This document shows, piece by piece, positions 1 to 64,000 of a stretch of DNA of 64,000 nucleotides (positions within the stretch are counted from its first letter, which is position 1; each line of letters starts with the position of its first letter). Below the pieces are notes generated by a model. It ran no database searches, was not told where the DNA came from, and saw nothing but the letters and a program-made list of their open reading frames with translations. Source of the stretch: Priestia megaterium NBRC 15308 = ATCC 14581 (GTDB taxonomy: Bacteria > Bacillota > Bacilli > Bacillales > Bacillaceae_H); the NCBI RefSeq assembly GCF_000832985.1, contig NZ_CP009920.1:1240001-1304000 (forward strand), in the 5' to 3' direction. The position numbers and the translations under genes are program-made.

Positions 1-552
1 AACAAAGTCCGTAATCGCCGGTGAGTACACGGCTCCGCCTGCACAAGGCCCCATAATAACAGATATTTGAGGCATGACACCCGAATAAATGGCATTTCGA
101 TAAAAAATATGACCGTATCCATCAAGAGACATGACGCCCTCTTGAATACGAGCCCCGCCTGAATCATTTAACCCAATAAACGGCACGCCTGTTTTAGCAG
201 CTAAGTCCATTACGTGCGCAATTTTTTTAGCATGCATTTCACCTAACGCGCCTCCGAATACCGTAAAATCTTGCGAAAACAAATAGACTGAGCGACCGTT
301 TATCTTGCCGTAACCTGTTACTACCCCGTCTCCTGGTCCTACTTGATTATTCATACTGAAATCCGCACACCGATGTTCAATAAATGGATTTAATTCAACA
401 AATGTATGTTCATCCAAAAGAATTTCAATTCGTTCGCGTGCCGTTAGTTTCCCTTTATGGTGCTGTTTTTCAATTTTTTCGTCTCCACCGCCTAACTCGA
501 TCTTCCGGCGCTTATCGTACAATTCATTTAATTTATCATAAATGTCAACCAT
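1..552 (-). CDS. mmdA: Acyl-CoA (methylmalonyl/propionyl-CoA) carboxyltransferase subunit, 5' part only
   Basis: Biotin-dependent carboxyltransferase subunit acting on propionyl-CoA/methylmalonyl-CoA (YqjD/MmdA/PccB family). Only the first 184 codons lie in the window; the gene runs off the left edge. The N-terminus [11 protein letters not shown] and the crotonase-fold carboxyltransferase stretch are visible, including [17 protein letters not shown], the oxyanion-type segment [10 protein letters not shown] and [10 protein letters not shown]. The ATG at 550-552 is preceded by GAGGAGG inside the 3' end of mce, and the two genes overlap by 8 bp, so they are translationally coupled. The neighbouring epimerase and the nearby MutAB/MeaB genes support a role in methylmalonyl-CoA metabolism. 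Whether the enzyme carboxylates propionyl-CoA or works as a decarboxylase/transcarboxylase cannot be decided from this fragment. Confidence 0.9.
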
Positions 553-970
553 GTTTCTTCTCCTCCTCTAGTGTTTTTTCACAGAGCTCATAAAGAACAC
601 CGTTTGCTGACTTTGGATGCAAAAAAGCAATGGATGCTTCCCCTGCGCCTTTTCTCGGAACATCGTCAATCATTTGTACACCCTTTTCCTTTAACTCGTG
701 AATCCGTTCTTCAATCGTTCGCACACCTAAAGCCACATGATGAAGACCTTCACCTCTCTTTTTGATGAACGCGCCGACAGCACTGTCTTCAAAGAGCGGC
801 TCTAATAATTCAATTTTTACGTTGCCGCACTGAATAAAAGCAACTTTTACTCCTTGTTCTTCTACTTCTTCTACTTTTAATAGAGACAGTCCTAATACCT
901 TTTCATAAAAAGGGAGGCTGCCTTCAATTGATTTTACAGCTATTCCTATGTGATCAATTCCTTTTATCAC
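545..970 (-). CDS. mce: Methylmalonyl-CoA epimerase
   Basis: Interconverts (2R)- and (2S)-methylmalonyl-CoA, linking the carboxyltransferase product to the mutase. The 141-residue protein is one glyoxalase/VOC fold, the usual size for the family. Visible marks are IDHIGIAV at the N-terminus with the first metal-ligand His, [11 protein letters not shown] in the middle with the second metal-binding strand, and GVLYELCE near the end with a Glu ligand. The start is a GTG with an upstream AGAGGTGA. Its last codons carry the ribosome binding site of mmdA, which begins 8 bp before the mce stop. The first gene of this two-gene unit is mce, with a cre-like site just upstream (987-1000). Confidence 0.93.
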
Positions 971-986
971 TTTCTCACCTCTTTTA

Positions 987-1000
987 AAAAAGCGTTTTCA
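987..1000 (-). promoter_or_regulatory. Candidate cre (CcpA) site in the mce-mmdA leader
   Basis: On the minus strand the 14-mer TGAAAACGCTTTTT matches the cre consensus TGWAARCGYTWNCW at 13 of 14 positions. It lies 17-30 bp upstream of the mce start, so CcpA bound here could block initiation or elongation. That propionyl-CoA genes are under glucose control is inference; only the sequence match is seen. Confidence 0.45.
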
Positions 1001-1120
1001 TTTACACATATTCTTGAAAACAAAAGAAATCTCCTGCTCGCGTGTCTACAGAAAGTTGCTTGTCTAAGCAGCGGAAGACATGTAAAATAAGAAAAAAACG
1101 TGTAGGAGGACTTTGGTTGT

Positions 1121-1216
1121 ATGTCTAATAAGAAAATCCAAAAAACCGTTGTGTTTTTAATGCTTCTTGTCATGTTAATATCTACGCTTTTAGCGGGACT
1201 TGCCATGTGGTTTTAA
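1121..1216 (+). CDS. prli42: Prli42 stressosome-anchoring membrane miniprotein
   Basis: A 31-residue protein, MSNKKIQKTV followed by one hydrophobic helix ending in GLAMWF. It has a strong ribosome binding site (TAGGAGGA at 1103-1110) and an ATG start. It matches the Prli42 family, first described in Listeria, where the peptide anchors the stressosome protein RsbR in the membrane and so feeds the sigma-B stress pathway. The basic N-terminal residues would face the cytoplasm and contact RsbR, and the helix spans the membrane. The gene stands alone on the plus strand between mce and the L,D-transpeptidase gene, and the bidirectional terminator at 1277-1308 follows it. It is easily missed because of its size. 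Recognition is from memory of the family sequence. Confidence 0.85.
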   Translation: MSNKKIQKTVVFLMLLVMLISTLLAGLAMWF

Positions 1217-1276
1217 TCGAGACTGATGACTAAAAACATAGATGCACTGCTCCTTCTTTGTGCAATGCAAACATAT

Positions 1277-1308
1277 AAAAAAGACTGGTGACTAGTCACC
1301 AGTCTTTT
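1277..1308. terminator. Bidirectional terminator between prli42 and the L,D-transpeptidase gene
   Basis: Perfect palindrome AAGACTGGTGAC/TAGTCACCAGTCTT flanked by A and T runs, so it can end transcription from both convergent genes. It overlaps the stop codon of the minus-strand gene. Confidence 0.8.
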
Positions 1309-1828
1309 GCTGTATATTCACAATGCCTTTTTGAGCGGCTAACTCTTCAAAAGATTGATCTGTAGATACAATCCATACTTTTGTACCTAACGGGACTTGA
1401 TCATATAAATGGCTTACTTCACGATTTTCTACGCGAATACAGCCATTCGATACATATTTACCGATGGAATCCGGCTGATTTGTACCGTGAATGCCGTAAA
1501 TACGTCCGTCAGTCTCTCTTGCATCAAACCCAATCCACCTTACACCTAGAGGATTTTGAGGAGCGCCTCCTTCAATATTACTTCTCCGATAATAAGGATT
1601 AACAGCTTTTACTGTTACCGTGAACTCCCCTTCGGGCGTCAGATTAACTGCTTTCCCCGTTGCTACTTTAATAATTTGTTTAATTTCTTTATTTTGAATA
1701 TAAGCAAGCTCATTGCTTTGTTTATTAATAATAATATAAGGATCATTTGGCAACGGATTTTCTCCTAATGGCCAAACCGGAGATAATAGTAAAAGGATAA
1801 AAGCAAACACATGCACGTAATCCACCAC
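1292..1828 (-). CDS. Secreted L,D-transpeptidase (YkuD domain)
   Basis: Cell-wall enzyme that forms or exchanges 3-3 cross-links in peptidoglycan. The protein begins with a hydrophobic signal or anchor segment (about residues 5-20, FAFILLLLSPVW), followed by a YkuD catalytic domain with the diagnostic HGTN motif and the downstream SNGCIRV motif carrying the catalytic Cys. It has 178 residues and no LysM domain, so it is a short single-domain form. The reading frame opens with two consecutive GTG codons directly on the AAGGTGG sequence; a third GTG four codons later (1816) has better spacing and may be the true start. It is convergent with prli42 and shares its terminator. Confidence 0.85.
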   Translation of the reverse strand: MVDYVHVFAFILLLLSPVWPLGENPLPNDPYIIINKQSNELAYIQNKEIKQIIKVATGKAVNLTPEGEFTVTVKAVNPYYRRSNIEGGAPQNPLGVRWIGFDARETDGRIYGIHGTNQPDSIGKYVSNGCIRVENREVSHLYDQVPLGTKVWIVSTDQSFEELAAQKGIVNIQQKTGD

Positions 1829-1914
1829 CTTACGTTAGTCCTAAGTAAAAGATAAGAGAGGTATCTCTTGTCTTATTTAGTGTTCGTAAGCAAGATAAAC
1901 AACATGCATACTGT

Positions 1915-2865
1915 TTAACTTATTTTTAAGGTTTGTTTAATAACCAAATATTGTTCAATTTCTTTGACTACGTGCAGTAAATCGGCACGCGCTTCAAACT
2001 CTTCCCGCGTTTTGGGAAGCGGCATCTCTGCAAACGCTTCTCGTAAATGCTGAAGTTTGGCTAAAAATAATTTTGCTGTATTACCGGGGTGGATGGATAG
2101 ACTTAATTCTTCAATAAAATCGGCAATCATGTAGCGCTGTTCTACCACCAAATCAATAGCGGTAATGAGAGGAAGGGTACGCTCAATAATTTCAAGCTGT
2201 TTTTCACGAATTTTAAAATAGCGGTAATAATAATTTTCCCCACGCACAAAATGATTTTCTACATCACGAAACGCAAGGCTTTTTGCTTTTTCTAAAATTT
2301 TTACCGTATCTGCAATTTCCTTACCGTCCCAGCTGCTGTCATTGGTTCTGAGATACAGGGCAATTTCTTTTAACATCGACCGGAAATTTTCTTCAATTTC
2401 TTGCTGATACGTGCGAAGCTCTTGATCTAAACTTGGCATGTATAAATTCACAAGCAGGGCAACACCTATCCCAATTACAATTAAGCCAAGTTCATTAAAG
2501 ACGATTCCCCATGTCATATTGCCTTTGGAGTAAATATGAAGCAAAATAACGGAGCTTGTAACAATGCCTGCATTAACTTTGAATATAACCGTAACCGGGA
2601 TAAACAAAAGCAGCATCAGTCCTATAACAAGTGGATGATAAGCAATCCCTTCAAAGAATATAAACGAAAACAGAATGGATAAAGAACAAGCAATAAAACG
2701 ATCGCTTGCACTTCGCAACGATTTTTTCTTTGAATTTTGAATGCACAAAATGGTGATAATTCCAGCTGATACAAAAAACTCGAGGTGAAAGAACTGAGCT
2801 ATAATAATAGCCAGTGATGTACCGACGGCTGTTTTAATTGTCCGGTACCCAATTTTAAATTTCAT
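1915..2865 (-). CDS. yqjA: YqjA-type aromatic acid exporter family membrane protein
   Basis: Belongs to the ArAE_1 (DUF939) family, with an N-terminal block of several transmembrane helices (about residues 8-145) and a cytoplasmic C-terminal helical domain (about 150-316) rich in charged residues. The N-terminal KIGYRTIKTAVGTSLAI is typical. The family is related to the AaeB/FUSC permeases, which export aromatic carboxylic acids, but the substrate of Bacillus YqjA has not been shown to my knowledge. The ATG at 2865 is preceded by AGGAG at normal spacing. The gene stands alone, with an AT-rich gap of about 160 bp separating it from artR. Confidence 0.8.
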   Translation of the reverse strand: MKFKIGYRTIKTAVGTSLAIIIAQFFHLEFFVSAGIITILCIQNSKKKSLRSASDRFIACSLSILFSFIFFEGIAYHPLVIGLMLLLFIPVTVIFKVNAGIVTSSVILLHIYSKGNMTWGIVFNELGLIVIGIGVALLVNLYMPSLDQELRTYQQEIEENFRSMLKEIALYLRTNDSSWDGKEIADTVKILEKAKSLAFRDVENHFVRGENYYYRYFKIREKQLEIIERTLPLITAIDLVVEQRYMIADFIEELSLSIHPGNTAKLFLAKLQHLREAFAEMPLPKTREEFEARADLLHVVKEIEQYLVIKQTLKIS

Positions 2866-2981
2866 TTTCTAGACTCCTACATGTTGGTTTCTTTTTAGTG
2901 TGATAAAATACTCTATTCTTTATTAACACGAATAGAAAAATAACACAACCTTAAATCTTGCTGTACCGTATAAATTCCAAT

Positions 2982-3024
2982 AAAAAAAGTGCAGAAAAGA
3001 TCGTACTCTTCCTGCACTTTTTTA
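2982..3024 (-). terminator. Terminator of the artPQR operon
   Basis: On the minus strand the arms AAAGTGCAG and CTGCACTTT enclose a loop and are followed by a T run. It sits directly behind the artR stop codon. Confidence 0.8.
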
Positions 3025-3747
3025 TTATAAAATCTTTTCTAAGAAATCTTTAGCACGCTTGCTTTTAGGAGCTGAGAAAAATTCAGCCGGAGGCGCATCT
3101 TCAACAAGGACACCGCCGTCTAAAAACAGCACACGATCCGCTACTTCTCGTGCAAATCCCATTTCATGCGTTACAATGACCATCGTCATTCCTGTTTCTG
3201 TTAGCGACTTCATTACATCTAGTACTTCTTTTACCATCTCTGGATCTAATGCTGAGGTTGGTTCGTCAAACAGCATCACTTTCGGCTCCATTGCCAGTGC
3301 TCTGGCAATAGCTACACGCTGCTTTTGACCGCCCGATAAGCGATTTGGAAACTCGTTGGCTTTTTGAGCAAGTCCCACTTTTTGGAGTAATTCTTTGCCT
3401 TTAGCAACAGCCGTTTCTCTTGACACGCCCTTTACCGTCATCGGAGCATACGTCAAATTTTCAAGCACTGTCATATGTGGAAACAAGTGAAAATGCTGAA
3501 ATACCATTCCTACGTTTTCACGCACACGCATAATGTTTGTTTTTTTATCTGTAATCACTTGACCGTTAATTGAAACTACTCCGCTCGTCGGTTCTTCAAG
3601 CAGGTTCATACAGCGTAAAAAAGTAGATTTACCAGAACCAGAAGGGCCAATAACAGCTACGACTTCTTTTTCTTTAATCGTAGTTGAAATACCTTTTAAA
3701 ACTTCATTTTTACCAAATGATTTGTGTAAATTTTCAACGTTAATCAC
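3025..3747 (-). CDS. artR: Arginine ABC transporter, ATP-binding protein
   Basis: Energises uptake of arginine, and possibly other basic amino acids, as the ATPase of a polar-amino-acid ABC importer. All nucleotide-binding motifs are present: Walker [10 protein letters not shown] (residues 34-42), a Q-loop in [13 protein letters not shown], signature LSGGQKQR, Walker [13 protein letters not shown] and the H-loop ending IVTHEMGF. The length of 240 residues is normal. Translation starts at a GTG inside the last codons of artQ (8-bp overlap), so the genes are coupled. Gene order artP-artQ-artR equals B. subtilis yqiXYZ, which is the basis for the arginine assignment; sequence alone would not separate arginine from glutamine or cystine systems. 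Confidence 0.88.
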
Positions 3748-4411
3748 CTTTTCTCATTCTCCTCTCGACTGCTTTACCAAGGAGCGTTAAGCCCATTACC
3801 ATTACATAATAAATCAACCCTGCAAAAATTAACGGTTCAAGGTAGGCGAATTTTTCTCCACCTACAATGTAAGCACGGCGCATAATGTCGAGTGCTCCAA
3901 TAACTGTAACGATAGCTGATTCCTTTGTTAATGTAATGAACTCATTCATTAAAGCAGGTAAAATATTTTTAAGTGCCTGTGGCAAAATAATTTGTCCCAT
4001 CATGCGGCGATAAGGAATTCCTAACGCTAATGCCGCTTCACGCTGTCCTTTATCAACAGCTAAAATACCAGCGCGAATAATTTCAGATATATATGCTGCA
4101 GAGTTTAGCCCGAACGCAGCAACGGCCGCTGGAAACGGGGCAATATCAAACCCGAGCAGCTGAGGTAATCCAAAGTATATTAATAATAATTGCAATACTA
4201 GCGGTGTTCCGCGAAACACGGACGTATATGCATCCGCAAACCATTGAAGAGGTTTATTGCGGCTGATTTTACATAAAGATAAAATAACTCCCAGCACAAA
4301 CCCTAAAATTGCTGAAGCTAGGACTATCTGTATCGTTACCCCTATCCCTTTTAAAATATAAGGCATAGAAGGCACGATTTGCGAAAAATCCAAATTCATG
4401 CCTAGTTCCAT
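3740..4411 (-). CDS. artQ: Arginine ABC transporter, permease
   Basis: Membrane subunit of the ArtPQR importer, in the HisM/HisQ family. About five transmembrane helices are visible, beginning with [12 protein letters not shown], and the EAA loop appears as [22 protein letters not shown], the contact surface for the ATPase. The length of 223 residues is typical. Two in-frame ATGs are possible. The first (4411) lies only one or two bases from GAGAGG, and the second (4399, MNLDFSQIV) lies about 13 bases away, so the start is uncertain by four residues. It sits between artP and artR in one operon. Confidence 0.87.
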
Positions 4412-4430
4412 TCCTCTCTAACTATCATTC

Positions 4431-5240
4431 TTATTTTTGGTCGTCAAACCACTTAACGATTAATTTATCTAATTCACCGTTTTCTTTCATTTTCTTTAAT
4501 TCACGGTTAAAGTCATTCGTTAGCTTGCTGTCTTTAGGAAATGCGATTGCTGATCCTTTACTTGAATCTGGACGTCCTGTATCAGACATTTGCAAGCTTT
4601 TGTCTTTGTTCACATACCCTTTAGCTACTGTATCTTCAATAATCGCTGCATCGATACGATTTGATTTCATTTCTTGAATTAGTTCTGGAATACGGTCACG
4701 CGTTGTTACATTTACTCCGTCAACTTCTTTTGCAATTTCTTTTGCTTCGTCTGCTTGGATAGAAGAAGTTTGTACACCGACTGTTTTCCCTTTTAGTTCT
4801 TCTGCATTTTTAATTGGCGCATCTTTCTTCGATACAATCATGTTTTTTGCTTCATAATATACGTCTGAGAAGTCCACGTTCTTTTTACGCTTTTCAGTTG
4901 GCGTCATACCAGCTAAAACTAAATCGACTTTATTAGATTGTAAAGCTGGAATTAATCCGCCAAATTCCATATCCTTCACCTGTACGTCATAGCCTAACTT
5001 TTTACCGATTGTTTTTGCTAAATCTACGTCAAATCCGATTGCTTCACTATCACCTTTTGCCGTATCAATATATTCAAATGGTGGGTAATCTGCTGATGTT
5101 CCCATTACTAGTACTTTTTTATCTTTGTCGTCGCTGCTTGCTCCGCCATTAGACGTTCCTTCTCCTGCTCCGCATGCAGCTAAAACGCCTGCTGTTAAAA
5201 GACCAATTGCCGTTACCGATAACCACTTCTTCAATTTCAT
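4431..5240 (-). CDS. artP: Arginine ABC transporter, substrate-binding lipoprotein
   Basis: Extracellular solute-binding lipoprotein (SBP_bac_3 family) that captures the amino acid for ArtQR. The signal peptide ends in a lipobox, LAAC, with the lipidated Cys at residue 23, followed by a flexible Gly/Ser/Asp linker. The mature domain shows the family landmarks YPPFEY, AIGFDVDLAKTIG, LQSNKVDLVLAGMT and KTVGVQTSS. It has 269 residues and is the first gene of artPQR. A possible ARG box lies about 100 bp upstream (5335-5348). The arginine assignment rests on synteny with yqiX of B. subtilis. Confidence 0.88.
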   Translation of the reverse strand: MKLKKWLSVTAIGLLTAGVLAACGAGEGTSNGGASSDDKDKKVLVMGTSADYPPFEYIDTAKGDSEAIGFDVDLAKTIGKKLGYDVQVKDMEFGGLIPALQSNKVDLVLAGMTPTEKRKKNVDFSDVYYEAKNMIVSKKDAPIKNAEELKGKTVGVQTSSIQADEAKEIAKEVDGVNVTTRDRIPELIQEMKSNRIDAAIIEDTVAKGYVNKDKSLQMSDTGRPDSSKGSAIAFPKDSKLTNDFNRELKKMKENGELDKLIVKWFDDQK

Positions 5241-5334
5241 CTTCGTTCCCCCTAGTTTATTCCTTACATTATTTTTTAAAAATTAATAATATTATGAAAT
5301 AAGTTTTTTGCTATTGCAAGTAAATGCCGAAATT

Positions 5335-5348
5335 TAAATATATATTCA
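5335..5348 (-). promoter_or_regulatory. Candidate ARG box (AhrC operator) upstream of artP
   Basis: The minus strand reads TGAATATATATTTA, one mismatch from the symmetrical ARG-box core TGAAT-N4-ATTCA. It lies in the 275-bp AT-rich leader of artPQR, and the repressor AhrC is encoded in this window. Because the leader is very AT-rich, a chance match is quite possible. Confidence 0.35.
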
Positions 5349-5483
5349 TATAAATGTATTTTAACACAACATTATAAATATGCAATATCTTTTTTAAATA
5401 TAAGTTTCACTATTTGAAAATACCTTTTCTCAACATTTTCCACTCGTTAGAAAGTCTGCATACAGATAGGTAAAAAAACGCAT

Positions 5484-5513
5484 AAAAAAAGAAGCCGTTC
5501 AAAACGGCTTCTC
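5484..5513 (-). terminator. Terminator of brxB
   Basis: The hairpin GAAGCCGTT/AACGGCTTC is followed on the minus strand by a run of seven T. It begins just after the brxB stop. Confidence 0.8.
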
Positions 5514-5515
5514 TC

Positions 5516-5953
5516 TTACACTTCTTCACAGTGCTGTTCGAATGCTTCTTGCAGCTTCATCACAACTGACATTGGCTCGTGGCCTTCAATTTCGTGACGC
5601 TCTACCATTGTGATAATTTTTCCGTCTTTTAATAAGGCGAAAGATGGAGATGAAGGCGGATAACCTTCAAAGTATTCGCGTGCACGTGCAGTTGCTTCTT
5701 TATCTTGCCCAGCAAATACTGTAACCAAGTTTGTTGGACGTTTATCATAATGTACAGCGTGCGCTGCAGCAGGTCTTGCAATACCTCCTGCACAACCGCA
5801 AACTGAATTCACCATTACAAGCGTTGTACCAGGCTGTTTAAACGTTTCATCTACCGCTTCAGCCGTCGTTAATTCTGTATAACCAGCAGCTGTAATTTCT
5901 TTACGGGCTTGACGAACAACGTCGTTCATAAACAAGTTAAAATCGATATTCAT
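5516..5953 (-). CDS. brxB: Bacilliredoxin BrxB (YqiW)
   Basis: Thioredoxin-like protein that removes bacillithiol from S-bacillithiolated proteins after oxidative stress. The active site is CGC (Cys52-Gly-Cys54) in [10 protein letters not shown], the atypical CXC motif that defines the BrxA/BrxB (DUF1094) family. The C-terminal EIEGHEPM segment is also characteristic. The chosen start at 5953 gives [12 protein letters not shown] and lies seven bases after GGGAGG. An ATG two codons upstream is too close to that site. The gene is single, with its own terminator. It is assigned to BrxB rather than BrxA because of its position next to the yqi cluster. Confidence 0.92.
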
Positions 5954-6117
5954 TTTCATACCTCCCTTTTGCTATCTATTCTTTATCATAGCAAACGAAA
6001 ACTAAAAAGGCGATTGCTTTGACTCATTTTTTGTTGGTAATCAAGATTAAACAAGAAAAAAAATGGTGATACTATTTTTACAGCTAGAAAACCATACTCT
6101 TAACTCCCTAGTGTAGA

Positions 6118-6146
6118 AGGATCCGCATAAAATGCAGGATCCTTTT
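6118..6146. terminator. Stem-loop behind meaB
   Basis: The arms GGATCC-GCAT and ATGC-AGGATCC form a stable hairpin directly after the meaB stop. The T run (CCTTTTTT) is on the plus-strand side and the minus-strand side has only CCTTCT, so its efficiency as a meaB terminator is uncertain. Confidence 0.55.
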
Positions 6147-7145
6147 TTACATTTCTTTCATCGCCTGCTGATAGATTTTAATCAAGTGTTCGAGAGCTTC
6201 AGCCATTGTGGCATCTCCCGTCATCATTTGTTTTTCAACATCCCCTAGTTTTTGCTTAACTAAAGGATGTTCATAAAATGATTCTTGTAAATATTCATTA
6301 ACACTTGCTTGTAACCATGCCTTCATTTGCTTTTGCCTTACTGTATAAAACAGATCATTTTTATTCATCCATTCCTTATAGTCACAAATTTTCTTCCACA
6401 AGTCTTGAAATGATGCTTCTTCATAAGCAGAAGTTGTGATGACCTGTGGGTTCCATCCTCCAGAATGACCGTGAAGGAAGCCGATGATGCTTTCGTATTC
6501 TTTTGCAGTCACTTCTGCTTTTAGCCGGTTATCCCCGTCTGCTTTATTTACACAAATTAAATTAACCCATTCAAGCAGCCCTTTTTTAATTCCTTGCAAA
6601 TCATCTCCTGCTCCGGTTAAAGCAAGCAAAACAAAGAAGTCTACCATCTCTTTTACAATCATTTCACCTTGGCCAACACCCATCGTTTCGACAAATATGA
6701 TGTTATACCCAGCCGCTTCACAAAGAAAAATGGCTTCTCTCGTTTTAAGATGAACACCTCCAAGCGTTCCTTGAGAAGGTGAAGGACGGACAAAAGCATT
6801 CTCTTGTTTGGTAAGAAGCTCCATTCTCGTTTTATCTCCTAAAATACTTCCTCCAGACAAGGTACTGCTTGGATCAACTGCCAAAACTGCAACGGAATGG
6901 CCATTTTTGCATAGGTACGACCCAAATTTGTCAATCAGCGTACTTTTTCCCGCTCCGGGTACGCCTGTAAAACCAATGCGCACTGAATGCCCCGTATGAG
7001 GATAGATTTCTTTAATCAGCTGTTGTGCTATTACTTTATGCTTCGGCGCTTTACTTTCAATTAAAGTAATAGCTTGAGCTAACGCTGTTCTTTTTCCTTC
7101 AAGCAGCCCTTGTTTATAATCTTGTACCGTTTTTAATTTCACCAA
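6147..7145 (-). CDS. meaB: MeaB-type G-protein chaperone of methylmalonyl-CoA mutase
   Basis: P-loop GTPase (ArgK/MeaB family, G3E class) that gates cofactor loading and protects or reactivates adenosylcobalamin-dependent methylmalonyl-CoA mutase. Walker A GVPGAGKST is at residues 61-69. The Mg-binding segment AVDPSST, ETMGVGQ and the base-specificity motif NKAD are also present. The 332-residue length is standard. It is the last gene of mutA-mutB-meaB, 13 bp after mutB. The start is TTG (7145) or the adjacent GTG (7142), both behind GGTGAAG. The older name ArgK (arginine transport kinase) is a misassignment for this family. Confidence 0.93.
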   Translation of the reverse strand: MVKLKTVQDYKQGLLEGKRTALAQAITLIESKAPKHKVIAQQLIKEIYPHTGHSVRIGFTGVPGAGKSTLIDKFGSYLCKNGHSVAVLAVDPSSTLSGGSILGDKTRMELLTKQENAFVRPSPSQGTLGGVHLKTREAIFLCEAAGYNIIFVETMGVGQGEMIVKEMVDFFVLLALTGAGDDLQGIKKGLLEWVNLICVNKADGDNRLKAEVTAKEYESIIGFLHGHSGGWNPQVITTSAYEEASFQDLWKKICDYKEWMNKNDLFYTVRQKQMKAWLQASVNEYLQESFYEHPLVKQKLGDVEKQMMTGDATMAEALEHLIKIYQQAMKEM

Positions 7146-7158
7146 TTGTCTTCACCAA

Positions 7159-9309
7159 CTATTCTTCTAACCGTTTCTTTATTTCATATAAAACAGAAAC
7201 GGCCGCTTTTGGGATTACTGTTCCAGGTCCAAAGATTGCAGAAGCGCCGTGTTCTAAAAGAAATGAGTAGTCTTGTTTAGGAATAACACCTCCGACAATA
7301 ACAACGATATCGTCGCGCTCTAATTTCTTTAACTCATCAACAAGCTGCGGCAGTAACGTTTTATGCCCGGCTGCCAAAGAGCTTATGCCAATCACATGTA
7401 CGTCGTTTTCTACAGCTTGCCTTGCTGTTTCTTGAGGCGTTTGAAATAAAGGACCGATATCAACATCAAATCCAAGGTCAGCAAAGGCTGTTGAAATAAC
7501 TTTCGATCCTCTGTCGTGACCGTCTTGCCCCATTTTTGCGACTAAAATTCTTGGGCGTCTTCCTTCTTCCTCTAAAAATTCAGCCGTGAGCTTTCGAACT
7601 TCTTCGATTTGATCTCGATGCACAAACTCCGCACTGTATACCCCGCTGACTGACTTAGAAGTAGCCTGGTGTCTTCCAGCCACTTTCTCAATAGCTTCTG
7701 AAATTTCACCTAGTGTAGCTCTAGCTCTCGCAGCTTCAACCGCAAAAGCAAGGAGATTCCCTTCACCTGTTTTGGCACAATTGGTAAGTCGATTAAGCGC
7801 TTCGATTACCGCTTGTTCGTCACGTTCACTGCGTATTTTCTTTAACTTTTCCAGCTGCTTCATTCGAACTGCTGTGTTATCAATATCAAGAATATCAAGC
7901 GGTTCTTCTTGCTCCGGCTGAAACTGATTCACACCTACAATAATTTCTGCCTGCGAGTCTATTCTTGCTTGTCTGCGCGCAGCGGCTTCTTCTATCTTCA
8001 TTTTAGGTACGCCTGCTTCTATTGCTTTTGTCATTCCGCCGAGCTTCTCTATTTCCTCAAGGTGCTTCCACGCTTTTATCATTAATTCATTCGTTAATGA
8101 TTCCACATAATAAGAGCCTCCCCAAGGATCAATAACGGAACAAATCTCCGTTTCATTTTGTAAATAAAGCTGCGTATTTCGGGCAATTCTAGCTGAAAAA
8201 TCAGTTGGAAGAGCAATCGCTTCATCCAGTGCGTTTGTATGAAGCGACTGCGTATGTCCTGATACTGCAGCCAAAGCTTCGACGCATGTTCTAATAACAT
8301 TATTAAATGGATCCTGCTCCGTTAAGCTCCAGCCGGACGTTTGAGAATGCGTTCTAAGAGCTAAAGATTTAGGATTATTCGGTTCAAACTGCTTCATTAG
8401 TTTTGCCCATAGCAGCCTCCCTGCTCTCATTTTCGCTACTTCCATAAAATAGTTCATTCCAATTGCCCAGAAAAAGGACAGCCTCGGAGCAAATGCGTCA
8501 ATTGTAATTCCCGCTTTCAAGCCGGTTCGTACATATTCAAGTCCATCTGCAAGCGTATAAGCAAGCTCTAAGTCTGCTGGAGCACCTGCTTCTTGCATAT
8601 GATAGCCTGATATACTGATACTGTTAAATTTCGGCATGTACTCCGCTGTATATTTAAAAATATCCGCAATGATTCGCATTGACATCTCAGGAGGATAAAT
8701 ATACGTATTGCGCACCATATATTCTTTTAAAATATCATTTTGAATCGTTCCAGCCAGCTTTTCTTTTTTTACGCCTTGTTCTTCAGCTGTTACGATGTAG
8801 AAAGCTAAAATAGGAAGCACCGCCCCGTTCATTGTCATCGACACGGACATTTGATCAAGCGGAATCCCTTCAAACAGCTGCTTCATATCTATCATTGAAT
8901 CAATTGCCACACCTGCTTTCCCTACATCTCCAACAACTCTTGGATGATCAGAGTCGTAGCCGCGGTGGGTAGCAAGATCAAAAGCAACAGACAGCCCTTT
9001 CTGTCCAGCAGCTAGGTTTCGGCGGTAAAAGGCATTGCTTTCCTCCGCCGTTGAGTATCCTGCATACTGCCTAATAGTCCAAGGCCGATTCACATACATC
9101 GTGGCATACGGTCCTCTCACAAACGGTGGGACACCAGGTGCAAAGTGAATAAAATCGAGGCTATCTCTGTCTTTTTTTGTATATACTGATTTTAATTCAA
9201 TTTGTTCATTTGTTTGAAAAGCAGTGAATGAACTTTGAGTCACGTCATCTTCCCTTTGCTGCTTTGAAAATGATAATGGAATATTAGAAAAAGAAGGCTT
9301 TTTATACAT
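7159..9309 (-). CDS. mutB: Methylmalonyl-CoA mutase, large (catalytic) subunit
   Basis: Adenosylcobalamin-dependent isomerase converting (2R)-methylmalonyl-CoA to succinyl-CoA. The N-terminal TIM barrel (about residues 50-420) shows [18 protein letters not shown] and [12 protein letters not shown], which bind the CoA substrate. The C-terminal B12 domain carries the DGHDRG motif at about residues 596-601, whose His is the lower cobalt ligand, followed by SSLAAGH and VVIVGGVIP. The length of 716 residues matches the family. Its ATG lies inside the last codons of mutA (8-bp overlap), consistent with the alpha-beta heterodimer being made in equal amounts. The mutase needs cobalamin from de novo synthesis or uptake. 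Confidence 0.96.
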
Positions 9310-11338
9310 GAACTTCTACCTCCAAAGCACATAATAACTTCTTAACGCATTGAATAACATTCGTCTTAGGATGTATGACGCTCATTACACCTTTTTGCTG
9401 CCACTGCGTTTTGCGTGATACATGTTCTTCCCCTACTACGTACACATAAACGGAATCTTCCTCAAAATAAGTCATCGCTTTTGTTAAGAGCTTTTCCACG
9501 AGTTCATCACTTCCACAGATCACATATGCTTCGTGCTTTTGTTCATTCATCCAATCTGCTATCTCGACATAGGAATCTATGTTTTTAATTGTTTCACACG
9601 CAAAGCCTGCACTTTCAAATAAAGATCGGGCAATCTCAGCTTTTTTACGGCTGTTAGGATCGGTGAGCTCCATAATGCCAATGCTCATTCCCTTTGTATA
9701 AACCCGTATTTTTTCAAACTTCTCTGCTGCTCTCCACTTAGTGAGCGGCACAACACTGTCAGGCTGTGTCTGCTTCGCCATTTGTTTTAGCATCCACCCT
9801 GCTGTTACCCCTTTAGATGCTAGCTTTGTATAATCCTCTAGGGAAAGATTTGATGAAAATTCCGAAGCGTTCTGATCACTGTATTTATCCATTTTTATTT
9901 CTTCTTTTCTAAACGGCGTGCTTTGTATCTCTTGAGATACATCCTGTTGCTTAGGAGCATAGTGTGTGACTCCGATCAAGCGCTCAATTCGGCACTCTAT
10001 ATTCTCTTGTCTTTTTACTTTCATTTGTTCAACTTCATCTTGAATTCGCCCTTGTTTTAAAGCTTCTTCCATTCCGCCGTGGTCTTCAATATTGCCAAAT
10101 AACTCCCAAGCTTTTGTCATTAATTCATGTGTGTAGGCTTCAACGTACCAAGAGCCTCCGGCAGGATCCGTTACTTTTGATATATGTGTTTCGTGCTGCA
10201 AAATTAAGTGAGTGTTACGGGCAAGGCGATGAGCGAACTGAGAAGATGAAGACGTGACAGAATCATATGGCTCAATATGCAGACTATCCGCTCCTCCTAC
10301 AATAGAAGCAAATGCTTGAACCGTGTTCCTTAATGCATTTGTATACATGTCTTCTTTAGACTGTGTAAGATGTGACGTTTCTGTATGGATAAACGGCACT
10401 GAAACGGCCGTGTCATCAAAAGCACGAACCACATTTGCCCAAAGCATGCGAAAAGCACGAAGTTTTGATATTTCCATAAATAAATGTGAGCTAACTGAAA
10501 AAGAAAAGGTCATATGAGGTAAAACTTGATGTAAGGACAAACCGCGTTTTATGCATTCATCAATATACTGCACACCTGTAGCAAGCATGTAAGCTAGTTC
10601 TTGAACAGCGTTTGCACCGCTGTTATGGTAAGGAATGCTTGATACAATGATCGTTTTGAGCTCTGGAACATTACTGTGAGCCAAACGCGTTGCGTAAGCT
10701 AAATGATCGTATAAATCTCGAGTAGAAAGTGGAACTCTTCCATATTCAGCAAGGGTGCCGAGCGGATCCATTCCAACCGTTCCTTTTAGCTGTCTCATAT
10801 TAAAGTTATGATCAACACAGTATGCTTTTAGAAACGAAAGAAGCGGAACGGATGTACATCCCGTATTTAAAAATAAAGGCACCGCTTCAAGAGCTACATG
10901 CTGAAACAAATGAGCAACATCCTCTAAAGTAGAAATTGTAGTGCCTGAGACTACTTCAGCTTCAGTTGCTTCATCAACGTCTTTCCCTTGCCTCATTGCT
11001 TCACTGCATGTAAAAGCGGCCGTATTTTGTCCATTTCTCAAACTGTGTAAAAGAAGTTTATTGCTTTCTTTAATAGAAGGTAAGTCGATTTTTTGGGTGA
11101 TTTCCCATTCCCCTAGTATGTATGATTCTTTACCGGCTCCTCTTAAACAATCTATTCCCGCCGGACTCTGCTGTAAGTAGTCTAAATGTGCCGTATCACT
11201 TTCGAAATAAAGCGGTTTCAAAAAGATGTTTTCCAACGTTTCTTTTGAAGAGATCGCGGTATTTTTGCTAACTTCCTGTGCCCAATCTTCTTTAGGTGTA
11301 CGTGTAAATTCATGAAATGATAATGTATTTGTTTTCAT
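9302..11338 (-). CDS. mutA: Methylmalonyl-CoA mutase, small (non-B12-binding) subunit
   Basis: Partner subunit of MutB, with a full mutase barrel and a C-terminal flavodoxin-like domain. The family signature survives as [11 protein letters not shown] and [14 protein letters not shown], but the DxHxxG cobalamin ligand motif of MutB is absent from the C-terminal domain, which instead reads [15 protein letters not shown]. This is what is expected of the structural subunit. The ATG at 11338 ([11 protein letters not shown]) is about eight bases after AAAGGGG; an ATG two codons upstream is too close. It is the first gene of mutA-mutB-meaB. The small subunit is known to be catalytically inactive in characterised heterodimeric enzymes. 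Confidence 0.93.
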
Positions 11339-11460
11339 TTCCATGCCCCTTTACAGTTAATAGCTGCCTGCTAAACCGAGATGATTACACTTTGAAGTTT
11401 GATGATTCTTCTTTTATTTTAATACATCTTTTACAAATTGTTCAATCATTGCTTCAAAAT

Positions 11461-11600
11461 AAAAAGAGGCCGAGACATAATTAACCTACGTTTACCATCA
11501 CCATAAAAAAATCCGAACGAGTTGGATTCTCTTTCAAGAATCTCAATTCATCGTTCGGATCTTCCTTCAGCTAAAATATTTTTGTGCCAGCCTCTGTTTT
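11461..11600. repeat. GAGGC...GCCTC-bounded intergenic structured element
   Basis: The outer arms GAGGCCGAGACATAATTA (11466-11483) and its partial complement ending GTGCCAGCCTC (11585-11595) enclose an independent strong inner hairpin. Read on the minus strand, the element opens with GAGGCTGGCACAAAAAT and closes with ATGTCTCGGCCTC. From memory, GAGGCTGGGACA-type elements recur between genes in many Firmicutes, but copy number cannot be tested here. It fills most of the gap between bkdB and mutA. Confidence 0.6.
11504..11562 (-). terminator. Terminator of the bkd operon
   Basis: On the minus strand ATCCGAACGA and TCGTTCGGAT form a 10-bp stem, with a nested GATTCT/AGAATC helix in the loop, followed by TTTTTTT. 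It lies about 35 bp behind the bkdB stop and inside the GAGGC-bounded element. Confidence 0.8.
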
Positions 11601-12858
11601 AATAGACGGACGTATTCTCTTTAGAAGTAGATTCTAAAATCTCTTTAACTCTTGCCAAGAATCTGCCGCACACCAAGCCGTCTAACACGCGGTGATCAAG
11701 TGATAAACATAAGTTAACCATATCTCGAACAGCAATCATGTTATCAATAATAACCGGACGTTTTACAATAGATTCTACTTGTAAAATAGCCGCTTGCGGG
11801 TAATTAATAATCCCCATTGATTGAACGGAACCAAATGATCCTGTGTTGTTAACAGTAAACGTTCCGCCCTGCATGTCTTCAGACTTCAATGAACCCGTAC
11901 GAACTTTTTGCGCGAGCTCTGTAATTTCACGCGCAATACCTTTGATTGTCTTTTCATCGGCTTGTTTAATAACCGGCACAAATAAAGCATCGTCTGTTGC
12001 AACAGCAATGGATACATTAATGTCCTTTTTCTGAACAATACGGTCTCCTGCCCACATTGAATTCATTTGAGGGAATTCTTTTAAAGCTTGAGCCACTGCT
12101 TTTACGAAGAACGCAAAATACGTTAAGTTAAAACCTTCTTTTTGTTTGAACTCCGTCTTTAATGCATCACGATAAGAAACTAAGTTCGTTACATCAACTT
12201 CAACCATTGTCCATGCATGCGGAATTTCGTGCTTGCTGCGAAGCATATTTGCTGCAATAGCTTTACGCACGCCTGTAACAGGGATTTCTTGATCTCCTGC
12301 TGCAGACACAACCGGCGCGGGCTGCTGCGTTTTTGGAGCAGCAGCTGCTACAGGTGCTTCTGGCTGAACTGTTGATGGAGGTGTTTCTTTCACTTCAGCA
12401 GCTCCGCCTTTTTCAATAACAGCTAAAATATCTTTTCTCGTAATGCGGCCGCCCGCCCCTGTTCCTGTCACGGTATCTAAATTAATATTATGCTCTTGTG
12501 ATAGACGCATAACAGCTGGAGAGTATCGACTTTTATTGGATTGACTGTCCGCTGTTTTTGACGCTGATTCTTCTACAGTCTTATCAGATGTTTTCTGTTC
12601 TTTTTGAGGTACAGTTCCTTCTACTTCAATTAAACAAATCACTTCTCCTACAGGCAAAGTATCATCTTCACCTGCAATTAACTCTTTAATTGTTCCACTA
12701 AAAGAAGAAGGCACTTCAGCATTTACTTTATCCGTCATGACTTCAGCTAACGGGTCGTACTTATTTACGTGATCTCCAACAGAAACGAGCCATTTGCTAA
12801 TTGTACCTTCTGTTACACTTTCACCGAGCTGCGGCATCGTAATTTTTTCAATAGCCAA
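11599..12858 (-). CDS. bkdB: Branched-chain alpha-keto acid dehydrogenase E2 (lipoamide acyltransferase)
   Basis: Core of the BCKDH complex, transferring branched acyl groups from lipoamide to CoA. The order is a lipoyl domain with the lipoylated Lys at about residue 44 in EVMTDKVNAEV, an Ala/Pro/Gln-rich linker, a peripheral-subunit binding domain (YSPAVMRL...GTGAGGRITRKDIL), a second Ala/Pro linker, and the catalytic acetyltransferase domain ending with the active-site HRVLDG motif. A TTG start at 12858 gives MAIEKITMPQLGESV, the N-terminus known for B. subtilis BkdB, and is nine bases after AAGGAG. A TTG three codons upstream directly abuts that site. It is the last gene of the operon. Confidence 0.94.
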   Translation of the reverse strand: MAIEKITMPQLGESVTEGTISKWLVSVGDHVNKYDPLAEVMTDKVNAEVPSSFSGTIKELIAGEDDTLPVGEVICLIEVEGTVPQKEQKTSDKTVEESASKTADSQSNKSRYSPAVMRLSQEHNINLDTVTGTGAGGRITRKDILAVIEKGGAAEVKETPPSTVQPEAPVAAAAPKTQQPAPVVSAAGDQEIPVTGVRKAIAANMLRSKHEIPHAWTMVEVDVTNLVSYRDALKTEFKQKEGFNLTYFAFFVKAVAQALKEFPQMNSMWAGDRIVQKKDINVSIAVATDDALFVPVIKQADEKTIKGIAREITELAQKVRTGSLKSEDMQGGTFTVNNTGSFGSVQSMGIINYPQAAILQVESIVKRPVIIDNMIAVRDMVNLCLSLDHRVLDGLVCGRFLARVKEILESTSKENTSVY

Positions 12859-12873
12859 TTGATACAACTCCTT

Positions 12874-13857
12874 TTAAAATTGAGCTAATTCTCTCATTGC
12901 TTTTTCTACTTTATCGGGATTCACCATAAAATATTTTTCCATTGTTGGTGCATACGGCATAGCTGGAACATCAGGGCCAGCAAGGCGCTGAATTGGCGCA
13001 TCTAAATCGAATAAGCAGTGTTCAGCAATAATAGCTGCTACTTCGCTCATGATGCTGCCTTCTTTGTTGTCTTCCGTTAAAAGCAGTACTTTACCTGTTT
13101 TAGATGCTGCTTCAATAATAGCTTCTTTATCAAGCGGATAGACCGTTCTTAAATCTAAGATGTGTGCTGAAATACCGTCTGCTTCCAGTTTTTCAGCAGC
13201 TTGAAGAGCAAAGTGTACACAAAGACCATATGTAATAACCGTGATGTCGTCTCCTTCTCTCTTTACATCTGCTTTGCCAATCGGAAGTATATAATCATCT
13301 TCAGGGACTTCTCCTTTAATCAAACGGTACGCACGCTTATGCTCAAAGAAAAGAACTGGATCATCATCACGAATAGCTGCTTTTAATAATCCCTTTACGT
13401 CATAAGGCGTAGAAGGCATCACAATCTTTAACCCTGGCGTATTGGCAAATAGGGCTTCAACAGATTGAGAATGATAAAGAGCACCGTGAACTCCGCCGCC
13501 GTAAGGAGCTCGAATTGTAATTGGACAACTCCAATCATTATTAGAACGATAGCGAATTTTCGCTGCTTCTGACACAATTTGATTGACTGCAGGCATAATA
13601 AAATCAGCAAATTGCATTTCAGCAATCGGACGCATGCCGTACATTGCCGCTCCGATTCCTACGCCTGCAATAGCAGACTCTGCAAGAGGTGTGTCAATGA
13701 CTCTTTCTTCCCCGAACTGTTCGTATAGTCCGTTGGTCGCTTTAAATACGCCGCCTTTTTTCCCTACGTCTTCTCCTAATACAAACACGCGGGAATCTCT
13801 TTCCATTTCTTCACGAATGGCCATTGTTACTGCATCAATATATGAAATAACGGGCAT
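12874..13857 (-). CDS. bkdAB: Branched-chain alpha-keto acid dehydrogenase E1 beta
   Basis: Beta subunit of the thiamine-diphosphate decarboxylase E1 of BCKDH. The 327-residue transketolase-like protein contains the conserved FVLGEDVGKKGGVFKAT, DTPLAES, MQFADFIMPA and RAPYGGGVHGALYHSQS segments. The C-terminal domain reads LDLRTVYPLD...KVLLLTED. The ATG at 13857 has an AAGGAGGAG site. It lies between bkdAA and bkdB with short gaps, so the three are co-transcribed. The product uses 2-ketoisovalerate, 2-keto-3-methylvalerate and 2-ketoisocaproate, providing primers for iso and anteiso fatty acids. Confidence 0.95.
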   Translation of the reverse strand: MPVISYIDAVTMAIREEMERDSRVFVLGEDVGKKGGVFKATNGLYEQFGEERVIDTPLAESAIAGVGIGAAMYGMRPIAEMQFADFIMPAVNQIVSEAAKIRYRSNNDWSCPITIRAPYGGGVHGALYHSQSVEALFANTPGLKIVMPSTPYDVKGLLKAAIRDDDPVLFFEHKRAYRLIKGEVPEDDYILPIGKADVKREGDDITVITYGLCVHFALQAAEKLEADGISAHILDLRTVYPLDKEAIIEAASKTGKVLLLTEDNKEGSIMSEVAAIIAEHCLFDLDAPIQRLAGPDVPAMPYAPTMEKYFMVNPDKVEKAMRELAQF

Positions 13858-13869
13858 ATGTTCTCCTCC

Positions 13870-14862
13870 TTACTCACCGTACACGTATTTTAAAGCCGAT
13901 TCCGCTTCTGCATAAGGAGCGTTTTCAGCATAATCTGTTGCATCATTAACGATGTTCATAATATCATCAAGCATTTGTTTTTCTCGTTCATCGGTTAACA
14001 CGTTAACCTCTTTTAAATAAGTCGCAAAATACGCCAGCGGATCGCTCTTTTTAGCTTCAGACAATTCTTCTGCTCCGCGATATGCACGATCATCGTCATC
14101 ACTTGAATGGGCAGTCAAACGCTCTGAAACAGTTTCAATAAGAGTAGGCCCTTCTCCTCTGGATGCACGATCTCTTGCTTCTTTTACCACTCGGTATACT
14201 TCAAGGACATCGTTTCCATCAATTGTGTAGCCTGGCATACCATACCCAATTGCACGATCAGATACTTTTGCGCATCCTAGCTGCTTTTCAACCGGAACAG
14301 AAATCGCATACTTGTTATTTTCACACATAAAGATAACAGGAAGCTTATGAACACCTGCAAAGTTCGCGCCTTCGTGGAAATCTCCTTGGTTAGAAGATCC
14401 TTCTCCAAACGTCACAAACGTTACTAAGTCTTTTTTCTCCAATCGTCCTGCTAAAGCGATTCCTACAGCATGAGGCACCTGTGTTGTAACTGGAGAAGAT
14501 CCTGTTACAATTCGCTTTTCCTTATGGCCAAAGTGACCTGGCATTTGACGACCTCCTGAGTTTGGATCTTCTGCTTTAGCAAACCCAGAAAGCATTAAAT
14601 CGCGCGCAGTCATTCCAAATGCTAGCACAACACCCAAATCGCGGTAATAAGGTAATATGTAATCATTCTCTCTATTTAAGGCAAAAGCTGCGCCAACTTG
14701 AGCGGCTTCCTGACCTTGACATGAAATAACAAAAGGCACCTTCCCTGCACGATTTAATAGCCACATACGCTCATCAATTTTTCGTGCAAGCAGCATAGTG
14801 CGGTACATTTCAAGTACTTGTTCATCAGTTAATCCTAATGATTCATGACGGTTTTTTGTCAT
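13870..14862 (-). CDS. bkdAA: Branched-chain alpha-keto acid dehydrogenase E1 alpha
   Basis: Alpha subunit of the BCKDH E1 decarboxylase. The thiamine-diphosphate binding motif is visible as GEGSSNQGDFHEGANFAGV ending with ENN, and SERLTAHSSDDDDRAYRG corresponds to the phosphorylation-loop region of animal homologues. The ATG at 14862 (MTKNRHESLGL) follows AAAGGAGG with normal spacing. The frame remains open for eight codons upstream, but that extension would overlap lpdV and lacks a good site. The protein of 330 residues is typical. Confidence 0.95.
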   Translation of the reverse strand: MTKNRHESLGLTDEQVLEMYRTMLLARKIDERMWLLNRAGKVPFVISCQGQEAAQVGAAFALNRENDYILPYYRDLGVVLAFGMTARDLMLSGFAKAEDPNSGGRQMPGHFGHKEKRIVTGSSPVTTQVPHAVGIALAGRLEKKDLVTFVTFGEGSSNQGDFHEGANFAGVHKLPVIFMCENNKYAISVPVEKQLGCAKVSDRAIGYGMPGYTIDGNDVLEVYRVVKEARDRASRGEGPTLIETVSERLTAHSSDDDDRAYRGAEELSEAKKSDPLAYFATYLKEVNVLTDEREKQMLDDIMNIVNDATDYAENAPYAEAESALKYVYGE

Positions 14863-14882
14863 GTTTAAACCTCCTTTAATCA

Positions 14883-16304
14883 TCAAAAATGAATCGCTTT
14901 TCCATCTACAGCTAATGAAGCTTCTCCCATCGCTTCTGAAAGGCTAGGGTGAGGATGAATGGTATGAGCAATTTCCCATGGTGTAGCATCCAATACCTTT
15001 GCAAGACCTGCTTCAGAGATCATATCCGTCACGTGAGGTCCAATCATATGCACACCAAGGACATCATTTGTGTCGGCATCAGCAATAATTTTAACAAATC
15101 CCTCTGCCTCTCCATATACAAGAGCTTTTCCAACGGCCTTAAACGGAAACTTTCCAACCTTCAGCTGAAACCCTTGCTGTTTTGCTTCTTGTTCTGTTAA
15201 TCCTACACTTGCTGCCTCCGGGCTGCTGTATACGCATTTAGAGATTGTTGTGTAATCAATCTTCAAAGGCTTTTCACCATGTAAATGCTCCACAGCTACA
15301 ATTCCTTCGTGAGAAGCTACATGTGCAAGCTGCAGTCCGCCAATCACATCTCCAATTGCGTAGATATGAGATTCTTTCGTTTGATAAAAATCATTTGTGG
15401 CAATCACACCGTTTTCTACTACAATATCGGTATTCTCGAGACCAATTCCTTCGACATTCGCTTGACGCCCTACAGATACAAGCAGCTTTTCTGCTTCATA
15501 TTCTTGCATATCGTCTCCTACTTGAGCTGAAATTTTCACCTGACCATCAATAGACAGTGTATCAGCCATTACTTTAGCAGAAGTAATAATGTTAACTCCT
15601 TTTGCTTTTAAAAGCTTCGTCATTTCACGGGAGATATCTTGATCTTCTGTTGGTAAAATTCGATCGCTGTATTCCACAACCGTTACATCAACATCAAAAT
15701 CTGTGAGCATTGACGCCCATTCAATTCCAATGACGCCGCCTCCCACAATAATAATAGAAGCAGGAAGTGTTTCCATCTTTAATGCTTCATCTGAAGTGAT
15801 TACTTTCTCTCCGTCAATCGTTAGACCAGGTAATGTTCTAGGACGAGACCCGGTTGCGACAATTACATTCTTTGGAATAAGCATTTCGTTTTCTTCACCG
15901 CTTTTTAATTCGACGGAGATAGTTCCTGGCATAGGAGAAAAAATAGAAGGTCCTAAAATACGTCCAATTCCTTCATATACGTCAATTTTACCTTTTTTCA
16001 TTAGCTGTTTAACACCATTATGTAACTGTGAAACAATTTCTGACTTTCGTTCTTGTACACGGGCATAGTTCAATAGTACATTGGACGTTTCTACGCCAAA
16101 TTCACTGCTTTTCTTAGCCGTTTGGTAGACTTCTGCACTTCTTAGTAAAGCTTTGCTTGGGATACACCCTGCGTGCAGGCATGTGCCGCCTAACTTATTT
16201 TTTTCTACAACCGCTACCGATAGACCTAACTGAGAGGCACGAATAGCTGCTACGTACCCTCCGGTTCCACCGCCGAGAATGACCAAATCATATTCTTTTG
16301 CCAC
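14883..16304 (-). CDS. lpdV: Dihydrolipoyl dehydrogenase E3 of the BCKDH complex
   Basis: FAD/NAD flavoprotein that reoxidises the lipoamide of BkdB. The N-terminal FAD site GGGTGGY, the redox disulfide GGTCLHAGC (Cys42 and Cys47), the NAD-binding IIVGGGVIGIEWAS and the C-terminal His-Glu pair in IHPHPSLSEA are all present. It has 473 residues. Its position in the bkd operon, next to E1 and E2, indicates the branched-chain specific copy rather than the PDH/OGDH one. It has 20 bp to bkdAA and about 29 bp to buk. Confidence 0.95.
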   Translation of the reverse strand: MAKEYDLVILGGGTGGYVAAIRASQLGLSVAVVEKNKLGGTCLHAGCIPSKALLRSAEVYQTAKKSSEFGVETSNVLLNYARVQERKSEIVSQLHNGVKQLMKKGKIDVYEGIGRILGPSIFSPMPGTISVELKSGEENEMLIPKNVIVATGSRPRTLPGLTIDGEKVITSDEALKMETLPASIIIVGGGVIGIEWASMLTDFDVDVTVVEYSDRILPTEDQDISREMTKLLKAKGVNIITSAKVMADTLSIDGQVKISAQVGDDMQEYEAEKLLVSVGRQANVEGIGLENTDIVVENGVIATNDFYQTKESHIYAIGDVIGGLQLAHVASHEGIVAVEHLHGEKPLKIDYTTISKCVYSSPEAASVGLTEQEAKQQGFQLKVGKFPFKAVGKALVYGEAEGFVKIIADADTNDVLGVHMIGPHVTDMISEAGLAKVLDATPWEIAHTIHPHPSLSEAMGEASLAVDGKAIHF

Positions 16305-16332
16305 ACTGCTTCACACCTTTCTGCAAACGCTA

Positions 16333-17421
16333 TTAAGCGCCTTTATATTCCTTCACTTCTTCTTCACCTGTAAGCACTCGGAGAGCCCCTTCAGCTAACG
16401 CTTGAAGCTCATTTTCTCCAGGATAAACAATGACATCTGCAATCCACTTTACATGATTAATAATCAGCTCAACAAACGCTTTTGAATAAGCAATGCCTCC
16501 TGTTAAAATAATGGCATCTACTTTTCCATGCAATACCGTACTGGCAGCTCCAATTTCCTTCGAAATTTGATAAGCCATTGCTTCATAGATAAGCTTAGCT
16601 TTTTCGTTTCCATTTTTCACTAGCGCTTCGACTTTCTGCACGTCAGATGTGCCCAAATAACCGACAAGCCCGCCTTTTCCTACAAGCATTTTCATAATCT
16701 CCTCGCGGTAATACTGACCTGAAAAGCAAAGACGAACTAATTCACCAACCGGTACACCACCAGCGCGCTCTGGACTAAAAGGACCGTCACCGTGCAGGCC
16801 ATTGTTCACATCAATTACTTTTCCGCGTTGATGAACTCCGACTGTAATGCCTCCACCCATATGGGTAACAATAACGTTCATTTGTTCATATGTGCTATTC
16901 ATTTCTTTAGCCACTTTTCGAGCAACCGATTTTTGATTCAGCGCGTGAAAGATGCTTTTCCTTTCCATAAAAGGAGTTCCTGAGATACGAGCGATGTCAC
17001 TTAGCTCATCTACCACCACTGGATCAACAATGTACGCTGGTATATTTAATCCAGACGCAATCTCAAAAGCTAAAATCCCGCCTAAATTTGAAGCATGATG
17101 GCCGGCATAACCGTCTTTTAAATCTTTGAGCATGGCTTGATTTACTTCATATGTGCCGCCTTCAATCGGGCGTAAAAGCCCTCCTCTTCCACATACTGCA
17201 CTTAATTTAGATAAATTAATCCCTTCTTCATCAAGTGCCTCTAAAATCGAGTTTTTACGGAACTCATACTGTGCATATATCGTCTCAAACTGATTCATTT
17301 GCTGTGAATCGTAGCGGATTGTTCGATCAAAAATTGGTTTATCGTTGTGAAACACGCCAATTTTTGTAGACGTTGAACCCGGATTTATTATCAGCATTCG
17401 ATATTCGTGCATATCCAACAC
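16333..17421 (-). CDS. buk: Butyrate (branched-chain fatty acid) kinase
   Basis: ASKHA-fold kinase converting acyl phosphate plus ADP to the free short or branched fatty acid plus ATP. Together with Ptb it forms a substrate-level phosphorylation route from branched acyl-CoAs. The phosphate-binding [13 protein letters not shown] is near the N-terminus, and [22 protein letters not shown] and the C-terminal [11 protein letters not shown] follow. The frame begins GTG-TTG-GAT-ATG; the GTG (17421) is four bases after AGGAGG and the TTG (17418) seven, so the exact start is open by one codon. A long stem-loop separates it from bcd. Confidence 0.93.
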
Positions 17422-17451
17422 ATGTCCTCCTACCTTATCATTCTCATAAAC

Positions 17452-17498
17452 GAAGGCTAGGTCGAAAGGATTTCATTTATTCCTTTTGCCTAGCCTTC
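17452..17498. other. Intercistronic stem-loop between bcd and buk
   Basis: GAAGGCTAGG and CCTAGCCTTC form a 10-bp outer stem, and AAAGGA/TCCTTT an inner one. No T run follows on the minus strand, so it looks like an mRNA stability or processing element rather than a full terminator. It could set different levels for ptb-bcd and the downstream genes. Confidence 0.6.
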
Positions 17499-17508
17499 AG
17501 CTCAAACA

Positions 17509-18612
17509 TTAGCGCGTATGACGTCTACTTAAAATATGCTGTCCATTTTGTAAAAATTGACTGCGTGAACGACGCAGCTTTTCAATTCTTTCTTCAGCTA
17601 AGCGATCTGCTGCTAGATAGGTTGGAATGCCATCTCGCTTTGAGATTTCAACTACCTTTTCAATATTATCATAAATACCTTCAACTTTTTTCAGCGCACG
17701 CTCACGGTTATATCCAACTAGCTCATCGGCTACGTTAATAACGCCTCCTGCGTTAATAACATAGTCCGGTGCATATACAATGCCTAATTCATGAATTAAA
17801 TCACCATGACGCGTTTCTTTCAATTGATTATTAGCTGCCCCGGCAATAACTTTTGCTTTTATTTGAGGGATCGTTTCATCGTTAATCGTTGCTCCGAGTG
17901 CACAAGGAGCATAGATATCACATTCTACACCATAAATATCATTCGGGTCTACTGCTTGCGCATCAAATTCTTCTACCGCACGCTGAACAGCTTCTTTATT
18001 AATATCCGTTACAATAAGTTTCGCTCCTTCTTCGTGAAGGTGGCGGCATAAATTATATGCTACGTTTCCTACGCCTTGGACAGCTACTACTTTTCCTTCA
18101 AGCATATCTGTTCCAAATGCTTCTTTTGCTGCTGCTTTAATTCCTCGGTATACGCCGTAGGCTGTGACTGGTGATGGATTGCCTGATGAACCAAAAGCAG
18201 GAGATACACCCGTTACATAATCCGTTTCCTCATATACAATATCCATATCCTCTACCGTTGTGCCCACATCTTCTGCTGTAATATATCGACCATTTAACCC
18301 TTGAATAAAGCGACCAAATGCACGGAACATCGCTTCATTTTTGTCTTTGCGAGGATCTCCGATAATAACCGTTTTCCCTCCTCCTAAATTCAAGCCTGCT
18401 GCTGCATTTTTATAAGTCATTCCGCGTGATAGACGAAGCGCGTCTTCAATTGCAGCCTCTTCTGATTCATATGTCCACATTCTCGTACCGCCTAGAGCTG
18501 GTCCAATTGTTGTATCGTGAATGGCAATAATGGCTTTTAAGCCTGAATCTTTATCTTGGCAAAATAATAACTGCTCGTAATCGTATGTTTCCATATAGTC
18601 AAAAATTTTCAT
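17509..18612 (-). CDS. bcd: Leucine (branched-chain amino acid) dehydrogenase
   Basis: NAD-dependent oxidative deaminase turning leucine, valine and isoleucine into their 2-keto acids for the Bkd complex. The catalytic Lys lies in [12 protein letters not shown], with a second conserved segment [13 protein letters not shown]. The Rossmann motif is [13 protein letters not shown], and [10 protein letters not shown] is typical of Glu/Leu/Phe/Val dehydrogenases. The length of 367 residues is normal for the family. It is the second gene of the sigma-54 operon, 12 bp after ptb. Confidence 0.95.
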
Positions 18613-18624
18613 TGTTAGTGCCTC

Positions 18625-19536
18625 CTAAGAATTCTGTTGAGCGACGCTGATAGCAAGCGCCAGTGAGTATAATTTACTTTCTGATGAATCTGCTCTGGAT
18701 GTTAAGACGACCGGAGCTTTTGCTCCTGCTAGAATAGCTCCAACTTTTGCTTTAGCAAAATAAATGAGGGATTTATATAAGACGTTCCCTGTTTCAATTG
18801 CTGGAACGAGTAATATATCTGCTTGACCGGCAACTTCACTTTGAATGCCTTTTTGCTTGGCTGCTTCTATGTTAATGGCATTGTCAAGTGCTAAAGGTCC
18901 ATCAATAACGCAGCCTTTAATTTGTCCTCTGCGGTTCATCTGTGTAAGAAGTGCAGCCTCTACTGTTGCAGGCATCAAAGGGTTCACAACTTCAACCGCT
19001 GCAATAGGAGCTACCTTTGGCATCTCGATCCCAATCGAGTGGGCAACGTTCACCGCATTTTGAATGATTTGAACTTTCTCTTCCAGAGACGGCGTAATAT
19101 TCATAGCTGCATCTGTTACAAGAATCGGACGATCATAGTGAGGAACGTCAAATACAGCTACATGTGATAAAACATTTCCCGTACGCAAACCATGCTCTTT
19201 ATTTAACACAGCTTTTAAAATAAGCGATGTGGATAAATTCCCTTTCATTACGATATGAGCTTGACCTTGCTGAACTGAACGCACAGCCAATTGAGCCGCT
19301 TCTAAAACGGACTCCGTATGTACGACCATCACAGCCTTATGAGTGAGTAAGGATGGGCGGTACTGCCTGAATAATTCATTAATTGTCGTTTCGTTGCCAA
19401 ACAAAATAAATTCAGAAACTTCCCTTGACACAGCTTCATACACTGCCTCAATTGTTTCTAAGTCTTCAGCTGCAGCAATGGCAACAGTCAAAGAAGACTG
19501 CTTAGCAACCCGAGATAAGATGGTAGCAAGAGTCAT
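18625..19536 (-). CDS. ptb: Phosphate butyryltransferase
   Basis: Transfers butyryl or branched acyl groups from CoA to phosphate, giving the acyl phosphate used by Buk. It belongs to the phosphate acetyl/butyryltransferase family, with segments HIVMKGNLSTSLILKAVL, VTDAAMNITPS and KGCVIDGPLALDNAI. It has 303 residues. It is the first structural gene of the operon, and its ATG lies about 85 bp downstream of the -12 element of the sigma-54 promoter. A good AGGAGAGG site precedes the start. Confidence 0.94.
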   Translation of the reverse strand: MTLATILSRVAKQSSLTVAIAAAEDLETIEAVYEAVSREVSEFILFGNETTINELFRQYRPSLLTHKAVMVVHTESVLEAAQLAVRSVQQGQAHIVMKGNLSTSLILKAVLNKEHGLRTGNVLSHVAVFDVPHYDRPILVTDAAMNITPSLEEKVQIIQNAVNVAHSIGIEMPKVAPIAAVEVVNPLMPATVEAALLTQMNRRGQIKGCVIDGPLALDNAINIEAAKQKGIQSEVAGQADILLVPAIETGNVLYKSLIYFAKAKVGAILAGAKAPVVLTSRADSSESKLYSLALAISVAQQNS

Positions 19537-19621
19537 GGAATGTTCGACCTCTCCTTTTTCATTCTTTCTTTTGCTCCGTTTTAAAGAGCATACTGCGCGT
19601 TTATGCAGTCACCTAAAATAC

Positions 19622-19638
19622 ATGCAAGATTTGTGCCA
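19622..19638 (-). promoter_or_regulatory. Sigma-54 (SigL) promoter of the ptb-bkd operon
   Basis: The minus strand reads TGGCAC-AAATC-TTGCAT, an exact match to the -24 TGGCAC and -12 TTGCA elements with five bases between. It lies upstream of ptb and next to the gene for BkdR, a sigma-54 activator. This arrangement is as established for B. subtilis. Confidence 0.95.
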
Positions 19639-19748
19639 TCCACTGCATATATTACATAATATAGCTGCTTATATCCGTTCTTACGCACAAAAAAAATTTT
19701 TTATTGATTCTAACGACAAATAGAAAAAAAGAATACCTCTCTATTTGT

Positions 19749-19783
19749 ATGCAATAAATTGCACACCATGCATTTTATTGCAT
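19749..19783. promoter_or_regulatory. Candidate BkdR upstream activating sequences
   Basis: Two 15-mers in opposite orientation, ATGCAATAAATTGCA (19749-19763) and TGCATTTTATTGCAT (19769-19783), share the half-site TGCAAT. They lie 111-161 bp upstream of the -24 element, a normal enhancer distance, and the second overlaps the last codons of bkdR. That BkdR binds them is inference. Confidence 0.6.
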
Positions 19784-21844
19784 GCTGTTATTTGCAAGAT
19801 TGTATTTTTCCAACTTATAATACAAAGAACGCAGGGAAATATTGAGCTGTTTTGCTGTTTTCGTTCGGTTATACTCGTTTGCAAGCAGCACTTTTTGAAT
19901 AAGTTCCGCTTCGTAATTTTCCATCATGTGCGCTAAAGTCTTCCCATCGAACATTACCTCTTCATTCACCTGATTTTTTTCTTTTTTGCCCTTGCCTTCA
20001 AGTGAAGGGAGATGAACAGAATCAATCATTGTTTCTGTATAGTGCATATAAATAATCGCTCTACCTAATATATTTTCAAGCTCTCTAACGTTTCCTGGCC
20101 AGTCGTATGATCTTAATGAATGTAAAGCCCGCTCTGTTACTCCTTCAACATGCCGGCCGTAATCTTGATTAATTTTTGTAATTAAGTGTGTAACAAGCGC
20201 ACCAATATCCTCTTTTCTCTTCCGAAGAGGAGGTATGTGAATCGGAATTTTGTTTAGCCGATAATACAAGTCCTGTCTGATGCTTCCATCAGCCATTCCT
20301 TTTTCTAAATTCACATTCGTAGCTGCAATAACGCGAACATTCACCGGAATAGGAGTCGTTCCTCCAACGCGAATAAGCTCTTTTTCTTGAAGCACCCGAA
20401 GCAGCTTAGCCTGCATATGAGCTGAGAGCTCCCCGATTTCATCTAAAAAGATGCTACCGTTATTGGCTTCTTCAAAAACGCCGCGCTTCCCGCCTCTTTT
20501 TGCCCCGGAAAAAGCTCCTTCTTCGTACCCAAAAAGTTCGCTTTCAAGCAAGGACTCAGAAAGCGCAGCACAGTTAATCCGGACAAATTTATTAAACTTT
20601 CGGCTGCTCGCATTATGAATCGCATGTGCGAACAGCTCTTTACCCGTCCCAGATTCACCTCTAAGCAAAACAGTAGCTGGTGTTTTGGCAGCAAGTCTAG
20701 CCTGCTCAATTGCTAACTGAAACTCTTCAGATTGACCAATGATATCAGCAAATGAATATTTCGCTTCAAGCGTTCTGATAATTTGACGCGCTCTTTTGAG
20801 TTCATTTGTAAGCTCTTGAATTTCAGACATATCATGAATAACACCAACGCTGCCTTTTAATTTTCCATCAACAATAACGGGGGCAACATTGACAACCACG
20901 TCTCTTTTACTCGGACCGAGCCTCATTCTTACACCTCGGACAGGACGCCTTGTTTGCAGTACCTTCATGTGCATACTGTCTCCTTCAGAGATATCGGCAG
21001 TCGCGGGCTGACCAATAATATCCGTCTTTTTTAAACCCGTAATTCTTGTATAAGCAGGATTAATTAAAATTCCTCTTCCTTCTTCATCGACAACCGAAAT
21101 AGCTTCTTCAGAAGATTGAATAATAGCTTGAAGCATAGTTTGTACTTCTTTTAAGTTTGTAACTTCTTCTGCCAATCCGACAACGTCCGTAATATCTTTA
21201 AAAATCGAAAAGGCCCCAAACAGCTCTCCATTCTCGTCGAGTATTGGTATTCTAGTCGTAATTACCTTCCGTCCGCTATCTAACACAAATTCACTATTTT
21301 GATCAATCGTTTTTGTATGAAGAACATCAACAAGTTTACTATTTGGAATGACTTCATGAAGATGCTTACCAATTACATCTCTGTGTGAAAAGTTCGTCAA
21401 ACGCTCGGCACTTTGATTAAATAGCGTAATATATCCATTCCTATCAATCACGACCATCGCATCATGAGCTGCGTTAAAAATAAGATCATATTTATACGAT
21501 TCTTGCTTTAACCTCTGAATTAACTCTTCTTTTTCCTCCATCAGATTTGCCATAATTTCAGCAACCAATCCCGGCACTACCAGTGCATCAGCGGGTTTGC
21601 TTCTTTGCAATTGTTGAAAGACGCCTTGTTTACCTGTTGTTTCAACAATGACATCGAGCTGCTTTGTCATATAAGGCTCCCAATTCATTCCGGTTGAAAT
21701 ATCTTGTTCTTGCGCATGCAAAACAGCCGGCGCGTTAGCTCGTACGTCTACTACACCAATCACTTTCATAAATTCTGTTTCCAACAAGATTTTCAGAATA
21801 GCTAATCCGCCTTTTCCTCCTCCAACGATCAACACATTTTGCAT
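19775..21844 (-). CDS. bkdR: Sigma-54-dependent transcriptional activator BkdR
   Basis: Enhancer-binding activator of the ptb-bkd operon. The domain order is an N-terminal Rossmann-like segment ([13 protein letters not shown], about residues 1-100), two PAS domains (about 115-230 and 240-350), the AAA+ domain with Walker A GESGTGKE, the sigma-54 contact loop as GAFSGA (usual form GAFTGA) and Walker [10 protein letters not shown], and a Fis-type helix-turn-helix at the end ([20 protein letters not shown]). The length is 689 residues. It lies directly upstream of its target on the same strand. The Thr-to-Ser change in the loop is conservative. The sensed ligand is unknown to me; branched-chain amino acids or keto acids are plausible. 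Confidence 0.94.
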
Positions 21845-21882
21845 ATTTTTTCACCTTTTCTACTTAATATGTACATATCCCG

Positions 21883-21896
21883 TGCAAAATATTGCA
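21883..21896. promoter_or_regulatory. TGCAA-N4-TTGCA palindrome upstream of bkdR
   Basis: TGCAAAATATTGCA is a perfect inverted repeat of TGCAA with a 4-base spacer, resembling the boxes upstream of the ptb promoter. It sits 39-52 bp before the bkdR start, so it could mediate autoregulation. Confidence 0.45.
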
Positions 21897-21975
21897 TATA
21901 CCTATCATATAAAAAAAGAAACGCTCTTGACAATTTATTTAGTTCTTTTATGATTCAAGTATAACGGTTTCACAA

Positions 21976-21989
21976 TGTAAACGCATTCA
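21976..21989 (+). promoter_or_regulatory. Weak cre-like site between bkdR and yqzF
   Basis: TGTAAACGCATTCA matches TGWAARCGYTWNCW at 13 of 14 positions. It lies in the divergent intergenic region, about 30 bp before yqzF. Function is inferred from the match only. Confidence 0.35.
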
Positions 21990-22020
21990 TTTTAAAAAAA
22001 GAGAAGCGAAAGGAGCATTT

Positions 22021-22272
22021 ATGGTTCGAATTATCGCACTGCTAATCTTACTTATTCCCGGTATACTCGCTGGCTATGGCATTAAACTTATGAGAGATAT
22101 GATTTTTGGCATCCTGCAATCCCCGTTCCCTTCTTTATTTTTGCAATTTTCAGTCGGTCTTCTATTATTTTTAATCGGCCTTGGATTTGTTGCTGGCTTT
22201 ATTCTGCACAGAGACCGCAAGCGAAACAAAGTTCAAAACAGATTTCAAAAAGATAAAAAAACATCGCATTAA
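22021..22272 (+). CDS. yqzF: DUF2627 small membrane protein YqzF
   Basis: An 83-residue protein with two hydrophobic segments (about residues 2-20 and 38-61) separated by a short loop, and a strongly basic C-terminal tail (HRDRKRNKVQNRFQKDKK). This corresponds to the DUF2627/YqzF family, which sits beside bkdR in Bacillus. The start ATG is preceded by AAAGGAG. No function is known to me. The final codons form part of a bidirectional terminator shared with yqiK. Confidence 0.8.
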   Translation: MVRIIALLILLIPGILAGYGIKLMRDMIFGILQSPFPSLFLQFSVGLLLFLIGLGFVAGFILHRDRKRNKVQNRFQKDKKTSH

Positions 22273-22287
22273 TGCGATGTTTTTTTA
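22254..22287. terminator. Bidirectional terminator between yqzF and yqiK
   Basis: The perfect hairpin ACATCGCATTAATGCGATGT has A and T runs on both sides. It includes the yqzF stop codon and ends at the yqiK stop codon. Confidence 0.85.
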
Positions 22288-23013
22288 CGAAAAGCGTCCT
22301 CCAAATTGCTTCACCATTTTTTCTGGATAATCGGTAATAACGGATTCACATCCATATTTTCGAAGCTGCTCAGCTACTTTTACATCATTTACTGTGTAAG
22401 GTCGCACTGGAATTTGACAATCTTTTGAAGCCGCTACATTTACTTCATTAACGGTACGCTGATTAGGGTGAAGAGCTTTTGCGCCAAGATGCTGCGCATA
22501 TACCCAAGGCTCATACATCGGATAAGAATATAAAATAGCTGTTTCAATCGTAGAATCCAGAGAACCAATTCGGGCTAAGCTGTTATGATTAAAAGATGAA
22601 ATCATCGTTCGATCCTTCATCTTGTATAAATAAATTAAATCCAAGACTTTCATTTCCAAGTATGGATAGTCAAATATATTGTTTTTCAACTCAATATTTA
22701 CGCTAATTCCTTCACTTGAAGCCCACTCCATTACTTCATTTAACGTGGGGATTTTACATACTCCATACTTTTTTTTGAACTTATAGCTCGCATCTAATTT
22801 TTTTAAATCTTGATACGTAAAATCTTTTACATACCCTTTTCCATTCGTCGTTCGATCTACTTTTTCATCATGAATTACAGCAAGTTCTCCATCCTTTGTC
22901 ATATGCACATCAAGTTCAATTCCGTGTGCTCCAACTCTCGCTGCTTCTTTGAAGGAAATCATCGTATTTTCAGGAAACGTTCCAGCTGCGCCGCGATGAC
23001 CTATTACAAACAT
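22285..23013 (-). CDS. yqiK: Glycerophosphodiester phosphodiesterase (YqiK)
   Basis: Hydrolyses glycerophosphodiesters to glycerol 3-phosphate and an alcohol. The GDPD catalytic signature is complete: HRGAAGTFPENT (residues 6-17), GIELDVHMTKDGELAVIHDE with the metal-binding Glu and Asp and the second catalytic His, and VNIELKN. It has 242 residues and no signal peptide, so it acts in the cytoplasm on breakdown products of phospholipids. It is convergent with yqzF and stands alone. Synteny supports YqiK rather than the secreted GlpQ. Confidence 0.9.
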   Translation of the reverse strand: MFVIGHRGAAGTFPENTMISFKEAARVGAHGIELDVHMTKDGELAVIHDEKVDRTTNGKGYVKDFTYQDLKKLDASYKFKKKYGVCKIPTLNEVMEWASSEGISVNIELKNNIFDYPYLEMKVLDLIYLYKMKDRTMISSFNHNSLARIGSLDSTIETAILYSYPMYEPWVYAQHLGAKALHPNQRTVNEVNVAASKDCQIPVRPYTVNDVKVAEQLRKYGCESVITDYPEKMVKQFGGRFS

Positions 23014-23137
23014 ACTTGCTCAACTCCTCTATTATCACTTATTATTAACTTTAGCATTACTTAATAGTGAAAGCACGAATTTACTGTTTATACTTTTTTA
23101 CTTTCATTACTTTATATGCAAAAGGAGGTTGTTGTGT

Positions 23138-23290
23138 ATGAGACCACTGCAAATTTCACCGGATACAGCCGTAAAATTAGCGGAACAATTAAATATCCCC
23201 CTCGAGCAATTAATGCATATGCCTCAGCATATTTTGCTGCAGAAACTTGCTGAATTAAATGCGAGCGAAGATAAAAAAGGATCTGAATAA
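23138..23290 (+). CDS. yycC: YycC-like small protein
   Basis: A 50-residue soluble protein, MRPLQISPDT...LAEQLNIPLEQL...ASEDKKGSE, with an excellent ribosome binding site (AAAGGAGG, 23122-23129). It resembles the YycC family of Bacillus, small predicted helical proteins of unknown function. The stop codon is part of the following terminator hairpin. Identification is from memory of family sequences. Confidence 0.7.
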   Translation: MRPLQISPDTAVKLAEQLNIPLEQLMHMPQHILLQKLAELNASEDKKGSE

Positions 23291-23308
23291 CAGATCCTTT
23301 TTTCTTTT
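23274..23308 (+). terminator. Terminator of yycC
   Basis: AAAAAAGGATCTG/CAGATCCTTTTTT hairpin; the 5' arm is within the last codons of yycC. Confidence 0.85.
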
Positions 23309-23602
23309 GAATTTTCATTTCCAAAAATAGTATTACCTTCTCATTTCATTCCCCATAACATATATTAGAATATTTAATAATATAAATGTATTTTTAAAAA
23401 TGCTTTTAAATAAGTAATTTAATACTTTTTTGTGTATATTTAATTATTTTTTGATTTTTCCATATAATTTCATTGACGAAATTATTGTTTTTCTACTAAA
23501 ATAAAAAGACATTATATTTATTCCAGTACTTATATTCTGATTTTTTGATTAATTCAAACAAAAGAATTAAATAGTATGAGAAAAATTTAGGGGGACTTCA
23601 TT
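23291..23602. other. AT-rich leader and promoter region of dtpT
   Basis: About 310 bp without a convincing reading frame. It is very AT-rich, which fits a promoter region, and a GGGGG ribosome binding site precedes the dtpT ATG. I see no riboswitch-like structure and no convincing CodY box. Confidence 0.4.
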
Positions 23603-24934
23603 ATGCAAGCAGCTGTACAACACGAAAATCAGCAGCCAAATGGGTCTAGGAAAAAACACCCTCCTGGACTGTACTTATTATTCGCTACTGAGGCATGGGA
23701 AAGATTTAGTTATTATGGAATGAGAGCCATTCTGGTTCTTTATTTAACTGCTACCGCTGCTCAAGGTGGACTAGGGGTAGATAAAGCAACTGCACTGAGC
23801 TTATATGGAACATTCACTAGTGCTGTTTACATTACGCCGATGATTGGCGGATATTTAACAGACCGCTTCCTCGGAAGAAGGCTAGCCATCACTATCGGTG
23901 GTGTGATTATGGCACTCGGGAATTTTTCCATCTTCATTCATCAAAGTGTAGCCGCTTTGTATATCGGACTTGCTTTATTAATTATCGGAAACGGATTTTT
24001 CAAACCAAATATCTCCACATTGGTCGGAGATCTCTATGAAGAAAATGATCCTCGCCGTGACGGTGCTTTTACCATTTTTTATATGGGTATTAACTTTGGT
24101 GCATTTTTCGCACCGTTAGTTGTTGGATTAATGAGTTACAAATACGGATTTTTAACAGCAGCTATCGGAATGGTTGTTGGACAAATTTTATTTAACCTAC
24201 TGGCTAATCGCTACTTAGGTGATATCGGGAAAGAGCCTACAGGAAAAGTTCACGCAGCGGCATCTCAAACATCAACTGCTCCGCTGTCAGCACGAGAAAA
24301 GAAAAGAACGGTTGCTATCGTTATTCTAGCCTTCGTTGTTATTGCTTTCTGGACAGCTTTTGAACAGGCCGGAAGTTCTTTAACGCTATATGCTCAAGAT
24401 CAAATTAATCGTCAAATAGGTAGTTTCACGGTTCCAACAGAGTGGTTCCAATCATTGAATCCGCTGTTTATCATGATTTTAGCACCAATTATGTCACTAG
24501 TTTGGTACAAGCTCGGAAATTCAAAACGCGGTGATTTCAAAACGCCAACAAAAATGGGTATGGGACTTGTGACAGTGGGATTAGGATTCTTAATTTTAAT
24601 TCCAGCCGTTATGTATACTGGTAATGACCCAGCTTTAAAAGTAAATATTCTGTTCATGATTTTCACTTACTTCCTGCACACGCTAGCTGAGCTTATGATT
24701 TCGCCAGTAGGGCTGTCTATGGTAAGTAGACTGGCTCCATTAAAGCTTGCTTCTCTTTTAATGGGCGTATGGATGGCAAGCTCTGCTGTCGCTAATAAGC
24801 TAGCGGGTGTTCTTGCATCTTATACCCAGTCTTTAGGTTATTTCGATATCTTCAGCTTAATCGGAGCTGTAACAATTGTACTTGGAATTATTGTTCTGTT
24901 CCTTTCAAAACCGATTGCTAAATTAATGGATTAA
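23603..24934 (+). CDS. dtpT: POT-family di-/tripeptide transporter
   Basis: Proton-coupled oligopeptide symporter (PTR2/POT family). The N-terminal ATEAWERFSYYGMRAILVLYL contains the ExxERFxYY proton-coupling motif, and GGYLTDRFLGRR and GNGFFKPNISTLVGDLY are the next two family signatures. The second half has FWTAFEQAGSSL. The length of 443 residues and about 12-14 hydrophobic helices fit. The ATG is preceded by TTTAGGGGG. The gene is single, with its own terminator. The exact substrate range cannot be read from sequence. Confidence 0.9.
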   Translation: MQAAVQHENQQPNGSRKKHPPGLYLLFATEAWERFSYYGMRAILVLYLTATAAQGGLGVDKATALSLYGTFTSAVYITPMIGGYLTDRFLGRRLAITIGGVIMALGNFSIFIHQSVAALYIGLALLIIGNGFFKPNISTLVGDLYEENDPRRDGAFTIFYMGINFGAFFAPLVVGLMSYKYGFLTAAIGMVVGQILFNLLANRYLGDIGKEPTGKVHAAASQTSTAPLSAREKKRTVAIVILAFVVIAFWTAFEQAGSSLTLYAQDQINRQIGSFTVPTEWFQSLNPLFIMILAPIMSLVWYKLGNSKRGDFKTPTKMGMGLVTVGLGFLILIPAVMYTGNDPALKVNILFMIFTYFLHTLAELMISPVGLSMVSRLAPLKLASLLMGVWMASSAVANKLAGVLASYTQSLGYFDIFSLIGAVTIVLGIIVLFLSKPIAKLMD

Positions 24935-24968
24935 AAAAAGCAGCCTTTTCTGAAGGCTGCTTTTTTAT
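24935..24968 (+). terminator. Terminator of dtpT
   Basis: AAAAAGCAGCCTT/AAGGCTGCTTTTTT hairpin with T run, starting right after the stop codon. Confidence 0.88.
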
Positions 24969-24971
24969 AAT

Positions 24972-25184
24972 TTACTTATCTATATCCCATTTAAAATATG
25001 GAGATGAATTTTTCAATGCATCTTCTAAATCTTCTTTCAAACACAAAATCCTCATAACAATTAAATAAATTATTTCAATAAAATACTCCACTATGGATAT
25101 GAAGAAAAACAAGATGCACGTTCCATTAACCTCAATATTTTCACCTCTTAAACCAAAATAAAAAGACCAATGAATGAGTAAAAT
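24972..25184 (-). pseudogene. Possible decayed small membrane-protein gene
   Basis: An open frame of 70 codons without a usable start reads a hydrophobic stretch (ILFFFISIVEYFIEIIYLIV) and a charged tail ending SSPYFKWDIDK. A plausible ribosome binding site (AAGAGGTG) lies upstream but serves another frame, which starts with GTG/TTG and ends at a TAG after about 15-18 codons. This pattern suggests a frameshifted remnant. It could equally be chance AT-rich sequence. Confidence 0.3.
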
Positions 25185-25193
25185 TCATCGGCC
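25156..25193 (-). terminator. Probable terminator downstream of spo0A
   Basis: The minus strand reads GGCCGATGAAT, a loop and ATTCATTGGTC, then TTTTTATTTT. The stem has one G-T pair. It lies about 130 bp after the spo0A stop. Confidence 0.65.
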
Positions 25194-25324
25194 CTGCAGT
25201 AAAAAGTTTATTGGTTTTCAGTTTACTATCTAGTGTAAATCCCAAAAATTTATCGGCATGTACTCTGTATTACAAAAGGTATCAGCTCACTCAAAACCCC
25301 GTAATTCCAGCAGTCCTATCCCTT

Positions 25325-26113
25325 TCAACTCGCTTTATGTTCAAGGCGTAATTTATCCGCAACCATGGCGATAAATTCACTGTTTGTTGGCTTCGCTTTT
25401 GACATGCTGACAGTATATCCGAATAATGAAGAAATGGAATCAATATTTCCTCGGCTCCATGCTACTTCAATGGCATGACGAATGGCGCGCTCAACGCGGC
25501 TTGCCGTTGTATTATATTTTTTTGCAATATCAGGATACAGTACTTTTGTAATCGACCCAAGCAGCTCAATATCCTTATATACCATTGAAATGGCTTCTCT
25601 CAAATACAAATAGCCTTTGATATGAGCAGGTACACCAATTTCGTGAATGATGCTCGTAATGCTTGCATCTAAATTTGCTGGTTTGCTGTCGCGATGTGAA
25701 CGCATGGAAGAAGATGAACGTTGCATAAATGAAGATGTTTGTCCGCTAACTTGACGAATATGATTCACTAAGTTTTCCATATCAAACGGCTTTAGAATAA
25801 AATAAGCAGCTCCTAAATCAACCGCTTTTTTCGTTACGTCTTCTTGCCCAAATGCTGTTAGCATAATGACATTTGGATAATTTTCTTTTTTCATTTCTTT
25901 TAACTGACCTAAAACTGCTAATCCATCTAGATGCGGCATAATAATGTCTAATACAAGAACATCCGGATCTTTATCTTTTAAAATGGATAAACACTCTTGT
26001 CCATTGTAAGCTACTCCGATTACTTCCATGTCTTCTTGCTCTGAAATATAATCTTCAAGCAAACCAATTAGTTCCCGATTATCATCAACCAAGCATACTT
26101 TAATTTTTTTCAA
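25325..26113 (-). CDS. spo0A: Spo0A, master regulator of sporulation
   Basis: Response regulator phosphorylated by the Spo0F/Spo0B phosphorelay, switching on sporulation and repressing abrB. The receiver domain (1-120) has the acidic pocket Asp10/Asp11, phosphoacceptor Asp56 in LVLDIIMP, the conserved Thr in MLTAF and the Lys in ILKPF. A variable linker (about 120-145) follows, and the C-terminal DNA-binding domain has the Spo0A signature ([33 protein letters not shown]). The length of 262 residues is near the family norm. A sigma-H promoter with an overlapping 0A box lies upstream, and the order spoIVB-spo0A is conserved. Confidence 0.97.
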
Positions 26114-26184
26114 TGCAGCTTCCTCCTCAGTCCTTTATGTTATACGTCGTTTCCTACGTGTCTCTATTCTTTATTCTAAAGGAC

Positions 26185-26213
26185 AAATTCGACAATGCAA
26201 CATTATTTCCTTT
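26185..26213 (-). promoter_or_regulatory. Sigma-H promoter of spo0A with overlapping 0A box
   Basis: The minus strand reads AAAGGAAAT, an 11-base spacer, then GTCGAATTT, an exact fit to the sigma-H pattern RNAGGAWWW/RNNGAATWW. The 0A box TGTCGAA (26188-26194) overlaps the -10. This corresponds to the Ps promoter known from B. subtilis, which Spo0A~P itself controls. Confidence 0.85.
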
Positions 26214-26316
26214 ATTTTTTTAGAAAAAAGTCTTTTAAATGGAATTTATTCGATTTTCTCTTATTTTCTTTGTTTTTCGACGTTTTTCTCTTACATTTAC
26301 GACAATAATTTTTATC

Positions 26317-26356
26317 AAAAAAAGCGAACTAATGACAACATTAGCTCGCTTTTTTT
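26317..26356 (-). terminator. Terminator of spoIVB
   Basis: The minus strand AAAGCGAGCTAATG pairs with CATTAGTTCGCTTT and is followed by a T run. Its 5' arm is inside the last spoIVB codons. Confidence 0.8.
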
Positions 26357-27621
26357 CGATTATTTTTATAAATATCGATTCCTGCTTCGTTAAGCATCCA
26401 TTCAATATGGACACCGTAACCCGAGGTAGGATCATTTACAAAAACATGGGTAACCGCTCCAACGACTTTACCGTTTTGAATAATCGGGCTCCCGCTCATT
26501 CCTTGAACAATTCCACCTGTTTTCTTTAGCAATTTAGGATCTGTAATTTTAATAACCATTCCTTTAGTAGCCGGAAACTTTTGAGGTATAGTACTCATAA
26601 TTTCAATATCAAATTCTTCCACTTGATCATCATCTACTACCGTTAGAATTTTAGCCGGTCCTTCTTTTACTTGATGAGATAGGGCAATTGGCATTGCTTT
26701 ATCCATTATTCCGTTTTCCATCGTTGAAGACAATTTTCCAAAAATACCAAAAGGACTATTTCGTGTAATATTTCCAATGATTTGTCTATCTTCAGAAAAC
26801 CTTGCTAGCTTTTCGCCGGGAACGCCGTTAGAACCTTTTTCAATTGATGTAACGGTCGAACGGACAATTTGTCCATCTTCTACTACGATTGGCTTTTTTG
26901 TATCCATATCCGAAATAACATGACCTAAAGCGCCGTATTTTTTAGATTTTGGATCATAAAAAGTCATTGTGCCAATTCCTGCAGCTGAATCACGGATATA
27001 TAAACCGATTCTGTAAGCATAATCTTGCTTATCTTTTAACGGATATAGCTTAGTGTCAAACTGCTTTTTTTCTCTTAAAATATGCAGATTTAATGGTTCA
27101 CCCGTTTTTCCTGCCTGCTGAATAAACGGTGTAATATCACTCATTTTTTCAATGGTTTTACCATTAATCTTCGTAATCATATCTCCAACTTGAATACCCG
27201 CAATTTCGCCAGGAGATCTTTTACCTTTTGCTGTATCTACTTGATGATAGCCTACAACAAGAACACCTTTTGAATTTAATTTCACACCGATTGATTGTCC
27301 ACCTGGAATGACTTTAAAATCAGATAATACCTGCACGTCTACACGCTTTACAGGAATACCGGCCAAATGAAGCATCAACTCTTCTTTGCCTACTTGTTTG
27401 CCTGCTACGGTCAGCTTCGCCTTGTTACTTGTTACATCGTAAACAGGTGATGAAGCTTCTACGCTAAGCGGTAATGTCGTATTAATTTTTTCTTTTTGCT
27501 GTTCAAATAAGACGATTTGTTTTGGAATGTGTATATATTGTTGCACAACTGGAATAAATCCTACAAAAATGAACGAAACAAGGAGAATCGCACCAATTAT
27601 ATGTCTGTATCGATTTTGCAT
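26341..27621 (-). CDS. spoIVB: SpoIVB, intercompartmental signalling serine protease
   Basis: Made in the forespore and secreted into the intermembrane space, where it cleaves SpoIVFA and so activates SpoIVFB and pro-sigma-K processing in the mother cell. It has an N-terminal transmembrane segment ([19 protein letters not shown]), a PDZ domain (about residues 110-190, [11 protein letters not shown]...[17 protein letters not shown]), and the S55 peptidase domain with catalytic Ser in [11 protein letters not shown] and the conserved [18 protein letters not shown]. The 426-residue length fits. It is followed by spo0A, as in all Bacillus. Confidence 0.96.
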
Positions 27622-27756
27622 GTTTTCACTCTCCTCGCTTCCTCGCCTAAATGGCTACACATTTAATTTAGCCTTCTTAGAGCGCATTTATAACAGAAGT
27701 TCAGAGAAAAATGAAAAGAAGTGCAAGGAAACATTTTCAGTTCCTCCATTTTGTAT

Positions 27757-27805
27757 AAAAAAACACCTTTAACACATACTGTTACGTGTTAAAAGGTGTT
27801 TTTTT
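27757..27805 (-). terminator. Terminator of recN
   Basis: AACACCTTT-AACAC and GTGTT-AAAAGGTGTT arms are bounded by A and T runs; the hairpin ends at the recN stop. Confidence 0.88.
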
Positions 27806-29531
27806 AAATGGTGTGCTTCATCTTATCCGCTAAATCTAAAAGCTCTTTGGCATGTTCCTTCGTTAAGCTTGTAATTTCAGCTCCTGCAATCATTCGACCA
27901 ATTTCTTTTACTTTTTCATCAACAGTTAACGGAAGAACAGACGTCGTTGTACGATCACCTTTTATCTCTTTAGCAATAAAGAGATGAGTATCTGCCATCG
28001 CAGCTACCTGAGGCAGATGAGATATACAGAGAACTTGTGAATCAACAGAAATAGCATGTATTTTTTCACCGATCGATTGAGCTACTCTTCCACTTACGCC
28101 TGTATCAACTTCATCAAAGATAATGGACGTCACGCCTTGATGCTTAGAGAAGATGCTTTTTAACGCCAGCATAATTCTTGACAGTTCTCCTCCTGATGCT
28201 ACTTTTGCAAGAGGCTTTAAAGGTTCACCAGGATTAGTAGAAATATAAAATTCTACGTTGTCAATGCCGTCTTTGGTGAATTTTATTCTTTCTCCATTTA
28301 CTTCAACGTCATTTTTACCTGCATTTACAACAGAGAATTTAATTTGAAATACGGTCTTAGCCATATACAGTTCTTGAAGCTCATGATGGATACTGTCCGT
28401 TAACTCCTGAGCAAGTTTTTTTCGAATAGCTGAAACGTTATTAGCTTCTACTAATAAATCCTGTGCTACACTGTTTAACTCTTCTTTGATCTTGCTCACA
28501 TGCGTATCTCGATTTTCAATACGATCAATTTCATCTTCAATTTGCGCTGCATATTCTAGAATTTCATCTACACTTTGACCGTATTTACGCTTTAAGTGAT
28601 TAATTTCATTTAAACGCGCTTCAATAAAGTCTAAGCGTTTGGGATCAAATTCTAATAAATCAAGCTGCTGACGAATTTTATAAGATGCGTCTTCTAGCTG
28701 ATAGAAGCTCGATGAAATGATCTCAGAAATTTCGGCATAGTTTTTTTCCAGTGACGAAATATCCTCCGTATGGTTCATTGCTACACCGACCCAATCTAAA
28801 CCTTGGTGTTCACCGTGCAGGGCATTGTACGCATCGTTTAGCGACGTATAGATCTTTTCAAAGTTAGAAATCTTCAAACGCTCTTCATTTAGTTCCTCGT
28901 CTTCGTTCAGCTGCAAATTTGCCGCTTTGATTTCATCTAATTGAAATTGAATAAGATCGAGGCGATGTGCCATCTGCTGTTCATTTTCAGTTAATTGATC
29001 AAGCTGCTTTTTTAGCGATGTATACCTAGAAAATACCTCTCGATACTCCGTCAAAGCCTCTTCTACTTTTTCTCCTCCATATTGATCAAGAAGAGTTAAG
29101 TGACGATCTTGATTCATTAAATCTTGGTGCTCGTGCTGTCCATGTATATCAATTAACGTCTGTCCAACTTCACGTAGGATAGCTAACGTTACGAGCTTAC
29201 CGTTGATGCGGCAAATACTTTTCCCATTTGTAGTGATATCTCGGCGAAGCACAATCATTCCATCTTCCACTTCCAAACCGACTTGTTTGGCTTTTTCGTG
29301 ACTCGGATGCTGTTCTTCATCAAATAAGAAAAGTCCTTCAATTTCGGCTCTGTCTGTTCCGTGGCGTACAAACTCCGAAGAGCCTCTTCCACCTACTAAC
29401 AATGAAATGGCATCAATAATAATCGATTTCCCCGCTCCTGTTTCGCCTGTTAATACCGTTAAGCCTTTTTCAAATGAAACAGAAAGTTCATCAATAATCG
29501 CAAAGTTTTTAATGGATAATTCAGCTAACAA
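27804..29531 (-). CDS. recN: DNA repair protein RecN
   Basis: SMC-like ATPase that assembles at double-strand breaks and promotes homologous recombination. Walker A GETGAGKS lies near residue 30-37 in the N-terminal head, a long coiled coil occupies roughly 150-370, and the C-terminal head has the signature KVASGGELSRIMLALK with Walker B SIIFDEVDTGVSGRVAQ. It has 575 residues. The start codon is TTG (MLAELSIKNFAIID), preceded by AAAGGTGA. It lies downstream of ahrC, 16 bp away, in the conserved ahrC-recN order. Confidence 0.95.
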   Translation of the reverse strand: MLAELSIKNFAIIDELSVSFEKGLTVLTGETGAGKSIIIDAISLLVGGRGSSEFVRHGTDRAEIEGLFLFDEEQHPSHEKAKQVGLEVEDGMIVLRRDITTNGKSICRINGKLVTLAILREVGQTLIDIHGQHEHQDLMNQDRHLTLLDQYGGEKVEEALTEYREVFSRYTSLKKQLDQLTENEQQMAHRLDLIQFQLDEIKAANLQLNEDEELNEERLKISNFEKIYTSLNDAYNALHGEHQGLDWVGVAMNHTEDISSLEKNYAEISEIISSSFYQLEDASYKIRQQLDLLEFDPKRLDFIEARLNEINHLKRKYGQSVDEILEYAAQIEDEIDRIENRDTHVSKIKEELNSVAQDLLVEANNVSAIRKKLAQELTDSIHHELQELYMAKTVFQIKFSVVNAGKNDVEVNGERIKFTKDGIDNVEFYISTNPGEPLKPLAKVASGGELSRIMLALKSIFSKHQGVTSIIFDEVDTGVSGRVAQSIGEKIHAISVDSQVLCISHLPQVAAMADTHLFIAKEIKGDRTTTSVLPLTVDEKVKEIGRMIAGAEITSLTKEHAKELLDLADKMKHTI

Positions 29532-29547
29532 CCTGCTTCACTCACCT

Positions 29548-29997
29548 TTATAACATTTCTAAGAATCGGTCTGATATAATTTGCGTATCTTCAGGAGTAC
29601 GGCAAATAATCAAACATGTATCGTCTCCACAAATTGTTCCTAATATTTCATCCCAATCCAAATGATCAATTAATGCGCCAATCGCATTTGCATTTCCCGG
29701 TAATGTTTTCATCACCAACATATGCCCCGCTGAATCAATTTTTACAAATGCGTCCATAAGAGAGCGCTTTAACTTTTGTAAGGGATTAAAACGCTGATCT
29801 GCAGGCAAGCTGTATTTGTATCGACCGTCCATCAAAGGCACTTTGACTAAGTGCAGTTCTTTAATATCACGAGAGATTGTTGCCTGTGTTACATTAAAAC
29901 CTTGGTTTTTTAAAATATCTACCAATTCATCCTGTGTTTCAATATCATTATTCGTGATAATATCACGAATTTTAATATGTCTTTGCCCTTTATTCAT
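29548..29997 (-). CDS. ahrC: Arginine repressor AhrC/ArgR
   Basis: Hexameric arginine-responsive regulator that represses arginine biosynthesis and activates catabolism. The N-terminal winged helix contains [17 protein letters not shown] (residues about 36-52), and the C-terminal hexamerisation and arginine-binding domain includes [15 protein letters not shown], whose paired Asp residues contact arginine. The length of 149 residues is typical. It is likely to control artPQR in this window. It sits between yqxC and recN. Confidence 0.96.
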
Positions 29998-30121
29998 GTT
30001 GGCACCTCACATTAATATGTAATCTTCTTTTTGTTTTGTTGTTTATAAGTCTTTCACTAATTAAGTATCATAATGTGTTCAACTTGATTATGCACCTTTT
30101 GTATAAAGAGTCATAATCAAA

Positions 30122-30155
30122 TCGCCAATGCTAAGTCTTTGCTTAACATTGGCCA
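30122..30155 (-). terminator. Possible terminator behind yqxC
   Basis: CCAATGTTAAG and CTTAGCATTGG arms on the minus strand are followed by GCGATTTGATT, a weak T tract. It lies just after the yqxC stop. Confidence 0.6.
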
Positions 30156-30158
30156 TTA

Positions 30159-30986
30159 TTACTTTTTCTCTTTTAACGTCTTATGTGCTTCTTCGACTAC
30201 TTCGCTCACAGTAAGCGGAGCTTGATTTTCACCAAGTTCACGCTCGCCTTTCCAGCGCAAGTGGAGAAGAAATTCGATATTTCCATCTCCTCCCGTTATC
30301 GGTGAATACGACATGTTATATACATCGTATCCTTGACGAAGGGAGAAATCCACCATGCCTTGAAGAACTTCTTCATGCACTTTTGAATCACGCACGATTC
30401 CTTTTTTCCCAACTTGCTCTCTTCCAGCCTCAAACTGTGGCTTAACGAGCGCAACAACATCGCTGTGTGGAACAAGAAGTGTTTTTAACACAGGAAGAAT
30501 GAGTCTTAAGGAAATAAATGATACATCAATAGAAGCGAATTCAGGCAAGCCTCTTGATAAATCAGCTGGCGTCACATAACGGAAATTGGTTCGTTCCATT
30601 ACTTCTACTCGTTCATCTTGACGAAGCTTCCAAGCTAGCTGATTATAGCCTACGTCTAGCGCATAGGACATCTTCGCTCCATTTTGAAGCGCACAATCGG
30701 TAAAGCCTCCAGTAGAAGAACCAATATCAATCATGATTTTATCCGCTACATGGACATTAAATTCTTTAATCGCTTTTTCAAGCTTAAAGCCGCCTCTGCT
30801 GACGTAAGGCATCACTGCACCTTTAATTGTCAGCGGCGTATCGCATTCAATTTTCTCTCCCGGCTTATCCAAACGGACTTCATTCGCATAAACGAGTCCT
30901 GCCATCACTGTACGCTTTGCTTTTTCTCTTGTTTCAATCAAACCTCGTTCTACTAATAATACATCTACTCGTTCTTTTTTTGTCAC
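30159..30986 (-). CDS. yqxC: TlyA-family 2'-O-ribose rRNA methyltransferase (YqxC)
   Basis: Predicted S-adenosylmethionine-dependent methyltransferase with an N-terminal S4 RNA-binding domain (about residues 5-65, [25 protein letters not shown]) and an FtsJ-like catalytic domain with the SAM motif [14 protein letters not shown]. Mycobacterial TlyA methylates 16S and 23S rRNA; the target in Bacillus is not known to me. The GTG start overlaps the dxs stop (GTGA), showing translational coupling. It has 275 residues. An annotation as hemolysin would be misleading for this family. Confidence 0.88.
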
Positions 30987-32884
30987 TTGACTTCAAGCCT
31001 CTTTTGTGTTGGTGTTACGAGTTTTTTAACTCGATTTATAATCTCTTCTTTGGTTAAGCCAATTTCTTCTAAAAGTTTTGTTACGCTGCCGTGCTCGATA
31101 AAGCGATCTGGAATCCCCATACGTTCAACGCGCGTATCATAATAGCCGTGCTCTGATGCAAACTCTAACACCGCGCTTCCAAAACCGCCTTGAAGTACCG
31201 CTTCTTCTACCGTAATCACAGGCTTACTAGTTTGGAAAATCTCATGAAGCATTTTTTCATCCAACGGTTTAATAAAACGAGCATTTACCACTTTGACGCT
31301 GATTCCTTGCTTCTCAAGTTCTGCTGCTGCATCCATCGCCATTGAAATCGTTGTACCAAACGTTAAAATGGTTGTATCTGAACCTTCTTTTAATACGTCC
31401 CATGTACCGATCGGAATGTTTTTCAATTCCGAATCTAGTTCAACACCTAATCCGTTTCCTCTAGCATAGCGCATAGCAATCGGACCTTCTTCATAAGTCA
31501 AAGCAGTGTGAACCATGTGCTGGCCTTCATTCTCGTCTTTTGGCATCATAATAACAAGGTTAGGCAAATGACGTAAGAATGCAATATCAAACACGCCTTG
31601 ATGCGTTTCACCATCAGCACCTACTAGCCCAGCGCGATCAATCCCAATAAATACATTTAGCTTCTGACGGCAAATATCATGAACCACTTGATCGTATGCA
31701 CGCTGTAAAAACGTAGAATAAATAGCTAAAAAGGGCTTCATATTTTGAGTTGCAAGACCCGCTGCCATTGTTGTTGCATGCTGCTCTGCAATCCCAACAT
31801 CAAACATGCGATGCGGAAACTCTTTTTGAAATGCTTCGAGTTTTGAACCCACAGGCATTGCTGGCGTTACAGCTACAATGCGATCATCTTCCCTAGCCAT
31901 CTTCAATACCGTATCACTTACTAGTTTACTCCAAGCAATCGGAACATTTTTGTCTTTAATAAAGTCACCGGATTCAATTTTGTAAGGGCCTGTACCATGC
32001 CATGCTCCGCTTTTATCGCTTTCCGCCGGCAAGTAGCCTTTCCCTTTTTTCGTAATAACGTGAATCAGCACCGGACCTTTTGTTTTCTTTGCATATTGTA
32101 ACGTTTCCAATAAATCATCATAGCTATGGCCATCAACTGGGCCTAAATACGTAAAGCCAAGGTCTTCAAAGAACATGCCTGACACGACCATATACTTTAG
32201 ACCATCTTTTACACGTTCTGCCGTTGCCGCAAGCTTACCGCCTACTGCAGGCACTTTTTTCAGCAAGACTTCAAGCTCATCTTTTACCCAGTTGTATTTG
32301 CCTGCCGTGCGCAACCGTCCTAGAATACTGTGTACAGCCCCCACGTTAGGAGCGATAGACATTTCATTGTCATTTAAAATAACGGTCATATCCGTTTGCT
32401 CGTGCCCGATGTGGTTAAGCGCTTCAAGAGCCATACCACCTGTTAAAGCTCCGTCACCAATGATGGGAACAATATGAGCTTTTGTTTTTTGCAAATCTCT
32501 TGCAGCAGCCATTCCCATTGCGGCTGAAAGAGATGTAGAACTATGTCCCGTTTCCCATACATCATGTTCACTTTCGTCACGCTTTGGAAAACCGCATAAT
32601 CCTTTATATTGACGGATTGTATCAAACTCTCCCGCTCGTCCTGTTAAAATTTTATGGACATACGACTGATGCCCCACGTCCCATAAAAATTTATCTTTTG
32701 GGCTGTCGAACACTTTATGGAGTGCAAGCGTTAACTCAACAACCCCCAAATTCGGCCCTATATGACCACCAGTTGCAGAAAGCTTTGTAATTAAAAAACG
32801 ACGAATCTCTTCACTTAGTTCTTCTAATTGTGTTACTGACATTTTCTTTAAAAACTCAGGATTTTTTATCGTTGTAAGATCCAA
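30983..32884 (-). CDS. dxs: 1-deoxy-D-xylulose-5-phosphate synthase
   Basis: First enzyme of the MEP isoprenoid pathway, condensing pyruvate and glyceraldehyde 3-phosphate with thiamine diphosphate. Visible are [13 protein letters not shown], the ThDP motif [18 protein letters not shown] ending [15 protein letters not shown], and the transketolase pyrimidine domain with [10 protein letters not shown] and [18 protein letters not shown]. It has 633 residues. The start is TTG ([14 protein letters not shown]), agreeing with the known N-terminus. Gene order ispA-dxs-yqxC gives co-supply of prenyl precursors. A promoter at 33132-33160 reads into this gene and yqxC. Confidence 0.97.
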
Positions 32885-32979
32885 GGTGGATCACTCACTT
32901 TCGTACTTGTTATAAAGTTACCTTAATACATTGTCTATTGTTTTATACGTATAGTCAATTTTTAGTATTTCCTTATTAC

Positions 32980-33096
32980 TTACAATACCTTTGATATTCT
33001 ATCAGTAAACCAGTGATATTCAAAGGAAAACAGTGAAAAAATAGCCGCTAACACAAATGTGATAACGGCCACCAAGATATTGTATATGTCTTTCAA
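32980..33096 (-). CDS. Putative 38-residue single-span membrane peptide upstream of dxs
   Basis: A frame of 39 codons from a TTG gives MKDIYNILVAV followed by a hydrophobic helix (about residues 4-24) and a polar end, FEYHWFTDRISKVL. It lies 35-60 bp downstream of a good sigma-A promoter and before dxs. There is no clear Shine-Dalgarno sequence and the start is not ATG, which counts against it. I know of no homologue. It may be a genuine small gene or a chance frame in the leader. Confidence 0.35.
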   Translation of the reverse strand: MKDIYNILVAVITFVLAAIFSLFSFEYHWFTDRISKVL

Positions 33097-33131
33097 ACCT
33101 ATGCACTACGCTTTTATACAGTAGTAAAATC

Positions 33132-33160
33132 ATTATAGCATAGCCCCTATTGGGACTCAA
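33132..33160 (-). promoter_or_regulatory. Sigma-A promoter for dxs-yqxC
   Basis: The minus strand reads TTGAGT, a 17-base spacer and TATAAT. It is located between ispA and dxs, giving the downstream genes a start independent of the long acc-nusB-xse operon. Confidence 0.7.
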
Positions 33161-33204
33161 TCTTATTTTACTGTATCACTCAAAAAACCTGACAGAGATC
33201 GTCA

Positions 33205-34101
33205 TTAACTATCACGTTTTGCTATATATAAACAAATTTCTTCTAGTAATCCGTGCTTAATTTGAGCTTGACGTAACGAGAGAAGTGCTTGTTCAACATG
33301 ATACTGTAACTTTTCTTTGGCCGCTTCCATACCTAACAAAGAAGGATATGTCGTTTTTTCATTTTCTGTATCACTGCCAATTGGCTTTCCTAATTTTTCT
33401 TCAGAGCCTTCCACATCCAAGATATCATCTTGAATTTGAAACGCTAACCCTACATGCTTACTGAATTCTTCTAATAATTCTTGCTGTAGAAGCGTAGCTT
33501 TTGCAAGAATAGCTCCTGCTTTTACACAAAAACCTAGCAGCTTCCCCGTTTTGTGAAGGTGAATATATTCAAGCTCATCTAGCGTGAGCTGCTTTTTTTC
33601 GCCTTCCATATCCGCAACCTGTCCGCTGATCATACCTTCTGTTCCGCTTGCTTTTACCAGTTCTGTAATGAGCTGAAGCTTCATATGTGATGTAATCTCG
33701 GGATGTGCCGCTTCAGAAATGAGCTGAAAACTATTTGTTAAAAGAGCATCTCCAGCTAATATAGCCGTTGCTTCGCCGTACACCTTGTGATTCGTTGGTT
33801 TACCTCTTCTTAAGTCGTCATCATCCATGCTAGGTAAATCATCGTGAATGAGAGAATATGTATGAATCATTTCCACTGCACATGCTGTTTCTAATCCCAT
33901 GCTCTCGTCTTTTCCAAACGCATGTAGCGTTGCAAACAACAGCACTGGGCGAAGTCGCTTTCCTCCTGCCGTAAGCGAGTAAAGCATGGATTCCTTTAAG
34001 TTAACCGGAGCATGTAATGCTTTTACCACTTCAGGCAAGCGTGTTTCTACTCGATCTTTTGTAAAAGAAATATACTCTTTTAAATTCATTTCATTCACCA
34101 T
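33205..34101 (-). CDS. ispA: Farnesyl diphosphate synthase / polyprenyl synthetase
   Basis: Condenses isopentenyl and dimethylallyl/geranyl diphosphate to farnesyl diphosphate for menaquinone and undecaprenyl carriers. Both Asp-rich metal motifs are present: DDLPSMDDDD with RRGKPTNH, and QIQDDILD. GGKRLRPVL is the IPP-binding segment. The chosen ATG (34101) is seven bases after AGGAGG, overlaps the xseB stop by one base (TGATG) and gives 298 residues. A GTG one codon upstream is only four bases from the site. The gene follows xseB, as in B. subtilis (yqiD). Confidence 0.94.
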   Translation of the reverse strand: MVNEMNLKEYISFTKDRVETRLPEVVKALHAPVNLKESMLYSLTAGGKRLRPVLLFATLHAFGKDESMGLETACAVEMIHTYSLIHDDLPSMDDDDLRRGKPTNHKVYGEATAILAGDALLTNSFQLISEAAHPEITSHMKLQLITELVKASGTEGMISGQVADMEGEKKQLTLDELEYIHLHKTGKLLGFCVKAGAILAKATLLQQELLEEFSKHVGLAFQIQDDILDVEGSEEKLGKPIGSDTENEKTTYPSLLGMEAAKEKLQYHVEQALLSLRQAQIKHGLLEEICLYIAKRDS

Positions 34102-34334
34102 CACTCTTCCTCCTGCACCGAGAATGGCTCAAGCGTTCCGTCTTCACGTAAAATAGTTTCCATTTGCTTTTCAATATGCTGAAGACGATCGTGACAGAAT
34201 TTTGAAAGAGTCATTCCTTCTTGGAATTGTTGAATTGCTTCTTCTAATGGCACGTCGCCTTCTTCTAGCTTGTTTACGATGGTTTCTAACTGCTCCATCG
34301 CCTCTTCAAACGTATACTCTTTATTTGTCGCCAT
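34101..34334 (-). CDS. xseB: Exodeoxyribonuclease VII small subunit
   Basis: Small helical subunit that forms the ExoVII complex with XseA and degrades single-stranded DNA. The 77-residue protein shows the family pattern [28 protein letters not shown]-type helices, with the central [12 protein letters not shown]. It lies 3 bp after xseA and overlaps ispA by one base, so xseA-xseB-ispA are translated in series. Confidence 0.95.
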
Positions 34335-34337
34335 TTT

Positions 34338-35678
34338 TCATCGCTCCTCTATTTTCGAAACTTCACACTGCAACTGTCCATCGGTCAAACGAACGTTTAC
34401 CACATCGCCTTTGGATACTTGTTTGGTTGATTTAATTAACTCTTTTTCTTTATCGTATACTAAGCTGTAGCCTCTTTCCATTGTTTTTAATGGACTAAGC
34501 GTATGTAATTTTGACGTTGCCGTTGCAAATAAAAGCTGTTTTTGCTTTAGCAGCTGCTGCATCTCTTTTGTCAGCATTTTCGTCAGCTGCTGTTGACGCT
34601 CCGCCGCTTTCGTTAACTGATGCTCGGGGTGATTGCGCAACAAAGCGGCTGTTAGCTGCTCGTAGTTCGTCCGTTTATGTTCAATGTACCTTCTACCTTC
34701 ACGATAAAAACGCTCCATCAACTGATCTAACTGCTGCTCTTTTTGCTCGACCAACTTTTGAGGATAACGAAAAGCATATGATTTCTGGGATCGTTCAAGC
34801 CTGCGGCTACTAGACTGAAGCATTTCTTTCATTGAACGAAGAAGACGGATGTTTCGCTGAGTCAATCTTTCTGTAATTTCACTGATATGAGGCACAGCTA
34901 ATTCCGCAGCACCTGTTGGAGTAGGAGCGCGAAGATCTGCTACAAAATCTGCAATTGTAAAATCGGTTTCATGTCCAACCGCTGAAATAACAGGAATAGT
35001 AGAAGTGAAAATTGCACGAGCAACGCTTTCTTCGTTAAAAGCCCAAAGCTCTTCAATTGACCCACCACCGCGGCCAACAATTAATACGTCTGCTTCTTTA
35101 CGACGGTTTGCTTCTTCAATTGCCTTAATGATAGACGGTGCCGCATTCACTCCTTGAACAAGAGCGGGCATAACAATAATGTTCGCATTATATCTGCGCT
35201 TTAATGTCGTAATAATATCACGTACGGCTGCTCCAGTTGGAGATGTAATAACACCTATTGTTGTTGGATACTTGGGCAGTTTTCGTTTCCTAGCAGGATC
35301 AAATAAGCCTTCTTTTTCCAGCTTTTTTTTCAGCTGTTCGTAGGCTAAGTATAAATTTCCAACGCCGTCAGGCTGCATTTCTTTTACGTACATTTGATAA
35401 TTTCCGCTTGGTTCATAAACCGAAATTTCAGCTCGAATGAGTACATTCATTCCTTCTTCAGGCTGAAAATTAAGCAGCCGGTTATGCCCAGCAAACATAA
35501 CGGCTGCGATACGAGCATTTTGATCTTTCAAGGTGAAATACATATGTCCCCGACTATGACGTTTAAAGTTGGAAATTTCTCCTTTAATCCATACATCTTG
35601 CATGTGAGGGTCTACATCAAACTTGCGCTTAATGTATCGTGTAAGAGCCGTAACGGTTAGATAACGCACTTCACTCAT
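34338..35678 (-). CDS. xseA: Exodeoxyribonuclease VII large subunit
   Basis: Catalytic subunit of ExoVII. An N-terminal OB-fold (about residues 1-100, [24 protein letters not shown]) binds single-stranded DNA. The catalytic core has [29 protein letters not shown] and [23 protein letters not shown]-type motifs, and a long coiled-coil C-terminal region carries the XseB copies. The length of 446 residues is normal. Only 85 bp separate it from nusB, where B. subtilis has folD. Confidence 0.96.
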
Positions 35679-35762
35679 CGTTTTGCCTCCTTTGCAGTCA
35701 CCCTCTCCCCTTTATATAAAGGAGAGAAGCATTTTGGTCACTTGATTTGGCAAGATGAACCT

Positions 35763-36155
35763 TTATTTAGATAAAGTTGTTAACACTTTAGACAATACGC
35801 CATTGATAAACTTGCTTGATTGATCATCGCCGAACGTTTTCGCTAATTCAATCGCTTCATTTAACGTAACGCTCGTAGGAATTTCTTCTTCATACTTCAT
35901 TTCGTATACGGCAATACGTAGGATAACGCGGTCTACAGTAGCTACACGATCTAACGTCCATTTTTCTAAATGATTGCGTAAAAGTTCATCAATTTCTTGC
36001 TGATGTTCAACCACACCTAGCACGAGACTTTCTAAAAATTGATCAGACTTTTCATTTTGTACAACATTTCCGATTGCCTCCATTGGCTCGGTCTGCCCTA
36101 AATCATGCTGAAATAGTGCTTGTAATGCTTTTTGGCGTGCTGTATGTCTTTTCAT
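35763..36155 (-). CDS. nusB: Transcription antitermination factor NusB
   Basis: Binds boxA RNA with NusE/S10 in rRNA antitermination complexes. The all-helical protein starts [20 protein letters not shown] and ends with [29 protein letters not shown], both diagnostic. The ATG at 36155 is behind AAAGGAG; a TTG ten codons upstream is in frame but lacks a site. This gives 130 residues, the usual size. It is in the conserved accB-accC-yqhY-nusB series, but folD does not follow it. Confidence 0.95.
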
Positions 36156-36257
36156 TATTTTTGCTCCTTTATTTATCTTCTTCAACTAGTATACCTAGAT
36201 AATAGCATAGTTTATGATACGATACTTCATTGTTCTTAGACGAAGTTTGTAGAACAC

Positions 36258-36294
36258 GAAAAAGACCGTCTTTATGACGAGACAGTCTTTTTCA
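36258..36294 (-). terminator. Terminator between yqhY and nusB
   Basis: AAAAAGACTGTC and GACGGTCTTTTT arms are followed by T residues on the minus strand, about 80 bp behind yqhY. It may attenuate read-through from accBC-yqhY into nusB. Confidence 0.7.
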
Positions 36295-36376
36295 CTTTAC
36301 CATAGCTTGTGCTGAAAAGGAACAAGTAATCATACGTTATTCCATTTTAGCAACAGCCGTTAGGTAAACGTTTGTT

Positions 36377-36778
36377 TTATTCAACTTCTTCAATATCAGT
36401 TTTTTGCGTATCAAACTGAATCCCTACGATATGAATGTTTACTTCATCGAGATCAATAGCTGTCATATTTTTAAGGGCTTGACGAATGTTATCTTGTACT
36501 TGTTGCGCTACGTTTGGAATAGACACTCCAAACTTCATCATACAAAATACGTCTACTTTTATCCCGTTTTCTGTTAAGTCCACTTTTACACCTTTACCGT
36601 GGTTTTTCTTTCCTAGTTTCTCCACAACGCCAGCTGCAAAATTTCCTCTCATTGCAGAAACGCCTTCTACTTCAGAAGCAGCAATACCCGCAATGACTTC
36701 AATAACCTCAGGAGCAATTTCTACTTTGCCAAGAGAATTTGGGTGTTCTTCCATTTCTAATACATGATTTTCATTCAT
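36377..36778 (-). CDS. yqhY: Asp23/Gls24 family protein YqhY
   Basis: DUF322/Asp23 family protein of 133 residues. The sequence GKVEIAPEVIEVIAGIAASEVEGVSAMRG is the typical family start, and VQDNIRQALKNMTAIDLDEVNIHIVGI the typical end. In B. subtilis YqhY is linked to accBC and its loss gives suppressors in acetyl-CoA carboxylase, so a role in controlling ACC activity has been proposed. The ATG at 36778 is eight bases after AGGAGG; a GTG three codons upstream is directly on the site. Confidence 0.9.
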   Translation of the reverse strand: MNENHVLEMEEHPNSLGKVEIAPEVIEVIAGIAASEVEGVSAMRGNFAAGVVEKLGKKNHGKGVKVDLTENGIKVDVFCMMKFGVSIPNVAQQVQDNIRQALKNMTAIDLDEVNIHIVGIQFDTQKTDIEEVE

Positions 36779-36807
36779 GTACAGCACCTCCTATAGTTTA
36801 TATTATA

Positions 36808-38160
36808 CTAAGAATTCATTACGTCATATAGCTCAAGAAACTTCGTGTTGAATTCACCGCTAACAAATTTTTCATGATTTAATAGTTTTTGGTGAAAAGG
36901 AATAGTGGTTGCAACGCCGTCGATAACAAATTCATCTAACGCCCGCTTCATTCGTTCAATAGCTTCCTCACGAGTTGGCGCATGAACAATCAATTTAGCC
37001 ACCATTGAATCATAGTAAGGCGGGATTGCATAGCCCGGGTATGCAGCAGAGTCTACGCGCACTCCGTAGCCACCTGGCGGCAAGTACATTTGAATCGTAC
37101 CTGGTGATGGCATAAAGTTTTTCTCTGGGTTTTCCGCGTTGATTCGGCACTCAATTGCCCATCCGTTAAATGTCACTTCTTCTTGCGTAAACGGTAAAGT
37201 TTCACCATTTGCCACTTTGATTTGTTCTTTAATTAAGTCAACTCCTGTCACCATCTCTGTAACAGGGTGTTCTACTTGGATACGCGTATTCATTTCCATG
37301 AAGTAAAATTTGTTTTCACGGTAATCATAAATGAATTCCACTGTTCCGGCTCCTGTGTAATTAACGGCTTGAGCAGCTTTAACAGCAGCGTCGCCCATTA
37401 ATTCACGCGTTTTTTCGTCTAACGCTGGAGAAGGCGTTTCTTCAATTAACTTTTGAAGACGGCGTTGAATCGAGCAATCACGCTCTCCTAAATGTACAGT
37501 ATTCCCATGAGAATCAGCCAACACTTGGATCTCAACGTGACGGAAATCCTCAATGAACTTTTCAATGTACACACCAGGGTTACCGAAAGCTGTAGCAGCT
37601 TCTTGCTGTGTAATTGTAATACCTTTAATAAGCTCTTGTTCATTTTTCGCAACGCGGATTCCTTTTCCTCCGCCTCCTGCCGTTGCTTTAATAATAACAG
37701 GATAGCCAATATCATTAGCGATTGACATACCGTCTTCCACTGACTCTACAATTCCAGTTGAACCAGGAACAATTGGAACACCCGCTTCACGCATCGTTTC
37801 TCTCGCTACGTCTTTTGTTCCCATTTTGTTAATGGCTTCAGGACTTGGTCCTACAAATGTAACGTTACACTCTCTGCATAGCTCTGCAAAATCAGCGTTT
37901 TCAGCTAAAAAGCCGTATCCAGGGTGAATAGCGTCACAGCCCGTTAGCATCGCAACACTCATAATGTTTGTAAAGTTTAAATAGCTGTCTTTAGATGACG
38001 TTGGTCCAATACAATACGCTTCGTCTGCTAATTGTACATGCAAAGAATCGCGATCAGCTTGAGAATGAACAGCTACTGATTCTACACCTAACTCTTTACA
38101 CGCTCGAATAATTCGAACCGCAATTTCTCCTCGATTCGCAATTAATAGCTTTTTAATCAT
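36808..38160 (-). CDS. accC: Acetyl-CoA carboxylase, biotin carboxylase subunit
   Basis: ATP-dependent carboxylation of the biotin on AccB, first half-reaction of malonyl-CoA synthesis. The N-terminal domain begins [22 protein letters not shown], the ATP-grasp Gly-rich loop is [14 protein letters not shown], and [18 protein letters not shown] holds the catalytic Glu and Arg. The length of 450 residues is standard. It is 12 bp downstream of accB and followed by yqhY. The carboxyltransferase subunits AccA/AccD are elsewhere, as in B. subtilis. Confidence 0.97.
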
Positions 38161-38172
38161 ATTTACCGCTCC

Positions 38173-38679
38173 TTATTCAGGCTTTACTAAGAAAAGAGGT
38201 TGACCGTATTCTACAAGTTGTCCACTTTCAACTAATACGTCAACGATTTCACCTTTAACTTCTGCTTCGATTTCATTAAATAATTTCATTGCTTCTACGA
38301 TACATACAACCGAATCTTTTTGTACTTTATCTCCAGGAGTCACGTATACATCTGATTCTGGCGATGATGACGCATAGAAAGTCCCTACCATCGGAGATGT
38401 AATTTTATGTAAGCTTTCATCAACCGCTGGGGCCGCTTGTTCTTCTTTTGGTTGAGCAGACTGTGCTGCTGGGGCTGGCGCTGGAGCCGCTGCTGCCTGC
38501 GGTGCAGGTGCTGCCACTTGTTCAGGTGCCGAAACCACTACTTGCTGCGCTTGTTTGGAAACAATTGCGTCTTTTTTCTTCATCTTGATTTTGGAGCCTT
38601 CGTGCTCATAGGTGAACTCCTCGATTGATGATTGATCAACTAGTTTAATGATCTCACGGATCTCTTGAATTTTTAACAT
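38173..38679 (-). CDS. accB: Acetyl-CoA carboxylase, biotin carboxyl carrier protein
   Basis: Carries the biotin group between AccC and AccA/D. An N-terminal helical segment ([21 protein letters not shown]) and a long Ala/Pro/Gln-rich linker (about residues 45-90) lead to the biotinyl domain with the modified Lys in [12 protein letters not shown]. The ATG at 38679 gives MLKIQEI, with GGAGTG upstream; an upstream in-frame GTG is too close. It is the first gene of accB-accC-yqhY. Confidence 0.96.
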
Positions 38680-38865
38680 ATTGAACACTCCTACCTCATG
38701 AAAATAGAATTCTCTACAATGTTAATAATACGACAGATGGCTACAGCCATTCAATTCGTTTGGCAAACATTAAAAAGAAGTTCCACTTACTCTATAATAA
38801 CTTTTTAGCGTTATCGTTTTATAAATGGAAACATAGCTTTACAGATGACAACACTTATGAAAACG

Positions 38866-38884
38866 TTTGTCACCTAGTACTAAT
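38866..38884 (-). promoter_or_regulatory. FapR-like half-palindrome in the accB leader
   Basis: The minus strand reads ATTAGTACTAGGTGACAAA. The left half ATTAGTAC equals the FapR operator half-site; the right half is degenerate. It is about 18-36 bp downstream of a TATAAT hexamer (38902-38907), a position FapR sites often hold. The rest of 38680-38973 has no reading frame that I can support. Confidence 0.3.
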
Positions 38885-38973
38885 ATAAGATTATGAAACC
38901 TATTATAACCGAAGTAAAAAAAGAAAGCCATGTTAAAATTTTTACCGTCTCGCTTAAATTTTAGTCATTTCAT

Positions 38974-39025
38974 AAAAAAAGAAGTGTAAACAACCCCAAT
39001 TTACGGCTGTTTCACACTTCTTTTA
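38974..39025 (-). terminator. Terminator of the spoIIIA operon
   Basis: The minus strand AAAAGAAGTGTGAAACA pairs with TGTTTACACTTCTTTT and ends in a T run. It is directly behind spoIIIAH. Confidence 0.85.
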
Positions 39026-39031
39026 TTCCCT

Positions 39032-39676
39032 TTATTTAGTTGGTTGAAACTCTACCGCTACTTCTTTTGGACCCATTTCTTTTTTGACTAGCTGAATGAT
39101 TTGATTTGCTTTTGTTTTTGAGTGTTTTTCTGTCTTAACCGTAATTTGTACTTGCTTTCCGTCTGCTCTTACTAGCGCGTCACTGTATCCTTTTGCTTTA
39201 ATTAATGTTTCCAGCGTGGCTTCTTTTTCCCCAAGCTTTGATAATTCATCAATTTTATCCATCGCCTTGCTTACTTCCGCAGGCGTCACATTTTTTGATG
39301 CAGCTACTTCTTGATACTCTTCTTTTAATTGACTTCTTTCATCATTTAATTCCAAACGAAGAGCCGTAAATAGCTCGTCGCTATCTGTGCTTGATACAAC
39401 CGCTGATTCTTTTGCATTTTTAGCCGTTTCCTTCTTTACATTTCCTGCTGAACCTTCAGTTTTTGAATCTTCTTTTGTTCCTGATTTCTCATCTGTCTGT
39501 TGTTTTGTATCTTCTGCAGGAGCCTTGTCATCAGCCTGCTTTTCGCTCTGTTTTTCATTGTCTACTAGCGCAACATTACTCTGAGGATTTTCTGGCGTTG
39601 TCATATAATACACCGATAACACAACAACTAAACTTAACATTGTTAATAACCAAACCGTTTGCTTTTTTAATAACAT
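39032..39676 (-). CDS. spoIIIAH: Stage III sporulation protein AH
   Basis: Mother-cell protein that crosses the outer forespore membrane and interacts with forespore SpoIIQ, forming the SpoIIIA-SpoIIQ channel. One N-terminal transmembrane helix (VWLLTMLSLVVVLSVYYM) is followed by an acidic, low-complexity Lys/Glu/Asp/Thr region (about residues 30-85) and the YscJ/FliF-like ring domain (about 100-214). The ATG at 39676 (MLLKKQTVW) is nine bases behind GGGGG; an ATG two codons upstream is closer. It is the last gene of the operon. Confidence 0.93.
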   Translation of the reverse strand: MLLKKQTVWLLTMLSLVVVLSVYYMTTPENPQSNVALVDNEKQSEKQADDKAPAEDTKQQTDEKSGTKEDSKTEGSAGNVKKETAKNAKESAVVSSTDSDELFTALRLELNDERSQLKEEYQEVAASKNVTPAEVSKAMDKIDELSKLGEKEATLETLIKAKGYSDALVRADGKQVQITVKTEKHSKTKANQIIQLVKKEMGPKEVAVEFQPTK

Positions 39677-39689
39677 ATTCATTTCCCCC

Positions 39690-40352
39690 TCATCCTTTTT
39701 TCGCTAATACTGCTACTCTATGACTTGGTATATCGAGCGCTCTTGTCACGGCTTCAATAATAGATTTCTTTACCTCGATATTATCAGCTCCTTTAGCGAC
39801 AACTAACACGCCTCTTACTTTTGGCTTTTCGGTTTTAACTACAACAGGCTTTTCTTGTTCTCCACTTCTTACAATGACCAGCTGTTCGTCTGTTGAGGAA
39901 TCTTCAACTTTACGAGTCCCTCCTTCACGGTCTGTTTCGTTGGTCGTTTGCGATTTTGTGACGCTGTTTTTTTCATATATTTTGGATTCTGTTGCATCTA
40001 GGTTCACAATTACTTTTACCTTACTTACGCCTCTAACTTGATCCAAAATATCTTTCAATTCTTCCTCATACCGCTCTTCATAGCCTGTCATTGTTGTTGT
40101 CTTTTTAGAGCTAAAAGCGGGAACATCCTGTGATACCGGTGGTGCGCTGGTTTCTTTGCTTGCACTCTTTAGTAATCCGCCTGAATTCATAGATGTTGTG
40201 AGTGAGTTGCTAAATACCATAAAGATAACGCCTGCAGCTAGTAAAATGCCTATATACATTAACTTTGAAGGTTTCTTCGTAGTTGATGACTGTTTAAGTG
40301 AAAAGAACCGCTGAAAAAATGATGGGTCACCTTTTTCTGGCTTTTGACTCAT
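39690..40352 (-). CDS. spoIIIAG: Stage III sporulation protein AG
   Basis: Ring-forming component of the SpoIIIA apparatus. One transmembrane segment (KLMYIGILLAAGVIFMVFSNSL, about residues 28-50) precedes a ring-building motif domain with YEERYEEELKDILDQVRGVSKVKVIVNLD and KPKVRGVLVVAKGA. The ATG at 40352 overlaps the spoIIIAF stop (ATGA) and is preceded by GGAGGG. It has 220 residues. Family knowledge: the B. subtilis protein forms large 30-fold rings. Confidence 0.93.
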   Translation of the reverse strand: MSQKPEKGDPSFFQRFFSLKQSSTTKKPSKLMYIGILLAAGVIFMVFSNSLTTSMNSGGLLKSASKETSAPPVSQDVPAFSSKKTTTMTGYEERYEEELKDILDQVRGVSKVKVIVNLDATESKIYEKNSVTKSQTTNETDREGGTRKVEDSSTDEQLVIVRSGEQEKPVVVKTEKPKVRGVLVVAKGADNIEVKKSIIEAVTRALDIPSHRVAVLAKKG

Positions 40353-40978
40353 TTCGTGTCTCCCTCCTCCATATTCACAACAACTTGGCCTTGTTTTACA
40401 TCCCATTTTGCTGCTAAATAGTTGGATAATTTCTTGGATTCTGTTGGTTTGTTTGTTTCGATCGGTGTGGAGGTATCAATAGAAATAACTTTCACAGCTG
40501 AAACAACCTCGGAATCATCCGATGCTTTTTTACTTACGGCAACTGAAATGGATTTAATATTATCAGCGGTAGGTTCGTCGTTCGGCTTTTTTGTTTCAAT
40601 GTGAATTCGATCAATTGCTACACCATACTGATCCATCAACTCCTCTTTTACATCTGCCTCCATTTGGACAGCCATTTGTTCTAAAATATATGCACGTTGT
40701 GAAGCTTGTATTTCTTTTTTCTGATTTTCTATTGAATTTTCTACCTGCTGATCGGATCGAATAGATGATAAGCTAAGTGATTTCAGCATTTGATTAACAT
40801 CCACTTTGAAAATTTGAAAAACGGGTGTAATAATAATCAACATTAAAAGAAGTCCAACCACCAGCTTTGTATATTTTTGAAAACTAGAATTGGGCAATAG
40901 TAAATTAATAATGGTAGCTAATAAGATAAAAAGAACGATATTAGTAATCCACGTCGTTAAGGCCTGCAATTTCTTCAC
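40349..40978 (-). CDS. spoIIIAF: Stage III sporulation protein AF
   Basis: SpoIIIA component with two N-terminal hydrophobic helices (WITNIVLFILLATIINLLLP and LVVGLLLMLIIITPVFQIF) and a C-terminal ring-like domain including the AVKVISIDT-type strand. A GTG start at 40978 overlaps the spoIIIAE stop by four bases (GTGA) and gives VKKLQALTTWITN, close in shape to the B. subtilis N-terminus. A longer frame exists upstream but would reach 50 bp into spoIIIAE. It has 209 residues. Confidence 0.9.
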   Translation of the reverse strand: MKKLQALTTWITNIVLFILLATIINLLLPNSSFQKYTKLVVGLLLMLIIITPVFQIFKVDVNQMLKSLSLSSIRSDQQVENSIENQKKEIQASQRAYILEQMAVQMEADVKEELMDQYGVAIDRIHIETKKPNDEPTADNIKSISVAVSKKASDDSEVVSAVKVISIDTSTPIETNKPTESKKLSNYLAAKWDVKQGQVVVNMEEGDTK

Positions 40979-42159
40979 CTCACCATCATTGTGACGTTGC
41001 TCGCTGTAATGATGACCGTTAAACATAAGAAAAACATAAGCGAGACAACCGCAAGCGCCGCAAAAATATAGATGACGCTTTTACTGATAATGCTCAAGCA
41101 GGAAATAACCGGTCCTCCTCCAATGGGTTGAAGAAGAGCTGCTGCTAGCTTATAGATAAAAGCAAGCGTTAACACTTTAATAGCCGGAAACGCGACGATT
41201 AACAGTAAGACTGCTACTCCAGCAATCCCTACTGAATTCTTTAATAGAAGCGAGGCACTGATGACTGTATCAGCCGCATCTGTGAACACACGCCCTACAA
41301 CAGGTATAAAGTTCCCTGTGACAAACTTTGCCGTTCGAATTGTAATACCGTCGGCAACAGCTGAGGTAGCCCCTTGAACGGACAGCACTCCTAAAAAAAC
41401 AGTTAGGAATATTCCGAGCACGCCAATGCTTATATTTCTCAACAGCTGCGCAAGCTGTGTAACCTTATATTCATCTGAAATCGTACTCACAATGCTAAGC
41501 AGTGCTGAAAGAAAAAGCAGCGGCATCACTACGTATTGAATAAGCAAACCGCTTGTGTTCATTAAAAACAAAATCATCGGATGAAAAAAGGCTGCCGATA
41601 CAACTCCTCCTGATGATGCCATTAAGGCAAGCAGCAGCGGCACCAGAGCTAAAATGAATTTGGTCATGGTCTCAATCGCTCCCGTTGCATAAGAGATAGC
41701 AATTTGAAAACTATTAAGAGCAATGATGATCAAAACCATATATACAAGCGCATACGCTACTTTACTTACGGTTTGCTGATTAAACGCACTTTGGAGCGTT
41801 TGTAAAAACACGCTAAAAACCGTTAGCATAATGAGTGTACCGAGGAGTTTTCCATTCGCTAATACTTCATGAAATAAAAACTTTACAAGACCTCCTAGCC
41901 ATTCTTTAAGAGAGAACTCTTTTTCTCCTTTTAAAAAATCGACTAAACTTCCCTTCTGACTCTCGGGTAAAAAGCCGCCGTATTGGGTAATAATATCGTC
42001 CCAAAACTGTTTGACTTCATCGATACCGAGCTTATCAATTTGTTCATTGACAAGTTCTTGCTGCTTCGGGGGTTCGGAAGCTTGTACATTTTCTGGAAAG
42101 AAAAAAAAGAGGAACAAAAGAAGAGCGAGTATATTCACTTTAAACGTCCACCGCTTCAT
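40975..42159 (-). CDS. spoIIIAE: Stage III sporulation protein AE
   Basis: Large integral membrane subunit of the SpoIIIA complex. A signal-peptide-like first helix (VNILALLLFLFFFFPENVQA) and a periplasm-type N-terminal stretch with FWDDIITQYGGFLP precede about seven to eight transmembrane helices. RVFTDAADTVISASLLLKNSVG and LLQPIGGGPVISCLSIISKS are conserved family segments. It has 394 residues. It resembles secretion-system export membrane components. It is 24 bp after spoIIIAD. Confidence 0.94.
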   Translation of the reverse strand: MKRWTFKVNILALLLFLFFFFPENVQASEPPKQQELVNEQIDKLGIDEVKQFWDDIITQYGGFLPESQKGSLVDFLKGEKEFSLKEWLGGLVKFLFHEVLANGKLLGTLIMLTVFSVFLQTLQSAFNQQTVSKVAYALVYMVLIIIALNSFQIAISYATGAIETMTKFILALVPLLLALMASSGGVVSAAFFHPMILFLMNTSGLLIQYVVMPLLFLSALLSIVSTISDEYKVTQLAQLLRNISIGVLGIFLTVFLGVLSVQGATSAVADGITIRTAKFVTGNFIPVVGRVFTDAADTVISASLLLKNSVGIAGVAVLLLIVAFPAIKVLTLAFIYKLAAALLQPIGGGPVISCLSIISKSVIYIFAALAVVSLMFFLCLTVIITASNVTMMVR

Positions 42160-42183
42160 TTCGTCACCTCATATTAAGTAAAA

Positions 42184-42567
42184 TTAATTGGGCAGCATTG
42201 AAATAATCGTTTCAATAATGACCGTTAAAATAGGAATTGCCATGGAGAGAATCAGCACTTTTCCACCTAATTCAATTTTAGAAGCAATGGCACCTTGCCC
42301 TGCATCTTTCGTAATTTGAGCACCAAATTCGGCGATATAGGCGATACCAATAATTTTCAAAATGGTTTCCACATAAATCATGTTAACGTGGGCATTAATC
42401 GACAGCCGCTCGACCATCTTAATAATTTCGTAGATTTGATCAATTAAAAACAGAAAGATCACGGATCCCACGAATACAACAAGTAAAAAAGCAATAGGTG
42501 ATTTATGTTCTTTTAAAATAAGAGCCAAAAACGTAGCTACTAACCCTAAGCCCACAATTTGAAGCAT
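42184..42567 (-). CDS. spoIIIAD: Stage III sporulation protein AD
   Basis: Small membrane protein of 127 residues with about four hydrophobic helices. MLQIVGLGLVATFLALILKEHK at the start and YIAEFGAQITKDAGQGAIASKIELGGKV in the second half are diagnostic. With SpoIIIAC it is similar in shape to export-apparatus components. It lies 20 bp after spoIIIAC in the operon. Confidence 0.93.
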   Translation of the reverse strand: MLQIVGLGLVATFLALILKEHKSPIAFLLVVFVGSVIFLFLIDQIYEIIKMVERLSINAHVNMIYVETILKIIGIAYIAEFGAQITKDAGQGAIASKIELGGKVLILSMAIPILTVIIETIISMLPN

Positions 42568-42587
42568 TTCAATGGCAACTCACCCCT

Positions 42588-42794
42588 CTACCCTTGAAAT
42601 AAAAAAACCGATTTGATTTTTTGAAATAAGTCCTCTACAATCGAAGCAACCATAAATAAAATATAAATAAAACCGATGAGGGTAACCCAGTTCGCGTAAT
42701 CTTTTTTTCCCATCTGTTCGAGTACGGTGACTAAAAAAGCTACGACGATACCAATCCCAGCAATCTGAAAAATGGTGTTCATATCAATTCCCAC
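42588..42794 (-). CDS. spoIIIAC: Stage III sporulation protein AC
   Basis: A 68-residue membrane protein with two helices; IFQIAGIGIVVAFLVTVLEQMGK and TLIGFIYILFMVASIVEDLFQKIKSVFLFQG match the family along almost the whole length. The GTG start at 42794 is seven bases after AGGAGG and gives VGIDMNTIF, the same length as the B. subtilis protein. The frame continues two codons upstream to a TTG, which is less well spaced. Confidence 0.93.
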   Translation of the reverse strand: MGIDMNTIFQIAGIGIVVAFLVTVLEQMGKKDYANWVTLIGFIYILFMVASIVEDLFQKIKSVFLFQG

Positions 42795-42813
42795 ATTCAA
42801 TCCTCCTCTATCG

Positions 42814-43326
42814 CTACATCAATAGAATGACCAGTAGCAATCCAGATAGAAAGCCTAAACTTTTAACCATTTTTTCATAGCGATTCTGCTTATCAACTGC
42901 ATCTTGTTCTTCGCGTTCAAGATGATTCAGCGTCAGTAAGATATGCTTTTGCTGCGAATAACGATCATGCTGACCAAGCGTTTCACCAAATTGTTTTAAG
43001 ATTTCTAGTTCTCCCGTTTTAAGTGCGGTTTGTTTCCAAAATTGGTCCAACGTCTTTTCCCAAGCTTCCTTGACACTTTCAGTACCTTCTTTTAATTTCA
43101 TAGAAAACTCATTAAATAAAGAAGCCAAAGGATTAGGAAGCTGTAGAGATAACAAATGAGCAACTTCTTGAAGAGGCCGATTGCTGTACATAATTTCTGC
43201 TTCTAACGACCTCAGAGCCGTTTTTAATTGCCTGAGCTGCCTAGGTCTTGCACTAAGCTGCTTTGCAAACTCAAATCCTGTGTAAGTGGAAGCAAATAAG
43301 ATAAAGATGGCACCAAACAGTTTCAT
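42814..43326 (-). CDS. spoIIIAB: Stage III sporulation protein AB
   Basis: A 170-residue protein with an N-terminal hydrophobic segment, a helical soluble body (PRQLRQLKTALRSLEAEIMYSNRPLQE is the family core) and a C-terminal hydrophobic helix (LGFLSGLLLVILLM). It has been compared to GspF-type proteins that contact a secretion ATPase, which would fit an association with SpoIIIAA. It lies 6 bp after spoIIIAA. Confidence 0.93.
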   Translation of the reverse strand: MKLFGAIFILFASTYTGFEFAKQLSARPRQLRQLKTALRSLEAEIMYSNRPLQEVAHLLSLQLPNPLASLFNEFSMKLKEGTESVKEAWEKTLDQFWKQTALKTGELEILKQFGETLGQHDRYSQQKHILLTLNHLEREEQDAVDKQNRYEKMVKSLGFLSGLLLVILLM

Positions 43327-43332
43327 ACACCA

Positions 43333-44280
43333 TCACCCTTTACTATTTTCAATAAGCGACTTTTCAGCGGACGTTTTCATGGAATTATAGTGCTCATCGT
43401 AGATAGCCTCAAGTGTTCCAGGACCTCGGCTGTTCGATAGCACAACATACCTTTTGAATACGTGAAGTTTCATTAAAGCTTGCAAAGTGGGACGCTTCAT
43501 TAAATCGTCAATGTCATAGCCATGAACAGTCATAATGACACGAACGCCAGCATTAACCGCTTCAAGTACGGCCTTACAATCTTCTTCACTTCCCACTTCA
43601 TCCACGATCAGCACATCGGGGCTCATGGAGCGAATCATCATCATCATGCCTTCAGCTTTCGGACAGCTGTCTAATAAATCCATTCTAGATCCGAATGTAT
43701 GCTGAGGAACCCCTTTAACAGCCCCAGCAATTTCTGATCGTTCATCTACAATTCCGACTTTAAACGGAGGAATCTTAGAGCGCTCTATGCCTGTACTTAT
43801 TACTCTGGCTAAATCGCGAATCATGGTTGTTTTTCCTGTTTGAGGAGGTCCTATAATGACCGTACTTTGCCAATAGCGATTGTATAAAAAAGGAATAAGC
43901 TGATTCGAAATACCAATCTTTTGTTTAGCAATCCGGATATTAAAGGATGATACATCTCGAATCACACGAACCTGTCCATTTTCCGTTACAACTTTTCCCG
44001 CTAGCCCAACCCGGTGCCCGCCTTCAATGGTGACATATCCTTTTTTCAATTCTTCTTCAATCATATAAATCGAAAACTGGCTTAATTTATTTAAGATAAA
44101 TAAAGCATCTTCTGCACTTGGAAGATACGATTCGAAATATGGCTGATTGTTGATTGTAAATTCGACAGGTCTTCCTATGCGCACTCGAATTTCTTCTAGT
44201 AGATGAGAATGGTTTGTGACATAAAATTCAACAGTCTTTTTTAAATTAGGCGGAAAGATTGCAAGTATTTCGTTTAACAT
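43333..44280 (-). CDS. spoIIIAA: Stage III sporulation protein AA (secretion-type ATPase)
   Basis: Mother-cell ATPase thought to power the SpoIIIA-SpoIIQ channel that keeps the engulfed forespore active for sigma-G. Walker A is GPPQTGKTT and Walker B VLIVDEVGSEED, preceded by EIRVRIGRPVEF and GYVTIEGGHRVGLAG. The ATG at 44280 (MLNEILAIFPPNL) is better placed behind GAGGGG than the ATG two codons upstream. It has 315 residues. It is the first gene of the eight-gene operon, with a sigma-E-like promoter in front. Confidence 0.94.
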   Translation of the reverse strand: MLNEILAIFPPNLKKTVEFYVTNHSHLLEEIRVRIGRPVEFTINNQPYFESYLPSAEDALFILNKLSQFSIYMIEEELKKGYVTIEGGHRVGLAGKVVTENGQVRVIRDVSSFNIRIAKQKIGISNQLIPFLYNRYWQSTVIIGPPQTGKTTMIRDLARVISTGIERSKIPPFKVGIVDERSEIAGAVKGVPQHTFGSRMDLLDSCPKAEGMMMMIRSMSPDVLIVDEVGSEEDCKAVLEAVNAGVRVIMTVHGYDIDDLMKRPTLQALMKLHVFKRYVVLSNSRGPGTLEAIYDEHYNSMKTSAEKSLIENSKG

Positions 44281-44309
44281 ATTCATCCCCTCATATTTGA
44301 ACTCACTTC

Positions 44310-44336
44310 AATGTATTATAAGCTTGACCATTTTAT
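44310..44336 (-). promoter_or_regulatory. Sigma-E-like promoter of the spoIIIA operon
   Basis: The minus strand has ATA, a 16-base spacer and AATACATT, close to the sigma-E -10 CATACANT. It is about 30-55 bp before spoIIIAA. Sigma-E control of this operon is established in B. subtilis. Confidence 0.65.
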
Positions 44337-44345
44337 GCCTACCTT

Positions 44346-44627
44346 TTATTTAAAAACACCGATTAAAATGAAGAGCACTCCTACTACAATCATGATTAAT
44401 TTCCCAAAAGATAATTGATCGGCTACGGACACTAAACCTATGGTAAAAGAACTCACCATTACAATCGGACCAACAAGCGCTAACATTCCATTAATCATTA
44501 ACGCTTTTTTCACATCATTGTTTGTGACAATTAAAATAGCGGCAATAAACTCAATAAATGAAGAAATAAATCGAAGGCACGCCATCGTTAATACCGTACC
44601 GTTTAAATGATCCAACCACTGCTTCAT
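44346..44627 (-). CDS. yqhV: YqhV family membrane protein (DUF2619)
   Basis: A 93-residue protein with three hydrophobic helices and short loops, including FIEFIAAILIVTNNDVKKALMINGMLALVGP. It corresponds to YqhV of B. subtilis, located between efp and spoIIIAA. In some species it is sporulation-associated by regulon data, but a function is not known to me. The ATG has AGGAGG upstream. It has its own space on both sides and is probably transcribed alone or into spoIIIA. Confidence 0.82.
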   Translation of the reverse strand: MKQWLDHLNGTVLTMACLRFISSFIEFIAAILIVTNNDVKKALMINGMLALVGPIVMVSSFTIGLVSVADQLSFGKLIMIVVGVLFILIGVFK

Positions 44628-44701
44628 AAGCCCCTCCTATACCTCTGCTTTGTTTAGTACAACCTATGCAAAATAAGGAAGAGTTAGCACAAAAAAACAT
44701 A

Positions 44702-44739
44702 CAAAAAAGGCAGAGAATGATTCTCTGCCTTTTTTGTAT
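44702..44739 (-). terminator. Terminator of efp
   Basis: AAAAAAGGCAGAGAAT and ATTCTCTGCCTTTTTT form a perfect hairpin with a T run, just behind efp. Confidence 0.9.
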
Positions 44740-44765
44740 GTTTGCAGCTTGCTTACACGATCCAA

Positions 44766-45323
44766 TTACGCGCGTGATACGTAGCTGCTGTCTGTTGTGT
44801 TGATAATTAATACGTCGCCTTCGTTTACGAAGAACGGAACGTTTACTGTTAAGCCAGTTTCCACAGTTGCCGGTTTTGTACCGCCAGAAGCTGTGTCACC
44901 TTTAATACCAGGTTCAGTTTCTGTTACTTTAAGCTCAACTGTGTTTGGAAGTTCAACACCTAATGTCTCACCTTGGTACATCATAATTGCTACTTCCATA
45001 TTTTCTTTTAAGAATTTTAGCTCATATTCAATTGCACTTGCAGGAAGCTCTAATTGCTCATAAGACTGGTTGTCCATGAATACGTGCTGATCGCCGCTTG
45101 CATATAGATATTGCATTTTACGGTTATCAATTTGGGCTTTCCCTACTTTTTCACCTGCACGGAACGTTTTTTCTTGCACAGCTCCTGTACGAAGGTTACG
45201 TAGTTTTGAGCGAACGAATGCAGCGCCTTTACCAGGCTTTACGTGTTGGAAATCCATTACACGCCAAATACCTCCGTCTACTTCTACTGTCAAACCTGTA
45301 CGAAAATCATTTACTGAAATCAT
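44766..45323 (-). CDS. efp: Translation elongation factor P
   Basis: Relieves ribosome stalling at polyproline stretches. The 185-residue protein has the three-domain layout of EF-P, and the modification site Lys32 lies in the loop KPGKGAAF. In B. subtilis this Lys carries a 5-aminopentanol group. [24 protein letters not shown] is the conserved domain III segment. It is 19 bp after yqhT with an AGGAGG site, and ends with a strong terminator. Confidence 0.97.
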
Positions 45324-45342
45324 GAAGAAATCCTCCTATATT

Positions 45343-46401
45343 TTATAAAATAATGAACTCTTTTGATGAGTGCGATAATGCCTCATTACCTTCTGCTGTG
45401 ACGATCGTATCATCTTCAATACGCACGCCCCCTAAGTCTGGTATGTAAATACCTGGTTCAACGGTTACAATCATACCTGGCTGCAGTACATCTGTAGATT
45501 TCACAGAAAGTGATGGGCCTTCATGTACTTCTAACCCTACGCCGTGACCGGTCGAATGTCCAAAATACTGGCCGTATCCGTGTTCTGTAATATAATCACG
45601 CGTTAGCGCATCTGCTTCTTTACCCGTCATACCTGCTTTGATGCCGCTCATTCCGTTAAGCTGCGCTTGCAGTACGACATTATAAATTTCTTTTAGCTTA
45701 TCACTTACTTCACCGACGGCAAATGTTCGTGTGATATCTGAACAGTAACCATTATAGTATGCGCCAAAATCAAGCGTTACAAGTTCGCCTTTTTCAATGA
45801 CTTTGTCAGAAGCAACACCATGGGGTAAAGCCCCGCGATGCCCTGAAGCAACAATTGTATCAAAAGATGAAGATGTTGCGCCTTGTTTTCTCATAAAGAA
45901 CTCCAGTTCATTAGATACTTGAAGCTCTGTTAAACCAGGACGAACAAAGGTTAAAATATGTTCATATGCTGCATCTGCTATTTTTGCAGCTTCCTTTAAT
46001 ATCTTAATCTCTGAGTCACTCTTTATCAAGCGTAAGTTTTCGATTGCCTGCGAGATTGGAACAAGTTCCGCGCCGATATGCTTATCAAATAATTGATGCT
46101 GTCCATATGTAACATAATTCTGTTCAAAACCAAGCTTTTTAATTCCAAATTGTTTCACTACATTCGCTACTTCTTCTACAATAGGACCCTTGTGCTGAAC
46201 GATATCAAAACCTTCTGTTTGACTAGTTGCTTGGTCAACATAACGAAAATCTGTTACAAATGCCGCTTTGTCTTCAGAAATAATAACGACACCAGCAGAT
46301 CCTGTGAAATTGGTCATATAGCGCCTGTTATATTCACTTGTAATTACAACACCGTCCACATTCAATTTTGAAAACTGTTCGCGTAGTTTTTCGATTTTCA
46401 T
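45343..46401 (-). CDS. yqhT: M24 family Xaa-Pro aminopeptidase (YqhT)
   Basis: Metallo-aminopeptidase that removes the residue before proline. The N-terminal creatinase-like domain (about 1-130) is followed by the pita-bread catalytic domain with the five metal ligands visible in LDFGAYYNGYCSDITRTF, GHSTGHGVGLEVHE, TVEPGIYIPDLGG and RIEDDTIV. It has 352 residues. It lies between aroQ and efp; co-transcription with efp, a factor for proline-rich translation, is a conserved linkage. The name papA or pepQ is also used. Confidence 0.92.
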   Translation of the reverse strand: MKIEKLREQFSKLNVDGVVITSEYNRRYMTNFTGSAGVVIISEDKAAFVTDFRYVDQATSQTEGFDIVQHKGPIVEEVANVVKQFGIKKLGFEQNYVTYGQHQLFDKHIGAELVPISQAIENLRLIKSDSEIKILKEAAKIADAAYEHILTFVRPGLTELQVSNELEFFMRKQGATSSSFDTIVASGHRGALPHGVASDKVIEKGELVTLDFGAYYNGYCSDITRTFAVGEVSDKLKEIYNVVLQAQLNGMSGIKAGMTGKEADALTRDYITEHGYGQYFGHSTGHGVGLEVHEGPSLSVKSTDVLQPGMIVTVEPGIYIPDLGGVRIEDDTIVTAEGNEALSHSSKEFIIL

Positions 46402-46402
46402 T

Positions 46403-46840
46403 TTATTTCCCCCTTAATTGTAAAAGTGCCTGCAGGGCAAGCTCATATCCATATAAACCTAACCCGACAATTTGACCATGTGTAACAGGTGCCGTCACCG
46501 AATGGTGGCGAAACTCTTCACGCTTATGTACGTTCGAAATATGCACTTCAATAACAGGAACAGATATACTAGCAATCGCATCTCGAATGGCATAACTGTA
46601 GTGAGTAAAAGCACCAGGATTGATCATAATCCCATCAAATTTCTCATCCGCTTCATGAATCCAGTCGATAATTACACCTTCGTGATTAGACTGTACGCAC
46701 TCAACTTCTATCCCATGGTCTCTGCCTGCTCGCTGAAGTTTCTCTTCAAGGTTTTGAAGATTATCTGTCCCATATACCGCTGGTTCACGTACGCCTAAAC
46801 GATTTAAATTAGGACCGTTTATTACTAAAATCTTATTCAT
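46403..46840 (-). CDS. aroQ: Type II 3-dehydroquinate dehydratase
   Basis: Third step of the shikimate pathway, removing water from 3-dehydroquinate. The dodecameric type II enzyme is recognised by NGPNLNRLGVREPAVYG with the catalytic Tyr region, INPGAFTHYSYAIRDA, and VPVIEVHISNVHKREEFRHHS with the catalytic His. It has 145 residues, standard for the family. It is one base apart from yqhT, so the two are coupled. It corresponds to yqhS of B. subtilis. Confidence 0.96.
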   Translation of the reverse strand: MNKILVINGPNLNRLGVREPAVYGTDNLQNLEEKLQRAGRDHGIEVECVQSNHEGVIIDWIHEADEKFDGIMINPGAFTHYSYAIRDAIASISVPVIEVHISNVHKREEFRHHSVTAPVTHGQIVGLGLYGYELALQALLQLRGK

Positions 46841-46961
46841 CTTAATTCAACACTCTCCCCTACTACGAACCCTTTATGCAGCTCACTCATGTGAATTTGC
46901 ACTTTATTTTTCTTTTTAAATCATTATATAGAATATATTAGCATACGTTGGAACATTCACA

Positions 46962-47498
46962 CTACTTATTCGCCGTTTGAAAATCTGTAGATTCATCTTT
47001 TGTTTGAAGCTCTGCAGCTTCAAAAGAAATGGAATATCCGATGAATACACCATATAAAATATAAATACAGAGGGATGAAATAATCGTGTTAGCTGGAAGC
47101 TCTCCAATTGTTTTTAAGTTAGGAAAGAGCGGATTCAAAACAACGAATACAATTGCCCACCATAATAAGCCGTAAGCAAAACCTATCCAAATCGTTTTAA
47201 ACTTCTTTAATAGGACGTAGTATAACAACCCGACAACAATAGATAATACCCCTATAAGAAAAATACTGACGATAACACCTATTCCTTTGTCCTTCCAATC
47301 ACCTAATGCCCAAGGATCTAAAAGCATATTTGGATTGATAACACTAAAGCTGAACAGATAATTTAAATAGCCAATAAAGCTCCAGAAAATCCCTCCAAAA
47401 AAGGAAATAAAGATGGCTTTAAATAAAAAAGACATTTCCTGTTTATGCGTAGGGTGGTTATCCTGTTTTTTTTCATGCTGTTCTTTAGGTTCTGACAT
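46962..47498 (-). CDS. yqhR: YqhR family membrane protein
   Basis: A 178-residue protein with a charged N-terminal tail (SEPKEQHEKKQDNHPTHKQE) and four hydrophobic segments, with FISFFGGIFWSFIGYLNYLF and YGLLWWAIVFVVLNPLFPN being the clearest. It is recognised as YqhR by sequence and by position between aroQ and yqhQ. No function is known to me. The ATG at 47498 follows AGAGGTGAT at good spacing; the frame extends 13 codons upstream without a better site. Confidence 0.8.
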   Translation of the reverse strand: MSEPKEQHEKKQDNHPTHKQEMSFLFKAIFISFFGGIFWSFIGYLNYLFSFSVINPNMLLDPWALGDWKDKGIGVIVSIFLIGVLSIVVGLLYYVLLKKFKTIWIGFAYGLLWWAIVFVVLNPLFPNLKTIGELPANTIISSLCIYILYGVFIGYSISFEAAELQTKDESTDFQTANK

Positions 47499-47705
47499 AT
47501 TAATCACCTCTTGATGTAGTATGAACTTTTTTCTCATTTCCTACTGACTCATTTCTAAGTTTTTACGTTTATTACTCTTCCTATACGCAAGAAGGGAGCC
47601 TGATATCAAAGAGACATTTTAAAACTACTTCGCACAGAGTTTCATAAACAAATTTTATAAGTGAAAGGAAAAAAATTCATAACAAGGGTGTGGAGATGAA
47701 AAATA

Positions 47706-47789
47706 TTGGCTAAACTAGATAACATGCATCCGCCTAGAGGTTTATTTGATTTTGCTGTAGAATATAAAATACTAAGAAGTCTAGTCTAG
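47706..47789 (+). CDS. Possible 27-residue small ORF upstream of yqhQ
   Basis: A TTG-started frame of 28 codons, MAKLDNMHPP...FDFAVEYKILRSLV, sits behind GTGGAGATG at workable spacing and ends 22 bp before yqhQ. It could be a leader peptide or chance. Apart from this I see only an AT-rich divergent promoter region at 47499-47811. Confidence 0.22.
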   Translation: MAKLDNMHPPRGLFDFAVEYKILRSLV

Positions 47790-47811
47790 TTAAGTTAGGT
47801 TGGTGCCTGAA

Positions 47812-48768
47812 ATGTCTAAATTACAAAAACCTGCGTATGGTGGTCAAGCCGTTATAGAAGGCGTCATGTTCGGCGGCAAACGTATGATGGTGACGGCTAT
47901 TCGCCGCAAAGATCAATCTATTGATTATTTTCATTCAAAAAGAAAATCAAATTCCGTACTCACTGCTTTTAAAAAAATTCCTTTTTTACGAGGAATTGCT
48001 GCTATTGTTGAAGCCAGTGCAAACGGTACGCAGCACTTGAACTTTTCCTCTGAACGCTATGACGTGAATCCAGAAGATGATGCTCAAGTAGCAGAAGAAC
48101 AACAAAAAGAGAAAAAAGAATCAAAACTATCTTTAATATTTGGCGTTGCAACTATTGGTGTAATATCCTTTCTTTTCGGGAAAGTACTATTTACATTGAT
48201 TCCTGTGTTTTTAGCACAATTGACACGTCCTGTTTTCACTTCAAGTGTAGCTCAGGTTTTTATTGAAGGAGTATTTAAACTATTATTGCTCCTTGGCTAT
48301 ATTTATGTGATTTCACAAACGCCACTTATTAAACGGGTGTTTCAATATCATGGAGCAGAACACAAGGTCATTAATGCATATGAAAACAATGCTGAACTTA
48401 CGGTAGAAGCCGTGCAAGCACAATCTCGACTTCATTATCGCTGCGGAAGTAGCTTTATCCTCTTTACCGTAGTTGTAGGAATGTTTGTCTACCTACTCGT
48501 TCCAACGGATCCTCTTTGGTTACGAATTGTGGATCGCCTTGCATTAATCCCAGTTGTCCTTGGTTTATCATTTGAAGTGTTACAGTTAACCAATAAAGTT
48601 CGTCATGTCCCTCTTCTTCGCTTTTTAGGTTATCCCGGTTTATGGCTTCAGCTTTTAACAACCAAAGAACCAAAAGATGATCAAGTTGAAGTTGCGATTG
48701 CTTCATTTAAAGAACTTTTACGCGTTGAAAATGAACGTTCTTCTACCACTGACGAACAAGTTGTCTAA
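47812..48768 (+). CDS. yqhQ: DUF1385 membrane protein YqhQ
   Basis: Predicted integral membrane protein of 318 residues. The family signature is clear: YGGQAVIEGVMFGGKRM at the N-terminus, IKRVFQYHGAEHKVINAYE in the middle and HYRCGSSFILFTVVV. There are about four to five transmembrane helices between residues 105 and 260. The His/Glu/Cys cluster suggests metal binding, but the role is not known to me. The ATG at 47812 has only a weak upstream site (AGGTTGGTG); TTG and GTG starts three to four codons upstream are possible. Confidence 0.85.
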   Translation: MSKLQKPAYGGQAVIEGVMFGGKRMMVTAIRRKDQSIDYFHSKRKSNSVLTAFKKIPFLRGIAAIVEASANGTQHLNFSSERYDVNPEDDAQVAEEQQKEKKESKLSLIFGVATIGVISFLFGKVLFTLIPVFLAQLTRPVFTSSVAQVFIEGVFKLLLLLGYIYVISQTPLIKRVFQYHGAEHKVINAYENNAELTVEAVQAQSRLHYRCGSSFILFTVVVGMFVYLLVPTDPLWLRIVDRLALIPVVLGLSFEVLQLTNKVRHVPLLRFLGYPGLWLQLLTTKEPKDDQVEVAIASFKELLRVENERSSTTDEQVV

Positions 48769-48816
48769 TCCACACCGTTTTGCTTTCTTTTTTTACTATT
48801 TTAGGAGGTGAACAAA

Positions 48817-49215
48817 ATGAGACGTCCATTCGTGAAACCACTTGTATATGGTCTAATCGGGTTAGGAGTCATTGGCTTTGCATTTACGTTGATTACAGAT
48901 CCAGCTGTTTTATTACGTCAAGCAGGTTATATTTTTCTATTTATCATTTTGTTTTACTTAGTTTATCGGTTTATTCTCCGCCCTTCTCAGACAAAAGGTC
49001 AAGATAGAGGCTATGTGCGCGCAGTAAAACAATCAAAACTGCGTCAAAAAGAAAAAGAGCGAGGAAGCAACAAAGTTGATATGCATACGTACCGAAGCTC
49101 AAATAAGCGCCCGGTATCCAAATCAACGAAACCGCTAAAGAAAAAGAAAAACAACTCACACTTGACCGTCATCGAAGGTAAAAAAGGAAAAAAGAAAAAT
49201 AGAGCATTCTTTTAA
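48817..49215 (+). CDS. yqhP: YqhP (SA1362 family) membrane protein
   Basis: A 132-residue protein with two N-terminal transmembrane helices (LVYGLIGLGVIGFAFTLI and GYIFLFIILFYLVYRFIL) and a strongly basic, Lys/Ser-rich cytoplasmic tail. It matches the YqhP/SA1362 family by layout and by position next to yqhQ. The ATG at 48817 is behind an ideal TTAGGAGGTG; a GTG three codons upstream overlaps that site. It ends at a strong terminator. No function is known to me. Confidence 0.8.
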   Translation: MRRPFVKPLVYGLIGLGVIGFAFTLITDPAVLLRQAGYIFLFIILFYLVYRFILRPSQTKGQDRGYVRAVKQSKLRQKEKERGSNKVDMHTYRSSNKRPVSKSTKPLKKKKNNSHLTVIEGKKGKKKNRAFF

Positions 49216-49247
49216 AAAAACAAGGAGAAAAGCCTCCTTGTTTTTTT
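49214..49247. terminator. Bidirectional terminator between yqhP and yqhO
   Basis: AAAAAAACAAGGAG and CTCCTTGTTTTTTT arms with a short loop lie between convergent genes, overlapping the ends of both. Confidence 0.85.
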
Positions 49248-50127
49248 AATAGCACCATTTTTTCAAAAATGCCCTTGTACGCTTTTTTCCAAACGCAATC
49301 AGCTCTTCCTTCCGTTCTTCTGTGAGGGTAAATTCTGTCGCAAAAACTTGATTAACAGGTAAAAAGATAATATTTTTTTCGTGACGTTTTGAAATATGTC
49401 TTGCATCGTGCGCATCTTTCATCGTCTCAAAAAGCGCGCTGAATAAACCAACGGCATTTTTAATTTTATTCCGTTCCCTTTCTTCGTCCTTCGGGCTCAG
49501 CTTCACACCAATTACCGGTCGCTTCTTAAGACTTTTATCATCATCAAACAGAAAAATTGGAAAGTTGCTTAACACGCCCCCGTCGACTATTAAACTGCTT
49601 GGGGTAGATTTTAATTTAACCGGCTCAAAAAAATATGGAATGCTGCAGCTCATTCGAACGGCTCTTGCTACAGAAAAGCGATTCGGGTCGATTTGATATT
49701 TAGGCAAATCATCCGGAAGAACAAGCATCGTACTGTTGGTCAAATCTGACGCAATAATACGTAGCGACTGATCAGGCAAATCAGCAAATGTACGAATTCC
49801 TCTGCTCCGCAATTTCTCAGCAATCCACTTTTCAAGCCTTTCTCCTTTATACAATCCCATTTTCCAATATAAAAACAGCCACTTTGTCAAGCTTGATGGT
49901 AAAAAAGACATTCTTTGATCTAAAAAAGACGATAACTCAATTTCATTCATCATTTCAACAATTTCTTCACTTGTATAACCGGCTGCTACAAATGCACAAA
50001 TAATGGAACCCGCACTCGTTCCGGCTAACCGCCGAAAGATCAAGCCTTTTTCTTCTAGAGCTTGTAACGCGCCAATCAGTGCAAGCCCTTTAATACCGCC
50101 ACCTGAAAACACTCCGTCGACGTACAC
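49246..50127 (-). CDS. yqhO: Patatin-like phospholipase family protein YqhO
   Basis: Predicted cytoplasmic lipid acyl hydrolase of the patatin/RssA family. The oxyanion motif GGGIKG (residues 9-14), the nucleophile elbow GTSAG and the catalytic Asp in VDGGVLSNFP form the complete Ser-Asp dyad. It has 293 residues and no signal peptide. It is single and convergent with yqhP. The substrate is not known; phospholipids or acyl esters are plausible. Confidence 0.88.
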   Translation of the reverse strand: MYVDGVFSGGGIKGLALIGALQALEEKGLIFRRLAGTSAGSIICAFVAAGYTSEEIVEMMNEIELSSFLDQRMSFLPSSLTKWLFLYWKMGLYKGERLEKWIAEKLRSRGIRTFADLPDQSLRIIASDLTNSTMLVLPDDLPKYQIDPNRFSVARAVRMSCSIPYFFEPVKLKSTPSSLIVDGGVLSNFPIFLFDDDKSLKKRPVIGVKLSPKDEERERNKIKNAVGLFSALFETMKDAHDARHISKRHEKNIIFLPVNQVFATEFTLTEERKEELIAFGKKRTRAFLKKWCY

Positions 50128-50195
50128 AGCCTCTCCTCCAAACTACCCACTCTACATTTGTAGTCGACTCAGCAACAAGTTATGATAAAAAGAAA

Positions 50196-50229
50196 AAAAG
50201 CAGTGACGCTATTGGCCGCTGCTTTTTTC
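50196..50229 (-). terminator. Terminator of mntR
   Basis: The minus strand AAAAAAGCAGCGG, a loop and CACTGCTTTTTTT form an imperfect hairpin with a T run directly behind mntR. Confidence 0.75.
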
Positions 50230-50661
50230 TTATAATTTCTGCTCTTCTTCATTTTGTTTTTGTACATTGCGAAGATCTTGAATACGGTTATGATTTTCTT
50301 CAAAGTATTGAACCAAATCTCCAATTCGATCAATGGAATTCCAGCTTAAATGATGTTCAATTCCTTCTACGTCATCATAAATATTTTTCTCATCTACGCC
50401 AATGATGCGCAGCAGCTGCTCTAAAAGCTCGTGGCGATAAACAAGACGTTTTCCAATCTTCTGCCCCTTAGCTGTTAAAACAAGGCCTCGATATTTTTCA
50501 TAAATTAAGTACTCATCTTTGTCTAGCTTTTGAACCATCTTCGTTACAGATGAGGGGTGAACCGCCAATGCATCAGCAATATCAGACACTCGAGCGTATC
50601 CTTTATCTTCAATTAGCATATATATTTGTTCAATATAATCTTCCATACTCGGTGTAGGCAT
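50230..50661 (-). CDS. mntR: Manganese-responsive regulator MntR
   Basis: DtxR-family regulator that, with Mn2+ bound, represses Mn importers and activates exporters. All metal ligands known from the B. subtilis protein are conserved at identical positions: Asp8, Glu11, His77, Glu99, Glu102 and His103. The N-terminal winged helix includes [23 protein letters not shown]. The 143-residue length is normal. The start [14 protein letters not shown] is unambiguous. It stands alone. Confidence 0.97.
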
Positions 50662-50895
50662 GAAATCTCCCCCAATTAATATTATGTATTGCTAATAATA
50701 AGTCATAAATGTCTGTTTCTTATAGTGATATCGTGTTCATGTTTGATAATCTATGTGAAAAAAACGTGTAAATAAAGCGATGTCATAAGATAAAACTGGA
50801 TAAAAGACATTCAATTAAAATCATACTACAATGCTTATTCAAATACAAGGACCGTTCGATCCCGCTTCTTATTTATGCCCCATTTTTATACATAA

Positions 50896-50925
50896 TAAAA
50901 GCTGACTCGTTTGAGTCAGCTTTTA
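50896..50925 (-). terminator. Terminator of nrdJ
   Basis: AAAAGCTGACTC and GAGTCAGCTTTT form a perfect hairpin with a loop of a few bases, 20 bp after nrdJ. Confidence 0.85.
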
Positions 50926-50945
50926 CTAGTCAATCATGTTCAAAA

Positions 50946-52715
50946 TTAAAGGCCGCATTTCAGCTGTGCACCACAGTTTGTACATGTGTTGCATCCGCCC
51001 ATTTCTTCTACCGTTCCTTGACGGCAAACCGGACACGTATTACCTACTTCAGAACCGATTGTTACATCAGTTGAACGAATTTCATTAATTGTATCAACTA
51101 ACACAACGTGCGGTTTCGTTTCTTCTTTTGGCGCTTCAATTTCTTCATCAAACGTATTTTCTTCTGCTTTTAGCGTTAAGACTTGTGCATCACGGCTGCC
51201 GTCTACATACACCGTACCGCCTTTTGCTCCGCCTTTATACAGACGCTCGTACACTTTTTGAACTTGCTCTACTGTGTAACCGCGAGGAGCGTTTACTGTT
51301 TTACTAATTGAACTGTCAATCCAGCGCTGAATCACACATTGCACATCCGCGTGAGCTTGTGGGGCAAGTTCCATAGCTGAAATGAACCATTCAGGAAGGT
51401 TGTTTGGATCTGCTTCTGGATGCTGATCTAAATACTCTTGAACGATATCAGCTTTTACTTCAATAAATTTACCTAAACGGCCGCTTCGGAAGTATGAGAA
51501 TGAGAAATAAGGTTCAAGACCCGTTGATACTCCAACCATTGTTCCAGTACTGCCTGTTGGCGCTACTGTTAATAAATGAGAGTTTCGGATACCGTTCTCT
51601 TTAATGTTTTCACGAATATCTTCAGGCATTTTTTTCATGAAGCCTGTATTTGTGAATGCTTCACGTAAAGAAGCCGTTTCAGCATCTGTTTCGCCCACTA
51701 AGAACGGGAAGCTTCCTTTTTCTTTTCCAAGCTCTACAGACGCGCGGTAAGCCGTCGTTGCAATTGTTTCAAACACTTTATCTACTAACTCATTGCCTTT
51801 GTCAGAGCCGTACTCTGTTTCACAATAAATAAGAAGATCGTGAAGACCCATTACACCAAGGCCAACGCGGCGTTCGCCAAGCGCTTGCTTTTGGTTTTCT
51901 TCTAAGAAATAAGGAGTTGCATCAATAACGTTATCTTGCATTCTAACGCCTGTTTCAACCGTTTGACGTAACTTTTCAAAGTTAACAGTTTTCGTTTCTT
52001 TATCTGCCATTTGCGCTAGGTTAACAGCAGCTAAGTTGCAGACAGAGAATGGTGCAAGTGGTTGTTCACCACATGGATTTGTTGCAACAACGTGCTGACC
52101 ATATGCTTGAGCATTTGTCATATCATTAGCATTGTCAAAGAAGAAAATGCCTGGTTCAGCTGAGTACGTTGCACAAATATTAATTAAGTTCCATAGCTCT
52201 TTTGCACGGATAGTACGATACGTACGAACTTTGTTTCCTTGTTTTGCCCATTCGCGCACATCGCCTACTTCGTGCCAGTTTTCATTGTAGTTAGCCATTT
52301 CTTCTTTTGAATAGCTTTCTACGTCTGGGAAGCGAAGTTCGTATTCTCCGTCGTTTTCAACAGCATCCATAAAATCTTTTGTTAAGCATACAGAAATGTT
52401 TGCTCCTGTTAAAAACTCTGAGTTATGAACGCTGTACGTTCCGCCTGTTTGCAGCTTTTCTTCTGCATCTTTGATGATTTTTTCACTGAACCCACCAAGA
52501 CCAGGAATTTGTTTATAGTTAATGATTCCTTGGTACATCGCTTCTTCAGACTCTGTTAGCGGCGTGAACTTCAATTTATCTTGCGCATGTTTTTTAATCA
52601 TTTCGTCATTTGTGTTTTCAATTAAGAAACGTAAAATGCGAGGGTTTTGCATTTTAGAAATAATAAATTCTACAATGTCAGGATGCCAGTCGGCAAGCAT
52701 GATCATTTGGGCCCC
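50946..52715 (-). CDS. nrdJ: B12-dependent ribonucleotide reductase, exon 2 (C-terminal 589 residues)
   Basis: Second exon of the class II, adenosylcobalamin-dependent ribonucleotide reductase, which reduces ribonucleotides without oxygen. It begins at GGG of GAQMIMLADWHPDIVEF. NPCGEQPLAPFSVCNLAAVNLAQ carries the active-site Cys and Glu region, VAPTGSTGTMVGVSTGLEPYF is the phosphate loop, and the C-terminal GNTCPVCRQG...GGCNTCTNCGAQLKCG Cys cluster is typical of the B12-dependent Bacillus-type enzyme. Read on its own, the frame runs back 12 codons into the intron and could be called from an artificial start (MTVPFLTKSNKLGAQ). With exon 1 it makes 852 residues. Confidence 0.92.
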   Translation of the reverse strand, partial: GAQMIMLADWHPDIVEFIISKMQNPRILRFLIENTNDEMIKKHAQDKLKFTPLTESEEAMYQGIINYKQIPGLGGFSEKIIKDAEEKLQTGGTYSVHNSEFLTGANISVCLTKDFMDAVENDGEYELRFPDVESYSKEEMANYNENWHEVGDVREWAKQGNKVRTYRTIRAKELWNLINICATYSAEPGIFFFDNANDMTNAQAYGQHVVATNPCGEQPLAPFSVCNLAAVNLAQMADKETKTVNFEKLRQTVETGVRMQDNVIDATPYFLEENQKQALGERRVGLGVMGLHDLLIYCETEYGSDKGNELVDKVFETIATTAYRASVELGKEKGSFPFLVGETDAETASLREAFTNTGFMKKMPEDIRENIKENGIRNSHLLTVAPTGSTGTMVGVSTGLEPYFSFSYFRSGRLGKFIEVKADIVQEYLDQHPEADPNNLPEWFISAMELAPQAHADVQCVIQRWIDSSISKTVNAPRGYTVEQVQKVYERLYKGGAKGGTVYVDGSRDAQVLTLKAEENTFDEEIEAPKEETKPHVVLVDTINEIRSTDVTIGSEVGNTCPVCRQGTVEEMGGCNTCTNCGAQLKCGL

Positions 52716-53096
52716 CAATTTGTTACTCTTCGTTAAGAAGGGTACGGTCATTTCTGCCGTACTCTTACACTTTCATGTAAGATCAGACTATATCATCAAA
52801 GAAGAAAATTCCTTTGTCTCGTGCCCCATAGCGACGTTGCCGTTTGCTATGGTTTACTCCTTCCTTTGCTTCCATCATAACATCTACTTTATTCACTAAA
52901 GTTTTATTACATTAGAACTTTTAGGAAGTTTCAATAGTCGTTGAACCTTTATCTTCGTTTCCAAAGACACTTGGCTGCTGATTGCCCAATCTTTCCTCTT
53001 TTCTAACCATCACGCTCATCGTTGCCGATCACGTTGTGGTGAAGAAAGCTCTAAGGGTGTTCCAGCAATTCACGAGATTACGTCGCCGGTTTGTTA
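52716..53096 (-). ncRNA. Group I self-splicing intron in nrdJ
   Basis: A 381-nt insertion between the two nrdJ exons on the minus strand. The core elements appear in order: P AATTGCTGGAACACCC (53055-53070), Q AATCAGCAGCCAAG (52970-52983), R GTTCAACGACTA (52935-52946) and S GATATAGTC (52786-52794). GACTA of R pairs with TAGTC of S for P7. In P1, exon ACGTCGT pairs with intron GCGACGT over seven positions, ending in the U-G pair at the 5' splice site. The intron ends in G at 52716. Extra hairpins CCATAGC/GCTATGG and GTACGG/CCGTAC fit subgroup IA. There is no homing endonuclease frame; the first intron codon is TAA. Confidence 0.93.
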
Positions 53097-53885
53097 ACGA
53101 CGTGACCCACCTTGCTCAACAAGATGCGTCAGTTTAGCAATATCATCTAACCATGAAACCGAACCAGATGATTTGCCGTTTACACCGCGAGCCAGCGTGT
53201 TGCGGGGGCGAAGAGTTGAACCATTCGTTCCAACACCGCCTCCACGGCTCATGATTTCCATTACTTGTTTGCGGTGTTCTGAAATACCTTCACGTGAATC
53301 TTTTACATAAGGCATTACATAACAGTTGAAGTACGTTACGTCCGTATCAGCACCTGCACCGTAAAGAACGCGGCCAGCTGGTACAAAGTTTAGCTGAACA
53401 AGCTCTTGATAGAACTTTTCAAACCACTCTTTGCGCTTTTCTTCTGTTTTTTCCACAGAAGCTAAACCTGTTGCATTACGTTTTGCAATTTGCTCGTAGA
53501 AGACTTCTAGAGGTTTTTCAATGACATCTAAAGAACGAGTGATTAATCCGTTTTCTGCTTCTTCAGGCGATAAAGCTCCTCTAAACTCATCTTCTACCTT
53601 GACAACAGCGGTTTTTTGCTCAAAATTAATGCTTTCCACATAGCCAAGTCCTCGTGCTGGAAATTTTGGATCTTCCTTTACAGTTAGAACAACAAAATCT
53701 CCTTCTGATAACGTTAATTTTCCCGTATCTTTAAACGCATAGCGGTCTAACATTACCAATCTTGAAACACCTTTATGAGTCAACTTCATATCCGGTGTAA
53801 TCGGATGTACTTGCGGAAAGCGTTCAATATCTGAATTGAGCTTTTCAACATTCATATTCACTTTTTGATTTAACAAAACAGTCAT
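53097..53885 (-). CDS. nrdJ: B12-dependent ribonucleotide reductase, exon 1 (N-terminal 263 residues)
   Basis: First exon of nrdJ, from the ATG at 53885 (MTVLLNQKVNMNVEKLN) to the second Arg of GGSRR. The ATG is eight bases behind AAGGAG; a GTG two codons upstream is too close. It holds the N-terminal domain and the start of the catalytic barrel: LNFVPAGRVLYGAG, the substrate-site segment DVTYFNCYVMPY with a redox-active Cys, and GGGVGTNGSTLRPR. Without splicing, translation would end at a TAA directly after the splice site, giving a useless 263-residue fragment. Two candidate NrdR boxes lie about 110-160 bp upstream. Confidence 0.92.
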
Positions 53886-53925
53886 TCTCACAACTCCTTA
53901 CCTATCGAACATCTATAAATTTATT

Positions 53926-53960
53926 AACTCTATTTCCTTTTAAAGGAAATAGAGTTTTTC
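53926..53960. other. Perfect 15-bp inverted repeat in the nrdJ leader
   Basis: AACTCTATTTCCTTT and AAAGGAAATAGAGTT are exact complements with one base between them, followed by TTTTT on the plus strand only. It lies about 40 bp upstream of the nrdJ start. As a terminator it would act on plus-strand (antisense) transcripts; in nrdJ mRNA it would be a leader hairpin. Confidence 0.6.
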
Positions 53961-53997
53961 AATCAACTATCAATAACTTACCACACGGCTTGGACGA

Positions 53998-54045
53998 ATT
54001 CAATATATAGTATTTGGCACTTCTCTAAACATCTACATATAGAAG
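53998..54045. promoter_or_regulatory. Pair of candidate NrdR boxes upstream of nrdJ
   Basis: On the plus strand the cores CAATATATAG (54001-54010, exact match to CWATATATWG) and CTACATATAG (54033-54042, one mismatch) start 32 bp apart, the three-helical-turn spacing known for NrdR box pairs. A TTGACA (-35-like) on the minus strand lies at 54048-54053, so the boxes cover the likely promoter. The -10 is not clear. Confidence 0.65.
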
Positions 54046-54142
54046 GGTGTCAAGTGAAATATTTTTTTTTTTGTAAAAAAAGTGTTTGACTTTTCTTCCC
54101 TATGTATTCTATTAGCCAAGCATTGTTTCTAAAAATTCCAAT

Positions 54143-54176
54143 AAAAAGTGCAACTTATAAGAAGTTGCACTTTTAT
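54143..54176 (-). terminator. Terminator of lipM
   Basis: AAAAGTGCAACTT and AAGTTGCACTTTT arms with a short loop and T run, just behind lipM. Confidence 0.88.
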
Positions 54177-54197
54177 CTATTTCCCATGGGCATCCGT

Positions 54198-55031
54198 TTA
54201 GCGCTTAAAGTTCCATTCATCCGATCCGTACTTTGTACGCGCTAGTTCTTCTACATATGCTTCCTCTTCTTCAGACAGTGTATACGGTTCTAAATCGATA
54301 TCAAGAGCAGAAGCAAACCCTTTATAAAACGCTTCTTTTGCTTCTTCAATAGAGATTTTGCGGCCCGCAATTGCATTAATGGCTACCGCTTTAGAACGAA
54401 ATGCGCGCTGCATTCTTTCTTTCACGCGATCATTTGGATAATTAAACACGCTGAATAATTTATCTTCGTCAATCTCTAACAGAATAGAGCCGTGCTGTAG
54501 AATAACTCCTTTTTGTCTAGTTTGGGCACTTCCAGCAATCTTGCGGCCCTCTACAACTAGTTCATACCAAGAAGGAGCATCAAAGCACACGGACGAACGA
54601 GGGTTTTTTAAGCTATTTTTTTCTTCTTCTGAACGAGGAATAGCAAAATAAGCCTCGAGCCCTAACGAACGAAATCCTTCCAGTAAACCTTCAGAGATTA
54701 CGCGATATGCTTCTGTAACTGTCTTGGGCATGTTAGGATACTCTTCAGATACAATTACGCTGTAAGTAAGCTCTTCATCGTGAAGCACGCCCCTGCCGCC
54801 CGTTGGACGTCTTACAAAGCCTAATCCTAATTCTTTTACTTTATCAAAGTTAATTTCTTTTTCAGCTTTTTGAAAATAACCGATTGACAGCGTTGGAGGG
54901 TTCCATCCATAAAAACGAATCGTAGGTGGAATTTCTCCTTTACTATGCCATTCTAATAACGCTTCATCTAACGCCATATTGTAATAAGGCGAACGGTTGT
55001 TGGAATCAATAAATCTCCACTTTGCTTTCAT
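54198..55031 (-). CDS. lipM: Octanoyl-ACP:GcvH octanoyltransferase LipM
   Basis: Starts lipoate synthesis by moving octanoate from acyl carrier protein to GcvH; the lipoyl group is later passed to the 2-oxoacid dehydrogenases. The BPL/LplA fold shows [19 protein letters not shown], the probable nucleophile Cys149 in [15 protein letters not shown], and [21 protein letters not shown] with the conserved Lys. It has 277 residues. Synteny with yqhM supports LipM rather than a lipoate ligase. It serves the Bkd complex and the glycine cleavage system encoded in this window. Confidence 0.9.
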
Positions 55032-55261
55032 CTACCTCATCCTCAGCTATATGTAATATAAAAAATAAATCCGTTTTTTAGTCTACCAAAAGATTGAGCT
55101 AAGGAAAAGCAAAGAGCAACATAAAACTGTGAATTCAAATGTGGTAGTTTTTTCATTTTCGGGAAGAAATCCGCTAGATTCAAGGCAAAATCGCTTTACT
55201 TCTAATTTCATTCACTTATATAATAAGAGTATGGATTTTGTCGAAGAAAGGAAGAATCAGC

Positions 55262-55645
55262 ATGTCAGCAATTACAGCAGTACTCATTTTACTTGGAGTA
55301 ATCATCATATACTCTGTCGTTATGTTCTTTGTCCAACGTCGCATTATGAAAACGTTAACTGAAGAAGAATTCCGCAGCGGCTACCGCAAGGCACAGCTAG
55401 TTGATATTCGTGAACCGAATGAATTCGAAAACGGACATATTTTAGGCGCACGAAATATTCCTCTTTCACAGTTCCGTATGCGCATTAAAGAATTTCGTCC
55501 AGATCAGCCTGTCTACATCTATTGTCAAAGCGGAATGCGCACAGGACGCGCAGCACAAATGCTTCGTCGCCACGGTGTTCAAGAAATCTATGATTTAAAA
55601 GGCGGCTTCAAAATGTGGAACGGTAAAGTGAAAAAGAAAAAATAA
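55262..55645 (+). CDS. yqhL: Membrane-anchored rhodanese-domain protein YqhL
   Basis: A 127-residue protein with one N-terminal transmembrane helix (ITAVLILLGVIIIYSVVMFFV) and a single rhodanese domain with VDIREPNEFENGHILGARNIP and the active-site loop CQSGMRTGRA, whose Cys would carry the persulfide. It probably acts in sulfur transfer at the membrane; the partner is unknown. The ATG at 55262 follows AAAGGAAG. It is divergent from lipM and ends in its own terminator, convergent with gcvPB. Confidence 0.87.
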   Translation: MSAITAVLILLGVIIIYSVVMFFVQRRIMKTLTEEEFRSGYRKAQLVDIREPNEFENGHILGARNIPLSQFRMRIKEFRPDQPVYIYCQSGMRTGRAAQMLRRHGVQEIYDLKGGFKMWNGKVKKKK

Positions 55646-55658
55646 TGGTATGTATATA

Positions 55659-55688
55659 GAAAAACCTCGCCTTTGGGCGAGGTTTTTT
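55659..55688. terminator. Terminator between yqhL and gcvPB
   Basis: AAAACCTCGCC and GGCGAGGTTTT form a perfect hairpin with a T run on the plus strand and A-rich flank on the other, between convergent genes. Confidence 0.85.
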
Positions 55689-55689
55689 G

Positions 55690-57168
55690 TTAGACGTTTT
55701 GAACAGCCTGTTCTTTCTGATAGCGAAGAACTGGCTTTCTCGCTGCCAGCGTTTCATCAAGGCGCTTCACAACCGTTGTATGCGGAGCTTCCTGTACGAC
55801 TTCAGGCGTTTCTTCTGCTTCTTTTGCAATTTGAATCATCGCATCGATAAACGCATCTAGCGTTTCTTTCGACTCCGTTTCCGTTGGTTCGATCATCATG
55901 CACTCTTCTACGATAAGCGGGAAGTAGATAGTCGGCGGATGATAGCCAAAATCAAGCAGTCGTTTCGCAATATCCAATGTGCGCACGCCAAGCTTTTTCT
56001 GACGTTTGCCAGATAAAACAAATTCGTGCTTACAGTGACGGTCAAACGGAAGCTCATAGTGTTCTGCTAAACGACGCATCATATAGTTGGCATTTAGCAC
56101 AGCGTTTTCCGTCACCGCTTTTAAGCCGTCTGGACCCATTGAACGAATATACGTATAAGCGCGAACGTTAATACCGAAGTTGCCGTAAAACGGCTTTACA
56201 CGTCCAATTGACTGAGGACGGTTATAGTCAAAGTGATAGCCTTGTTCTGTTTTCACAAGCACTGGTTTAGGCAAATACGGAATTAAATCTGCTTTTACCC
56301 CTACCGGACCAGAGCCAGGACCGCCTCCTCCATGAGGGCCTGTAAACGTTTTATGAAGATTTAAATGAACAACGTCAAACCCCATATCTCCAGGACGGGC
56401 TTTACTTAATACTGCGTTTAAATTTGCACCATCATAATAAAGCTTTCCACCTGCTGCGTGAACAATTTCAGCCATTTCTAAAATATCTTCTTCAAATAAT
56501 CCCAGCGTATTTGGGTTTGTTAACATTAAAGCGGCTGTATCTTCTCCTACTACGCGGCGTAAATCCTCTAAGTCCACTAAACCATGTTCGTTTGATTTTA
56601 CCGTTACCGTTTCAAATCCCGCAACTGTTGCCGAAGCCGGGTTCGTTCCGTGAGCTGAGTCTGGAACAATGACTTTTGTTCGCTGCGTCTCACCATTTGC
56701 TTCATGATAGGCACGAATCATCATAAGCCCGGTCCACTCGCCGTGAGCACCTGCTGCTGGCTGAAGTGTTACTTCATCCATTCCTGTAATTTCTGTTAAA
56801 TGCTCTTGTAAATCATATAAAAGTTCGAGAGCACCTTGAACCGTTTGCTCATCTTGAAGCGGATGAATATGCGCAAACCCAGCAATGCGTGCTGCTTGTT
56901 CATTCACTTTTGGATTATATTTCATCGTACATGAACCAAGCGGATAAAACCCTGAGTCTACCCCGTGATTTCGTTTTGAAAGCGCGGTGTAATGACGCAT
57001 AATATCGAGTTCTGATACTTCAGGAAGCTCAGGAGCTTTGGTACGCACATACGCTTTCCCAAGCAGTTCTTCAGCATTTACTTGCGGCACATCTAACTCT
57101 GGCAATGAATAGCCGATTCGCCCTTCTTTACTGCTTTCAAAAATAAGTGATTGATTTTGATTAAGCAT
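55690..57168 (-). CDS. gcvPB: Glycine dehydrogenase (decarboxylating), subunit 2
   Basis: PLP-carrying half of the split P-protein of the glycine cleavage system. The PLP Lys is in [20 protein letters not shown], and [18 protein letters not shown] is the conserved start of the domain. The ATG at 57168 ([13 protein letters not shown]) is behind GGGGG and overlaps the gcvPA stop by 8 bp; the frame extends six codons upstream without support. It has 492 residues. It is the last gene of gcvT-gcvPA-gcvPB. Confidence 0.95.
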
Positions 57169-58507
57169 GAAGATCCCCCAATTCATTTACAAGTTGGTCA
57201 ATTTCCTCTTTTGTACGGAGCTCTGTAAAAGCAAGCAGCATGTGATTTTCAAGCGCTTGGTTATCACGGCTAAGATCATAACCGCCAATTATTTTTGATG
57301 CTAATAAATGATTGTTTGCTTCTGTTACCGAAACCGGAAGCTTCACGACTAATTCGTTAAAAAACGGTCCTTCAAATGCTACATTTACCCCTTTTGCCTT
57401 TAACGCTTCATATGCATAATGCGTTTTTGATAAGTTTTGCAGCGCCATTTCTTTTACACCTTGCTTGCCTAAAGCTGTCATTGCAACTGATGCTGCTAAA
57501 GCATTTAACGCTTGATTTGAACAAATGTTAGACGTCGCTTTATCGCGGCGTATATGCTGTTCACGCGCTTGAAGGGTTAAAACAAACCCTCGCTTACCGT
57601 TTTCATCGACCGTTTGCCCTACTAATCGTCCTGGGATTTTTCGCATAAGCTTAGACGTAGTTGCAAAGTATCCGCAGTGCGGGCCTCCAAATTGACTTGG
57701 AATACCAAATGGCTGTGCATCTCCAATGACAATATCAGCTCCGAATTCTCCAGGAGGCGTAAGTAAACCTAATGATAAAGGATTGCTTGAAACCACAAAC
57801 ATGCATTTTTCTTTATGGGTAATTTCTTCAATTTCTTTTAACGGCTCGATTTGTCCGTAGAAATTTGGATACTGGACAATAACAGCTGCCACGTCACTCC
57901 CCATCTCTTTTTCTAATGCAATCATATCTGTTACGCCGTCTGCTGAAGGGATTTCTACCACTTCAATGTATTGACCCTTCGCATACGTTTTTAACACATC
58001 TTTGGACTCAGGGTGAACAGCCGCAGAGACAAGTACTTTTTTCTTTTTTGTTTGACCCGCACTGAGCATAGCGGCTTCTGCTAAAGCAGTTCCTCCGTCA
58101 TACATAGAAGAATTAGCCACGTCCATCCCCGTTAACTCACAAATCATTGTTTGAAATTCAAAGATGGCCTGAAGTTCTCCTTGAGAAATTTCCGGTTGAT
58201 ACGGAGTATAGGCCGTATAAAATTCCGAACGAGAAATAACATGATCAACAATAACCGGCATGTAATGATCGTAAACTCCTGCTCCTAAAAAAGAAGCATA
58301 GTCTTTTAAATGAGCATTTTTAGCAGCCATACTATTTAATTCTTTTAACAGCTGAGGCTCTGAAGCCGCTTTTTTAATATTGTATTCTCCTTGAAAACGA
58401 ACGCGCTGCGGAATATCTGAAAATAAATCATCAACAGATGAAACACCAATTGCTGCTAACATTTGCTGCTGATCTTGTTCTGTCATTGGTAAATAGCGAT
58501 GTAACAT
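57161..58507 (-). CDS. gcvPA: Glycine dehydrogenase (decarboxylating), subunit 1
   Basis: Non-PLP-Lys half of the two-subunit P-protein, which decarboxylates glycine and passes the aminomethyl group to GcvH. It begins [20 protein letters not shown] and has the family segments [34 protein letters not shown] and [22 protein letters not shown]. It has 448 residues. It is 20 bp after gcvT. The split P-protein is usual for Bacillus. Confidence 0.96.
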
Positions 58508-58527
58508 GTTAAATTCCTCCCCAAAGC

Positions 58528-59628
58528 TTACTTTGAACGTTTATAAAAAGGTGTTGAAACCACTTTTGCTTTTAAGCGTTTTTTCCGAACCTGCACTTCC
58601 ACTTCTTGACCAAGCTCTGTATACTCTGCTGACAATAGTGCTAGACCGATGTTTTTCCTTAATGTCGGTGACTGTGTACCTGTTGTCACAAATCCAATTT
58701 GTTCTTCATCTGCAAATACTTCGTAACCGTGTCTTGGTATACCTTTATCAATCATTTCAATTCCTACCAGCTTACGAGGTGCCCCGCTTTCACGCTGTTC
58801 TTTTAACACTTCTTTTCCAATAAAGCTGTCTTTGTTCGTTTTTACTGCAAATCCAATTCGAGCTTCAATGGGCGTAATATCTTTTGAAAGCTCTTGACCA
58901 TATAAAGCCAAAGTAGCTTCAAAACGAAGCGTATCGCGAGCGCCTAATCCGCAAGGCAACACACCTTCATCACTGCCAGCTTCTAAAATAGCCGTCCACA
59001 AGTGAGAGGCGTCAGCTGAAGAACAATAAATTTCAAAGCCATCTTCTCCGGTGTACCCAGTACGTGAAACGAGAGCTTTTACATTCGCTACTTCTACATC
59101 ATCAGCAAATGTAAATGGCTTTAACAAAGCTAAATTTTCGTTCGTTAACGTTTGTAAAACTTTTTCTGCTACAGGACCTTGCAAAGCTAGCTGCGCAGTT
59201 TCATCAGACTGATTAACGAGCGTTACATCTCCTTGTTTGTGAGATACCAGCCACTCATAGTCTTTTTGAATATTAGCAGCGTTTACGACTAGCAAATACT
59301 CTTGATCTGCTTTTTTATAAATCAGCAAATCATCTACCGTGCCTCCGTCTTCATAACACATAGCCGTATACTGCGCTTTTCCATCTACGAGGGCAGAAAC
59401 GTCATTTGTCATCGTGTGCTGAAGAAAAGCTAAGCTATCAGCTCCTGTTACAAGAATTTCTCCCATATGAGAGACATCAAAAAGGCCTGCCTTTGTACGT
59501 ACAGCTTCATGCTCTTCTTTAATAGAAGAAAATTGAACGGGAAGAGCCCATCCTCCAAAATCAATTGTTTTGGCACCATATTTTTGATAGGTATCATAAA
59601 GCGGCGTTTTGTGTAATTCTGTTGTCAT
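58528..59628 (-). CDS. gcvT: Aminomethyltransferase (glycine cleavage T-protein)
   Basis: Releases ammonia from aminomethyl-GcvH and makes 5,10-methylene-tetrahydrofolate. [15 protein letters not shown], the catalytic Asp segment [32 protein letters not shown] and [21 protein letters not shown] are diagnostic, and the C-terminal domain has [24 protein letters not shown]. It has 366 residues. It is the first gene of the operon, about 80 bp downstream of the riboswitch terminator. Confidence 0.97.
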
Positions 59629-59710
59629 TTTTATGTCCTCCTCTTTTTCACGTGAAACTTTTCATAACGGGGAGTTTTCAAATAGTGTGGGGATCACTAT
59701 GTATCCAAAC

Positions 59711-59763
59711 AAAAAAGGACAGAAAACCCCCTACTGTATTTAGTAGGAAGTCTCTGTCCTTTT
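59711..59763 (-). terminator. Riboswitch-controlled terminator of gcvT
   Basis: On the minus strand GGACAGAGACTTCCTACT and AGTAGG...TTCTGTCC pair and are followed by TTTTTTG. The 5' arm overlaps the end of the second glycine aptamer (ACAGAG), as needed for ligand-dependent switching. Confidence 0.8.
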
Positions 59764-59926
59764 CACCTGAAAGTTTACCTATAAACGAATAGGTTTGCCT
59801 CGTGGGTGGTCTATAAACGTATAGACACTCTCCAGAGCTGCGTCAAACAAGAGTCTTTTTGCCTGAGAGATTCACAATTTTATTGCTTGCTCCTTCGGCG
59901 CTACATTCAAGTAGTCTCTCCCCGTG
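59755..59926 (-). promoter_or_regulatory. Tandem glycine riboswitch
   Basis: Two consecutive gcvT-type aptamers on the minus strand. The first (about 59848-59926) has GGGGAGAGACTAC, GCGCCGAAGGAGCAAGC and CTCTCAGGCAAAAAGACTC. The second (about 59755-59838) has CTCTGGAGAG, CACCCACGAGGCAAAC and TTTCAGGTGAAAAGGACAGAG. Glycine binding should prevent the downstream terminator and switch the gcv operon on, as established for B. subtilis. The remaining gap to yqhH (59927-60113) holds only the two divergent promoter regions. Confidence 0.95.
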
Positions 59927-60113
59927 TCGTCATTCGCTTCTATAAAATTGGTAAAGTTGGGCATACTACTGAAAGATGTATCTATCTTTATTCACACAAT
60001 CATTTGTAAAGTGCTAATCTATTTTCTTTTTCAAATTTTCTAAATATATTTTTATCCTACCTGATTCTTATCATTTGTTCAATAAAAATTTTTTACAAAG
60101 GAGCATTTTTATC

Positions 60114-61787
60114 ATGAAAGTGAAATTAAACATCGATGAAACATGGGAAGCAGCCTTCTCAACTAAATTGGAGCAAGACGGACCCTGGTCTGCATGGGAT
60201 TTGTATAAACTTGCCTATGAAATAGAAGACCAAACGCTTATCTCAGAATTTGAAGGACTACAAAGCCCAAAACATCTAGCCGATTTAACGCCGCTTCCTC
60301 ATCAGCTCGAAGTAGCCAAACAAGTAGTTGAAACAATGAATGGAAAAGCCATTTTAGCAGATGAAGTAGGACTGGGCAAAACGATTGAAGCAGGGTTAAT
60401 TTTGAAGGAATATATGATTCGCGGACTTGTTAAAAAAGTTCTCATTTTAGTTCCAGCTTCGCTTGTTTCCCAGTGGGCTATGGAATTGAACCAAAAATTT
60501 TATATTCCCGCAGTCCCTCAAAGAAAATCATATGTGTGGGATCAGTGTGACATCGTTGTGTCTTCAATTGATACAGCAAAACGTTCTCCTCATCGAGAAA
60601 TTGTGCTAGAACAAGACTACGACCTCATCATCATTGATGAAGCTCATAAACTTAAAAACAACAAAACAAAAAACTATGAATTTGTGCAAAGTCTAAAAAA
60701 GAAATTTTGTCTGTTGCTAACCGCAACACCGATTCAAAATCGAATTGAAGAAATTTTTAACTTAGTCTCTCTTTTAAAGCCTGGTCATCTCGGCAATAAA
60801 GACTATTTCGAAGAATTATTTTCCGCTAAAAAACGCTCTTTGCAAAACGATGAACACTTAAAAGAGCTTGTTAACAAAGTTATGATTCGAAATCGCCGCC
60901 ACGATACGGGTATCGAATGGACGAAGCGAATTGTTCAAACCATTCCTGTTGAATTCTCGCCGAAAGAACGGGAGCTATACGATGCGATTACATCTTTTAA
61001 AGGAAACGGACTCCACCCTTCAAGCGCTTTTTCAATTTTAACCCTGCAGCGAGAGGCCTGCAGCAGCCGTGAAGCGGTGTATATGACATTAAAAAACATG
61101 CTGGAACGTCAGGAAGATCCAAACAGCGCATTAACGGAACATATGATTACTCCGTTAATGGAACTACTTCAGCAAGTGCCGCAAAATGCAAAAGCAGAAA
61201 AAGTTCTGGAGCTCGTTCAAAAAATTGATGACAAAGTCATTATTTTCACTGAGTACAGAGCAACTCAACTGTATTTACAGTGGTATTTAAAACAGCACGG
61301 AATTACCTCTGTACCGTTTAGAGGAGGATTTAAGCGAGGTAAAAAAGACTGGATGAAGCAGCTTTTTGAAAGCCACGCGCAAGTATTTATTGCCACTGAA
61401 GCGGGCGGAGAAGGAATCAATCTTCAGTTTTGTCATCATATTATTAACTATGATCTGCCGTGGAATCCAATGCGTCTAGAACAGCGAATTGGAAGGGTCC
61501 ATCGTTTAGGTCAAAAACATGATGTTCACATTTACAATTTAGCCATTCAACATACGGTCGAAGAACATATTTTAAAATTGTTATACGAAAAAATAAATCT
61601 TTTTGAACGAGTTGTTGGAGAGTTAGATGATATTTTAACAAAGCTTGATTTAAAAAATATCGAAGAGCATATTCAAGATATTTTATTTCATTCACGGAGT
61701 GAAGGAGAAATAAAAATCAAAATGGAGAACTTGACGTCTATTATTCAATACGAAGACAGCGAGGAGGATCAGCATGCAGCAAACTGA
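60114..61787 (+). CDS. yqhH: SNF2/DEAD-type helicase YqhH
   Basis: Swi2/Snf2-family ATPase that would translocate on double-stranded nucleic acid. Motif I is DEVGLGKTIEAGLIL, motif II DEAH, motif III LLTATPIQN, motif V ATEAGGEGINLQFC and motif VI QRIGRVHRLGQ, so all catalytic elements are intact. It has 557 residues from the ATG at 60114, which is behind AAAGGAG. The frame extends 13 codons upstream without a site. It overlaps yqhG by 14 bp. The specific role is not known to me; RapA/HepA-like functions in polymerase recycling are possible. Confidence 0.9.
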   Translation: MKVKLNIDETWEAAFSTKLEQDGPWSAWDLYKLAYEIEDQTLISEFEGLQSPKHLADLTPLPHQLEVAKQVVETMNGKAILADEVGLGKTIEAGLILKEYMIRGLVKKVLILVPASLVSQWAMELNQKFYIPAVPQRKSYVWDQCDIVVSSIDTAKRSPHREIVLEQDYDLIIIDEAHKLKNNKTKNYEFVQSLKKKFCLLLTATPIQNRIEEIFNLVSLLKPGHLGNKDYFEELFSAKKRSLQNDEHLKELVNKVMIRNRRHDTGIEWTKRIVQTIPVEFSPKERELYDAITSFKGNGLHPSSAFSILTLQREACSSREAVYMTLKNMLERQEDPNSALTEHMITPLMELLQQVPQNAKAEKVLELVQKIDDKVIIFTEYRATQLYLQWYLKQHGITSVPFRGGFKRGKKDWMKQLFESHAQVFIATEAGGEGINLQFCHHIINYDLPWNPMRLEQRIGRVHRLGQKHDVHIYNLAIQHTVEEHILKLLYEKINLFERVVGELDDILTKLDLKNIEEHIQDILFHSRSEGEIKIKMENLTSIIQYEDSEEDQHAAN

Positions 61788-62598
61788 TATTCATCAATTT
61801 TTAAAGCGTTACTTTCTAGCTAATAATTGTTCTATTATCACAGAAACGCCATCTTATCTAACGGTTCAATTAACGATCGAACTTGACAAAGAGTTGATGA
61901 ATCGTCCATTTTATTGGCATTATGTTGAAAAGACAGGCGGAGAAGCAAATCCTGCTTCACTCACTTTCATTACAGACCCAGCGTTTGAAGATGATTCTGT
62001 TCAAGGAGAACGAATTCATTTTGGTTCACCTAGGCTGCATCAAATTTTCGCTTCTACTCAAAAGCTAGGCGGATTTATTCATCTGTATGAACAAGTTGCA
62101 TCAGCACAGCCAACAAATCAGCCTTTACACCCTTGGCTTGCGTTAAATATTAAAGTCTCGTACAAATGCGATCGTAAAAAAGATGAGCTCTTGTCGCTTG
62201 GCATTAATTTAATCAATGGACAAATTATTGAATCCTTTCATGAATTAATCATTCATCAAAATTTATCATCTAAAATCTCAGACTATTGCTTTACTCTTTC
62301 ACCTTTTATTAGGCCGAAAAGTGCGATTGCACGACTCACATCATACGTGACTGACTATGTTAAAGCTCAGCCGACTGAATGGGCAGAAAAAGCGCAGGAA
62401 AGATGGTATGAAGATTTAGCGCTTCTTGATCATTTTTACGAAACAGCAGAAGAGCTGCCAGAAATATATGTGACCGAAAAAACAGCGCTTCAAGAGCTGT
62501 ACGAACCGACTATATTATTTAAGTTTATAAACGGTGGCTTATTTTACATATCGCCTGAAACGATGTCTCGTCAATTTAACAAAACACAAGCCGGTTAA
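61774..62598 (+). CDS. yqhG: YqhG family protein
   Basis: A 274-residue, apparently soluble protein recognised as YqhG by sequence (IHQFLKRYFLANNC...LTVQLTIELDKELMNRPFYWHYVEK) and by constant association with yqhH. It starts inside the last codons of yqhH with GAGGAGGATCAGC before the ATG, so the two products are made together and may act together. No known domain is obvious to me and no function is assigned. Confidence 0.85.
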   Translation: MQQTDIHQFLKRYFLANNCSIITETPSYLTVQLTIELDKELMNRPFYWHYVEKTGGEANPASLTFITDPAFEDDSVQGERIHFGSPRLHQIFASTQKLGGFIHLYEQVASAQPTNQPLHPWLALNIKVSYKCDRKKDELLSLGINLINGQIIESFHELIIHQNLSSKISDYCFTLSPFIRPKSAIARLTSYVTDYVKAQPTEWAEKAQERWYEDLALLDHFYETAEELPEIYVTEKTALQELYEPTILFKFINGGLFYISPETMSRQFNKTQAG

Positions 62599-62632
62599 AA
62601 AAAAGATGAGCATATGATATGCTCATCTTTCT
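62599..62632. terminator. Terminator between yqhG and yqzE
   Basis: AAAGATGAGCATATGATATGCTCATCTTT hairpin with T-rich tail on the plus strand and A run on the other side, between convergent genes. Confidence 0.85.
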
Positions 62633-62808
62633 TTTTTCTTTCGATACCACAGCATAAACGACAGCGGAATCACTCCAAACCATCTGTTTGCAAAAGGTGC
62701 TCGTTCTTCTTTTTTTTGAATTTTTTTCGTTTTCCTCTCTTCTTTTGGCTGATCCATATATTGTACAAATTGCTGAGTCATATATTTTACATAATCATTC
62801 GTTTTCAT
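62623..62808 (-). CDS. yqzE: YqzE family small protein
   Basis: A 61-residue basic protein, MKTNDYVKYMTQQFVQYMDQPKEER then a Lys-rich stretch and a short hydrophobic segment WFGVIPLSFMLWY near the C-terminus, suggesting one membrane-associated helix. It matches the YqzE family found directly downstream of the comG operon in Bacillus. It has a good GAGGAGATG site. In B. subtilis it belongs to the ComK regulon through comG read-through, to my recollection. No function is known. Confidence 0.8.
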   Translation of the reverse strand: MKTNDYVKYMTQQFVQYMDQPKEERKTKKIQKKEERAPFANRWFGVIPLSFMLWYRKKKER

Positions 62809-62851
62809 ATAATCATCTCCTCAGCACTATTATATCCGGAGAGAAAGAGAC

Positions 62852-63226
62852 TTAATCCGTCCACTTCACAATGTGCTGATCCTTTTTTTGAATATATGCG
62901 GTTTCTGTCAATGCTCTTCCTTGCAGTGTTTGACACTTTATTTTTAGGATAATCATCTGTTCATCTTCACTTACTACTTCGTATGAAACCGTACCCGTTT
63001 CTAATATTAGGGGTGTAGATGGAGATTTACTATGTTCTTTTATTTCTTTTTTCACATGTACAACCGCGTTTTCTAAAAGATGCTGCAGACGATTTTTCTG
63101 CTCTACTTCTTGATAAAATGAACTTTTCGTCACAAAATAAGTGGTTTGCTGAGCTACTAACAGAAGAAAAAGCGCACAAAATGCCAAAACAACCGGGAGA
63201 ACAAACCCTTGCTCATTATGTTTCAT
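62852..63226 (-). CDS. comGG: Competence pseudopilus protein ComGG
   Basis: Minor pseudopilin of the DNA-uptake machine, last gene of the comG operon. The N-terminal region has EQGFVLPVVLAFCALFLLLVAQQT, a type IV pilin-like hydrophobic helix after a Gly-Phe. ComGG is the atypical member that lacks a standard prepilin cleavage motif. The ATG at 63226 lies within the 3' end of comGF (11-bp overlap); the frame extends two codons upstream to a TTG. It has 124 residues. Confidence 0.85.
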   Translation of the reverse strand: MKHNEQGFVLPVVLAFCALFLLLVAQQTTYFVTKSSFYQEVEQKNRLQHLLENAVVHVKKEIKEHSKSPSTPLILETGTVSYEVVSEDEQMIILKIKCQTLQGRALTETAYIQKKDQHIVKWTD

Positions 63227-63653
63227 AAGCAAGCATCAAAAACGTCGTAATGGTTTCTTCTCTAACTTTGTTAACACCGTCTGTTGAACGAATTAACAGC
63301 CTTTCTTTTTGCTGTTCATACATAATATTCTTAATGTGCTGCAGCACAACTTCATGACCGCTTTCATCCACTCGTCTTCTTATCTTGTCTTCGTAGCGTT
63401 CATAAGTGATGATCTGATTATTTTCCATTTTAAACGTAAGCGTAGTCGCATGAATTCTCACTTCTTTTGCTTCTCGATATTCCATAGCAAGTTGATTCAC
63501 AAAAATTTCCCACTCCATTTCATTCATACTAAAGTCTGGATTATATGTTTGCTTAGCTAGCGGAATAATAATGGGGAAAAATGAAACAATGAGCAAAAAA
63601 AGAGTAAAACTGACTAACATCTCTACAAGCGTAAAGCCTTTTTCACTTTTCAC
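63216..63653 (-). CDS. comGF: Competence pseudopilus protein ComGF
   Basis: Minor pseudopilin with the prepilin peptidase motif KGFTLVEMLVSF (cleavage after Gly6, Glu at +5) and a following hydrophobic helix (LFLLIVSFFPIIIPLA). The C-terminal part is a soluble strand-rich domain. It has 145 residues. It overlaps comGE by 4 bp at its start (ATGA) and comGG by 11 bp at its end. It would be cleaved by ComC. Confidence 0.9.
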   Translation of the reverse strand: MKSEKGFTLVEMLVSFTLFLLIVSFFPIIIPLAKQTYNPDFSMNEMEWEIFVNQLAMEYREAKEVRIHATTLTFKMENNQIITYERYEDKIRRRVDESGHEVVLQHIKNIMYEQQKERLLIRSTDGVNKVREETITTFLMLAYET

Positions 63654-63988
63654 TTCAACATCACATCACACTTCTTTTTCATTTTATCAGCGGAATCTGT
63701 CCATTCTACACAAAGCTTTTGAGCACTTTCTCCGTTCCATTTCAGATAAAATGCAACGTTTTCCTTTACGATTTTTTCTCGCCGTTTATATCCTGTTTCA
63801 TATTTATATTTCAATAGCTCTTCGTGCAAGATAGCATCGGCTTGATACGAGACATATTGCTTCTTTTCTGCTTCCTTCATCTGAACATACAAAGGAATAA
63901 TTGTACCGGTTAGGAGTAAAAGCATGCTAAATGACACAAGCATTTCTAACAAGGTGTAGCCCTGCTGGCCCTTACATCTTGTCCACAT
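63650..63988 (-). CDS. comGE: Competence pseudopilus protein ComGE
   Basis: Minor pseudopilin of 112 residues with prepilin motif QGYTLLEMLVSF, then hydrophobic SMLLLLTGTIIPLYVQ. It lies between comGD and comGF and overlaps both. The ATG (MWTRCKGQQ) has AGGA upstream and is within the last codons of comGD. Assignment to E rather than another pilin gene rests on order. Confidence 0.88.
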   Translation of the reverse strand: MWTRCKGQQGYTLLEMLVSFSMLLLLTGTIIPLYVQMKEAEKKQYVSYQADAILHEELLKYKYETGYKRREKIVKENVAFYLKWNGESAQKLCVEWTDSADKMKKKCDVMLK

Positions 63989-64000
63989 AAAAACGTCCTC
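63972..64000 (-). CDS. comGD: ComGD, C-terminal end only
   Basis: The last eight codons before the stop at 63972-63974 read GRFYVDKM, a plausible pseudopilin C-terminus overlapping comGE by 17 bp. The rest lies beyond the window. The call rests on gene order (comGD precedes comGE) and the open frame to the edge. Confidence 0.5.

Follow-up and report, generated by a model that had tools for sequence, protein, structure and literature searches.

A group I intron without endonuclease gene in the class II ribonucleotide reductase gene nrdJ of Priestia megaterium, and its relatives at neighbouring codons in Bacillaceae

Group I introns are a known feature of ribonucleotide reductase (RNR) genes. 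More than 100 curated group I introns are mentioned, without names in the text, for the RNR entries of RNRdb, and the 2014 review PMC3984707 gives Bacillus recA, nrdE and a flagellin gene as cases in bacterial protein genes, together with cyanobacterial nrdE. The nrdE and nrdF introns of Bacillus prophages, the B. cereus group and Staphylococcus phage Twort are described as self-splicing and lie in RNR genes (PMC3653736, PMC3984707), but these genes are of class Ib, whereas nrdJ is of class II. A further group I intron interrupts the RIR gene of Nostoc punctiforme (Meng et al. 2007, as cited in the 2025 review PMC12702839). The reference list of the same review also includes the B12-dependent enzyme of Anabaena, and we infer that the Nostoc gene is of the class II, B12-dependent type, like nrdJ. 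The Nostoc intron, according to the title of the cited paper, has an IS element inside and its host is of another phylum than Priestia. The original prediction for the locus studied here knew of no report for a class II gene; the Nostoc citation, if that gene is of class II, would be one. In the literature searched, which left most subscription papers outside, we found no report of group I introns in nrdJ of Bacillaceae. The Priestia case thereby adds to an already known kind, the group I intron in an RNR gene.

The window analyzed is a stretch of 64,000 nucleotides of the 5.75-Mb genome of P. megaterium NBRC 15308 = ATCC 14581 (genome G000). Sequence comparison confirmed that a 381-nt group I intron interrupts nrdJ, the gene of the class II, B12-dependent RNR, on the minus strand (Table 1). 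In the alignment with the equivalog model NF005991 the two exons meet without gap or overlap; exon 2 alone reaches 1194.7 bits, exceeding the cut-off for class II NrdJ identity (854), and exon 1 reaches 487.2 bits over the adjoining positions. The joined gene has 854 codons from the first GTG and 852 from the next Met, and the 852-residue protein that had been predicted holds when counted from that Met. The intron ends had been predicted to the base, and we found the same: exon 1 ends in GGSRR, a stop codon stands at the splice site (TAA at 53096-53094) and GAQMIML resumes from 52715. The two annotation fragments that had been foreseen were also obtained, since mechanical ORF calling yields one piece of 265 aa and one of 601 aa, the latter starting inside the intron. 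Intronless homologues had been named as the place to look for the Arg-Gly join, and SRRGAQM is indeed uninterrupted in intronless relatives; in one of them, P. aryabhattai (G001), the exon proteins are 99% identical to those of the window. The solved B12-dependent enzyme 1xje, which we take to be that of Thermotoga, has no alignment gap at the exon junction. At the protein level the intron boundary may slide by one base without residue change; for such ties we applied the rule that the exon ends in U and the intron in G, and it is this rule that selects the boundary given for the window. The first triplet of the intron is TAA in all nine introns read at codon 264 and in all six read at codon 265. 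Within the genus, nrdJ was found in all 10 genomes searched, four of which (G000, G003, G005, and G007) have the intron at codon 265.

Table 1. Features of the interrupted nrdJ gene (window coordinates)
Feature	Position	Strand	Basis
nrdJ exon 1, 265 codons, end ...EQGGSRR	53097..53891	-	NF005991 positions 3-264
Group I intron, 381 nt, without homing-endonuclease gene (HEG)	52716..53096	-	RF00028 74.8 bits; covariation in 36/81 pairs
nrdJ exon 2, 589 codons + stop, start GAQMIML	50946..52715	-	NF005991 positions 265-858
In-frame TAA directly after 5' splice site	53094..53096	-	sequence
Last intron base, G	52716..52716	-	sequence
ATG inside P9.1, ORF-finder start of 601-aa second piece	52749..52751	-	ORF list
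P1 exon strand ACGUCGU	53097..53103	-	sequence, P1 search
P1 internal guide sequence GCGACGU, intron nt 11-17	53080..53086	-	U.G at splice site
P3 5' strand UCUCGUG	53071..53077	-	covariation model
P4 5' strand (P element)	53063..53067	-	RF00028 match, model
P4 3' strand (Q element)	52976..52980	-	RF00028 match, model
P7 5' strand GACUA (R element)	52935..52939	-	RF00028 match, covariation model
P3 3' strand CACGAGA	52817..52823	-	covariation model
P7 3' strand UAGUC (S element)	52786..52790	-	RF00028 match, covariation model
5' remnant of LAGLIDADG HEG, MMEAKEGVNHSKRQRRYGARDK, overlaps P7.2 and P3	52813..52878	-	matches N-terminus of L088 HEG
3' remnant of same HEG, AATTTTCTTCTTTGATGATATAG, overlaps P8 and P7	52788..52810	-	alignment with L088 and L104

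A search with the Rfam covariance model, named beforehand as a check, returned RF00028 at 53133-52764 on the minus strand with 74.8 bits (cmscan, E = 3.5e-18), above the gathering score of 50. The P7 pairing that had been claimed, GACUA/UAGUC, lies within this match, and both the seven-pair P1 closing on a U.G (ACGUCGU/GCGACGU) and the final intron G of the original prediction can be read in the sequence. To this we added a covariation analysis, in which the four site-265 introns and seven ORF-less site-264 introns were aligned to an explicit model of P3 to P9.2. Pairing was found in 95.7% of the cells, as opposed to 35-45% when the strands were slid by 1 to 3 columns, and both sides had changed in 36 of 81 pairs; neither value was reached in 500 shuffles. 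The number of further pair types, one of five shuffle measures, was less extreme and was reached by 8 of 500 shuffles. P4 and P7 are invariant in this alignment, and the argument for their pairing therefore comes from the Rfam match and from the P7 of the site-266 introns, which differs: read by eye, it is GACCA/UGGUC in five, GGCCA/UGGUC in two and GACUA/UAGUC in one of the eight, a difference from the 264/265 set that is, on these letters, compensatory. P7.1 pairs weakly (69.8% of cells), and P7.2 covaries in four of six pairs. Extra P7.1/P7.2 hairpins between P7 and P3 are the mark of subgroup IA. In the window P10 consists of GG/CC only, i.e., two pairs, with the first pair mismatched; the site-265 intron of genome G236 has, by eye, a P10 of four pairs, both strands of which differ from those of the window.

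We propose that nrdJ would be transcribed whole, that ribosomes would stop at the TAA on the splice site, and that the 381-nt RNA would fold into a group I ribozyme, a structure supported by the comparison above. Two GTP-initiated transesterifications would join Arg265 to Gly266, by which one class II RNR would be restored. We consider it highly probable that the intron splices in this way and that it descends from a mobile intron whose HEG has been deleted. Selection on the host gene bears on this reading. In the intron-bearing pairs G000-G003, G000-G007, and G003-G007, both exons are under strong purifying selection, with dN/dS of 0.014-0.035 for exon 1 and 0.016-0.019 for exon 2. Of the 381 intron positions, 4, 8, and 6 differ in these pairs, respectively, at a synonymous exon divergence of 0.075-0.14, which implies either constraint on the intron or its recent spread. 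Such values, the absence of stops from both exons and the retention of the covarying helices are hard to reconcile with a decaying pseudogene that has lost splicing and is tolerated owing to a class I enzyme. What speaks for the pseudogene is that the HEG of the intron is dead, that P10 is weak, and that the same genome has neighbouring ORFs of 760 aa and 348 aa, read as the alpha and beta subunits of a class I RNR. On balance, we hold decay to be very improbable. With this second RNR, which the genome seems to have, nrdJ need not be essential, and the statement of the original prediction that the enzyme is essential was not borne out.

Restoration by splicing would also be unnecessary if the gene worked in pieces, with the 265-aa and 601-aa ORFs translated separately and their products then assembled. 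The ATG at 52751 is in frame and open into exon 2, and a split yet functional RNR is known, the NrdA of Aeromonas phage Aeh1 (PMC3653736). However, the P9.1 loop sequence around this ATG, GGCAGAAATG, is common to all 15 site-264 and site-265 introns read, and the ATG is open into exon 2 in just three of them, all from Priestia, while in the remaining 12 a stop intervenes or the frame differs; reading of the letters upstream revealed no strong ribosome-binding site. Translation in pieces thus appears extremely improbable, and splicing remains the preferred reading.

The ancestor of the spliced intron would have been a mobile form with a LAGLIDADG HEG in P8, the ends of which overlapped P7.2/P3 and P8/P7; an internal deletion, as the comparison shows, has removed the HEG and spared the ribozyme core. 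The intron of the window has no intact homing-endonuclease ORF, and its longest ORF, of 32 aa, is a remnant. Twenty-one residues of this ORF align without gap to the N-terminus of the HEG at locus L088 (score 70, 0 of 2000 shuffles as high), and the last bases of the L088 gene match the P8/P7 stretch of the window. A function of the small ORF as a peptide was considered and rejected, since its 31-32 codons are the start of the lost HEG and continue into the S element in another frame. Larger relatives were found at both codons. The site-264 intron of L088 (1170 nt) has an open LAGLIDADG gene of 290 aa (PF14528), and that of L104 (1163 nt) has one that is apparently frame-broken, with a longest ORF of 159 aa. 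A pattern search for the 5' intron end of the window in 397 genomes of the order, with 3 mismatches allowed, retrieved six genomes, namely, the four of Priestia given above, G236, and G299. In G236 the site-265 intron measures 1168 nt and its LAGLIDADG frame is open for 294 codons from stop to stop; from an assumed TTG start the HEG has 290 aa (PF14528, 39.2 bits), and by eye its start is similar to the 5' remnant in the window. The 498-nt site-265 intron of G299 has a LAGLIDADG frame with the middle deleted. We read the introns of 1168, 498, and 381 nt at codon 265 as probable stages of endonuclease loss. Since the HEG has gone by internal deletion, the intron may now be passively inherited, or a trans-acting helper or recombination in the flanks may move it.

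The nearest kin found are introns one codon upstream, at codon 264, in nrdJ of other Bacillaceae. These introns (L088, Bacillus sp. ISL-41; L104, Neobacillus terrae; L095, Robertmurraya kyonggiensis; and others) share with that of the window the core, P9, P9.1, the 3' end, and the position of the LAGLIDADG HEG, but they lie one codon upstream and most of them have the guide GCGGGAU in place of GCGACGU. The kinship in core, P9.1, 3' end, and HEG argues against an intron that homed to codon 265 from a phage and is unrelated to those at neighbouring codons. Matches to the intron do occur in 280 of 50,697 phage records (blastn), the best being Staphylococcus phage PT1-4 with 52% covered at 80.1%, where the match has an annotated HNH homing endonuclease as its neighbour and two annotated lysin pieces on either side; yet a 25-base stretch from P1 to P3 is without exact match among the viral contigs of the collection. 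A plasmid search gave partial core matches alone, in 6 records. A phage origin of this kind is unlikely in our view.

To relate the sites, we built core trees with 15 site-274 introns as the outgroup. Left out, because the core pattern did not fit, were seven of the eight site-266 introns and one site-274 row (L066), of which the likewise dropped L010 is a duplicate. The main alignment is short (232 columns). A number of observations can be made. (i) The cores at 264, at 265, and of one of the eight introns at 266 form one group (100/100). (ii) The site-264 intron of L095 and four site-265 introns lie on one side of a split (94/77 and 89/90; 100/99 with more columns), and the cores of G236 and G299 fall elsewhere despite their 265-type P1. 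(iii) In AU tests, for which the groups were partly settled after earlier trees had been seen, a single clade was rejected for the six 265 cores (p = 0.015) and for the nine 264 cores (p = 2e-6). (iv) A 13-row tree with more columns, without G236 and G299, places 264 and 265 each on one side of a branch (85/87) and does not contradict single 264 and 265 groups. Our first reading of the trees was that 264 may be ancestral to 265, which they do not prove. The site-266 intron of L079 has a 264-type core with a LAGLIDADG gene, and its first 32 bases are identical to those of L089, a 266-type intron. We infer that recombination takes place between P1 module and core, and such an event would shift the site of an intron by one codon. 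There is about an even chance, we estimate, that Bacillaceae nrdJ introns of a shared core lineage (264, 265, and one at 266) shift their address codon by codon through recombinational exchange of P1 and guide between neighbours, that the window intron is one product of this after endonuclease loss, and that P. aryabhattai has been synonymously recoded.

The exon codons at the sites are related to occupancy. In a table of 118 rows, in which some species appear twice, TCC CGT is present at codon 264 in 9 of 9 occupied genes versus 1 of 109 unoccupied rows, CGT CGT at codon 265 in 4 of 4 versus 14 of 114, AGA CGY GGT at codon 266 in 7 of 8 versus 15 of 110, and GCG GAT at codon 274 in 16 of 16 versus 5 of 102. 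G236, outside this table, has TCC CGT with a 265 intron. Within P1, exon and guide covary at two sites: two of seven codon-481 introns carry A-U in place of a G-C pair, and the U against U of other codon-266 introns is a C-G pair in L144 and L145. The match between exon and guide is as predicted by guide pairing, or would be so by co-conversion of the flanks during homing. The intronless P. aryabhattai G001 has 16 private substitutions in 2562 nt among five close genomes. Four of these substitutions, which leave the residues unchanged, occupy a 9-nt stretch at the insertion site (CGTCGTGGG to CGCAGGGGA). Such a cluster arises in 1 of 20,000 shuffles; when G009 is the sole reference, the clustering is less marked (179 of 5000 shuffles). 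Either recoding of the target or a short tract converted from an intronless relative would account for it. Synonymous recoding, if true, would block guide pairing and homing.

We surveyed nrdJ in 80 named loci, the top 80 among the 415 relatives of a single scan, reading sites as phase 0 with the exon ending in T and the intron in G. Introns of group I type were present in 34 of these 80 loci (one in 22 and two in 12) and absent from 46. Codon 274 was occupied in 16 of the best 80 loci, codon 481 in 13, codon 264 in nine, codon 266 in seven, and codon 265 in one; judged from these sequences, nrdJ of Bacillaceae is a group I intron hot spot with five sites. A further insertion, after codon 653, is present in genome G013. 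Six of the 80 loci (L079, L088, L095, L104, L131, and L135) have two introns separated by an exon of only 24 or 30 nt. When 13 intron-bearing loci were scanned with Rfam, each had a single RF00028 match above cut-off, though several have two or three introns. By automatic search, a clear P1 was found in 9/9, 4/4, 8/8, and 15/15 introns at codons 264, 265, 266, and 481, respectively; no clear P1 was returned for six long 274 introns, which have the HEG in L1, for one of ten short 274 introns (L124), or for the 653 intron. In an order-wide sample, nrdJ was present in 177 of 199 genomes (E <= 1e-60), and a hand count gave two or more matches, not all due to introns, in 65 of the 177. A full-length copy accompanies the pieces in at least two of these 65, and in at least one a contig edge cuts the gene, so that 65 is a rough figure for interrupted genes. 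Given these multi-piece matches, automatic annotation may often report a broken nrdJ.

Other insertions were noted along the way. Locus L113 (Bacillus sp. 522_BSPC) has no group I-type intron in nrdJ but a 2715-nt group II intron at about 2221-4935 (RF02004, 109.4 bits; RF00029, 61.1 bits). The codon-653 insertion of G013 (L145) measures 1145 nt, follows ...PTG and contains an HNH ORF (PF01844); an RF00028 match above cut-off was not found in it. nrdJ also breaks near residue 654 in G064, G098, and G134. Elsewhere in the genome of the window, two group I introns about 100 nt apart (G000:C6:3218604-3218941 and 3219046-3219382; L001 and L004) sit at the end of a gene whose protein reads as flagellin, and another (G000:C6:4386248-4386539; L002) lies in a gene that resembles a phage tail tape-measure gene.

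The introns at codon 481 (e.g., L087:4740-5003, L068:4744-5003, and L146:1865-2164) have an invariant P7 of GCAUA/UAUGC, as opposed to GACUA/UAGUC. Among the loci scanned, none of them was picked up by RF00028, and in three this held even at E <= 10; a class of introns is thus missed by the Rfam model. Covariation is seen in 26 of 59 pairs over seven sequences, a value that none of 500 shuffles reached. Another class of RNA was ruled out by the covarying P3, P4-P6, P7.1, P8, and P9, and we take these insertions to be divergent group I introns. From these introns we built a covariance model, R1, which has matches in 38 of 199 genomes. It also gives a weak match to the intron of the window (23.2 bits) and is therefore not specific to the codon-481 class. 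Of 14 R1-matched stretches, 13 from other loci and one from a phage, eight match RF00028 as well (E <= 0.1), which indicates that many of the lower R1 matches are ordinary introns. Relatives of the codon-481 introns occur in 51 phage records (blastn), and Listeria phage LIS04 scores 171.9 bits with R1. At L143:4813-5003 codon 481 holds a 176-nt intron with, by eye, an ordinary P7 and no blastn link to the others there; by these features the same site is taken by an unrelated intron. Five codon-481 introns (L127, L083, L115, L096, and L080) contain an ORF of 311 aa, which by eye resembles a homing enzyme of the PD-(D/E)XK type; the one tested (L127) had no Pfam match.

Codon 265 thus provides a natural series at one site, from an open HEG frame (1168 nt) through an internally deleted one (498 nt) to the trimmed intron (381 nt), and near kin at the adjacent codon carry another guide sequence. 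How introns gain sites, how they persist after endonuclease loss, and whether hosts recode their targets become questions that can be tested in common laboratory bacteria. In the literature searched, we found no earlier report of sites at this density, of such tiny exons, or of a family in codon steps. Two parallels come from rRNA genes. Fungal rDNA introns, described as spreading by reverse splicing, include the related S1046 and S1052 introns, which lie 6 nt apart and have a common 5' flanking exon sequence (PMC1299323); the steps in nrdJ are of one codon, lie in a protein gene, and involve a replaced guide sequence. For the yeast mitochondrial omega introns, gene conversion between HEG-bearing and HEG-less forms is described as giving chimeric introns (PMC4059233), which resembles the exchange proposed here; the omega case, however, takes place within the intron of a single rRNA gene, whereas in nrdJ the exchange would occur between introns at neighbouring codons and would change their address.
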